DNA of 37,788 bases from a bacterium (GTDB taxonomy: Bacteria > T1Sed10-126). This document shows positions 1 to 37,788 of this stretch, piece by piece (the stretch's first letter is position 1; each line of letters begins with the position of its first letter). The stretch spans positions 1-37,788 of the forward strand of contig PWHN01000087.1 in assembly GCA_003554945.1 (NCBI GenBank), given 5' to 3'. The position numbers were made by a program, and so were the translations under genes. The notes beneath the pieces were generated by a model. The model did not search any database. It was not told where the DNA came from and saw nothing but the letters and a program-made list of their open reading frames with translations.

Positions 1-767
1 CGCCACCCCATTATTTCATTATGGTTCAGCTCTGGAAATTCGTTGGCCACAGCTATCATTTTAGCATTCTCATTCAGCTGATTCTTCAGTCGTAGAGCCA
101 GGATAGAAGTAAGCGGTTGACTGCCATAAATGAGATTGTAGCAATCGTGAATTTTCTTAGCCAACCTATAGGCAGTATTGTTATCTGCCGACGGCGCTAA
201 TTTTGAGGTAAGCTGCCTTAATTCTTTTAGCGTCTCTTCCAGGGCTTCAGCAGACGGACTGCTGACAAAACCAGAAGCTGCGAGCCAGTAAATTATGGGG
301 AGAAAAAGGTAGGGAGCCGAGGCTCGCGGCGGCTGGCCGGCGGGTATTTTAATTAATCCTATTTGCGAGTCTTCACCGGTAATCTGACCGAGCTCACCGC
401 CACTGGTAACAGCCAGTCGCTTAGCTCCTCGGAGACCTGCCTCCTCAAAAAGAGCCAGCGTCTCCTCCGTATTCCCCGAATAACTTACTCCAATAAAAAG
501 ACTATTCTCATCGACTGCAGCGGGTAAGTCGTAGTAGCGCAGTGCCGTCACCGGTATTTTTAACTTATCGTAGAGAAAACTGGCAACCAAATCACCCGCT
601 ATACCCGACCCGCCCATGCCGCCGACAAATATTGAATCGCAGCTTGTCCGCAGGGGAGAAATTTCACGTCCCAGCTTTACCGCCTGGTCGACCTGCTCGG
701 GAAATTTTTCCAGCCAGTTTAAAAAATTTTCACTATCGTATTTATCAACGAGGGCCTTAATACTCAT
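1..767 (-). CDS. Bifunctional phosphoglucose/phosphomannose isomerase (3'-truncated by window edge)
   Basis: SIS-fold sugar-phosphate isomerase interconverting fructose-6-P with glucose-6-P or mannose-6-P, feeding glycolysis and nucleotide-sugar (envelope) synthesis. I translated it by hand from the ATG at 767; about 255 residues are visible and the C-terminus lies outside the window. The N-terminal SIS domain has FVGGMGGSGIAGD and the phosphate-binding SYSGNTEETL. PPRASAPYLF carries the family's conserved Arg, and NEFPELNHNEIMGW near the edge carries the conserved Glu used in catalysis in the archaeal/bacterial PGI-PMI family. The start overlaps the end of the Enzyme I gene by 11 bases, and the SD GAGAGGAGAG sits just upstream, so it is translationally coupled and is the last visible gene of the operon. 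The His and Lys active-site residues of the C-terminal half cannot be checked. Confidence 0.9.
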   Translation of the reverse strand, partial: MSIKALVDKYDSENFLNWLEKFPEQVDQAVKLGREISPLRTSCDSIFVGGMGGSGIAGDLVASFLYDKLKIPVTALRYYDLPAAVDENSLFIGVSYSGNTEETLALFEEAGLRGAKRLAVTSGGELGQITGEDSQIGLIKIPAGQPPRASAPYLFLPIIYWLAASGFVSSPSAEALEETLKELRQLTSKLAPSADNNTAYRLAKKIHDCYNLIYGSQPLTSILALRLKNQLNENAKMIAVANEFPELNHNEIMGW

Positions 768-2538
768 CCTTTTCTCTCCTCTCGTAGTAATCAAATTCAC
801 GACTTTCCGGGGGAATATCCCGCTCTTTGAGAATATTTTGCACGTAGGGACCAAGGTCAGATCTAACCCATTCTTTAACTTCACTGCGCACACTTAAGGA
901 AAGCGCCTCCTCGGCAAAATCACGCGCTTTTTCTTTAGAACAATGCATCGCAACCAGCTTAACCTCGGGGATACGCATGGGAGCCATGCTTAACTCGTCA
1001 AGCCCAAGTCCCATAAAAAGGGGAGTGAAAATAGGATTGGCTCCTATTTCACCGCACAAACTTATAGAAACATCTTTCTCCCCCACAAGTTCAATCACCC
1101 GGTGTATAAATTGAAAAAGAGTGGGGTCCGGATAATGAACAGCATCAGCTCCGGGAGTTCCAAAACGATCCGCTCCAAGCAGATAATTTAGAAGGTCGTT
1201 AGTTCCAAAACTAATAAAATCCACCAGTGGCAAAATTTCCTCGAGAGAGAAAAAAAGCGAGGGAATTTCAAACATTATACCGAGTGGCGGACGTTTCCAG
1301 CCTTTTCGCCGGGAGAAGCTTTTCATAACTGCAAGCACCTGTTTTACTTCAGCAACGGATCCGACGAGAGGCAGCAACACAGATATATTGTCATGTTTTT
1401 GATAGGCTCTGCACATTGCTCGAAGCTGGGTTTCAAGAACCTCTTTGTTATATAATTCCCGGTAAATACCTCTCCCCCCAACAGATTCCGGTTCGCGGAA
1501 AGTCTGCTTGTCGCCCCCAAAGTCAAAGGTCCGCAAATTAACCGGGTGTGGGGCGAGAAACTCTCCCATCTGGTGGTAGAGTTCTGCCTGGACCGTCTCC
1601 TCCGGCATTTCGCTACTTTTGCCGAGAAAGAGAAACTCGGTTCTAACAAGCCCGGCTCCTTCACCGCCATATTTTTTCAGAAGCGGTATTTCTTCCATTA
1701 GACCGATATTACCGCGCAAAACAAGCGGAAGGCTGTCACTGCTTATATCCCGGGTTCTCTCGCGAATATTGGCTGTAAATTGAGTAAAACGCTGCTGCGC
1801 TTCTTTATGTGACTCCAGGACTTTCTCGTCCGGGTTTAACCAGACCCGATTCTGATTAGCGCTAACAATTGTCATGTCGCCAACAGAGACGTCCTTATAA
1901 AACTCAGATTTCCCAATACCAACGGTAGGAATTTCAAGAGATTGAGCGATCACGGCTATGTGAGAGCTGCGGCTGGTATTTTCAACCACCAGCCCCTCAA
2001 TCTCATAATCTTCGAGAAAGACCGCAATACTCGGGGCAATCCGGCGGGCGACCAGAACACCGCCGTGAGGGAGGCGAGGACGTGATACGGGAGCTTCAAG
2101 ATGGCCAAGAACTCGCATTCCGGCGTCAAGAAAGTCAACAGCACGGGCACTTAGTGATGAACCGTCCGTTTTTTCCAAGAACTGCTCTTCCAGTGTTTTC
2201 ATAGCCCGCATTACTGCCGATTCTGCGCATAGATAATTTTCCCTTATATGAGTAACAACCCGGTTGGTAAAACTGGGGTCTCCAAGAAGGGATTCCTGAA
2301 CTACAAAAAGCTCCCCCAGGTCCTCGAAAAGGGTGTTATTTACATGTTCTATGAGTTCACGGGTGGAGTTTTTAGTTCTTTCCAGAGCCTGGTCGAAACG
2401 TTCCAGCTCTTTTTCAACGGCGTCCGGGTGTATTTCCACCTCATCCATTTCATAGATAAAATCGGGTAAAACAGAAGCGGGACCAAAACCGATTCCGGCG
2501 GAAAGTCCGCGACCGTGGTAAATTTTTCCTTCAACCAT
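757..2538 (-). CDS. ptsI: PTS Enzyme I (phosphoenolpyruvate-protein phosphotransferase)
   Basis: Autophosphorylates from PEP and passes phosphate to HPr; cytoplasmic. From the ATG at 2538 it is 593 residues. The N-terminal domain begins GKIYHGRGLSAGIGFGPAS. The phospho-His is in SRSSHIAVIAQSLEIPTVG (about residue 193), where the usual GGxTSH becomes TSRSSH. The PEP-binding barrel shows RTEFLFL, GGDK and FGTNDL, and the catalytic Cys is in SISLCGEIGANP (about residue 495). The length matches PtsI and there is no GAF domain, so it is not the longer nitrogen-type PtsP. The frame stays open to a TTG at 2568 and an ATG at 2547, but 2538 matches the family N-terminus and overlaps the HPr stop by only 8 bases. 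Its place behind HPr, and the absence of any EIIBC permease, suggest a regulatory phosphorelay. Confidence 0.93.
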   Translation of the reverse strand: MVEGKIYHGRGLSAGIGFGPASVLPDFIYEMDEVEIHPDAVEKELERFDQALERTKNSTRELIEHVNNTLFEDLGELFVVQESLLGDPSFTNRVVTHIRENYLCAESAVMRAMKTLEEQFLEKTDGSSLSARAVDFLDAGMRVLGHLEAPVSRPRLPHGGVLVARRIAPSIAVFLEDYEIEGLVVENTSRSSHIAVIAQSLEIPTVGIGKSEFYKDVSVGDMTIVSANQNRVWLNPDEKVLESHKEAQQRFTQFTANIRERTRDISSDSLPLVLRGNIGLMEEIPLLKKYGGEGAGLVRTEFLFLGKSSEMPEETVQAELYHQMGEFLAPHPVNLRTFDFGGDKQTFREPESVGGRGIYRELYNKEVLETQLRAMCRAYQKHDNISVLLPLVGSVAEVKQVLAVMKSFSRRKGWKRPPLGIMFEIPSLFFSLEEILPLVDFISFGTNDLLNYLLGADRFGTPGADAVHYPDPTLFQFIHRVIELVGEKDVSISLCGEIGANPIFTPLFMGLGLDELSMAPMRIPEVKLVAMHCSKEKARDFAEEALSLSVRSEVKEWVRSDLGPYVQNILKERDIPPESREFDYYERREKDEY

Positions 2539-2809
2539 TCGAATCATCTCGATAAAAATTATTTTCAAAAAGATCTTCCAGGGCCTGCATCGCCCTTTCC
2601 TCGTCCTCGCCTTTTACGAGGGCTTCGACCTCGGTTCCCGGGGCGGCCGCGAGCATCATCAAGTCAAGAACGCTGGCAGCATTCGCTTCGGCATTTTCGT
2701 TGCGCAGTGTGACCGTGGATTCATACTCTGCCATAGTTCTAACAATCATCTGGGCCGAACGGGCATGCAGACCCGAGGCTGAGTTGACCTTCAAAACTTT
2801 TTCCTGCAC
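2531..2809 (-). CDS. ptsH: HPr-family phosphocarrier protein
   Basis: Carries phosphate from Enzyme I to an EIIA domain. The 92-residue protein has His15 in SASGLHARSA, the site phosphorylated by Enzyme I, and Ser46 in AASVLDLMMLAA, equivalent to the HPr-kinase site of Firmicutes HPr. The LMMLAA stretch is closer to nitrogen-type HPr (NPr) and to HPr of diderm lineages than to the Firmicutes SIMGVMSLG consensus. The start is GTG at 2809, two bases after the yvcK stop. A short acidic C-terminal tail (about residues 83-92) overlaps the Enzyme I start. No HPr kinase gene lies in the window, so whether Ser46 is used is unknown. In gene order this position matches npr of Proteobacteria and crh of Bacillus. 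Confidence 0.93.
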   Translation of the reverse strand: MQEKVLKVNSASGLHARSAQMIVRTMAEYESTVTLRNENAEANAASVLDLMMLAAAPGTEVEALVKGEDEERAMQALEDLFENNFYRDDSNG

Positions 2810-2811
2810 CG

Positions 2812-4053
2812 CTAACCGGCACCTCCCCAGAAGTTGACGATACTTTCTAACCGTTCAACCACTGCCTGAACGTCATGACGAATATGTTCGTCCACTTCAA
2901 TAAAATTTCGAGCGTCTATTTTTGCACCATATTTTTTTACGGTTTCATAATCAAACCTTACCTGCTGCGCACCTTCAGTTTCATATTCTTCCCTGATCTC
3001 TCTTGGAGCCTGACGGGTGTTGACCAGGATGTGATCAAATTCTACGGGCTGTGGAGGAATTTCTTTAAAAGCCTCAAGATGATCACTAACACGATAATCG
3101 TCAGTCTCACCCGCCTGGGTCATCAGGTTACAAATATATACTACGGGTGCTGTAGTTTCACATACGGCAGAACATAGCTGCGGTTCCAGAAAGTTGGTCA
3201 ATATCGAAGTATAGAGACTACCGGGACCAACAACAACCAGGTCGGCGTCCGCGACAGCCGAAATGGCTTCCGGATTAGGTCGGGCCGGCTGTGGCTCAAC
3301 CTCCAGCGATTCAATCCGCTTGCCGGCGGAAGTAATACTGGTTTCACCGACGTATTGCGAACCATCGCTCATTTTAGCTCGCAACTCGGGGTGACCAAGC
3401 ATAGCAGGAAGAACTTTACCCTGGATGGCAAGAACCTCGGAACAGGCCCTGATCGCCTCCGGAAAACCGCCATGAATATCTGATAACGCAGTCAGCAAAA
3501 TATTACCAAGGCTGTGACCGGCGAGCTCGGTTTCGCCGCTGAAACGGTAGGTAAAAAGCTCGGCAAGCCGCTGCTCCTCAGGAGCAAGAGCAACCAGGCA
3601 ATTTCTTAAATCACCGGGGGCGGGCAAATCAAAGTCATCGCGCAGCCGACCACTGCTTCCACCATCGTCGGTCACCGCCACTACTGCTGTAATATTGACG
3701 GTATATTCCTTCAGTCCTCTAAGAAAAGTTGACAACCCGGTTCCACCGCCTATAGCAACTATTGAGGGGCCACTCTGCAACCGTGAGCGGCGGCGTAATT
3801 TTAAGATCAGCGGTTCACTGTCAGTATATATTTTACTAACAAGTGAAAAAATAAGTCCAAGTAAAGCCAGTCCTATCAACAGCAATCCCAGGAAGGTAAG
3901 CAAGTAAGCACGCAGTCCCAGACCGGTCAGCGACGGTAAATACTCGTCAAGAAAACCGCTTAAGCCCAGGGCGAGAATAAACCCGCCAACCAGGGTAAGG
4001 CTGATCCAGCGTTTCAAACCCAGCCCCGGTTTGAGCCAGTTGATCATACGCAT
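2812..4053 (-). CDS. yvcK: YvcK-family gluconeogenesis factor with N-terminal membrane anchor
   Basis: CofD-like family protein; in Bacillus YvcK is needed for growth on gluconeogenic carbon and for correct cell shape, and binds UDP-sugars. The protein has 413 residues. Residues about 15-37 and 47-72 are hydrophobic and form two membrane segments. The CofD-like domain then begins with IVAIGGGTGLSTFLRGL (about 98-114), followed by VTDDGGSSGRLR, the APGDLRNCLVAL loop, GHSLGNILL, and VVVGPGSLYTSILTNFL. The short Bacillus YvcK lacks the membrane part; longer versions occur in Clostridia-like and other lineages. The ATG overlaps the rapZ stop (TGATG), so the two are coupled. The WhiA gene that usually follows yvcK in Firmicutes is absent and HPr follows directly. 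Confidence 0.92.
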   Translation of the reverse strand: MRMINWLKPGLGLKRWISLTLVGGFILALGLSGFLDEYLPSLTGLGLRAYLLTFLGLLLIGLALLGLIFSLVSKIYTDSEPLILKLRRRSRLQSGPSIVAIGGGTGLSTFLRGLKEYTVNITAVVAVTDDGGSSGRLRDDFDLPAPGDLRNCLVALAPEEQRLAELFTYRFSGETELAGHSLGNILLTALSDIHGGFPEAIRACSEVLAIQGKVLPAMLGHPELRAKMSDGSQYVGETSITSAGKRIESLEVEPQPARPNPEAISAVADADLVVVGPGSLYTSILTNFLEPQLCSAVCETTAPVVYICNLMTQAGETDDYRVSDHLEAFKEIPPQPVEFDHILVNTRQAPREIREEYETEGAQQVRFDYETVKKYGAKIDARNFIEVDEHIRHDVQAVVERLESIVNFWGGAG

Positions 4054-4940
4054 CAGGCTTCCTCCCCCCGTGACTCCTTCCCCGTTAAATCACGATGTGT
4101 CACCGAGATGTTTAAAAAACGCTGGCCCTTAAATCTTTTGGCTAACTGTTCAACCAGATAAACCGAGCGGTGGCGGCCACCGGTACATCCCAACCCAACC
4201 GATATACCAAGTTTATCCGTCGTGTGATAAGAGTCTATAACAGGATCTAAAAAATCTCCGACGCTGTTAAGATAAATATTAACTTCCGGATTTTCGACGA
4301 AATAATCTTCGATTTCTTTATCCAAACCGGTTTTTTCTTTTAACTCTGGTTCATAATAAGGGTTGGGCAAAAAACGGCAGTCAAACATAAAATCAAGATG
4401 AGCCGGCGGTCCGTTTTTAAAACCAAAGCTCACCAGTGATAGTATCAGGTTTTTCTGGGGAGAATTGGAGACAATATCTGCGAGCAATCGTTTCAACTGG
4501 TGTATATTGATACGCGTGGTATCAAGAATCAAATCAGCCTTTTCCCTTACCGAAGTAAGCAGTTTACGCTCTTTTTCAATCGCTTTTTCGAGATCAAGGT
4601 TTTCGGAAAGCGGGTGCGGTCGGCGCGACTCCTGATAGCGCCTCAAGAGCTCTTCCGTTGATGCTTCGAGAAAAAGTATCTTCAGTTGAACATCATTTTT
4701 GTCTGTAAAGTATTCCAGGAGCTCCGGAAACTGTTCGACAAATTTTTCCTCGCGGGCGTCAAGAATCAGAGCAACCTCTGACTCGTCCTTTTTTTGACCG
4801 ACCAGTTCAACAAAAGATTGAACCAGCTCGCCCGGCAGATTATCTACACAGGCTATCCCCAGATCTTCAAATATTTGCAGCGCATGGCTTTTCCCGGCTC
4901 CTGAAAGACCGGTTACAAGGTAACAGGTAATTTTACTCAT
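4053..4940 (-). CDS. rapZ: RapZ/YvcJ nucleotide-binding regulator
   Basis: RapZ is an RNA-binding adaptor controlling glucosamine-6-phosphate synthase mRNA through small RNAs in E. coli; YvcJ of Bacillus is a GTP/ATP-hydrolysing homologue. The 295-residue protein shows the P-loop GLSGAGKS at residues 11-18, an N-terminal kinase-like domain with LFLEASTEELLRRYQESRR, and the C-terminal domain with DCRFLPNPYY and GLGCTGGRHRSVYLVEQLA, which in RapZ holds the RNA- and metabolite-binding site. Length is typical of the family (about 285-295). It sits between the PtsN-like IIA gene and yvcK, bridging the proteobacterial and Firmicutes neighbourhoods. SD is GGAG seven bases before the ATG. Whether it acts on small RNAs in this organism cannot be told from sequence. 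Confidence 0.95.
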   Translation of the reverse strand: MSKITCYLVTGLSGAGKSHALQIFEDLGIACVDNLPGELVQSFVELVGQKKDESEVALILDAREEKFVEQFPELLEYFTDKNDVQLKILFLEASTEELLRRYQESRRPHPLSENLDLEKAIEKERKLLTSVREKADLILDTTRINIHQLKRLLADIVSNSPQKNLILSLVSFGFKNGPPAHLDFMFDCRFLPNPYYEPELKEKTGLDKEIEDYFVENPEVNIYLNSVGDFLDPVIDSYHTTDKLGISVGLGCTGGRHRSVYLVEQLAKRFKGQRFLNISVTHRDLTGKESRGEEA

Positions 4941-4972
4941 TACCCGGCTCCAAATCTAAGGGGTCCTGTTAA

Positions 4973-5461
4973 TTACTGCTGGTCTTCCTGCTCGCTAATA
5001 ACCTCGATTATTGCCTCTTCCGAATCCCCTTCGATCAAGCGACTGCGGAACTCCGTGTTTTTCAGCATGCGGCTGATTCGGGCGAGAGCCCGGACGTGTA
5101 GCCCTGCTTCTTCTTCGGGGGAGATGAGCAGAAAAATCAATTTGGCGGGTTTGCCGTCCAATGATTTGAAATCCACTCCATTTTCGCTGCGACCAAAAGC
5201 TGCAACCAGTGAATCGACAGCACTTGACTTGGCGTGAGGTATGGCAACGCCATTACCAATACCTGTGCTCAGTATTTCCTCCCGCTCAGTAATTGCTTTC
5301 AAAGCCTCATCGGCGTCAGAAACTTTTCCGGCATCGGCAAGCAAATCTATCAACTCGCGAAAAACTTCGTCTCTCGTTTCTGCCTCAAGTTGAGGTTCAA
5401 TTACATCCTCAGTTAGTAATTCTGCTATACCGATGGAATCCGCTCGTTCTAATGTTGCCAT
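4973..5461 (-). CDS. ptsN: PTS IIA component, PtsN (nitrogen-regulatory) type
   Basis: Phosphate acceptor of the PTS; PtsN-type IIA proteins regulate potassium, nitrogen and carbon metabolism rather than carrying sugar. The 162 residues form a single EIIA fructose/mannitol-type domain with the active His76 in GNGVAIPHAKSSAV, preceded by REEILSTGIGNG and followed by FLLISPEEEAGLHVRALARISRML. There is no IIB or IIC domain. The N-terminus is slightly longer than E. coli PtsN. AGGAGG lies nine bases before the ATG. It lies between hpf and rapZ exactly as ptsN does in Proteobacteria, which is the main reason for calling it regulatory. Confidence 0.92.
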   Translation of the reverse strand: MATLERADSIGIAELLTEDVIEPQLEAETRDEVFRELIDLLADAGKVSDADEALKAITEREEILSTGIGNGVAIPHAKSSAVDSLVAAFGRSENGVDFKSLDGKPAKLIFLLISPEEEAGLHVRALARISRMLKNTEFRSRLIEGDSEEAIIEVISEQEDQQ

Positions 5462-5490
5462 GTATACGCTCCTCCTATTGAGTAAACTTC

Positions 5491-6063
5491 TTAATGTCCC
5501 GTTTCTATAACTCCGTAGTTACCGTCATTTCGCTGGTAAACTACGTTAATATCTTCAGTTACCTGGTTAGTAAATACAAAAAAATTATATCCTAAGTTTT
5601 CCATCTGTAAGACGGCTTCCTCGACCGACATTGGTTTTGCCGTAAGCGTCTGCCGCCTGATTATTTCGCTTTCTTCCTCATCACCGTCGTCCCGCTCTTC
5701 AGCCAGAGAAAATACTTTTGAAGCAAGCTTGCGGTTCGGACCGTTCAAATCTTTCTTACGGTGGTCAGTAACCCTGTCGTGATAACGGCGTAACTGCCGG
5801 GCCAGCTTATCCACGGCTAAGTCGATGGATGCATACATATCCGGCGTTTCCGCCTGCCCCTCAAAAAACTCTCCTACCCCGTTCAGCTGCAAATCAATCT
5901 TCTGTCTCTCCCCCTCTACTTCCATTTTTATTTTCATGTTTGCTACCTGATCTTCATCCAAGCTAAGGTATTTTAACAATTTTTCCGTCCGTTTTCGAGC
6001 ATAATTTTTCAGAGGTTCAGTTAACTCCATGTTCTGCCCCACAAATTGGTACTCCATACTCAT
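5491..6063 (-). CDS. hpf: Ribosome hibernation promoting factor, long form
   Basis: Binds the 30S subunit in stationary phase and dimerises ribosomes into inactive 100S particles. The 190-residue protein has the S30AE/YfiA domain at about residues 1-100 (MEYQFVGQNMELTEPLKNYA...) and the C-terminal dimerisation domain at about 135-188 (KPMSVEEAVLQMENLGYNFF, then NVVYQRNDGNYGVIE), joined by an acidic linker. This is the long HPF of most bacteria, not the short gamma-proteobacterial form, even though the gene sits between rpoN and ptsN as the short form does in E. coli. AGGAGG ten bases upstream supports the first ATG (6063) over the one two codons later. Confidence 0.95.
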   Translation of the reverse strand: MSMEYQFVGQNMELTEPLKNYARKRTEKLLKYLSLDEDQVANMKIKMEVEGERQKIDLQLNGVGEFFEGQAETPDMYASIDLAVDKLARQLRRYHDRVTDHRKKDLNGPNRKLASKVFSLAEERDDGDEEESEIIRRQTLTAKPMSVEEAVLQMENLGYNFFVFTNQVTEDINVVYQRNDGNYGVIETGH

Positions 6064-6102
6064 AGTAAATCAGCCTCCTCAGGCAAAAAATAAGGGCGTA
6101 AA

Positions 6103-7527
6103 TTAATTATAAGTTACTCTCTGTCGTAATTTGCGTTTCGGTATTTGCATCTGTTTACGATATTTAGAAACGGTCCGGCGACCTATTTCCACCCCTTCTT
6201 CGGCTAATTTTTCTTTTATTTCACGGTCGTTCAAGGGATTAGTCTTGTCCTCGTTTTCCACTATTTCCTTTAACATCGCGCGAACTGCAACCGCGGAGAC
6301 CTCGCCGCCATTCGTTGTTTTTAGAGCCGGGGCAAAGAAAAACCCAAGTTCATACAATCCGCGGGGGGTTTGAACATATTTATCACGCACCGCCCGACTA
6401 ACGGTAGACTCGTGAAGCTCTACCGCATCCGCTACCTCCTGCATCACCAGCGGTTTGATCCCCTTCTCGCCCTCCGTGAAAAAATCGTCCTGTCGTTCAA
6501 AAATTTCATATACAACTTTATATAAAGTCTGCTGCCTTTGATAAATACAGTTAATAATCCACAACGCACCGCTTAACTTTTCTTTTACGTATTCAACTAA
6601 CTCCGGGTCTTCACTCTCCAGCATTGACCGGTAGCGGGCGTTAATCCGCAGGGGCGGAAGCCCTCCCTCGTTTAGAATCACAGTTAGTTTTCCATTAACT
6701 TTACGGACATAGACGTCGGGTTCCAGATATTGACGGCTCAGTATTTCAAAACGACGCCCGGGGCGGGGCTCCAGTTCTCGCACCAGGTCAGCTATCTGCT
6801 GCACCTGCTCGGGTTCAATTCCCACCGCCGAGCTTATTTTTTTGTATGAGCGTTTTTCCAGATCCTCAAGGTGCTCCTCAATCACTACATCTGATTTTGG
6901 CGGAATCTCTTCCTCTAACTGTCTAAGCTGAAGGAGAAGAACCTCTTCCAGGTTACGGCCGCCGACTCCCGGTGGCTCCAGTCTCTGGATCAGACGAAGC
7001 AGCTCTTCCAGTTCTTCTCTATCCACTTCCCGCTCGGCAGCTATTTGTTCGAGATCACCGGTAAAATATCCGTCCGCATCTAAATGAGAGATCAAAAGTT
7101 GAGATAACTTTTCATCACGTTCAGTAAGTTCCTGCAGCTGCAGTTGCCTGGTTAAAAAGTCCTGCAAAGTTTCATGCTCTTCAGCCAGGGCGCGCAAGCT
7201 ATCCTCGGAGCTGCTGCCGCGACCACTACCGGTAAAAGAAAGCTGAACGTCATCACCGGGATTTATTAAATCCTCCCAGTCTATTTCCTCCTCAATTTCA
7301 GTTTCTTCCAGATCCTCCTCCGAAAATTCGTCCTCTTCGTGTTCTTCGCGTCGCATCTCCAGGAGAGGATTTTCCTGTATTTTTGAGGTTAACCACTGTT
7401 CGATTCGTTGCTTGGGATATTGAAGCAGCTTGATAGCCTGCTGATGTTTCTGTGAGACAATCAATCGCTGTTTTTGTGTCTGTTTCTGCTGTGTGGAAAC
7501 GCTCTGCCCCAGTTGCAGTTCAGACAT
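6103..7527 (-). CDS. rpoN: RNA polymerase sigma-54 factor
   Basis: Alternative sigma factor recognising -24/-12 promoters and needing AAA+ enhancer-binding activators. The 474 residues follow the usual layout: region I at 1-55, Gln-rich (QQKQTQKQRLIVSQKHQQAI) and ending IQENPLLEM; a strongly acidic region II at about 60-100; a core-binding domain; and the C-terminal DNA-binding domain with an HTH (about 365-390, VADAVELHESTVSRAVRDKY) and the RpoN box near residue 450, read as RRTVSKYRKQ instead of the common ARRTVAKYR. The start overlaps no neighbour; lptB ends six bases upstream. Linkage to lptB and hpf is as in Proteobacteria. No activator gene lies in the window. Confidence 0.96.
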   Translation of the reverse strand: MSELQLGQSVSTQQKQTQKQRLIVSQKHQQAIKLLQYPKQRIEQWLTSKIQENPLLEMRREEHEEDEFSEEDLEETEIEEEIDWEDLINPGDDVQLSFTGSGRGSSSEDSLRALAEEHETLQDFLTRQLQLQELTERDEKLSQLLISHLDADGYFTGDLEQIAAEREVDREELEELLRLIQRLEPPGVGGRNLEEVLLLQLRQLEEEIPPKSDVVIEEHLEDLEKRSYKKISSAVGIEPEQVQQIADLVRELEPRPGRRFEILSRQYLEPDVYVRKVNGKLTVILNEGGLPPLRINARYRSMLESEDPELVEYVKEKLSGALWIINCIYQRQQTLYKVVYEIFERQDDFFTEGEKGIKPLVMQEVADAVELHESTVSRAVRDKYVQTPRGLYELGFFFAPALKTTNGGEVSAVAVRAMLKEIVENEDKTNPLNDREIKEKLAEEGVEIGRRTVSKYRKQMQIPKRKLRQRVTYN

Positions 7528-7532
7528 TATCC

Positions 7533-8273
7533 TTATATAACCCCCGGTTCACTTACAAAGGTGTTGCCCAGATAAACCTGTTTTGCCCGGTCGTCCTTCT
7601 TTATCTTTTCGGGAGGTCCGGAACAGAGTATCCTCCCCTGGTTCAAAATATAAGAGCGATCCGTAATTGCAAGAGTTTCACGAACATTATGATCGGTTAT
7701 TAAAACACCGATGCCACGTTCTTTGAGCATTCGCACGAGGTTCTGAATTTCTTCGACTGCAATCGGATCAATACCGGCGAAAGGCTCGTCAAGGAGTAGA
7801 AAATCTGGTTGAGGGATAAGAGCGCGTGCTATTTCAACGCGGCGGCGCTCGCCGCCGGAGAGCGAACTTCCGGCGGAGTCCCGTACTTTTTCCAGGGAAA
7901 ACTCCTCCAGTAACTCCTGCACCCGTGATTGACGCTTTTCACTGTCAGGCTCTACCAGCTCCAGGATTGCCTGGAAATTTTCTTTAACAGTCAGGTTTCT
8001 AAAAACAGAGGCGGCCTGGGGCAAATAACCCAGCCCCAGCTCGGCCCGCTTATAAAGTGGTTGCGACGTTATGTCTGTGCCATTTAAGAATACTTTCCCC
8101 TCTTCCGGCGTTACCAGCCCAACCATCATGAGAAAGGTAGTCGTCTTACCAGCTCCGTTAGGTCCAAGAAGACCGGTTATTTCTCCACCTTCCACAAATA
8201 AATCCACACCGTTCACAACCGGACGACCATGGTATCTTTTTTCGAGACCGCGCGCCTCAAGTTCAGTCGTCAA
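7533..8273 (-). CDS. lptB: LPS export ABC transporter ATPase LptB
   Basis: Cytoplasmic ATPase of LptB2FGC, which extracts LPS from the inner membrane and drives it along LptA. Motifs with the 246-residue start: Walker A GPNGAGKT (about 37-44), Q-loop GYLPQAASVFRNLTVKEN, signature LSGGERRRVEIARAL, Walker B FLLLDEPFAGIDPI and the switch His in LITDHNVRETL. The ERRRVEIARAL and EPFAGIDPI strings are hallmarks of LptB. I place the start at the TTG at 8273 because AGGAGG lies six bases upstream and the family begins here; the frame is open 16 codons further to an ATG at 8321, which would bury it in lptA. The coding region overlaps the end of lptA by 11 bases. Confidence 0.94.
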   Translation of the reverse strand: MTTELEARGLEKRYHGRPVVNGVDLFVEGGEITGLLGPNGAGKTTTFLMMVGLVTPEEGKVFLNGTDITSQPLYKRAELGLGYLPQAASVFRNLTVKENFQAILELVEPDSEKRQSRVQELLEEFSLEKVRDSAGSSLSGGERRRVEIARALIPQPDFLLLDEPFAGIDPIAVEEIQNLVRMLKERGIGVLITDHNVRETLAITDRSYILNQGRILCSGPPEKIKKDDRAKQVYLGNTFVSEPGVI

Positions 8274-8742
8274 CTTTTTCCTCCTTTCGCGGCTTAAAAC
8301 TGCCCCGAACTCCATTTTCAACCCTCAGGCGACGGGCGGGACCGTCAAACCACATCCGTTCCCCCCGGAGTTCACTATCGCCGTCAAACAAATAAGCGTT
8401 TCCCGTCAACACCCCGGTATCCGCACCGGGATAATAATCGGCTCGGTCTCCTCGGGCCTGCCAGCGCTCGTGCTTAAATTCTACATTACCCAGCGCCTTA
8501 ATGTTAATTATATCCTCCAACTCTTCCCGATAAAATATTTCCATGGTGTCTGCAGTTAGAACCGCAGTATCACTTGATACTTCGACGCCGCCTACTAACA
8601 GGGCTCGTTCCCTGAGATGCTCGACTTCAAGCCGGTCGGCTGATATTTCATAACGACCGTAGGCGGCACCACTACAAACAAAGACCAGCGCGGCCAGAAC
8701 CGTTAATATCCCTGAAATTTTACTTCCGATTTTAATTCTAAT
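8263..8742 (-). CDS. lptA: LptA-like periplasmic LPS-bridge protein with non-canonical start
   Basis: LptA (OstA-like) forms the beta-jellyroll bridge that carries LPS across the periplasm. Residues after the first in-frame ATG (8544) match the family only in part. Reading upstream in the same frame gives a full signal peptide (basic start IRIKIGSKIS, hydrophobic ILTVLAALVFVCSGAAYG) and then a beta-rich region (YEISADRLEVEHLRERALLV...). The frame is open to a stop at 8800-8802 but contains no ATG, GTG or TTG before 8544. The best start is an ATT at 8742 or 8736, behind the SD AGGAGG (8746-8751), giving about 159 residues. A sequencing indel is the alternative. The gene overlaps the end of lptC and the start of lptB, as expected for an lptCAB operon. 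LptA is mostly assigned by context, since the family is poorly conserved. Confidence 0.75.
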   Translation of the reverse strand: MRIKIGSKISGILTVLAALVFVCSGAAYGRYEISADRLEVEHLRERALLVGGVEVSSDTAVLTADTMEIFYREELEDIINIKALGNVEFKHERWQARGDRADYYPGADTGVLTGNAYLFDGDSELRGERMWFDGPARRLRVENGVRGSFKPRKEEKVDD

Positions 8743-9233
8743 CGTTCCTCCTCTATATCCATTTTCAAACCACGCGCCGTAAGAACACCCTCGCTCAATT
8801 CAAGACGCAGTTCCGAATCCGTTTTTATAACCCTGGTTTTACCATACCATTCAAGGTAATCGGTAAGCAATTTTTGAGAAAGATGTGGCCGTTTTATAAC
8901 AACTTCACCCTGAAGCCGAAGATGTTCGCGAGCCAGATCATATTGACCTTCGTGGGAGTAAATTTCCGCCAGAGTTTCCTCACCCTCGATGTATTGAATT
9001 TCCGGATTTTGCAAATTAACCCTGTTGTCACTTCTATAAGCCCGGGGAGAAAATAACACCCAGCGTTTATCCGGCCCTACGTTTTCAATTAGTTCGAACT
9101 CTTCCAGCAGATGCTCCACAGCTACTTCGTCCGTTGTATTATTGTCTGTTAAAGGAGCAGCGGTAAAATAATATAATAATGCCCCGGCGAAAAAGAGCAT
9201 CGCCAGGACTAATATTACTCGACTATATCCCAT
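8703..9233 (-). CDS. lptC: LPS export periplasmic/membrane protein LptC
   Basis: LptC is the single-pass inner-membrane protein that passes LPS from LptFG to LptA. The 176-residue protein has an N-terminal membrane anchor (about residues 5-25, VILVLAMLFFAGALLYYF) and a periplasmic beta-rich domain of the DUF1239/LptC type, seen in the alternating WVLFSPRAYRSDNRVNLQNP and VLTARGLKMDIEEERLELKS. The length is a little shorter than E. coli LptC (191). It overlaps the gene upstream by 19 bases and the lptA frame downstream. The assignment rests on topology, the C-terminal repeat-like strand pattern and the lptA-lptB neighbours; the membrane partners LptF and LptG are not in the window. Confidence 0.85.
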   Translation of the reverse strand: MGYSRVILVLAMLFFAGALLYYFTAAPLTDNNTTDEVAVEHLLEEFELIENVGPDKRWVLFSPRAYRSDNRVNLQNPEIQYIEGEETLAEIYSHEGQYDLAREHLRLQGEVVIKRPHLSQKLLTDYLEWYGKTRVIKTDSELRLELSEGVLTARGLKMDIEEERLELKSEVKFQGY

Positions 9234-9766
9234 TCTGGTCCAAGCGGATACTTTACTCCAATGTGACCACTTTCTTCACCATAAGGGCCGATCGTCTTTC
9301 GCATCTCACCATCAACAAGAAACTGCACCAGCTTCTGCTCCTCGGGCAAATTGTCAATCACTGAATTAACTATTGAATGTAGAAACAAGAACTCCCCCGT
9401 AGTCCCTTCGGCAGCGCCAATCAGAGCATCGTTAAAATCCAGGTAAACCGTTTGGCCTTCAAAAAAGACCGAATAAAGCTCTAAATCTTCAGGTAGAAGG
9501 GTGCTTAGTTCCGCTTCGTCAGGAGAACTTTTTAATTCATCAACTATCTGATGGACCCGGCGAGCACGGCTTTCAGTTTCCGGTAATTTTTTCTGCACGG
9601 CTTCCAGGTTATGTTCCCTCTCGTTTAGATAATATAGCGTAACCTCCTCCTCCGGCACCGGCTCCAGTTCGGGTTCCGGATCCGGTTCAATGGACCAAAA
9701 AAGGACCAGACCCACCACAATCAAAAGAAAGACAACTGACGCAGTCACAATTGCTATTTTTTTCAT
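9215..9766 (-). CDS. GerMN-domain protein, membrane anchored
   Basis: 183 residues. Residues 1-26 are a basic-hydrophobic anchor (KKIAIVTASVVFLLIVVGLVLFW), followed by a Pro/Glu-rich spacer (DPEPELEPVPEEE) and a GerMN domain at about 42-170 with VTLYYLNEREHNLEAVQKKL, VDELKSSP and the typical VYLDFNDALIGAAEGTTGE and QFLVDGE. GerMN domains occur in spore-germination protein GerM and in non-sporulating bacteria as cell-envelope proteins; the precise function is not settled. It directly follows an N-acetylmuramoyl-L-alanine amidase gene, a common pairing that suggests a role in peptidoglycan turnover. No sporulation gene otherwise appears here. The ATG has GGAGA nine bases upstream. Confidence 0.88.
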   Translation of the reverse strand: MKKIAIVTASVVFLLIVVGLVLFWSIEPDPEPELEPVPEEEVTLYYLNEREHNLEAVQKKLPETESRARRVHQIVDELKSSPDEAELSTLLPEDLELYSVFFEGQTVYLDFNDALIGAAEGTTGEFLFLHSIVNSVIDNLPEEQKLVQFLVDGEMRKTIGPYGEESGHIGVKYPLGPEWDIVE

Positions 9767-9885
9767 AAAATCAATCTCCAGAAATTTTTAACCTGACAAA
9801 TTAATAAGCCAAAGGTACGCCAATTCTAAGAATGGCGGTATTACCTCATCCGTTCACTGCTGAACGAGAGCTTCCAAAAGTTAAT
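9767..9885 (-). other. Spacer between amidase and GerMN genes with imperfect hairpin
   Basis: This is the widest gap in the large operon. It holds an imperfect inverted repeat at 9818-9837 (CGCCATTC / GAATTGGCG on the minus strand) with no following T-tract, so it is not a convincing terminator. It may separate the amidase transcript from the GerMN-lpt-rpoN transcript; I see no clear -35/-10 pair. Confidence 0.3.
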
Positions 9886-11088
9886 TTAGTGGTTGTTTTC
9901 AAGATAGTGGTAAACTGTTTTTGCTATTGCTTCGACAACAGATTCCTGGTAATCACTGCTTTGCAAACGACGCTCTTCCTGCGGATTTGAGAGGAAGCCG
10001 GCTTCTACCAGGACAGCCGGCATCTGGGCGTCTTTTAAAACCCAGAGCGGGGCCTGTTTGACGCCGCGGTTGGGGACGGGTAATTTATCTTCCATCAGGT
10101 CAACCATCTGACGGGCCAGGTCCTGGCTGTCCCGGGTATGAACAGTAGCGCGAAGCTGGTGCAGAATCCAGGCCACGTCGTCAAGCTCATCAGCATCGTA
10201 GCCCTCGTATTTAAGAACGCTATTTTCAGTCTCAGCAAGTTCCTCAGCGGAGGGGTCTGAAGCCTCGCCACTCAAGGTGAAAACTTCAAAACCACGAGCA
10301 TACTGTGAGTGGTGACCGTTCGCGTGGATGGAGATGAACATGTCGGCATTTAATTCGTTAGCAATTCGGGTGCGGTCTTCCAGCGAAACAAAAACGTCTT
10401 CTTCGCGAGTTAAATGGGTCTCTATCTGTTCATACTCACTCTCGATTCTATCAGCAAGGCGGTGAGATATATCCAGAGCAACCTCTTTCTCCATCAAGCC
10501 GTTAGGTCCGATAGCTCCCGGGTCACGGCCTCCGTGGCCGGGATCAATAACTACCAGCAGCTCCCCTTCGGCACGTTCCTCATCATCCATTTCACCTAAG
10601 AAATCGGCAACAGGATCAGCGCTTCTTTCATCCGCATCTACCGGTTCGCTCTCATCGGCTTCAACCAGTTGAAGTTGACTGCGGGAAGGGTTCCAGGTTG
10701 TGTTTTTTCCCAGTTCTTCGGTCATAAAATTTTCTACCGCGTTTACCTCTAAATATAACCTTTCTTGATGCAAATGGGGAGGATCGAAAGGCACTAAATT
10801 TTCGCCGTTAACAGCTACAAGACTTTTACCAGGACGGAATTTATACTCATCTTCGCCGGCATCAACTTCAAGTCGCTGCGTCTCTTCTTGCCAGCTAACG
10901 TCAAAACCAAGAGAGAAAAATAAATCTCTCAAGTCAAGCAGCACAGAGCCCTCACTCTGCCAGGCGGATACCTCGTTTAATAACCTTCCTTCAACATCAA
11001 CCAGGCCAATATTTTCCGCGTAAAGAGGGCTGGTTGTTATTATCAAAATCAGCAAAAAGACTGAAGCTTTAATGATTTTTTTTCGCAA
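9886..11088 (-). CDS. N-acetylmuramoyl-L-alanine amidase (Amidase_3) with copper-amine-oxidase-like N domain
   Basis: Zinc amidase that cuts the bond between MurNAc and L-Ala in peptidoglycan. The 400 residues comprise a signal peptide (about 1-24, ending SPLYA), a copper-amine-oxidase N-terminal-like domain at about 25-140 (SVLLDLRDLFFSLGFDVSW, RLYLEVNAVENF), a Glu/Asp-rich linker, and an Amidase_3 domain at about 175-398. Zinc ligands are visible in VVIDPGHGGRDPGAIG (His), the following GLMEKEV (Glu) and MFISIHANG (His); the catalytic Glu is in PAVLVEAGFLSNPQEE. The start is TTG at 11088 with GGGAGG eight bases upstream. It is the first gene of the long minus-strand operon, 119 bases before the GerMN gene. 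The N-terminal domain probably binds the wall. Confidence 0.93.
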   Translation of the reverse strand: MRKKIIKASVFLLILIITTSPLYAENIGLVDVEGRLLNEVSAWQSEGSVLLDLRDLFFSLGFDVSWQEETQRLEVDAGEDEYKFRPGKSLVAVNGENLVPFDPPHLHQERLYLEVNAVENFMTEELGKNTTWNPSRSQLQLVEADESEPVDADERSADPVADFLGEMDDEERAEGELLVVIDPGHGGRDPGAIGPNGLMEKEVALDISHRLADRIESEYEQIETHLTREEDVFVSLEDRTRIANELNADMFISIHANGHHSQYARGFEVFTLSGEASDPSAEELAETENSVLKYEGYDADELDDVAWILHQLRATVHTRDSQDLARQMVDLMEDKLPVPNRGVKQAPLWVLKDAQMPAVLVEAGFLSNPQEERRLQSSDYQESVVEAIAKTVYHYLENNH

Positions 11089-11237
11089 AACTTATCCTCC
11101 CGTTTCATTCCAGCCCTGAGCACTGAGCCTCGTCCGGTCTGGTTTATGATAGATTAATGTTTGAACATGAGCAGCTACAATGCTGCACCTCTGCTTTAAG
11201 TTTCGAGATTTTTGCTCAGGTGGTTAAGAAAGAAAAA

Positions 11238-11619
11238 TGGAGGCGGCGGGAATCGAACCCGCGTCCGCAATGCCTCGGATAGAAAGGCCTACATGCTTAG
11301 CTCACTGTTTAAAGCTTAACAGGTGCCTCCCAGCGAGCGGGAGCCTGCACCTGCCGCACCTCCCTTAATAGTTCAACCGACGGCGGAAGGGAAACGCCGG
11401 CGAACCCCTGCTTCCGTTACTCCGCTACCGGTTCCCACAGGGAAGGCTGCCGGGCGAAGCCCCGCACTAATCAGTGCGGAGTGGCGACTGTGTTAGGCCG
11501 CCATAGCCATAGGTTGTTCGGCAAATGAACAAAAGCCTGCTCTTTTCTAACGGGGTGAACAGGTCAACCCCGACATGCCCTTTCTCTCTTCGGCATTACG
11601 TCGAATCCAGGTCGCCCCC
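11238..11619 (-). ncRNA. ssrA: tmRNA (SsrA)
   Basis: Transfer-messenger RNA that rescues stalled ribosomes. The 5' end GGGGGCGACCTGGATTCGAC and the 3' tRNA-like end GGTTCGATTCCCGCCGCCTCCA fold into the alanine-type acceptor, with the G3-U70 pair recognised by alanyl-tRNA synthetase. CCA is not encoded. The tag frame read after the resume GCA is AGFCSFAEQPMAMAA followed by TAA; the MAMAA end is a normal degradation signal, but the Cys is unusual. GC-rich pseudoknot segments follow the tag. The molecule is 382 bases, normal for a one-piece tmRNA. smpB and rnr lie just upstream on the same strand. Confidence 0.96.
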
Positions 11620-11622
11620 TTT

Positions 11623-11652
11623 ATTTTAATTGTCTTTTTAGTTTTCCTGCAA
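11623..11652 (-). promoter_or_regulatory. Probable tmRNA promoter
   Basis: TTGCAG (11647-11652) and TAAAAT (11623-11628) are separated by 18 bases and end three bases before the mature tmRNA 5' end. The closeness means transcription would begin inside or right at the mature RNA, so the call is tentative; the -10 is the same hexamer as in the tRNA-Ala promoter. Confidence 0.4.
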
Positions 11653-11695
11653 CTTTCTTAACTGCCTTATTTTAACATTTATTCCCCGTTATGAC

Positions 11696-11868
11696 TAATT
11701 AGAGCCTCTCCGAAAAGTCCCCTCTCCCCCAGAGGGAGAGGGCTAGGGTGAGGGGGATAAAACGTCACAACCGTTGTTCGGCCTCTACGAGGCCTTTTCA
11801 CCCCCACCTTAATCCTCCCCCCTCAAGGTGGAGGAGATGTTTAACCCTTTTCGGAGAGGGTCTAATTA
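11696..11868. mobile_element. MITE-like composite palindromic element
   Basis: A 173-base element bounded by 22-base inverted arms (11696-11717 and 11847-11868) that differ at one position; both begin or end with TAATTA at the outside. Inside are a pyrimidine/purine unit (CCCTCTCCCCCAGAGGGAGAGGG then GGGTGAGGGGG), a short hairpin GGCCTCTACGAGGCC and a second unit (TTTTCACCCCC...CCCCCCTCAAGGTGG). It has no coding capacity. The same order of units recurs at 24261-24390, which suggests a non-autonomous element. No transposase is in the window. Confidence 0.6.
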
Positions 11869-11882
11869 CAAAAACTTCCAAC

Positions 11883-11969
11883 GTCATTCCGGGCAAGGGA
11901 ACGTAGTGACCGCAGACCCGGAATCTATGTTAACTTCAAAATGGCTTGCGGGTCGAAGCCCGCAATGAC
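11883..11969. repeat. REP-like palindromic pair
   Basis: Two palindromic units face each other: GTCATTCCGGG...CCCGGAATC and GCTTGCGGGTCGAAGCCCGC ending AATGAC. Both outer ends read GTCATT inward. The whole is enclosed by a short inverted repeat, CTTCCAAC and GTTGGAAG. It matches copies at 15469-15613 and 32531-32628. Confidence 0.65.
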
Positions 11970-12033
11970 AAAGTTGTTGGAAGGTTCTGAACTAATTACA
12001 GGTGCAGTAAAAACAAGAGCCAGAGTAAAAATT

Positions 12034-12492
12034 TTACCTGATTTTAGCACTGTATTGCTGGCGCAGACGTCTTTTGACGTCCTTTTCTTTCTTTTTGCGC
12101 CGCTTGTCCCACTTTTTCAAACCCTTACCCAGACCAAGACGTAACTTTACCCAGTTTCTTTTGTTCAAATAAACCTGAAGCGGAATAAGACTGTAACCGC
12201 GACGAGAAATTTTACCGGACAGTTCCTTGATTTCACGTTTTTTTAACAGCAGTTTTCGGGAACGTTCAGGGTCATGCTGTCTTTCAGCCGGCGCATTACT
12301 GTAAGGACCAATGTGCATCCCAATCACAAAAGCCTCGCCGTCTCGAATTACTCCAAAAGCTTCCTGTAGATTACCTCGCCCTTCACGTAGCGCTTTTACC
12401 TCTGTACCTCTCAAAACAATTCCAGCTTCAAAATAATCTTCAAACTCGTAATCGTGATAAGCCTTCCGGTTTCGGGCAAGCTCCTTACCCAT
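12034..12492 (-). CDS. smpB: SsrA-binding protein SmpB
   Basis: Binds tmRNA and delivers it to stalled ribosomes. 152 residues from the ATG at 12492, with the family motifs NRKAYHDYEFEDYFEAGIVL, GTEVKALREGRGNL, FVIGMHIGPYSNA, HDPERSRKLLL, GYSLIPLQVYLNKRNWVKLR and the basic C-terminal tail (KKWDKRRKKKEKDVKRRLRQ) that enters the mRNA channel. GGAGG lies six bases upstream and the start overlaps the rnr stop by eight bases; the frame is open a further ten codons upstream, but those residues are not part of the family. It lies directly between rnr and ssrA, forming a complete trans-translation unit. Confidence 0.97.
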   Translation of the reverse strand: MGKELARNRKAYHDYEFEDYFEAGIVLRGTEVKALREGRGNLQEAFGVIRDGEAFVIGMHIGPYSNAPAERQHDPERSRKLLLKKREIKELSGKISRRGYSLIPLQVYLNKRNWVKLRLGLGKGLKKWDKRRKKKEKDVKRRLRQQYSAKIR

Positions 12493-14413
12493 TTTTGTCC
12501 TCCAGCACTTCGACAAGCTCAAAATCTAATTCTCGGCTGGGAATGTCTACACGGGCAATTTTAACCCGCAACCGGTCTCCAATGCGCAGGACATGCCCGG
12601 TCCTCTCACCAATAAGTGAAAAGTCCGACTCATTGTAAACGTAATAATCATTCAGGCTGGAGACGTGCAGCAGACCTTCCAGGGTATTCTCCAGTTGAGC
12701 GAAACAACCAAAACCCATAATCGAGGTAATATAAACCTCTCGTTCTTCACCCACAGCATCTTCCATGTGCTGCAGCAGTTTGACGTCAACAGACTCACGT
12801 TCCGCATCTGTCGCGTTAATCTCCATTTCAGTTGTGTATTCGGCAAGCTCTGGTAGACGTTTGCTCCAGGAGTTACGTTTACTGTCCGACATTCCGCTGC
12901 CGTCAATAACCTCTTTCAGCAGACGGTGAATAACCAGGTCCGGATAACGTCTGATCGGCGAGGTGAAGTGACAGTAACATTCCGAGGCAAGACCGAAGTG
13001 ACCGAAGTTTTTAGGTGAATAGCGGGCCTTGCTCAACGAACGAAGCATGTTCCACGAAATAACTTTTTCTTCCCGTTCGCCTTCTGCTTGATCAAGCACA
13101 CGCTGAAAATCCGCCGGTGATATATCCCCCTCCGTATCAACACTGTAACCCAGCCCCTGTACAAAACGGGCAAAAGCTTCAACGTCTTCTTCAGGCGGCG
13201 GTTCGTGTACACGGTAGAGCATCGGAATATTTCGATTGGTTAAATACCGTGCAACCGCCTCGTTAGCAGCAATCATAAACTCTTCAATCAACTGGTGGGA
13301 CAGTGTATGTTCGACCGGAATTATCTCTTTAACCTCGCCTTCATGACACTCAAGACGTACTTCGGGCAGATCGAAGTTCAGACTCCCCCTATCCATTCTA
13401 CGAGCGCGCATGCGATGTGAAATAGTAACCATCGTATCAATTGAATCAGCAACGCGGTCAAGCGGTGGTTTTACTTCGCCCGTGTCCAGATAAGCGTCAA
13501 CCTGCTGGTAGCTGAGACAGGCGTCAACATCAATTACACTCTCCTCAAACTCGTATTCAATCACCTTGCCGGAGGGTTTGACAATTAAAAACACCGACAG
13601 GACCAGTCTTTCCGTTTCTCCGCCGAGACTACCAATTCCGTTTGAAAAACTTTTGGGGAACATCGGTATAACCCGGTCGGCAAGATAAGTGCTGGTGGCA
13701 CGTCGACGAGCTTCCGCGTCCAGGTTACTCCCCTCTTTAATATAGTGGCTGACATCTGTTATATGTACCCCGATTCTAAAATTACCGCCGCCGGTTACGT
13801 TTACTGAGACGGCATCATCAAGGTCCTTTGCATCAACCGGGTCGATGGTTAATACTTCCAGGTCACGCAAATCAGTTCGTGCTTGAATAGTTTCCGGCTG
13901 GGGCCGGTCGGATAACTTTTCCGCCTCTTTTTCTACTTCGACCGGAAAATCCGGGTTGAGCCCATATTTCTTTAACAGTAGTTTCTCTTCAGATTTAGGA
14001 TCGCCTCGCTCGCCCAGAACGTCGATTATGACACCTTCAAGCGGTTGATAGTTTTCTATCTCTACTTCTACAAGATCACCGTCTTGAACGCGTGAACTCC
14101 CCGATTGATCGGGCACACGCACGGTCCGGCCTAACCTTACTGAGTCAGGAATAACAACCGAGCCGTCACGGCTAATTCTCAACGTGCCTACAATCTTTTT
14201 TACATCTCGTTCAAGAACGCTCAATACTTCTCCGACCGGATTTTTTCCCCGGCCACTGGCGGTATAACGAACTAACACACGGTCACCTGTTATAGCGCTG
14301 CGTAGACGGCCCGGCGGGATAAATATGTCTTCCAGGTCGTCACGATCGGGGATAAAAAATCCATAGCCTTTTTCGTGTCGTTCTATTTTTCCTTCTAATT
14401 TTTTACTACTCAT
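12485..14413 (-). CDS. rnr: Ribonuclease R (RNB-family 3'-5' exoribonuclease)
   Basis: Processive exoribonuclease that degrades structured RNA, including the non-stop mRNAs released by tmRNA. The 642 residues show an OB/cold-shock domain at about 5-65 (GKIERHEKGYGFFIPDRDDL), a second around 75-130, the RNB catalytic domain with the metal-binding aspartates in IDPVDAKDLDDAV (about 190-202) and VHITDVSHYI, then CYCHFTSPIRRYPDLVIHRL, and a C-terminal S1 domain at about 555-635 (SIMGFGCFAQLENTLEGLLH). It is shorter than E. coli RNase R (813): the N-terminal HTH and the C-terminal basic tail are missing. The start ATG at 14413 follows GTGAGG. It overlaps smpB, in line with co-expression. Confidence 0.94.
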   Translation of the reverse strand: MSSKKLEGKIERHEKGYGFFIPDRDDLEDIFIPPGRLRSAITGDRVLVRYTASGRGKNPVGEVLSVLERDVKKIVGTLRISRDGSVVIPDSVRLGRTVRVPDQSGSSRVQDGDLVEVEIENYQPLEGVIIDVLGERGDPKSEEKLLLKKYGLNPDFPVEVEKEAEKLSDRPQPETIQARTDLRDLEVLTIDPVDAKDLDDAVSVNVTGGGNFRIGVHITDVSHYIKEGSNLDAEARRRATSTYLADRVIPMFPKSFSNGIGSLGGETERLVLSVFLIVKPSGKVIEYEFEESVIDVDACLSYQQVDAYLDTGEVKPPLDRVADSIDTMVTISHRMRARRMDRGSLNFDLPEVRLECHEGEVKEIIPVEHTLSHQLIEEFMIAANEAVARYLTNRNIPMLYRVHEPPPEEDVEAFARFVQGLGYSVDTEGDISPADFQRVLDQAEGEREEKVISWNMLRSLSKARYSPKNFGHFGLASECYCHFTSPIRRYPDLVIHRLLKEVIDGSGMSDSKRNSWSKRLPELAEYTTEMEINATDAERESVDVKLLQHMEDAVGEEREVYITSIMGFGCFAQLENTLEGLLHVSSLNDYYVYNESDFSLIGERTGHVLRIGDRLRVKIARVDIPSRELDFELVEVLEDKNG

Positions 14414-14547
14414 CAGATATACCTCACTTATATTTTTTTAATCAAAATTATTCTCAGGACAACCAGCTTCCCAGCCTTTACCTGGGTAGAGCCGGCGGGA
14501 AAATTCATCGGTTTGGCTGGCCTACAGACGGGGAGGTCGATTATAAA
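14414..14547. other. Spacer between tRNA-Leu and rnr
   Basis: Non-coding. It contains GTCTGTAGGCCAGCC and CCGCCGG-rich segments typical of intergenic repeat debris, then an A/T-rich stretch just before rnr with the SD GTGAGG. No clear terminator or promoter pair was found, so rnr may be read through from tRNA-Leu. Confidence 0.3.
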
Positions 14548-14631
14548 TGCCGAGGGCGGGAGTCGAACCCGCACGGGCGTTAGCCCACAGAGTCCTGAAC
14601 CCTGCGCGTCTGCCAGTTCCGCCACCTCGGC
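14548..14631 (-). tRNA. tRNA-Leu (anticodon CAG)
   Basis: An 84-base class II tRNA. Acceptor strands GCCGAGG and CCTCGGC pair, followed by discriminator A; the D-arm begins GGCGGAACTGGCAGACGC; the anticodon loop is TTCAGGA; a long variable arm (GTGGGCTAACGCCC) is typical of leucine; the T-arm is CGGGTTCGACTCCCG. CCA is not encoded. Confidence 0.95.
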
Positions 14632-14669
14632 GTCAATTCCATTATGCTCCGGACCAAACATAGATTAGT

Positions 14670-14698
14670 AGTATACGTTTTTGTATACAAAAATTCAA
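14670..14698 (-). promoter_or_regulatory. Promoter of tRNA-Leu with a palindrome in the spacer
   Basis: TTGAAT (14693-14698) and TATACT (14670-14675) are 17 bases apart, 32 bases before the tRNA. The spacer holds a perfect 16-base palindrome TTTTTGTATACAAAAA (14678-14693), and GTATAC occurs twice, again across the -10. The promoter overlaps the stop codon of the cyclo-ligase gene. Confidence 0.65.
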
Positions 14699-15243
14699 GC
14701 TACTACAACACGATCCACCGGCTGATCATGCTCCTCACGCGGTATGCTCTCGAGAAGTTGAAATTGATAACCAACTCCAATCGAGTAACTCCCAAAAACA
14801 CCGGGCAAAAGGCGGTCGTAGTAACCGCCGCCTCGGCCAAGCCTGTATCGTTGACGATCAAACGCAATACCCGGCGTTATTATTACATCCACATCCTGCG
14901 GTTTCACCGGAGAACATAGCTCCGGGTCGGGTTCCAACAATTCATAAGTACCCCGAGTCATCTGAGCGCTGGAATTTTGTACTTCATACAGGCCTAATTT
15001 ATTCCCCTCAACTCGGGGAAAAATATATTGTTTACTCTTGGCCGCCGGTGCCTCCATCAAACCAAGTGGACTTATCTCCCCGCCTGTCGGCCAGTAGAGT
15101 AAAATCTGATCGGCTCTTTTCACCGGCTTTAAGCTAACCAGTTTATCAACCAGAGCTTCGTTTTTAGATTGCCGATAATCTGGCGACAATTGGCGTCGTC
15201 GGGCAATAATTTCTTTACGCAATTCTTCTTTTTTGTCTTGCAT
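14695..15243 (-). CDS. 5-formyltetrahydrofolate cyclo-ligase
   Basis: Converts 5-formyl-THF to 5,10-methenyl-THF using ATP; part of one-carbon metabolism. 182 residues from the ATG at 15243, chosen because AAGGA lies six bases upstream; weaker in-frame starts lie at 15249 (ATG) and 15258 (TTG). Motifs are the N-terminal KEELRKEIIARRRQLSP, the substrate region YWPTGGEISP, and the signature IAFDRQRYRLGRGGGYYDRLL near residue 135, followed by PREEHDQPVDRVV. Length is standard. It stands alone upstream of tRNA-Leu. Its promoter was not identified. Confidence 0.94.
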   Translation of the reverse strand: MQDKKEELRKEIIARRRQLSPDYRQSKNEALVDKLVSLKPVKRADQILLYWPTGGEISPLGLMEAPAAKSKQYIFPRVEGNKLGLYEVQNSSAQMTRGTYELLEPDPELCSPVKPQDVDVIITPGIAFDRQRYRLGRGGGYYDRLLPGVFGSYSIGVGYQFQLLESIPREEHDQPVDRVVVA

Positions 15244-15258
15244 TAGCATTCCTTCCAA

Positions 15259-15721
15259 ACTAAGTTTTCCTTTGGCTCTGTTAAAATCTTTGAGTAGCCA
15301 CCGGATCTATCCGAAATGCCACTAATACATTTTAAGAATAAATCAGCCAGCATCGATGTTATAATTATATAGATAAAATCGGCAAATTTCAGCACTCATA
15401 ATTTCTCAAAAAGTTTGCCATTACTGGCTTCAAACCAGTACAAGACGACGTTTCTTGACATAAAGCTCGTCAATGCGGACTCCGATCCGCAATCCATGTT
15501 TTCACCCCCCTTTGTCTTTCCCCCCTTCAAGGGGGGAAAAGGAAAGAGGGGATGGTTTTGAATTAAAGATCGTCCGGAAATTCAACATGGATTCCGGGTC
15601 CCCCCGGAATGACGGTTAGTGGAGTTCGTTATTGCGGACTTCGCTCCGCAACCCAATTTAAGTTCAGAATCCAGCAATCATGCTCCAGAAAGAGCAGTCA
15701 ATGTGGGAGTGACTGGTATCT
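15259..15721. other. Intergenic region rich in palindromes upstream of the SulP gene
   Basis: No gene is visible in this 463-base gap between divergent genes. From 15259 to about 15410 it is A/T-rich and may hold the cyclo-ligase promoter. 15469-15613 is a REP-like pair with a second repeat unit inserted between its halves. 15631-15652 is a hairpin (TTGCGGA...TCCGCAA) and 15680-15695 a smaller one (TGCTC...GAGCA) in the presumed leader of the SulP gene. I did not find a convincing promoter for the SulP gene. Confidence 0.5.
15469..15613. repeat. REP-like pair carrying a nested pyrimidine-rich palindrome
   Basis: The left unit GTCAATGCGGACTCCGATCC leads into AATCCATGTT (15491-15500), and the right unit begins AACATGGATT (15584-15593) and ends AATGAC. 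Between them, 15503-15540 is the unit CACCCCCCTTTGTCTTTCCC followed by CCCTTCAAGGGGGGAAA, which is found again at 23709-23741 and 24337-24374. Confidence 0.6.
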
Positions 15722-17584
15722 ATGCCTCTTAAACAACTCAAACGTAACCAGCCCGGATTTCCGGCCTGGGAGACTGTTAAAAACTATAGTCTTGATAAGC
15801 TTAAAGATGATTTTTTGGCCGGGCTTACTGTATCTCTGCTGGCCATCCCACAAAAGATAGCCTACGCGATCATTGCCGGTTTACCACCCGTTCACGGTAT
15901 TTATGCCGGCGGTGCCGGTGCGGCCTTTGGTTCTATTTTTGGCGACTCGCCCTACCACATAACCGCTCCTTCGGGGACCTACGCAATTGTCGTCGGCGGT
16001 GTCTTGATTGGTGTCCGCCACCTGAATTATCCCCCGGTTCTTATCGCCATGTACCTTGCCTTTCTTGTCGGTTTAATACAAATCTCATTTGCTTTACTAA
16101 AAATAGGCAACTTATCACGTTTCGTCTCTCTGTCTGTAATTCATGGTTTTATCTGCGGTAGTGCTTTTGTCATAATTGGAGATCAAGTTGCCACTATTTT
16201 TGAGCTGGAAGCAGAAAAATCTCCTTTCTTTTTCTCGCGCTTTCTTGAATATTTAGTCGGTTTTATCTATTCTCCCCGTTTTCCCATCATACCGGTTACC
16301 CTGGCCGCTGGCGCTATCCTGGGGGTTGTTGTCTTAAAAAAAATCAATCAAAACTTACCGGCGATTTTATTAGTAGCCCTGGCCGGTTCAGCAATTTCCT
16401 ACTTTTTTGGACTGGACACCCAGGTTGAAGTGGTAGGAGACTTGACCTTCAGGTTACCTGATTTCCCACCTGAACCGGCAGGCACCGACCTGTTATCAGC
16501 ACTTTTTGCGCCGGCTCTTGCACTGGCCTTGCTGGGCTCCGTACAGGCTCTTTCCGTTGCCGGCAGCCTGGCCGAAGCGGCCGGCGAGGAGCTTGATGAA
16601 AACCAGGAACTTCTCGGGCAGGGGATGGCCAACATTGGCGCAGGTATTTTCAGGGGATTTCCCGTCTCAGGCTCTTTTACTAACTCTTTTTTAAATTACA
16701 ACGCCGGCGCTCGCACCCGTTTTGCCGGTGTAATCACTGGCATCAGCATGCTTGTCCTGGTGGCTCTCTTCGTTCCTATTCTCTATTACATACCCCAGCC
16801 CCTGCTGGCCGGCTTAATCGTTGTGATCGCCTATCACATCCCTGATTGGAAACGTATCCATCAGATGCTAACTACAACCCGGCGGGATCGTATCGTCTTC
16901 GCCGGCACTATTCTCTCGGTTCTCCTGCTACAACTTGATCAGGCCATTTACCTGGGCATAGTTGTTTCTCTCATGCTTCACATGCGTAAGGCTACCCGCC
17001 CTGACATGAAAGAATTTATTATCGGCCAGGACGGTTCGCTCAAAACAATCCACGCTTCTACCGAACGTATTTATCCACAAATTGCCTTTGTAGACATAAC
17101 CGGCGAGGCCTTCTTTGGTTCCGCGCAGCCAATTAAATCTCGTGTGAAAAATTTATGCGAGGATTCGCCCGAGTTACGAGTTATAATTCTACGCTTAAAA
17201 AATGCGATGAATCTTGATTTGACCGCGGCTCAGGCCCTGAAAGACCTGGCTCGCTTCCTGCGCAGTAGCAACCGAACACTAATGGTCTGCGGCGCAACAC
17301 CACACATACGAAAAATCCTTGATGAATCCAGCGCCACTGAAGTGATCGGACGAGATAAGATTTTTATCGCCCAAAAAACTCTTCATCAGTCAACCAAACA
17401 GGCCATGGAAAGAGCACGCGAACATATTGATGAAGTGCTGGAGGGTGACGTATCCCGCTGTGATGAGGATCCCACCTTAACCTATACCATGGCAGAGGAA
17501 CGTGACGAAAAGGAGTCAAATATGACGGGACAAATAAGAGAGGAAAAAACGGGACATCATTCTAATTATGACGCCGAAGGTTAG
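15722..17584 (+). CDS. SulP-family anion transporter with STAS domain
   Basis: Inner-membrane carrier of the SLC26/SulP family; members move sulfate, bicarbonate or other anions, and the substrate cannot be fixed from sequence. The 620 residues contain about 12 hydrophobic segments between 30 and 425, with family motifs LLAIPQKIAYAIIAGLPPVHGIYAG, HITAPSGTYAIVVGG and GIFRGFPVSGSFTNSFLNYNAGARTR. A cytoplasmic STAS domain lies at about 455-555 (QIAFVDITGEAFFGSAQPIK, then IILRLKNAMNLDLTAAQALK). An 80-residue charged tail follows. The ATG at 15722 has only a weak SD. It is a single-gene unit, convergent with the next gene with only 17 bases between the stops. No carbonic anhydrase or sulfate-assimilation gene is nearby. 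Confidence 0.92.
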   Translation: MPLKQLKRNQPGFPAWETVKNYSLDKLKDDFLAGLTVSLLAIPQKIAYAIIAGLPPVHGIYAGGAGAAFGSIFGDSPYHITAPSGTYAIVVGGVLIGVRHLNYPPVLIAMYLAFLVGLIQISFALLKIGNLSRFVSLSVIHGFICGSAFVIIGDQVATIFELEAEKSPFFFSRFLEYLVGFIYSPRFPIIPVTLAAGAILGVVVLKKINQNLPAILLVALAGSAISYFFGLDTQVEVVGDLTFRLPDFPPEPAGTDLLSALFAPALALALLGSVQALSVAGSLAEAAGEELDENQELLGQGMANIGAGIFRGFPVSGSFTNSFLNYNAGARTRFAGVITGISMLVLVALFVPILYYIPQPLLAGLIVVIAYHIPDWKRIHQMLTTTRRDRIVFAGTILSVLLLQLDQAIYLGIVVSLMLHMRKATRPDMKEFIIGQDGSLKTIHASTERIYPQIAFVDITGEAFFGSAQPIKSRVKNLCEDSPELRVIILRLKNAMNLDLTAAQALKDLARFLRSSNRTLMVCGATPHIRKILDESSATEVIGRDKIFIAQKTLHQSTKQAMERAREHIDEVLEGDVSRCDEDPTLTYTMAEERDEKESNMTGQIREEKTGHHSNYDAEG

Positions 17585-17601
17585 TCGTGATTATAAAAAT
17601 A

Positions 17602-18363
17602 TTAAACCAGTAAATTCATCGCCGCCTCGGGGGACTGATTGATTGAGTCTGGATTAAATATTTGTGAGAGATTTATACCGCTGTTTTCTACCCCCGTTGT
17701 GCCTTCGGAAACTTCTTCCGGGTCTTCTCCCCCGTCCTCAAGTCCGCCGCGCTGGCTGGCAAAATCTTCTATCGTTTGAGGTCCTCCTGCTCCCTCCGCC
17801 TCTTCTTCCTGCTCTTCCTGTTGTTTTTCCATCCGGGCCTGCATCTTTGTCTGATTCGCCTGCTGCGCGATGCGGTGGTCTGCGGGCGACGGGTCGGCGG
17901 GAGCCAGCGCTGCCTGTCTAACCTCCCGCATCTTTTGAACAGTTTCCTCCGGGTCGCCCTCTTCACTTGTATCAAGCGATACCGAACCCGCCACGGCGTA
18001 GCGCTGGCCATCCGGCCCTTCGACATATTCGTAAGTAGGACCACCGCGAACGTGACGCCCACCGGCGGCAACGTGCGCTTGCTCGTGCTCCCTTACCTGC
18101 CTATCAATCTGTTCCAATTCCCTAACTTCTTGCTCCTCTTCTTCCGTTAACTCACGCGGGCCTTCTTCGCTTACTTCTTCATTAGCCACATTCTGTTCTT
18201 GCCCGGTTTCACCCCGGCCAGTCTCCGATATGACATCATCTCCTAAAATCTGTTCCGGCTCCGCGGCAGAATCATCCCCTCCGATATTATTACCCTGCAC
18301 AGCGATGGCTGAAGAATAGTCGCTTGTAGGAAGATTAGCCGTAACCGCGGATTGAATTTGCAC
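17602..18363 (-). CDS. SprA-related putative metalloprotease
   Basis: 253 residues. The recognisable part is residues about 85-165: QVREHEQAHVAAGGRHVRGG, PTYEYVEGPDGQRYAVAGSV, DPEETVQKMREVRQAALAP and DPSPADHRIAQQANQTK. This is the SprA-related family (CJM1_0395-type), annotated as putative metalloprotease because of the HEQAH zinc-like motif; activity and substrate are not established. The flanks are low complexity, acidic and Gln-rich, and there is no obvious signal peptide. The start is GTG at 18363 behind AAGGATGG. Its own good promoter lies at 18423-18451. Confidence 0.85.
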   Translation of the reverse strand: MQIQSAVTANLPTSDYSSAIAVQGNNIGGDDSAAEPEQILGDDVISETGRGETGQEQNVANEEVSEEGPRELTEEEEQEVRELEQIDRQVREHEQAHVAAGGRHVRGGPTYEYVEGPDGQRYAVAGSVSLDTSEEGDPEETVQKMREVRQAALAPADPSPADHRIAQQANQTKMQARMEKQQEEQEEEAEGAGGPQTIEDFASQRGGLEDGGEDPEEVSEGTTGVENSGINLSQIFNPDSINQSPEAAMNLLV

Positions 18364-18388
18364 TTTAACCCATCCTTGAGTAAATTAA

Positions 18389-18403
18389 TGACAATCCATG
18401 TCA
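18389..18403. promoter_or_regulatory. Small inverted repeat in the leader of the SprA-type gene
   Basis: TGACA and TGTCA flank a 5-base spacer within the 5' leader, between the promoter and the GTG start. It could be an operator, but five-base arms are common by chance. Confidence 0.25.
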
Positions 18404-18422
18404 CTTTACTTATTTCACCTAT

Positions 18423-18451
18423 AATATAATACATCCGCAACTGAATTTCAA
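18423..18451 (-). promoter_or_regulatory. Promoter of the SprA-type gene
   Basis: On the minus strand TTGAAA (18446-18451) and TATATT (18423-18428) each match the sigma-70 consensus at five of six positions with a 17-base spacer. Transcription would begin near 18416, giving a leader of about 53 bases. Confidence 0.65.
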
Positions 18452-18721
18452 CTTTTTTTTGATCTTTACTAATGTTTTGTGGTTACCCGTTTTTAGGATC
18501 GCGCACTCAATCGAGCATACAGGGAGCTACCTGCAGGTGTTTTTCGGAATAGCGTAAATTCACTCCTCCTCACACCACCGATTGGGAGCGCGGTAGAATA
18601 AGAAAATAAGATATAGACTATCTTGCTTAACAAACGCCAAACTTTAGTAATCTTCAGAATTTGTAGATAAAAAACGGATTAAGTCAAAATAATTATTGGT
18701 TGGTTTTTGCCCCTATACATC
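18452..18721. other. Middle of the divergent intergenic region
   Basis: About 270 bases between the divergent promoters hold no coding frame and no repeat that I recognise. It is A/T-rich after 18600. Confidence 0.4.
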
Positions 18722-18751
18722 TTGACTCCACCACCTCTTTACACGTAGACT
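18722..18751 (+). promoter_or_regulatory. Candidate promoter of the glutamate dehydrogenase gene
   Basis: TTGACT (18722-18727) and TAGACT (18746-18751) are 18 bases apart. Transcription near 18758 gives a leader of about 40 bases to the ATG at 18800, and would leave the GTG at 18761 almost without a leader, favouring the ATG. Confidence 0.45.
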
Positions 18752-18799
18752 TGTTTTTAGGTGAAAGTAAAATCAAATTTTCCCCTGGAGGCAGAACAC

Positions 18800-21700
18800 A
18801 TGGAAAATATTGAAGTTTTCCCCCTTCACTCAGACGACAAACCCACCGGCAGCCGTCCTTTGCTCAACCAAGTTGAAAAAATTCTCGAAAATAAATATTC
18901 CGAATACCCGTTCAAACATCTCAATCTGTTGAAAGAATCTGCCTTTAAGCATCTGTCCCGGGAATTTTTGCAGCATTACTCCGCCGGTGATTTTGTCAAT
19001 CTACTCGATTTCATACGTTCTGAAATCACTGCTTACGCGGCCGATCCTTCCGACCGGTTAAAGATAATAAACCCTGATATCGAAGATACACAGTTAACCT
19101 CGTCCTATACAATCCTGAATCTTGTCTGCCCAAACCTGCCCTTCGTAATCGACTCAATACATGGAAATCTCGCCCGCGAAAAAGTTGAAGTACAAACTTT
19201 ATTTTACGAGAGTTTTGATTACACCTATGAAAACGATCAGTTGACTGAGCTGGTTCCATCGGAGGACGAAGATGCGCTTCTGCTCGTTCACGTCCAGCTT
19301 AATCGATTAAACAAAGATGAAATTCGGGAACTTGAGCGTCTGATACAGGAAATACTAACTGACATCAGGCTGGCTGTTTCTGACTTTGAATCGATGATAG
19401 AGAACGCTGAAATTGTCTCTGACAAGCTTTCTTCATACCGAGAAATTTTACCCGATCAAGAAGAACTTCTACTTGAAGCCAAACGTTTAATCAATTATCT
19501 TGTCGATGAAAATTTTGTTTTCCTCGGTTACCGGGAATATGGGCTTGAGTGTGATGAAAACGGTTGCGAACTTCTAAAAACTGTTGGCCAGAGCAACCTT
19601 GGTATTCTGCAAACCGACCGGTTTAAAGACTATCCGGATCAAATACCTGTTACTAAACTGGATTATCGCGTCCAGGAGCGTGTTACCTCGCGCATGATCC
19701 TCACTGTTAAAAAAACAGAAGTGGAAAGCCTGGTTTACCGTCGCGAGCAACTTGACCATGTAACTGTTAAAAACCTTGATTCGGACGGGGAGATAATCGG
19801 AGAATTCCAATTTGTCGGTCTTTTTACAGATCGTGTGCTCAACGAACCGGCGGTCAATATACCGCTGCTTCGCAAGAAATTTCAGGACATGGTTCAGCGT
19901 GAGAAAATAAGCCGACACACAAGTCTCTACAGAGATTTTTACAACATTTTTAACAATATGCCAAAACATGTGCTTTTTTCTTCCTCGATGGATGAGCTCA
20001 GCGACGACATCCATGCCGTGATCGAAGCTTACGGTGAAACTGGGTTTAAGCTGCGCGCTCGTCCCGACGCCTATCGACAGGGATTAACCATCATGATCAT
20101 TATCCCACGGGAGAGATACAGTGAACAGGTTAGCTCTCAAATAGAGTCTGAATTACAGACTGAATTTGAACCCGCCGCTCTCGATTACAGGGTTGCTTTT
20201 GGTGAGTCTGATTTTGTCCAGTTACACTATTATCTGCACACCGACCGGCGGAGTCCAAAAACTTGCAGTTTTGAGGAACTTGAAGAAAAACTGCGCACAC
20301 AAATCCGTTCCTGGAAGGATCGACTCATCGAACTGCTAAAGAATAAGTATGAACCACAGCAGAGAAGCTTACTGATCGAAAAATACGGCAGTGCTTTCCC
20401 TGATGAATACAAAGCTCTTATCTCACCCCATTTCGCTTTAAAAGATATCGTCAACGTCGAAAAATTACTCGACGGAGAGACTCCATCACCACAAATTGAT
20501 CTACTCCCAAACGAAAAGGATGAAAATACAAGCCGCCTGATTTTCTACAGCAACAGACATATTAAACTCAACGAAATAATGCCTCTACTCTCCAATCACG
20601 GCCTTCAAATTATGGAACAATCGACCTTCCAGCTAAAAGTTAACGGCGAGCGCCTCTACCTCTATCTATTCATAATTGAGGAACCCCCCCAATCTCCTGT
20701 TTCTTTCGAACGCCGGCGCCAACTGCTCATCGAAAGTATAGACGGGGTTTACCGCGGCTACTACCGCGATGATATCGTTAACGAACTTGTCGCCCGCCGT
20801 GGGCTTGCTCCCCGGGCCGTCAACCTTTTTCGACTCTATAAAAACTATTTTCACCAGATAAACCCTACCGTTAAACTGGAATCTATTAACCGCACACTTG
20901 TTAAATTCCTACACATATCTGAACTTCTCTTTCGGTATTTTGAAATAAAATTTGATCCCGATGAACCTGATGACCACCGAAAACAGGAACTTAAAGCACA
21001 GGAAAAATCCATCTTGAAACTGCTGGAGAATATAGAAGATCGCAACGATGATTATATTCTTCGCTCACTGCTCAACTTGATCAAATCGACAGTACGCACC
21101 AACTACTACCAGGAAAACTGCAGTAAACCCTATATCAGTATTAAAATTGAAAGTGCTAAAGTACAGGATATGCCCGATCCTCGCCCGCTTTACGAGTTTT
21201 ATGTCTATTCCACTGAAATGGAAGCCATTCATCTTAGGCACGACAAAATTGCCCGGGGGGGGATTCGCTGGAGTGACCGGCGGGACGATTATCGGACCGA
21301 GGTCCTCGATCTCGTAAAAACCCAAAAAGTTAAAAATTCGCTAATAGTCCCGGGCGGCGCCAAGGGCGGTTTTATTATCAAGCAGGAACACATTGAGGAC
21401 GAAAAATCTTTGGCGGAACAGGCTCGTCAAAAATACAAAAATTTTATGCGTGGAATGCTTGATTTGACCGACAATCTTGTCGATGAGGAGCCGGTAGCCC
21501 CGGAAGACGTTGTCTGCTACGATGACCCCGATCCTTACCTTGTTGTCGCCGCTGACAAGGGCACCGCTCAGTTCTCCGACCTTGCTAATTCTGTTTCACA
21601 AGACTACGGGTTCTGGCTTGACGACGCTTTCGCCACCGGTGGTGAAACGGGCTACAACCATAAAGAACAGGGTATCACTGCGAAAGGTACCTGGGTCTGC

Positions 21701-23614
21701 GTCGAACGCCATTTTCAAGAACTCGGGAAAGATATTGAACAGCCTTTCTCTGTTGCGGGAATTGGAGATATGAGTGGTGATGTGTTTGGAAACGGTATGC
21801 TGCTCTCCGACAAAATTAGGCTTCTCGGGTCCTTCAATCACCGGTTCATATTCCTTGACCCCGGTCCCGATCCCGACACCTCGTTTGAGGAACGAAAACG
21901 ACTTTATGCAGAGGAAGCCGACTGGGACAAATACGATAAATCTTTGATTAGCGACGGCGGCGGTGTTTTCAGACGCGACGTCCGCACGATAGATCTACCA
22001 GAGAAAAGCCGCCAGATGCTGAATATAGAAACTGACGAACCAACGCCGGAGGAAGTCATTAAAGCCCTTTTGAAGCTTGACGTAGATCTTCTTTTTAACG
22101 GCGGGATTGGAACTTACATCAAGGCTTCCGGGGAGGCCCATTCGGACGCCGGCGACCCAACTAACGATAACTGCCGGGTTGATGCCGATCAAGTGAATGC
22201 CGACGTTATTGGCGAGGGGGGGAACCTGGGCATAACGCAGAGGGGACGGATCGAACTGGCACGCAATGGCATCCGCCTCAATACTGACGCAATTGACAAC
22301 AGCGGTGGCGTCGATATGTCCGACCACGAGGTGAATATCAAAATTTTACTCCAGGAAAGTATCCGACGAAACGAACTTGACCCCGCACAGAGGGTCGATG
22401 TACTTAAAAGCCTGGATGAACTGCTCGTTGATTTTGTCACTGCCAACAATTACTCCCAGTCGGGGGCGATTAGTCTAGAAACGCACAACTCTGAGCTACG
22501 GCTCGATGACTACAGACACCTCCTGAAACAGCTCGAAAGGGATGTTAAGCTGGATCGTGAGGTAGAAGACCTACCTTACGAAAGTGAAATGCTGGAACGG
22601 CTTCAGGCGGGCCGGGGTATGGTAAGACCTGAAATAGCTGTCATGCTCAGTTATGCAAAAATGGCCCTGCGGCAGCACCTGTCTGCCGAAGATTGGTCTG
22701 AAGACTGGCTCATAAAGCCCTTCCTGCACAGCTATTTCCCGGATAAGCTGGTTGAGGAATTCCCGCAGGGAATGAACAACCACCCGCTAAAAAAAGAAAT
22801 TGCCTTAACTGAGCTGGTGAATCATCTCGTTGACACCTGCGGGCTTACCTTTTTCTTCCGATTGAGCGAGGAAACCGGGGCTGAAATTACTGAATTAACA
22901 CGCTGGTTTCTTGTCAGTGAAAGACTCACCGGCGCTTCTCACCTTTTCTCGACTCTCAGCCAACTGGAAGAAGAGTTAGAAGCTGAAATATTTTATCAAA
23001 CCTGGTGGAAAATACTCGTCCGACTTGATACTGTAGCTGGCTGGCTCCACAACAGTTTCCACCGCCATTATTCGCCGGCCGAATTTGAACAGATGGCCGC
23101 ACCACAGCTTGAAAAACAGCGGCGGAAGATTCATTCTCAGCTCTCCGGTTCACGTCTACAAAGAATCAACGAAAAAAAAGAGCGCTGGAAAAAACTCGGT
23201 GCAGATGAAACTTTTGTTACCACCTTAGCTGATCTCTACTACTTAATTCCTGACCTGGATGTGATTTTTCTGGCCAACCAGGAGGAAAAACCTGTCGATG
23301 AGATCGCTCAATTTTATTTTGAGCTCGGCTCTCTACTTAATATTGACTGGATTCTGGGCCGGTTGATTCACCAGCGTTCTCACGACCACTGGGAGGAAAT
23401 GGCGATTAGCTCACTTACTCGTGAAATCAATTTTATTCATCGAGATATAGCCCGTACATTGCTGGAAAATTCTACCTCCATTGAAGACTTCCACTCAGAA
23501 AATGAAAATCCGATATCCTGCTTGAATTCTATCCAGGAGGATTTGGAAAATACACGTGAATTTAACTTCGCCGGCTATCAATTCTACGTCCAGCGACTGC
23601 GTCAATTAAAGTAG
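18800..23614 (+). CDS. Large NAD-specific glutamate dehydrogenase (GDH-180 type)
   Basis: Catalyses oxidative deamination of L-glutamate to 2-oxoglutarate and ammonia with NAD. 1604 residues, the size of the Streptomyces/Pseudomonas 180-kDa class (Bac_GDH). A long N-terminal regulatory region containing ACT-like segments (residues about 90-130, LVCPNLPFVIDSIHGNLARE) precedes the catalytic core. The core has KIARGGIRWSDRRDDYRTEV and IVPGGAKGGF near residues 815-855, TDNLVDEEPVAPEDVVCYDD, the dinucleotide-binding GIGDMSGDVFGNGMLLSDK near 986, and ADVIGEGGNLGITQRGRIE near 1135. The start is the ATG behind GGAGG (18787-18791); the frame is open upstream to a GTG at 18761. It stands alone and has its own candidate promoter. 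A GDH of this type suggests growth on amino acids. Confidence 0.96.
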   Translation: MENIEVFPLHSDDKPTGSRPLLNQVEKILENKYSEYPFKHLNLLKESAFKHLSREFLQHYSAGDFVNLLDFIRSEITAYAADPSDRLKIINPDIEDTQLTSSYTILNLVCPNLPFVIDSIHGNLAREKVEVQTLFYESFDYTYENDQLTELVPSEDEDALLLVHVQLNRLNKDEIRELERLIQEILTDIRLAVSDFESMIENAEIVSDKLSSYREILPDQEELLLEAKRLINYLVDENFVFLGYREYGLECDENGCELLKTVGQSNLGILQTDRFKDYPDQIPVTKLDYRVQERVTSRMILTVKKTEVESLVYRREQLDHVTVKNLDSDGEIIGEFQFVGLFTDRVLNEPAVNIPLLRKKFQDMVQREKISRHTSLYRDFYNIFNNMPKHVLFSSSMDELSDDIHAVIEAYGETGFKLRARPDAYRQGLTIMIIIPRERYSEQVSSQIESELQTEFEPAALDYRVAFGESDFVQLHYYLHTDRRSPKTCSFEELEEKLRTQIRSWKDRLIELLKNKYEPQQRSLLIEKYGSAFPDEYKALISPHFALKDIVNVEKLLDGETPSPQIDLLPNEKDENTSRLIFYSNRHIKLNEIMPLLSNHGLQIMEQSTFQLKVNGERLYLYLFIIEEPPQSPVSFERRRQLLIESIDGVYRGYYRDDIVNELVARRGLAPRAVNLFRLYKNYFHQINPTVKLESINRTLVKFLHISELLFRYFEIKFDPDEPDDHRKQELKAQEKSILKLLENIEDRNDDYILRSLLNLIKSTVRTNYYQENCSKPYISIKIESAKVQDMPDPRPLYEFYVYSTEMEAIHLRHDKIARGGIRWSDRRDDYRTEVLDLVKTQKVKNSLIVPGGAKGGFIIKQEHIEDEKSLAEQARQKYKNFMRGMLDLTDNLVDEEPVAPEDVVCYDDPDPYLVVAADKGTAQFSDLANSVSQDYGFWLDDAFATGGETGYNHKEQGITAKGTWVCVERHFQELGKDIEQPFSVAGIGDMSGDVFGNGMLLSDKIRLLGSFNHRFIFLDPGPDPDTSFEERKRLYAEEADWDKYDKSLISDGGGVFRRDVRTIDLPEKSRQMLNIETDEPTPEEVIKALLKLDVDLLFNGGIGTYIKASGEAHSDAGDPTNDNCRVDADQVNADVIGEGGNLGITQRGRIELARNGIRLNTDAIDNSGGVDMSDHEVNIKILLQESIRRNELDPAQRVDVLKSLDELLVDFVTANNYSQSGAISLETHNSELRLDDYRHLLKQLERDVKLDREVEDLPYESEMLERLQAGRGMVRPEIAVMLSYAKMALRQHLSAEDWSEDWLIKPFLHSYFPDKLVEEFPQGMNNHPLKKEIALTELVNHLVDTCGLTFFFRLSEETGAEITELTRWFLVSERLTGASHLFSTLSQLEEELEAEIFYQTWWKILVRLDTVAGWLHNSFHRHYSPAEFEQMAAPQLEKQRRKIHSQLSGSRLQRINEKKERWKKLGADETFVTTLADLYYLIPDLDVIFLANQEEKPVDEIAQFYFELGSLLNIDWILGRLIHQRSHDHWEEMAISSLTREINFIHRDIARTLLENSTSIEDFHSENENPISCLNSIQEDLENTREFNFAGYQFYVQRLRQLK

Positions 23615-23708
23615 ATGATGAGTCTCCACCAAAAACTCTCCCCTCGTCTTTACCGGGGCTGGAGCAAGTTCGGCATAACACAACTTGTCCCGGCAATCTA
23701 TCTTTTCG

Positions 23709-23741
23709 CCCCCCTTTGTTTTTCACCTTCAAGGGGGGAAA
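23709..23741. repeat. Pyrimidine-rich palindromic repeat unit
   Basis: CCCCCTTTGTTTTTCACC followed by TTCAAGGGGGGAAAG; a slightly degenerate copy of the unit at 15503-15540 and 24337-24374. It lies between the glutamate dehydrogenase and ferredoxin genes and could form a G/C-rich hairpin that ends transcription, but there is no T-tract. Confidence 0.55.
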
Positions 23742-23860
23742 GCTTTTCGGAGTAAGGATTTCGAAAGAGCCTTTTCCCTTTAATTTTCCGAGAAAAATAT
23801 ATAGACTTTAATTGAAGAGTTTGGCAAGATTTTGTGTAGATCTGACCTGGAGGAACGAAA

Positions 23861-24094
23861 ATGTCATATATCATAACTGACAAGTGTACAAAATGTGGGG
23901 CCTGCCTTGATGTATGCCCCGTCAAATGTATTTACTCTACTCCAGAAGACGACCAGTATTACGTTAATCCCGAGGAATGTATTGAGTGTGCAACCTGTGT
24001 GCCCGAGTGTCCCGTCAATGCTATTTTTAACTCCGTATTTGTCGAGCTTAACGCCGAATACGACTTTTCTAAAGCATCAAATAAAGCCGAATAA
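23861..24094 (+). CDS. 2[4Fe-4S] ferredoxin
   Basis: A 77-residue low-potential electron carrier. Two complete cluster motifs are present: CTKCGACLDVCPVKCIY (residues 9-25) and CIECATCVPECPVNAIF (about 40-56), each with C-x2-C-x2-C-x3-CP. The acidic tail of about 20 residues has no further Cys. GGAGG lies seven bases before the ATG. It is preceded and followed by repeat units, so it is probably monocistronic; no oxidoreductase partner is adjacent. Which enzymes it serves cannot be told. Confidence 0.95.
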   Translation: MSYIITDKCTKCGACLDVCPVKCIYSTPEDDQYYVNPEECIECATCVPECPVNAIFNSVFVELNAEYDFSKASNKAE

Positions 24095-24143
24095 ATTCCT
24101 CGCGATATCTGTTATACTTACTGTGTTTGAATTAATAATAAGT

Positions 24144-24185
24144 CCCATCTAAATCTTCCCCCTGAAGGGGGAAAATTTAGATGGG
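24144..24185. terminator. Strong 19-base-pair hairpin after the ferredoxin gene
   Basis: Arms CCCATCTAAAT-C-TTCCCCC and GGGGGAA-A-ATTTAGATGGG pair over 19 positions with one mismatch and a TGAA loop. It lies 50 bases after the ferredoxin stop. The lack of a T-run makes it an imperfect intrinsic terminator; it could instead protect the mRNA 3' end or be another mobile repeat. Confidence 0.5.
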
Positions 24186-24260
24186 GGAAAACGGGGTTTT
24201 AGAACCTTCTGAGGACTAAAATTTACCCAAAAAGTCTTTTTAGACTGCACTAAATAATAG

Positions 24261-24390
24261 TAACTACTCATTTATCCCCTCTCCCCTGGAGGGAGAGGGC
24301 CAGGGTGAGGGGGAAAAAGGTCTTAAAAACCGTTTTCACCCCCCTTTGTGTTTCCCCCCTTCAAGGGGGGAAAGATAAGGTGAGTAGTTA
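24261..24390. mobile_element. Second MITE-like composite element
   Basis: It is bounded by TAACTACTCA (24261-24270) and its inverse TGAGTAGTTA (24381-24390). Inside, the unit TCCCCTCTCCCCTGGAGGG...GGTGAGGGGG (24275-24313) is followed by TTTTCACCCCCC...CCCCTTCAAGGGGGGAAAG (24337-24374), in the same order and orientation as in 11696-11868. The terminal arms differ between the two copies. Confidence 0.55.
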
Positions 24391-24421
24391 CCAATAATAA
24401 CTGTCGAAAGGAGTTTTAATC

Positions 24422-24838
24422 GTGGAACCTTTTGAAATCGCGATAACAGTTTTTCTATTTTTAATCACTCTTGCCCTCTGGCTTTTAATTTTTCGCCTCT
24501 GGCTGGCTTCCCGTGAAATCGGACGCTTTTTTATGATGCTTACCGAAGAGGGACAACCGCTTCTCCGTGAAGCCGAACGTATTGTCCATAACCTTGAGAA
24601 AGTTAGCTCCGAAATTGAGGAAAAAGTCACTAAAACATCAGATGAAGTTGGACATTTGCTGAACACTGTTGAAAATAGCCGCGAACGACTTGAAAATATA
24701 ATTGACCGCTGGCGGCGCACATTATCGCCCGATAACTTTTCAGGAGCCGGCCTTGCTGGCATGGCACTTAGCCTGTTTAAGTATGTCTCTGATTTTCGAT
24801 CAAAAAACAGACAAAAGGAGGGAGATCAAGATGAGTAA
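24422..24838 (+). CDS. DUF948-like membrane protein
   Basis: 138 residues starting with GTG. Residues 5-28 form one membrane segment (EIAITVFLFLITLALWLLIF). The rest is a charged helical region with heptad-like patterns (LLREAERIVHNLEKVSSEIE, then VTKTSDEVGHLLNTVENSRE) that resembles DUF948 proteins, which are membrane-anchored coiled coils of unknown function. AAAGGAG is 10 bases upstream. The last eight bases overlap the next gene, so the two are coupled. DUF948/YtxH pairs are common in Firmicutes and other lineages, where they are tied to general stress or envelope functions without a known mechanism. Confidence 0.75.
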   Translation: MEPFEIAITVFLFLITLALWLLIFRLWLASREIGRFFMMLTEEGQPLLREAERIVHNLEKVSSEIEEKVTKTSDEVGHLLNTVENSRERLENIIDRWRRTLSPDNFSGAGLAGMALSLFKYVSDFRSKNRQKEGDQDE

Positions 24839-25178
24839 AGACGGTGGAGTTTTTAAAGCTTTTTTAACCGGTACTGCTATAGGAGCAGCACTGGGGCTGC
24901 TTTTTGCACCAGAATCCGGGGAAAAGACCCGTGAACGAATAATGGAGCTGGGAGAAATGACACGCGATACGGTCGATAACAAAGGCCGAGACCTTAAAGA
25001 ACGAATCTATGGTTTGCGCGGTGAAATAAATGAACTTACAAACCGCGCCGTAGAAAGCGGACAAAAGCGTGTCCACGAGGAGCTCGAGGCGCTGAAAACT
25101 GCTTTCGAGGAAGGGAGCCGGAAGCTCCAGGAGGAACGCGAGCGACGCCTCAGCGGCGAAAGTTCCGAAGACGAATAA
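24831..25178 (+). CDS. YtxH-like protein
   Basis: 115 residues from the ATG at 24831, chosen for AGGAGGGAG eight bases upstream. The N-terminus (residues 8-28, AFLTGTAIGAALGLLFAPES) carries the Gly-rich single membrane segment and the LFAPESGEKTRERI signature of the YtxH family. The remainder is a charged amphipathic helix (RDLKERIYGLRGEINELTNR, then ALKTAFEEGSRKLQEERERR). Family function is unknown; YtxH of Bacillus belongs to the general stress regulon. Translationally coupled to the DUF948-like gene. Confidence 0.85.
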   Translation: MSKDGGVFKAFLTGTAIGAALGLLFAPESGEKTRERIMELGEMTRDTVDNKGRDLKERIYGLRGEINELTNRAVESGQKRVHEELEALKTAFEEGSRKLQEERERRLSGESSEDE

Positions 25179-25268
25179 ACTTCTTTTGCTCTTTTCGCCT
25201 CTATTACGTTCAAGCACGGGAAGTGCGCTGAATAAACGGACCGCTATACTACCTTTTTTGGTGACACT

Positions 25269-26807
25269 ATGAATATACCAACGCTGATTATATTGATTGC
25301 CGGTGGATTGCTAGCCGGTTTTCTCTGCCACAAACTCTACTCCCGGCTAAAACGAAACAAAGCCCAACAGCAGGCAGAAAAGATTCTCCGTAAAGCTCGC
25401 CGGGATATTGATTCAGGCGAAACAGCAGATGAAATAGAACGTCGACGCCAAAAAGTAGATGCCTTCCGTGCCTCTATCGAAGACCGTATAGCTACACTGA
25501 AGACTGATGGAGAGGAACTTGAGGAACGGATTGAGGAACTGAACGAAAGGCTTGAACACCGGCGCGAGCTGGCACAAAACACAGAGCAGCAACTGCAGGA
25601 AACCCGCTCCGAGCTGGAGAATTTTAAAACAAGGCTAATGGAGAGTAGAAGCCAGTTCCGCCGGCAACTGGAACAGAAAGCTGGCGTCGACCGAAAACAA
25701 ATACGTGAGGACCTTCAGCAAGAGCTTATTTCTCGTGCTGAGCTACGGCTGAATAAAAAAGCTAAAAGCTACCAGAAACGTATTGAAAAACACTCTGATC
25801 GGCTCGCGCGACGGACCCATAACCGTATTCTTCCCCGCTGTGACATTCCCACCCCCGCCGATGTTCCCAGCGCCGCCTTGAAATTTCCCGATCAGGACGC
25901 CTACGACCAGCTGCTTGAATTTTACGAAAAACACCAGGAAAAACTTATCGAAACTATTGGTTCTGATATTCGTTTTGAAAATGAAAAACAGCTAGCCGTC
26001 ATTAAAAATATGGAACCGGTTCAGAAAGAGATCGCCTATCGCACTGTCAACAACATAGTTCAGCAGAAAAAATTTGATTTTGAACTTATAGAAAACGGTG
26101 TTAAAAAATACGAGAGACGGGTTCACCAGGACCAGATGGAAGCGGCCAGACAAGCATTGCGCCGCTGTTCGATTGATAATGTTCCTGATGAGCTGATGGA
26201 ACTGCTCGGTGTTTTGAGTTTTCGCACCTCCTATGGCCAACCTCAACTACTCCACAGCATGGAGGTTTCCCTGCTCAGTTCTCTTATGGCCGCAGAAATT
26301 GGTGCCGATGCGGATCAGGCAAGACGGGCCGGTCTTCTCCACGACATCGGTAAGGCAGTCGATCGACAGCGCGATAGCGGCCACGCTGTTATTAGTGGCG
26401 AACTGGCTGAGGAAGCTGGAGAAAACGAAATAGTTACTAACGCTCTGCGCAGCCATCACGGCGATTTTGATCCTAACAGCGTTGAAAGCGTCCTGGTTGC
26501 TGCCGCCGATGCTATCTCAGGCAGCCGCCCCGGCGCTCGTAAAGAAAATATAACCGACTACTCGGAAAGAATTAAAAACCTGCGAAAACTGGCGAAAGAA
26601 CGGCCCGGGGTTAAAAAAGTTTACGCCATGGCCGCTGGCCGCGAATTGAGAATCTGGGTCGATAATCGAAAAATTAGCGACAAAGATCTCCCCGAGTTTG
26701 CTCGCCAGGTTGCCCAAGACATTGAAGAAAACTTAACTTACAGCGGTGAGATTAAAGTTAATACTATCCGCGAAAAGAAAGTTTTTAAAACCGCTCACAT
26801 ACGCTGA
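25269..26807 (+). CDS. rny: Ribonuclease Y with degenerate KH domain
   Basis: Membrane-anchored endoribonuclease that starts mRNA decay. The 512 residues follow RNase Y order: membrane segment 4-22, a long Arg/Glu-rich coiled coil (30-185), a region where the KH domain belongs (about 205-265), and the HD phosphohydrolase domain from about 310. HD residues are present: FRTSYGQPQLLHSMEV (His329), AGLLHDIGKAVD (His358-Asp359), RSHHGDFDP (His396-His397) and AAADAISGSRPGARKE (Asp414). The C-terminal block ends LTYSGEIKVNTIRE as in the family. The KH GXXG loop (GREG in Bacillus) is replaced by YEKHQE, so RNA contact may differ. The ATG has a weak GGTGAC SD and lies 90 bases after the YtxH-like gene. 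Confidence 0.9.
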   Translation: MNIPTLIILIAGGLLAGFLCHKLYSRLKRNKAQQQAEKILRKARRDIDSGETADEIERRRQKVDAFRASIEDRIATLKTDGEELEERIEELNERLEHRRELAQNTEQQLQETRSELENFKTRLMESRSQFRRQLEQKAGVDRKQIREDLQQELISRAELRLNKKAKSYQKRIEKHSDRLARRTHNRILPRCDIPTPADVPSAALKFPDQDAYDQLLEFYEKHQEKLIETIGSDIRFENEKQLAVIKNMEPVQKEIAYRTVNNIVQQKKFDFELIENGVKKYERRVHQDQMEAARQALRRCSIDNVPDELMELLGVLSFRTSYGQPQLLHSMEVSLLSSLMAAEIGADADQARRAGLLHDIGKAVDRQRDSGHAVISGELAEEAGENEIVTNALRSHHGDFDPNSVESVLVAAADAISGSRPGARKENITDYSERIKNLRKLAKERPGVKKVYAMAAGRELRIWVDNRKISDKDLPEFARQVAQDIEENLTYSGEIKVNTIREKKVFKTAHIR

Positions 26808-26873
26808 GCACCTACCCTCAACCGGCATCACGGAAATCGCTTTTTACAGCCCTGAACCCGGACATAGCTTAAA

Positions 26874-28520
26874 CTAAAACTGAAAAGACAACCCAAGGCT
26901 CGCACCCAGCATTGTCGGCATACTGTCCCCATCCACTTCCACGTCATCATCAGAAAACTCAACTGCCAGGTCAACTGTCGCCCCGGCAAGCCGAACGCCG
27001 GCTCCAAGTGTCCAGATTCGAGGCGCATCTGACTCCGCTAAATTATCCCGAAACCCAGCCCGCAGGGCTAAATTGGCCAAGAACCAGTCCGGGTTAAATT
27101 CATTTCCCACGGCCAGGTATTGACGCTCGTAGCTCTCAAAAACTGTCTCCACGGCCGAGACGTCGTAATCCAGGCTCATCCCCCACCACTCGCGTCCCAG
27201 GGCTTCAGTTGGCATCAAATATAGGGGACGAAACTCCAGACCGGCCCTGTAACTGGGCTTCAGCTCTATATCTGCTCCCCGGTGTCTTTCAATAATTGAC
27301 TCGCCATCCGGGTATGAGAAGCTGGGACTGTTCAGGTTTTTACCCACTAAGCCAAACCTGAGCGCATAATCAGGTATCTCGTAGCGCAAACCAAGATCTA
27401 TGCCAAAGTCACTGCTCTCGTTCGTGTTGTCATCCCAGGTAATATCACAGTCATCTTCATCCAGTACACAGGCCGCCGAGCCCACTGTTCCCTGCATATA
27501 CTTCAAACTCCCCCCGGCATACAACTGTCCAAACTCAGTCGCATAAAGCGGCTCCCGAAGGGCGTATGAAAGAGATAACTCGTTTATCCACAGCCCCTCA
27601 ACTGCAACCCGCGGGGCGTCGGTGTCATCTCCAGAAAGAATCGTCGAACTGGAGATGCTGGCACCGCTCCCGCCGGTTATATCCCTGGCCAGCCCTATTA
27701 TGTCCCCCATAAAGTTGCTGGAAAATCTCTCCAGGTTACGAGGACTGATCTTGGGGTGTTTATCCTCCATCTCTTCAACCCGTGCTGCAATTGAATTGGC
27801 GATTTGTTCGGTAGTAACGTCAGGATCATAGCCAAACAGGTCCTCAAGCGTATCATCGCCTAAAGCCCTGTCGATGTCTGCTTTGATTTTAGTCGCGGCA
27901 TCTCTGTAAGCCGGGTTGGTGGGCTCACGATCGAAGTCTACCTCGTCCAATTCGTCACGATAGGAGAGGTTGTTTACCAGTTTGCGCATCTCGTCCTTGT
28001 TTAAATCGTCCAGGGCTGTTCTAAATAGCGACTGCGCGCTACCGTCCCAAAAACCGGTCAATTCAGCGTAGCTGTTGAAGCCAAGACCAAAATTTCCAAT
28101 ACTTAAATTGGCTCCTCCGTCACCGCCTATTAGGCCGGCGTCGTCACCTTCCATCAGCCTTTTAATCTGGTCGGAATTTTCCAGGATAGCGGCGTAGTAG
28201 TCCTCGTCACCAAAATCACCTTCAAAATCATCAAAAACATCCAGGGTGGCGTCTATATCATCGGCAAAGTTTCTCGTTGTCTCATATCCCACACTGCCGT
28301 GTAACCCCACCTGGAATCCGGGCCGGGCTCCCAGGTTCGCCGGGTTCCAGCTTGGCGCCATCTGATCGTCCACTGAAGCTACTCCGGCTCCTCCCATCGC
28401 TGCCCCTTTTGGCCCAAAACCGGAGCGCGCTTCCAGACCGCTGCTGCTTAACAATAGCAGCATACTCATCACAAATACTGTCACACCTGTCATCTTGCGT
28501 AAAATGGTTTTCTTTCCCAT
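26874..28520 (-). CDS. TraF-like outer-membrane protein, copy 1
   Basis: 548 residues. A signal peptide covers residues 1-32 (hydrophobic VTVFVMSMLLLLSSSG, cleavage near LEARS). The mature start FGPKGAAMGGAGVASVDDQ and APSWNPANLGARPGFQVGLH are typical of PorV/TraF-like (conjugal transfer TraF, PF13729-type) beta-barrel proteins. An acidic helical insert lies at about 80-270. The barrel-like C-terminal part includes GLVGKNLNSPSFSYP and ends LSFQF, with the terminal Phe expected for BAM-assembled proteins. A paired-Cys acidic loop (CVLDEDDCDITWDDN) looks like a disulfide plus metal-binding turn. About half of the residues match the gene upstream. No conjugation gene is near, so transport or export of envelope components is a likelier role than conjugation. 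SD is GGGAGG. Confidence 0.8.
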   Translation of the reverse strand: MGKKTILRKMTGVTVFVMSMLLLLSSSGLEARSGFGPKGAAMGGAGVASVDDQMAPSWNPANLGARPGFQVGLHGSVGYETTRNFADDIDATLDVFDDFEGDFGDEDYYAAILENSDQIKRLMEGDDAGLIGGDGGANLSIGNFGLGFNSYAELTGFWDGSAQSLFRTALDDLNKDEMRKLVNNLSYRDELDEVDFDREPTNPAYRDAATKIKADIDRALGDDTLEDLFGYDPDVTTEQIANSIAARVEEMEDKHPKISPRNLERFSSNFMGDIIGLARDITGGSGASISSSTILSGDDTDAPRVAVEGLWINELSLSYALREPLYATEFGQLYAGGSLKYMQGTVGSAACVLDEDDCDITWDDNTNESSDFGIDLGLRYEIPDYALRFGLVGKNLNSPSFSYPDGESIIERHRGADIELKPSYRAGLEFRPLYLMPTEALGREWWGMSLDYDVSAVETVFESYERQYLAVGNEFNPDWFLANLALRAGFRDNLAESDAPRIWTLGAGVRLAGATVDLAVEFSDDDVEVDGDSMPTMLGASLGLSFQF

Positions 28521-28817
28521 CCCAATTCGCCTCCCGGGATTAATATTATTGCTTTCTGCGAGTAAAGTTTACCCCCGCCAACACCGGAAAGCAAAATTTA
28601 TTTTAAAGATGTGGAGAATCAGTGTTTTAATACACTTCAGGAGGGATTAACAACCAAAACTTTATATTTCTACGCCACCAGTTTTAACAACTACCTTAGT
28701 CTTTTCTTACCGCGGCTGGAAATTGCACAATCTGCCGAAGGCAGTTCTCAAATTCCTTCCCCCGGGAAGGGAGAAAGTCAGGATAACGCAAACAACTTCG
28801 TCTTCGTAATAACCGGG
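28521..28817. other. Gap between the two TraF-like paralogues
   Basis: No gene is supported in these 297 bases; a frame on the other strand across this gap has no matching features. On the minus strand two small hairpins (CTTCCCGGGGGAAG near 28764-28778 and CTGCCTTCGGCAG near 28731-28743) follow the upstream paralogue, but neither has a T-tract. A weak -10-like TAATAT lies near 28548. Confidence 0.35.
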
Positions 28818-30485
28818 TTAGAACTGGTAAGAGAGGGCCAGGTTACCGCCGAGCATTGTGGGATAATCGTCGCCGTCTACCTCCACGTCGTCGTCCGAAA
28901 TTGCAACAGCCAGGTCCAGGGTCAGCCCGGCCAGACGTGCCCCGGCGCCCAGCGTCCATATACGCGGTGCATCGGACTCGGCCAGGTTCTCTCGAAAACC
29001 GGCCCGCAGGGCTAAGTTGGCCCAGAAAAAATCGGGGTTAAACTCGTTTCCGACGGCCAGATACTGGTGATCATAGTTTGAAAAAATTGTTTCCGTAGAG
29101 GAGACGTCGTAGTCAACACTCATCCGCCACCATTCTCGCCCCAGGGCCTCAGTGGGGAGAAAATAAAGCGGTCGAAACTCGGAACCTACCCTGTAACCCG
29201 GATCCATTTCCATATCTTCGCCGTGATACTTTTTAATAGTATCCTCGCCGTCGGGATAAGAGAAGCTGGGGCTATTAAGGTTCTTACCGACAAGGGCGAA
29301 CTTGGCGTTGTAGTCCGGCATGTGCATCCGCAGGCCGGCGTCGATACCGAAATCAGTGCTTTCCTCAACGTTGTCCAGCGGATCGACGTCACAATCCTCA
29401 TCGTCCAGCGCACAGGAGAAGGTTCCTACCTCGGTACTGATAACTTTAAGGCTCCCGCCCGCGTGTAACTCGGCAAAATCCCACTCGTAAATTGGCTCCG
29501 GATAAGCGTAAGAGAAGCTAACCTCCTGTGCCAGAAATCCTTCCGCCGCTATTTTGGCCTCGTCATCGTCATCATTTGAGCTTAACTTCAGACCGCTAGC
29601 ACTGCTATTTCCATCCGTATATTCACTGGCCAAACCCACTATATCACCCATGAAATTACTGGAGAAATTCCGAAGATTATCTGCTGTTGCGTATTCACTG
29701 TAATCTGGATCATCTAATTCTTGAGTATGGTAAGCTATTTCATTGGCCAGTGAGTCCGCTTCAACATCCACACCAATGACCTCATTGAGATCTTCCAGTT
29801 CATTATCTTCAAGCGCTTGCTTTATATCCTTTTTAATATCATCTGCGACATCATCAAAATCATCATTAAGGTCATTTTCACCTAAACCTTTAAGATTTTC
29901 CTCATCAAGCTCCCCATCTGTTATTTCATCTAACATCCCTCTAACATCATCTTCTTCTACTTCATCAATCACCGTGCGAAATAATGACCCACCGTCTCCA
30001 TCCCAGAAAGCCGTCCCTTCTCCGTAAACGTTAACTCCCACACCGATGTTGTCCCAACTAAAATTAAATCCGCTGGAACCGTCTACTATACCGGCGTCTT
30101 CTCCTTCCACCAGTCTGCTTATCTCGTTCGAGTTTTCAAGAACCCGGGCATAAAAATCATCACTTCCAAAATCTGGATCATCAAAATCGTCAAAGACATC
30201 TATTGTCGCGTCAATGTCGTGCATGAAGTCACGCGTTGTTTCAAATCCAAAATCAGCGTGAAAACCCGCCTGTACTCCATCGCGCACGCTTAGATTTGCC
30301 GGGTTCCAGCTCGGCGCCATGTGGTCGTCCACTGATGCTACTCCGGCTCCTCCTAAACCGGCACCACGCGGTCCATAGCCTGCGCCGGCATTGGCTGTTC
30401 CAGCAATAAATACGGTCATAAATATAGCTGTAATAATTGATAGCCCTGTTAAAACTACTTCCCGGCCACTAAAACTCCCCATCAT
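28818..30485 (-). CDS. TraF-like outer-membrane protein, copy 2
   Basis: 555 residues; paralogue of the gene downstream, arranged head to tail. Signal peptide at 1-33 (ending ANAGAG). It shares GPRGAGLGGAGVASVDDHMA, APSWNPANLSVRDGVQAGFH, FALVGKNLNSPSFSYPDGED, FLPTEALGREWWRMSVDYDV and the terminal LSYQF with its neighbour. The two-Cys acidic loop is CALDDEDCDVDPLDN. The central acidic helical insert is the most diverged section. The start has AGGAGGAG next to two successive ATGs. The promoter candidate is at 30538-30565. The duplicate pair probably arose by tandem duplication and may form related barrels. Confidence 0.8.
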   Translation of the reverse strand: MMGSFSGREVVLTGLSIITAIFMTVFIAGTANAGAGYGPRGAGLGGAGVASVDDHMAPSWNPANLSVRDGVQAGFHADFGFETTRDFMHDIDATIDVFDDFDDPDFGSDDFYARVLENSNEISRLVEGEDAGIVDGSSGFNFSWDNIGVGVNVYGEGTAFWDGDGGSLFRTVIDEVEEDDVRGMLDEITDGELDEENLKGLGENDLNDDFDDVADDIKKDIKQALEDNELEDLNEVIGVDVEADSLANEIAYHTQELDDPDYSEYATADNLRNFSSNFMGDIVGLASEYTDGNSSASGLKLSSNDDDDEAKIAAEGFLAQEVSFSYAYPEPIYEWDFAELHAGGSLKVISTEVGTFSCALDDEDCDVDPLDNVEESTDFGIDAGLRMHMPDYNAKFALVGKNLNSPSFSYPDGEDTIKKYHGEDMEMDPGYRVGSEFRPLYFLPTEALGREWWRMSVDYDVSSTETIFSNYDHQYLAVGNEFNPDFFWANLALRAGFRENLAESDAPRIWTLGAGARLAGLTLDLAVAISDDDVEVDGDDYPTMLGGNLALSYQF

Positions 30486-30537
30486 AATCTCCTCCTGAGA
30501 TGCTAAAAAAATTAAAGTTAAGTTTGTCCATTTTTAG

Positions 30538-30565
30538 ATTATTTTTATAATTACCACTGTTTCAA
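30538..30565 (-). promoter_or_regulatory. Candidate promoter of the TraF-like pair
   Basis: On the minus strand TTGAAA (30560-30565) and AATAAT (30538-30543) are separated by 16 bases, giving a leader of about 50 bases to the ATG at 30485. Confidence 0.45.
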
Positions 30566-30594
30566 GTGTAAGACACATATTTACCAATTGCAAG

Positions 30595-30608
30595 GTGAAA
30601 TTTTTCAC
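30595..30608. promoter_or_regulatory. Operator-like palindrome upstream of the TraF-like promoter
   Basis: GTGAAA and TTTCAC flank two bases in a perfect 14-base inverted repeat, about 30 bases upstream of the -35 of the TraF-like gene. It could bind a dimeric regulator; it may be chance in A/T-rich DNA. Confidence 0.35.
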
Positions 30609-30746
30609 ATTAATGCCTTATTACCATACCTCTAATTTTATCTGACATCAATTCAGCCTTCACCCGATTATATCCAGGCTCAGCTCTTGCCGTAAAAGAT
30701 ATTTTGTTGTAAAATCCTTTTAATTCAAGAAGGTAGGTGTTGCCCC

Positions 30747-31457
30747 CTGTTTAATAAAACTGCGTTGATCACCGGAGCTTCTCGCGGGCTTGGCGAACAT
30801 ATCAGCCGCGCCCTTACCAATTATGGCTTTAACACGCTCCTCTGTGCACGCGATATGGACCGGCTGAACGAGCTGGCCGATGAATTCAACGAACAGGAGC
30901 CTGGAGACAGTGTCGCCCTGCCAATTGACTTTCACAAACCAAAAACTCTTCGGAAAATATCCGACGCCATACCAAAACAATGGCCTCCCATCTCCGTTCT
31001 TATCAACAACGCCGGCCATTACAAGCCCGCCCCCCTTGAAGATACTGACCTGAAGACTTTTGAAAAACACATGGACGTCAACTGCCGCGGTCCCTTTATT
31101 TTAACCCGCGAGCTGCTTCCCAAGATGGCTGAAATCGGTGGGGGCTTTATAGCTAATATTCTTGCCCCGGGAGCAGTTGAGGGTCAATCCGAGCATTGCG
31201 CGTTTAACGCCTCCAAGTTTGCCCTGCGCGGCTTAACACTCAGTCTCGCCGAGGAGTTCTACGACCGCGGCGTTCACCTGGTTGCCGTAAATATACATGG
31301 TGAAATTGACAGCGAAGAAAAACGAACACAGCAACCGGACCGCGACCCTTCCACCTTTATCGATCCCCGCCATGTCGCCCGGGAGATAATTCATCTCTAC
31401 GAACAACCGCGCGGGGCCTGGACGCGCGAACTTGACCTGCGGCCGTCCCGGCACTAA
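30747..31457 (+). CDS. SDR-family protein lacking catalytic Ser and Tyr
   Basis: Short-chain dehydrogenase/reductase fold. From a CTG at 30747 the product is about 236 residues and begins FNKTALITGASRGLGEHISR, with the cofactor loop GASRGLG and the NNAG motif (LINNAGHYKP). The strand normally holding the catalytic Ser reads NILAPGAVEG, with Ala or Pro there, and the YxxxK motif reads FNASK, with Phe for Tyr; the Lys and the structural Asn (DVNCRG) are kept. It may therefore be a non-catalytic or regulatory SDR. No ATG, GTG or TTG lies in frame upstream of TTG at 30765, which would cut off the first beta strand. Removing one C from the CCCCC run at 30743-30747 would give a TTG start with an SD, so an indel is possible. 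A methyltransferase gene follows 39 bases later. Confidence 0.8.
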   Translation: MFNKTALITGASRGLGEHISRALTNYGFNTLLCARDMDRLNELADEFNEQEPGDSVALPIDFHKPKTLRKISDAIPKQWPPISVLINNAGHYKPAPLEDTDLKTFEKHMDVNCRGPFILTRELLPKMAEIGGGFIANILAPGAVEGQSEHCAFNASKFALRGLTLSLAEEFYDRGVHLVAVNIHGEIDSEEKRTQQPDRDPSTFIDPRHVAREIIHLYEQPRGAWTRELDLRPSRH

Positions 31458-31496
31458 AATGGACACGACAAAAACCACACTCACAGGGCGATACCC

Positions 31497-32321
31497 ATGG
31501 TAAAACAACCTCGAACGCAACTTTACCAACGCGACTGCCTGGAAGCAATGAGCGAAGAACTTCAACCAAAAAGTGTTGACGTCGTCGTCACCTCACCCCC
31601 TTACAACCTCGATATCGACTACAATACTTACGATGATTCAAGTGAACGGGAGAATTATCTGGACTGGATACGGGACTGGGCCTGTGAGGTAAAAAAGGTG
31701 TTAAAGGACGAGGGCTCCATCTTTTTAAACCTTGGTTCCAAACCAACTGATCCCTGGGTTCCCCACGAAGTTTTATTTGAGCTTCGGGATCTGTTCAATC
31801 TTCAGAATGAAATCCACTGGATCAAGTCAATCGCCATCCAGCAGGAGAGCTACGACGAGTCCGTTGACGTAACTGTCGGTCATTACAAGCCGGTCAACAG
31901 CGACCGGTTTCTTAACCAGTGCCAGGAATATCTTTTCCACCTAACAAAAGAGGGCGACGTCACTCTCGACCGCAAGGCAATTGGCGTCCCCTACAAGGAC
32001 AAGTCCAACGTCTCCCGCTGGCAGGACAGCGATGATTTGCGCGGCCGCGGCAACACCTGGTTTGTTCCTTATGAAACAATACAGGACCGCCAGAATCAAC
32101 GCCCCCATCCGGCCAGCTTCCCCCCGGGACTGGCGGAAATGGCGATAAAACTTCACGGACTTGATAAAACCGACCTGGTGCTTGACCCTTTCCTGGGCAT
32201 TGGCAACAGTGCTATCGCTGCTTTCCGGGTCGGAGTTGATTTCGTCGGTTTTGAAATTGATGAAGAATACCTGGAAACTGCACGAGCCCGCCTCGGCCAG
32301 CAGCAGCGCCGATTATTTTAA
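31497..32321 (+). CDS. Orphan DNA methyltransferase (beta class, N4-C or N6-A)
   Basis: AdoMet-dependent DNA amino-methyltransferase. 274 residues. The catalytic motif IV is near the N-terminus (VVVTSPPYNLDIDY, residues about 30-43) and the AdoMet-binding FxGxG motif I is near the C-terminus (LDPFLGIGNSAIAA, about 227-240). This IV-before-I order defines the beta class. TSPPY is commonest in N4-cytosine enzymes but also occurs in N6-adenine ones. A middle region (about 120-200) should hold the target-recognition part. No restriction endonuclease is adjacent, so it is a solitary methylase and may act in regulation or phage defence. The ATG at 31497 has a weak SD. Confidence 0.9.
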   Translation: MVKQPRTQLYQRDCLEAMSEELQPKSVDVVVTSPPYNLDIDYNTYDDSSERENYLDWIRDWACEVKKVLKDEGSIFLNLGSKPTDPWVPHEVLFELRDLFNLQNEIHWIKSIAIQQESYDESVDVTVGHYKPVNSDRFLNQCQEYLFHLTKEGDVTLDRKAIGVPYKDKSNVSRWQDSDDLRGRGNTWFVPYETIQDRQNQRPHPASFPPGLAEMAIKLHGLDKTDLVLDPFLGIGNSAIAAFRVGVDFVGFEIDEEYLETARARLGQQQRRLF

Positions 32322-32530
32322 TCCCCTCCGCAACTACGTCAAAATACTTTGACGTAATAACAAAACCAATCTCACCCCGCCCTCGACTTAATTTCTTGCC
32401 CCCGCTTGATCCAATTCCTCTCCACCCGAGAAAGAGAACACCTCATTCTCGATTTGTAATTATTTAGCGCCTTCACTGTGGTTCTCGGAACAAATGGTGC
32501 CCCGGTAACAACGTCCGTGAGGTCTTGATC

Positions 32531-32628
32531 GTCATTCCCGTGGAAACGGGAATCCAGCGGCTTTGAATTTAATAGGTCTAAAGTTAACGTCAAAGCCACT
32601 GGATTGTCCGGTCAAGCCGGACAATGAC
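32531..32628. repeat. REP-like palindromic pair
   Basis: The left unit GTCATTCCCGTGGAAACGGG with AATCCAG, and the right unit CTGGATTGTCCGG...CCGGACAATGAC, face each other. Their inner arms ATCCAGCGGCTTTGA and TCAAAGCCACTGGAT form a further inverted repeat around an A/T-rich spacer. The left unit fits ATTCCC-N8-GGGAAT, the form of the neisserial dRS3 repeat. Confidence 0.65.
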
Positions 32629-32695
32629 GTTCAATCCCACAACACCCCGGGGGCGCTAAACGGTTACCTCTCTTTTTCTCCTCTATCTAGCCCGA

Positions 32696-32755
32696 CCTAT
32701 GCATGAACCCTATGCATAGGCCGCCCAAAGGGCCGCCCATTCGTAAAATGGGCGG
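32696..32755. repeat. Two adjacent 9-base-pair hairpins
   Basis: CCTATGCAT...ATGCATAGG (7-base loop) and CCGCCCATT...AATGGGCGG (5-base loop) lie 12 bases apart. Neither has a T-tract. They could belong to a structured transcript or be repeat debris. Confidence 0.45.
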
Positions 32756-32855
32756 GGTTAACCCATAACTCCGGTTCCTAACTTCCCTACCTTATAACTT
32801 TTCCACTTTTTAACTTTCCAACTCTACAGGAGAGGACACAGCGTTCTCTCTTTTT

Positions 32856-32894
32856 CTCCTCTCCCCCCGAGGGAGAGGACACAGGTGAGGGGGG
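32856..32894. repeat. Isolated pyrimidine/purine repeat unit
   Basis: CTCCTCTCCCCCCGAGGGAG followed by GTGAGGGGGGA; the same unit as in 11718-11756 and 24275-24313, but without flanking inverted repeats and slightly degenerate. Confidence 0.5.
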
Positions 32895-33001
32895 AGTTAA
32901 TTCAGCTAAAAGCTCAATGCCAAAAGCGCAAAGCCAATTCAAATTCATTAAGCTCTCATAATCTTGTTCATGTTCTTGAACTTGATCTTGATCTCCCGAA
33001 C

Positions 33002-33062
33002 GTCATTGCGGGCTTGACCCGCAATCCATGTGAAGTTCGGTATTCGATAACCGGTGATCGGT
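33002..33062. repeat. Single REP-like unit with shared tail
   Basis: GTCATTGCGGGCTTGACCCG with CAATCCATGTGAAG is followed by TTCGGTATTCGATAACCGGTG. The same unit and tail occur at 35010-35076, so the repeated module is longer than the hairpin. Confidence 0.55.
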
Positions 33063-33250
33063 TTTGACTTCACTGAATACTGAATACTGATTACCGATTA
33101 CTGTCTCAACTTCACGCTCTCCAGATCAAGTCCACCCCACTTGCCATAATGACGTGAGTAGAGTCTTTTCTTCTACCCAAACAAAAGATAATAAGCTATA
33201 ATTATCGGTCCTACCAAAAAATCCAAACTAATCAGGAAGTGAATTTTTTT

Positions 33251-34609
33251 ATGAGCAACACCGGTAAAGTTAAATGGTTCGACCCGCGTAAAGGCTACGG
33301 TTTTATCAAACCCGCAGAGGGTGAAGATCTTTTCGTCCACGTTACAAACCTGGAAACAGATACAAAACTTGAACCAGGTACTGAAGTCCAATTCGACGTC
33401 GCCAGCACCAAAAAAGGGCTGGCCGCTCAAAATGTTAAACTTGTTGAAGAACACACAAGTAAAGAGCCTTCTGAGGACGACGGTAACGGGCACCACAAAA
33501 AACAACTATCGTTTGCAGAACTTAACCTTGATAACCAACTTCTAAATAGTCTGGATGAGGCCGGTTTTGGTGAACCGCGGTCCATACAAATAGAGACGAT
33601 TCCGACTATACTGGAAGGCAACGATATCGTCGCTTCTGCCCCTACGGGGACTGGAAAGACCGCCGCCTTCCTGCTCCCCCTGTTTCAGATGCTTGAAACT
33701 AACAGTGACGGTAGCCCGCGCGCTCTTGTGCTCGCCCCCACCCACGAACTTGCCGATCAGATCACAAAAGAGGCCCGTCTGCTAAATCCTGAAGATAAAT
33801 TCAATATCGAAAGCGTTTACGGCGGCACGGATATTTATGATGAAATGGATCGACTTGAGGGTCGTGTCGACCTGCTTGTCGCCTGTCCTGGTCGCTTGCG
33901 GGACCACCTTGGCCGCAATACCGTCTATCTGCGGCGGGTTAAACACTTTGTTCTCGACGAAGCTGATCGTATGTGCGACATGGGTTTTCTCCCTGAAATT
34001 AAAAAAATCATGTATAGTCTTCCGCCGGACCGGCAAAACCTTTTCTTCTCGGCCACCATCCCTGAGCCAATTCAGCGACTGGCTGACGATATCCTCAGCG
34101 AGCCGGTGAAGGTTGGAGTCGGTCGTCAGGCCCCCACCAAGACTATTTCACATTACGTAGTTGAAACCAAAAAAAATCAAAAACAAAAAGTCTTGAAAAA
34201 AATCCTTGGCCAGGACAACGTCGAGTCTGTTCTTGTCTTCTGCCGCACCAGAAACACCGTCCGCAAGCTTACCCGGCGACTTAGAAATGAAGGCTATGAC
34301 GCCTGTGGACTGCAGGGCGGGATGGATCAAATCGCACGCGAAGCCACTATGTCCGCCTTCCGAAGACGTAAATTTAAGATCCTCGTCGCCACCAACGTAG
34401 CTGCACGCGGCCTCGATGTCGAACACATCTCCCACGTTGTTAATTACGATGTTCCCGAAGAGCCCGACGTTTATACCCACCGCATTGGCCGCACCGGACG
34501 TTCCGGTGAAACCGGCGACGCATACACCCTGGTCACGCCACGCAACCGCCGCGACCTCAAAGATATTGAAAGAAAAATAGGCTATAAAATCGAAAGAAAA
34601 AAATTATAG
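33251..34609 (+). CDS. Cold-shock domain/DEAD-box RNA helicase fusion
   Basis: ATP-dependent RNA unwinding with an RNA-chaperone module in one chain. 452 residues from the ATG at 33251, behind AGGAAGTGA (33234-33242); the frame also opens at a GTG at 33239. Residues 1-67 form a complete cold-shock domain: TGKVKWFDPRKGYGFIKP with RNP1 (KGYGFI) and EDLFVHVTNL with RNP2 (LFVHV). An acidic/His linker (about 68-85) leads to a DEAD-box core: Q motif near FGEPRSIQIETIP, motif I APTGTGKTAAF, PTHELA (usually PTRELA), CPGRL (usually TPGRL), VLDEADRMCDMGF, FSAT, LVFCRTR, ARGLDV and HRIGRTGRSGETG. The chain ends 35 residues after motif VI, without the C-terminal RNA-binding extension common in CsdA/DbpA/CshA. 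The CSD may substitute for it. Stands alone. Confidence 0.93.
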   Translation: MSNTGKVKWFDPRKGYGFIKPAEGEDLFVHVTNLETDTKLEPGTEVQFDVASTKKGLAAQNVKLVEEHTSKEPSEDDGNGHHKKQLSFAELNLDNQLLNSLDEAGFGEPRSIQIETIPTILEGNDIVASAPTGTGKTAAFLLPLFQMLETNSDGSPRALVLAPTHELADQITKEARLLNPEDKFNIESVYGGTDIYDEMDRLEGRVDLLVACPGRLRDHLGRNTVYLRRVKHFVLDEADRMCDMGFLPEIKKIMYSLPPDRQNLFFSATIPEPIQRLADDILSEPVKVGVGRQAPTKTISHYVVETKKNQKQKVLKKILGQDNVESVLVFCRTRNTVRKLTRRLRNEGYDACGLQGGMDQIAREATMSAFRRRKFKILVATNVAARGLDVEHISHVVNYDVPEEPDVYTHRIGRTGRSGETGDAYTLVTPRNRRDLKDIERKIGYKIERKKL

Positions 34610-34821
34610 GCAAGTCCGCTCAAAAGCTCTGTTTGTCCCCTCAGCTATCCATACTGTTTTCCTTAATTTTCTCGCAAATGCTTACCTTAATGGCGATTTA
34701 TGGGTCTCATCGCAGCTTAAGGTCCTACAGACTACATCTGCTTTCTGAGCTTGGGTTTCCGGGTTTTTGAAACTTAGGGTCGAGCTTTCAACTTTAAGCT
34801 TTTGGCTTTCATCTGCACTAA
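34610..34821. other. Gap after the helicase gene
   Basis: No gene, RNA or strong hairpin is visible; the part near 34790 (TTTCAACTTTAAGCTTTTGG) is A/T-rich filler. Confidence 0.3.
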
Positions 34822-34894
34822 TGGAGCTGACGGGATTCGAACCCGTGACCTTCTCGTTGCGAACGAGACGCTCTCCCGACTGAGCTACAGCCCC
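34822..34894 (-). tRNA. tRNA-Ala (anticodon CGC)
   Basis: A 73-base tRNA. Acceptor GGGGCTG/CAGCTCC includes the G3-U70 identity pair; D-arm GCTCAGTCGGGAGAGC; anticodon stem TCTCG/CGAGA with loop TTCGCAA; T-arm ACGGGTTCGAATCCCGT; discriminator A. CCA is not encoded. Confidence 0.96.
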
Positions 34895-34912
34895 GCCTTT
34901 TTCTTGCCATAA

Positions 34913-34941
34913 ATTTTATCAGTTTTCCCCCGCCCATTCAA
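34913..34941 (-). promoter_or_regulatory. Promoter of tRNA-Ala
   Basis: TTGAAT (34936-34941) and TAAAAT (34913-34918) are exactly 17 bases apart, with the tRNA 5' end 18 bases beyond the -10. The spacer contains a G-rich run (GGGCGGGGG). Confidence 0.65.
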
Positions 34942-35224
34942 TTCACTCGCTATCGGTATATACATCCATACATTCCAACGCTCGCCACAGCAAACTTGAT
35001 CCGACGCTCGTCACAGCGGGCTTGACCCGCAATCCATCCGAAGATCAGTATTCTGTAATCGGTGTTCGGTAATCAGTAAAGGGCGTGAAAACGAATAAGC
35101 CAGTGATAGGGGATAGTTTTGATTTTCGATTACGATTTTTCGCTCCGTTCCAAGCACCCCGCGCCAAGCTCCCTGCTCTCCGCGCTCTTCATCGCTCGCT
35201 CAACAAATTTACGCAAAAAAATAA
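34942..35224. other. Gap between tRNA-Ala and the stress-protein gene
   Basis: No gene in 283 bases. A REP-like unit with tail lies at 35010-35076; the rest is unremarkable, with CGCTC-rich segments near 35180. It is downstream of the stress-protein gene, but I see no clear terminator. Confidence 0.4.
35010..35076. repeat. Single REP-like unit with shared tail
   Basis: GTCACAGCGGGCTTGACCCG with CAATCCATCCGAAG and then ATCAGTATTCTGTAATCGGTG; matches 33002-33062 through both hairpin and tail. Confidence 0.55.
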
Positions 35225-35704
35225 CTAATTAGAAATTATGCGTGAAGTAGCTTCTCCCCTCGAACGAATCGTAAGCACGGGACACTCCGCCTGGCGAACA
35301 ACCCGTTCAGCCACTGAACCTATCCACCAGCGCTGAAAACCACTGCGCCCGTGTGTCCCGGTGGCAATTAAATCGAAGTTATTCTCATGAGCATATTCCA
35401 GTATTTTCTGGGCTGGCTTGCCAATCTTTGCTTCAATTTTATGTTCCGCCGGAATCTCTTTTTCAATATCTTCAAGCCAGTCCACGACTCGCGGATAAAC
35501 AAAATTTTCAAGTAATTTATCGGCCGATATATCCTTCTTGTAAAGCGAACGGAAGGAGCTTACCTCCTCCCCCTTATCCGGCAAGACGTATAAAAAAGTC
35601 AATTTGGCTTCCGTATCAGCCTGCATTTTAAGCGCCACCTTAATTGCAGGCAGGCAATTCTCTGAAAGATCAATCGCAACCAGTATTTTTGAAAAAGTTT
35701 GCAT
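35225..35704 (-). CDS. Universal stress protein (UspA family)
   Basis: 159 residues, one Usp domain. The N-terminal strand ILVAIDLSENCLPAIKVALK and the ATP-binding signature GTHGRSGFQRWWIGSVAERV followed by ECPVLTIR place it in the ATP-binding subgroup. Usp proteins help survival under starvation or oxidative stress; the partner is unknown. AAGGAGG lies seven bases before the ATG. The gene is single and divergent from tRNA-Lys. Confidence 0.93.
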   Translation of the reverse strand: MQTFSKILVAIDLSENCLPAIKVALKMQADTEAKLTFLYVLPDKGEEVSSFRSLYKKDISADKLLENFVYPRVVDWLEDIEKEIPAEHKIEAKIGKPAQKILEYAHENNFDLIATGTHGRSGFQRWWIGSVAERVVRQAECPVLTIRSRGEATSRIISN

Positions 35705-35864
35705 AACAACCCTCCTTGAATAACTAACTCAGAATTGCAACAATGATTTCCAGCAAGCAAATAAATATAAGAATAACATACTAAATCAAAATTGTCGGCA
35801 GTTGCCCCACAATTACCTTTAAATCTGAGGAAAAAAATGTATCATATATAGTCAATTATCTGGC

Positions 35865-35938
35865 GAGCCGGTAGCTCAGCCCGGTAGAGCATCGGACTTT
35901 TAATCCGGTGGCCGTGGGTTCGAATCCCACCCGGCTCA
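35865..35938 (+). tRNA. tRNA-Lys (anticodon TTT)
   Basis: A 74-base tRNA. Acceptor GAGCCGG/CCGGCTC; D-arm GCTCAGCCCGGTAGAGC; anticodon loop CTTTTAA between TCGGA and TCCGG; T-arm GTGGGTTCGAATCCCAC; discriminator A. CCA is not encoded. A TATCAT or TATATA box about 15-25 bases upstream may be its -10, but no clear -35 was found. Confidence 0.95.
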
Positions 35939-36142
35939 CTTACTCCCCCCCTCAACAGGCTTCATTACTTATCTAACACCCAGATCTCGTGTTAAATCGT
36001 GGATGAGTTTGGTCAGGCCAAGTTTTATGAGATCATGTCACGAGATTTGACCTCCAAAAATTGTCACTTTTATCACTCTAGAAATCTTCCGAAGAACGAC
36101 GGTTTTTTCAATCCCTCTTTTACACAATTATATGGACACAAC

Positions 36143-37423
36143 TCACGTCCCCCTCGTAAAGTCCTCGTACGATACGTTTTTATGCACCCCTTTTCCCAGC
36201 AGCCATTTCCAGAGAGGAACACACCGAATGGTTCCCGATTTGTTATGCCATTCAACCTGCTCGGTCCCCTCGTAATTTCCCGTCAGGATCAATAAATTAT
36301 TACATTGGAGTTTTTCTCGGGCGTGAAGGAGTCCTCGGACTTCACGGTCGCGGGTCGACGGTTTTTTCAGGTCCGAACAGACCTGGATTAGATGGGTTAC
36401 TGTGGTTCCTTTTTTAATTACGAAATCAACTTCGTAATTATTTTTGTAATAAAAGAACTCCAGCTCTCCCGTCAGTTGTTGTTTTTTTAATTGAATGGCA
36501 GCAAGATTTTCGTAAAACCGCCCGACATCGGAGGAAAAACGAAATCCGATCGTGGATACAAGTCCATTGTCGATAACATATGTTTTTTTGTTTGCTCGCT
36601 CCTGCTGCTTTGTTTTATAAGAAAACCGCTTCACCTGAAAAAGAAGGTAGGTTTCTTCCAGGTATGATAGGTATTTCTGCACAGTCTGATCACTGCCTAT
36701 ATCCGTGAACTCCGCAACCGTTTTGTAGGCTACTGGATTGCAAAAATTCGAAATGAGATGATAGGCCAGCTTTTCCAGTGCTTCGGGGTAACGGGGGTTA
36801 TGACGTGTGACAATGTCCTTAAACAACGTTGATTCAAACAATGTTTCCAGGTATTGTTTTTGGGATAAATCGTGGATCAGGGGTTCGGGGTAACCCCCCT
36901 GCTGCAAGTATGTCTGAAAATGGGACTTTTTGTCCGCTGTCGTTAATTCCTTGCCAGCGTAATCCAGGTATTCGGAAAAAGAAAATGGAAAGACAATAAT
37001 CTTACTGTAACGACCGGTTAGGTGCGTCGCCAGCTCCCGGCTGAGCAGGCGGGCATTGCTCCCGCTGATGACGAGGTTACGCCCAGCCCTTCGCAGGCGA
37101 TTAACAAATAATTCCCATGAATCTAAATTCTGTATTTCATCCAGGAACAACACGTTTGGCACTTGGTAAATCCGATCAATCGTTGCAACCAGTTCGTCAT
37201 AATCGTCCAGTTCAACCAGGGCCTCATCATCAAAATTACAGTAACCGAATGACTCCAGCTCATTCAGAGCATAAAAGCTTTTACCCGCCCGTCTTGGACC
37301 GGTAATTACTTTAATAATCGGCTTTTCTCGGTTCGCAAACGGGATATCCCTCTTCACATATTCCCTCGCTTTAGTTTCTTCCAATTCCCGTTTTTGCCGT
37401 AATATTACATCCCTTAGAGACAT
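36143..37423 (-). CDS. AAA_14/DUF4143 ATPase
   Basis: 426 residues from the ATG at 37423, behind GGGAG; the frame opens further to a TTG at 37444. The N-terminal ATPase domain has Walker A ITGPRRAGKSFYAL (about 38-51) and Walker B VPNVLFLDEIQNLDSWE, then NLVISGSNARLLSRELATHL. A winged-helix-like middle follows (EFTDIGSDQTVQKYLSYLEE). The C-terminal DUF4143 domain has YVIDNGLVSTIGFRF and the nuclease-like NNYEVDFVIKKGTTVTHLIQ, where QVC replaces the EVK of typical members. Such genes are common, often horizontally acquired and present in many copies; their role is not established. It stands alone with a terminator-like hairpin upstream on the other strand. Confidence 0.9.
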   Translation of the reverse strand: MSLRDVILRQKRELEETKAREYVKRDIPFANREKPIIKVITGPRRAGKSFYALNELESFGYCNFDDEALVELDDYDELVATIDRIYQVPNVLFLDEIQNLDSWELFVNRLRRAGRNLVISGSNARLLSRELATHLTGRYSKIIVFPFSFSEYLDYAGKELTTADKKSHFQTYLQQGGYPEPLIHDLSQKQYLETLFESTLFKDIVTRHNPRYPEALEKLAYHLISNFCNPVAYKTVAEFTDIGSDQTVQKYLSYLEETYLLFQVKRFSYKTKQQERANKKTYVIDNGLVSTIGFRFSSDVGRFYENLAAIQLKKQQLTGELEFFYYKNNYEVDFVIKKGTTVTHLIQVCSDLKKPSTRDREVRGLLHAREKLQCNNLLILTGNYEGTEQVEWHNKSGTIRCVPLWKWLLGKGVHKNVSYEDFTRGT

Positions 37424-37721
37424 TTTGACTCCCAAATAAAGCAATTTTGTCCATATTTGCTTAATACGTTACTAATATAAAGCAAAAAAACCTAAAAATC
37501 AAGAAAAATTATCCAATCCACCATTATCTGATTAAATTTTCTCTTGAAATCACTACCCAAAAATTGATCCAATAATGAGTAGTGTTGATAAAAAAGGGTA
37601 AGCAAGCGGACTGAGGTCCGCTTTTTTTATGTACCCTTCCCGGTTTTATCCCCAAATATTTTTCGATATTTCGCAATAACTTAAAAAGTTAAAGTACGAT
37701 ACCCCGGTATAGTTGATAGGT
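37424..37721. other. A/T-rich gap upstream of the DUF4143 gene
   Basis: No gene is supported. The first 120 bases are A/T-rich and should hold the ATPase promoter on the minus strand. The only clear signal is the intrinsic terminator at 37605-37628 on the plus strand. Confidence 0.4.
37605..37628 (+). terminator. Intrinsic terminator with no obvious upstream gene
   Basis: AGCGGAC-TGAG-GTCCGCT forms a perfect 7-base-pair stem followed by seven T residues on the plus strand. There is no plus-strand gene between tRNA-Lys and this point; an unannotated small RNA or leader could end here. Confidence 0.75.
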
Positions 37722-37788
37722 TCAATGTTTCACCACATCTTTCTTTGTCAGACGAACCTTTACCGGTTTCCCGCCGTGTTTGTCGCGC
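37722..37788 (-). CDS. C-terminal end of an unidentified gene (cut by window edge)
   Basis: The last 67 bases read on the minus strand give an open frame ending RDKHGGKPVKVRLTKKDVVKH and a TGA stop. The residues are plausibly protein-like and basic, but the piece is too short to assign. It lies upstream of the DUF4143 gene on the same strand. Confidence 0.3.
   Translation of the reverse strand, partial: RDKHGGKPVKVRLTKKDVVKH

Follow-up and report, generated by a model that had tools for sequence, protein, structure and literature searches.

A single gene in the window (the whole 37,788-nt stretch of DNA analyzed here) encodes a cold-shock domain (CSD) joined in frame to a DEAD-box RNA helicase core, and an ortholog of equal layout is found in another genus. 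The product is quite probably a competent DEAD-box helicase in which an N-terminal CSD, carried on a linker of about 20-30 residues, acts as a substrate holder replacing the basic C-terminal tail. The reading frame starts with ATG at 33251, its stop codon ends at 34609, and the 452 codons are free of frameshifts. A putative ribosome-binding site lies upstream of this ATG, so that the GTG at 33239 is not needed as a start codon. In the promoter scan, no site on the + strand reached the threshold for the fusion gene; a TATAAT read by eye at 33197-33202 is not accompanied by a good -35 element. The Rfam search yielded no cspA-type or cold-responsive leader RNA upstream of the gene; its only results were the tRNA-Ala listed further below and a chance match. 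The features of the gene and its product are as follows.

33234-33239, + strand: likely ribosome-binding site AGGAAG, 11 bases 5′ of the ATG, as read from the sequence
33251-34609, + strand: CSD-DEAD fusion gene, 452 aa; single ORF with Pfam CSD, DEAD and Helicase_C domains; ortholog L001
33260-33442, + strand: cold-shock domain, residues 4-64, with RNP1 KGYGFI and RNP2 LFVHV (Pfam PF00313, 3e-19)
33446-33508, + strand: flexible acidic/polar linker, residues 66-86, with 3 K/R and 6 D/E; pLDDT <50 at residues 68-82
33581-34078, + strand: RecA-like domain 1 (DEAD), residues 111-276 (Pfam PF00270, 1.1e-47, 162 bits)
33638-33661, + strand: motif I, APTGTGKT (usually AQTGxGKT); P131 in the fused pair and 3/108 others
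33737-33754, + strand: motif Ia, PTHELA (usually PTRELA); H165 in the fused pair, R in 108/108 others
33884-33895, + strand: motif Ib, CPGR; C212 is the majority state among close relatives (88/108)
33956-33967, + strand: motif II, DEAD; D236 and E237 invariant in 111/111 rows
34181-34507, + strand: RecA-like domain 2 (Helicase_C), residues 311-419 (Pfam PF00271, 5.9e-32, 111 bits)
34391-34417, + strand: motif V, TNVAARGLD (usually TDxxARGxD); N382 in both fused orthologs and 1/108 others
34478-34501, + strand: motif VI, HRIGRTGR; H410, R411, R414 and R417 in 109/109 rows reaching that far

The CSD scored 69 bits against a Pfam cut-off of 27, and its nearest solved relative is the T. maritima Csp (1g6p; phmmer E-value 1.6e-13). 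AlphaFold2 modeled it as a five-strand barrel with a pLDDT of about 90, followed by a linker disordered at residues 68-82 and a two-RecA-domain core (mean pLDDT of the whole chain 87, pTM 0.63). The folding alignment included one noise row (L081, + strand, a wrong-strand reading), and the model was confident regardless. The modest pTM would fit units that move freely relative to one another. With a five-strand OB barrel carrying both RNP1 and RNP2 in Pfam and the model, the domain belongs to the CspA family. It resembles the CspA/CspB family cold-shock proteins (CSPs) in these motifs, but differs from them in being joined to a helicase and in a loop after RNP2 that is a few residues shorter.

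The helicase core contains Q113, APTGTGKT, PTHELA, CPGR, DEAD, SAT, TNVAARGLD and HRIGRTGR. Motif states were counted over 108 comparison helicases, and the alignment of 111 rows also includes three rows of the fused pair. The catalytic residues K136, D236, E237, H410, R411, R414 and R417 are kept in this alignment, and motifs Q, I, Ia, Ib, II, III, IV, V and VI on two RecA-like domains identify the protein as a DEAD-box RNA helicase of SF2. The chain ends 2 residues past the core, as does that of the ortholog, while the comparison helicases (n=108) extend a median of 53 residues further, with 22% K/R and 7% D/E in the tail; only 3/108 have a tail of ≤5 residues. Thus, the full CSD, the complete core and the absence of a C-terminal RNA-binding extension, all of which the earlier note had read from the sequence, hold up against Pfam, the alignment and the model. 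Work in B. subtilis described the tails of bacterial DEAD-box helicases as basic, with the C-terminal part selecting the substrate (PMC6178137). Because such a tail is missing here, we infer that the CSD took over the tethering of RNA.

The assignment of the core to a known family was examined with the NCBIfam equivalogs, none of whose cut-offs was reached: CshA, 384 of 646 bits (NF053631, only profile positions 1-364 of 434 matched); DbpA, 368 of 524 (NF008744, whose members carry a C-terminal RNA-binding domain, the chain here stopping 2 residues after the core); SrmB, 353 of 507; and RhlE, 332 of 743 (NF007882). The nearest solved structures are CshA, the M. jannaschii DEAD protein, Hera and DbpA, and among the PDB matches listed in the sequence search no chain spans a CSD and a DEAD core. 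CshA-type helicases (PDB 5ivl) gave the best NCBIfam and PDB sequence matches and have an equal core and motif order; the fusion protein departs from them in its N-terminal CSD, in PTHELA, in lacking the C-terminal part of the CshA model, and in its score below the cut-off. By sequence, the nearest relatives are DEAD-box helicases of Chloroflexota, Bipolaricaulota and Poribacteria (43-48% identity), which have CPGR in common with the fusion protein but mostly carry basic C-terminal tails, have PTRELA, and lack a CSD. In maximum-likelihood trees these and related helicases formed a clade within which the fused pair, joined with a support of 100, sat at the end of a long stem.

The earlier note had proposed a distinct subfamily marked by the altered motifs PTHELA and CPGRL, which is borne out in part. 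The long shared stem and PTHELA, the sole motif change in the core that is private to the fused pair (R to H, 0/108 others), argue for it, whereas the position of the core inside the Chloroflexota-type clade and the best score to CshA argue against it. CPGR is ruled out as a subfamily mark since most relatives have it (88/108). In the DEAD-box family, motifs Ia, Ib and V lie along the path of the RNA or mediate coupling between the core domains. As PTHELA and N382 sit in such motifs, the activity of the fused pair may differ from the standard one.

The ortholog (L001) is a protein of 463 aa that is 66% identical and has the same layout. It is encoded on contig PWOD01000128 of the MAG CSSed10_354m from soda-lake sediment (G001), a genome of the same family as the window's lineage and of another genus. 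Its linker is 31 residues long and unlike that of the window copy in sequence. The gene order around the two genes is shared: a short-chain dehydrogenase, an N4/N6 DNA methylase, the fusion gene, a tRNA-Ala (CGC) on the opposite strand, and a universal stress protein. The neighbors in the window are the following.

30765-31457, + strand: short-chain dehydrogenase (Pfam PF00106); order kept in L001
31497-32321, + strand: N4/N6 DNA methylase (Pfam PF01555); order and length kept in L001
34822-34894, - strand: tRNA-Ala (CGC) (Rfam; ARAGORN in the window copy and L001)
35225-35704, - strand: universal stress protein (Pfam PF00582); order kept in L001

These neighbors bear on whether the fusion is an artifact, in which adjacent csp and helicase genes were joined by a frameshift or in assembly. 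The draft genome consists of 121 contigs and csp-helicase adjacency is known in other genomes, both of which would be in keeping with such a join. However, an in-frame fusion with the same neighbors recurs at 66% identity on a contig of another genus, which rules out the artifact, leaving it a practically negligible probability. The single-chain fusion described in the earlier note is thus real: one frame, Pfam domains far over the curated cut-offs, and an ortholog of equal layout.

Several other elements of the window were observed. The methylase gene stands alone, and no restriction gene is seen beside it. An exact 22-base intergenic repeat, GCGGGCTTGACCCGCAATCCAT, flanks the helicase gene on both sides at 33008-33029 and 35016-35037, and after each copy comes a degenerate stretch resembling GTATTC/GGTAATCGGT. 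No such repeat is expected by chance, and GCGGGCTTGACCCGCAATCCAT may belong to a repeat family scattered through the intergenic regions of the genome. A complete large NAD-glutamate dehydrogenase of 1617 aa with ACT and helical domains is encoded at 18761-23614.

We searched both genomes for further DEAD-box helicases. The PF00270 search of the fusion's genome (G000) returned eight places including the fusion itself; by NCBIfam, the others are Mfd, RecQ, RecG, PriA, SecA, UvrB and one unnamed below the cut-off. In the genome of the ortholog, the fusion is the only strong PF00270 match, two others that were checked are RecQ, and for the rest the protein search showed no similarity to the query helicase. 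All the other hits that were checked and named are thus DNA helicases, SecA or UvrB. Neither genome yielded a DEAD-box RNA helicase besides the fusion, at completeness values of 93.5% (G000) and 91% (G001) that allow for a second copy in a gap.

The architecture was surveyed in about 940 genomes (G000-G938) using the N-terminal 170 residues as the query and requiring the CSD before the DEAD domain, with the strongest matches listed; one family was surveyed with the equivalent part of L138. Among the matches listed, fused chains occur in three genomes only (G000, G001 and G589). The third, L138 of G589, is a protein of 524 aa with a CSD at residues 3-68 and an RhlE-like core, the one fused chain among 61 sampled in its family. 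L138 also has an N-terminal CSD, a linker and a DEAD core in one chain; in contrast to the window fusion, its core is RhlE-like with standard PTREL and TPGR, and it retains a basic C-terminal tail. Constraining the three fused helicases together, rows chosen after the fusions were seen and before the tree, cost 84 log-likelihood units, and a common origin was rejected by the AU test (p-AU 0.0004). Hence, the CSD-DEAD fusion arose at least two times and is rare but recurrent. L138 likewise disposes of the suggestion that the architecture is novel in the sense of unique. 'Little described', the other half of that suggestion, agrees with our search of open-access papers, which turned up none on a CSD-DEAD fusion. 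Some further, unreported members are expected in UniProt/InterPro.

Free csp genes adjoin DEAD-box genes in G011 (L092), G146 (L096) and G458, and a looser case occurs on a Priestia plasmid; this adjacency shows how fusions could start. At L096:752-2946, a csp gene, a second CSD joined to a preceding hydrophobic, membrane-like stretch, and a DEAD-box gene lie in a row, and a similar csp-DEAD adjacency is seen in G458, which is of the same family as the genome of L096. Separately, the N-terminus of chain H of PDB 9arw, a CRISPR Cmr6 named as CSD-containing, matches the fused CSD and is another CSD fused to an RNA-acting protein.

Does the CSD contribute to the work of the helicase? It might instead be a passenger that folds but adds nothing essential, the helicase working through its core alone. 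Loss of a stop codon and spacer between side-by-side csp and helicase genes, as found in several bacteria, could produce such a protein. The identities of the fused CSD also point this way: it matches the CSD of its ortholog at 33/63 and the free CSPs of its genome at 31/60 (about 52% each), so the fused CSD has diverged faster than the helicase core; the near-equal identities speak neither for nor against its origin from its own genome's CSPs. The genome encodes two free-standing CSPs, with which the fused CSD could be redundant, and these, together with an acidic linker lacking sequence conservation, speak against a tethered arm. On the other hand, RNP1, RNP2, the surface aromatics and the core are kept across both genera while the linker diverged freely in length and sequence, and the fact that these proteins also lack the basic tail suggests that the CSD has replaced it. 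We therefore consider a passive CSD unlikely.

The change could also lie in the core, with PTHELA and the TN of motif V weakening RNA bending or domain coupling and the CSD supplying most of the RNA binding, so that the protein would clamp or remodel RNA rather than unwind it. H165 is private to the fused pair, N382 nearly so, and a long stem sets the pair apart in the trees. Nevertheless, the Walker A, DEAD, SAT and HRxGRxGR motifs are intact, and since no second DEAD-box RNA helicase was found, the cell would have no unwinding enzyme of this kind if this protein did not unwind RNA. Loss of unwinding is thus improbable.

The reading we prefer remains that of an active helicase whose tethered CSD holds the substrate. 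The CSD would bind single-stranded RNA beside structured stretches and enrich RNA in the vicinity of the core, which would open nearby helices locally in an ATP-driven manner. The opened strand would then be trapped by the CSD and prevented from re-closing, so that opening and holding would take place in one chain. As the sole DEAD-box helicase, the protein may serve general RNA work, including ribosome assembly, mRNA decay and the translation of structured mRNA, and the need for it would be greatest in the cold, a role suggested by analogy with CSP and DEAD-box relatives.

CSPs and DEAD-box helicases encoded as separate proteins are documented to act as partners, as invoked in the earlier note: CshA and CshB are reported to interact with CSPs in B. 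subtilis, and AtRH7 with AtCSP3 in Arabidopsis (PMC4846089, PMC6178137). CshB-CspB and AtRH7-AtCSP3 resemble the fusion in pairing a CSP with a DEAD-box helicase, but each consists of two polypeptides instead of one chain. The repeated csp-helicase adjacency and the second independent fusion likewise indicate a functional link. The fusion is a natural covalent form of a partnership that, in the papers found, occurs only between separate proteins, and a sole helicase of 452 aa with a CSD offers a compact system for asking whether a CSD can replace an RNA-tethering basic tail. It is possible, if rather doubtful, that the exchange is lineage-wide, such that the single generalist helicase of the family has a CSD in place of the basic tail and a private motif Ia that fits the CSD-held strand. 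If so, one enzyme would combine what a CSP and a helicase each contribute to the handling of RNA in the cold.
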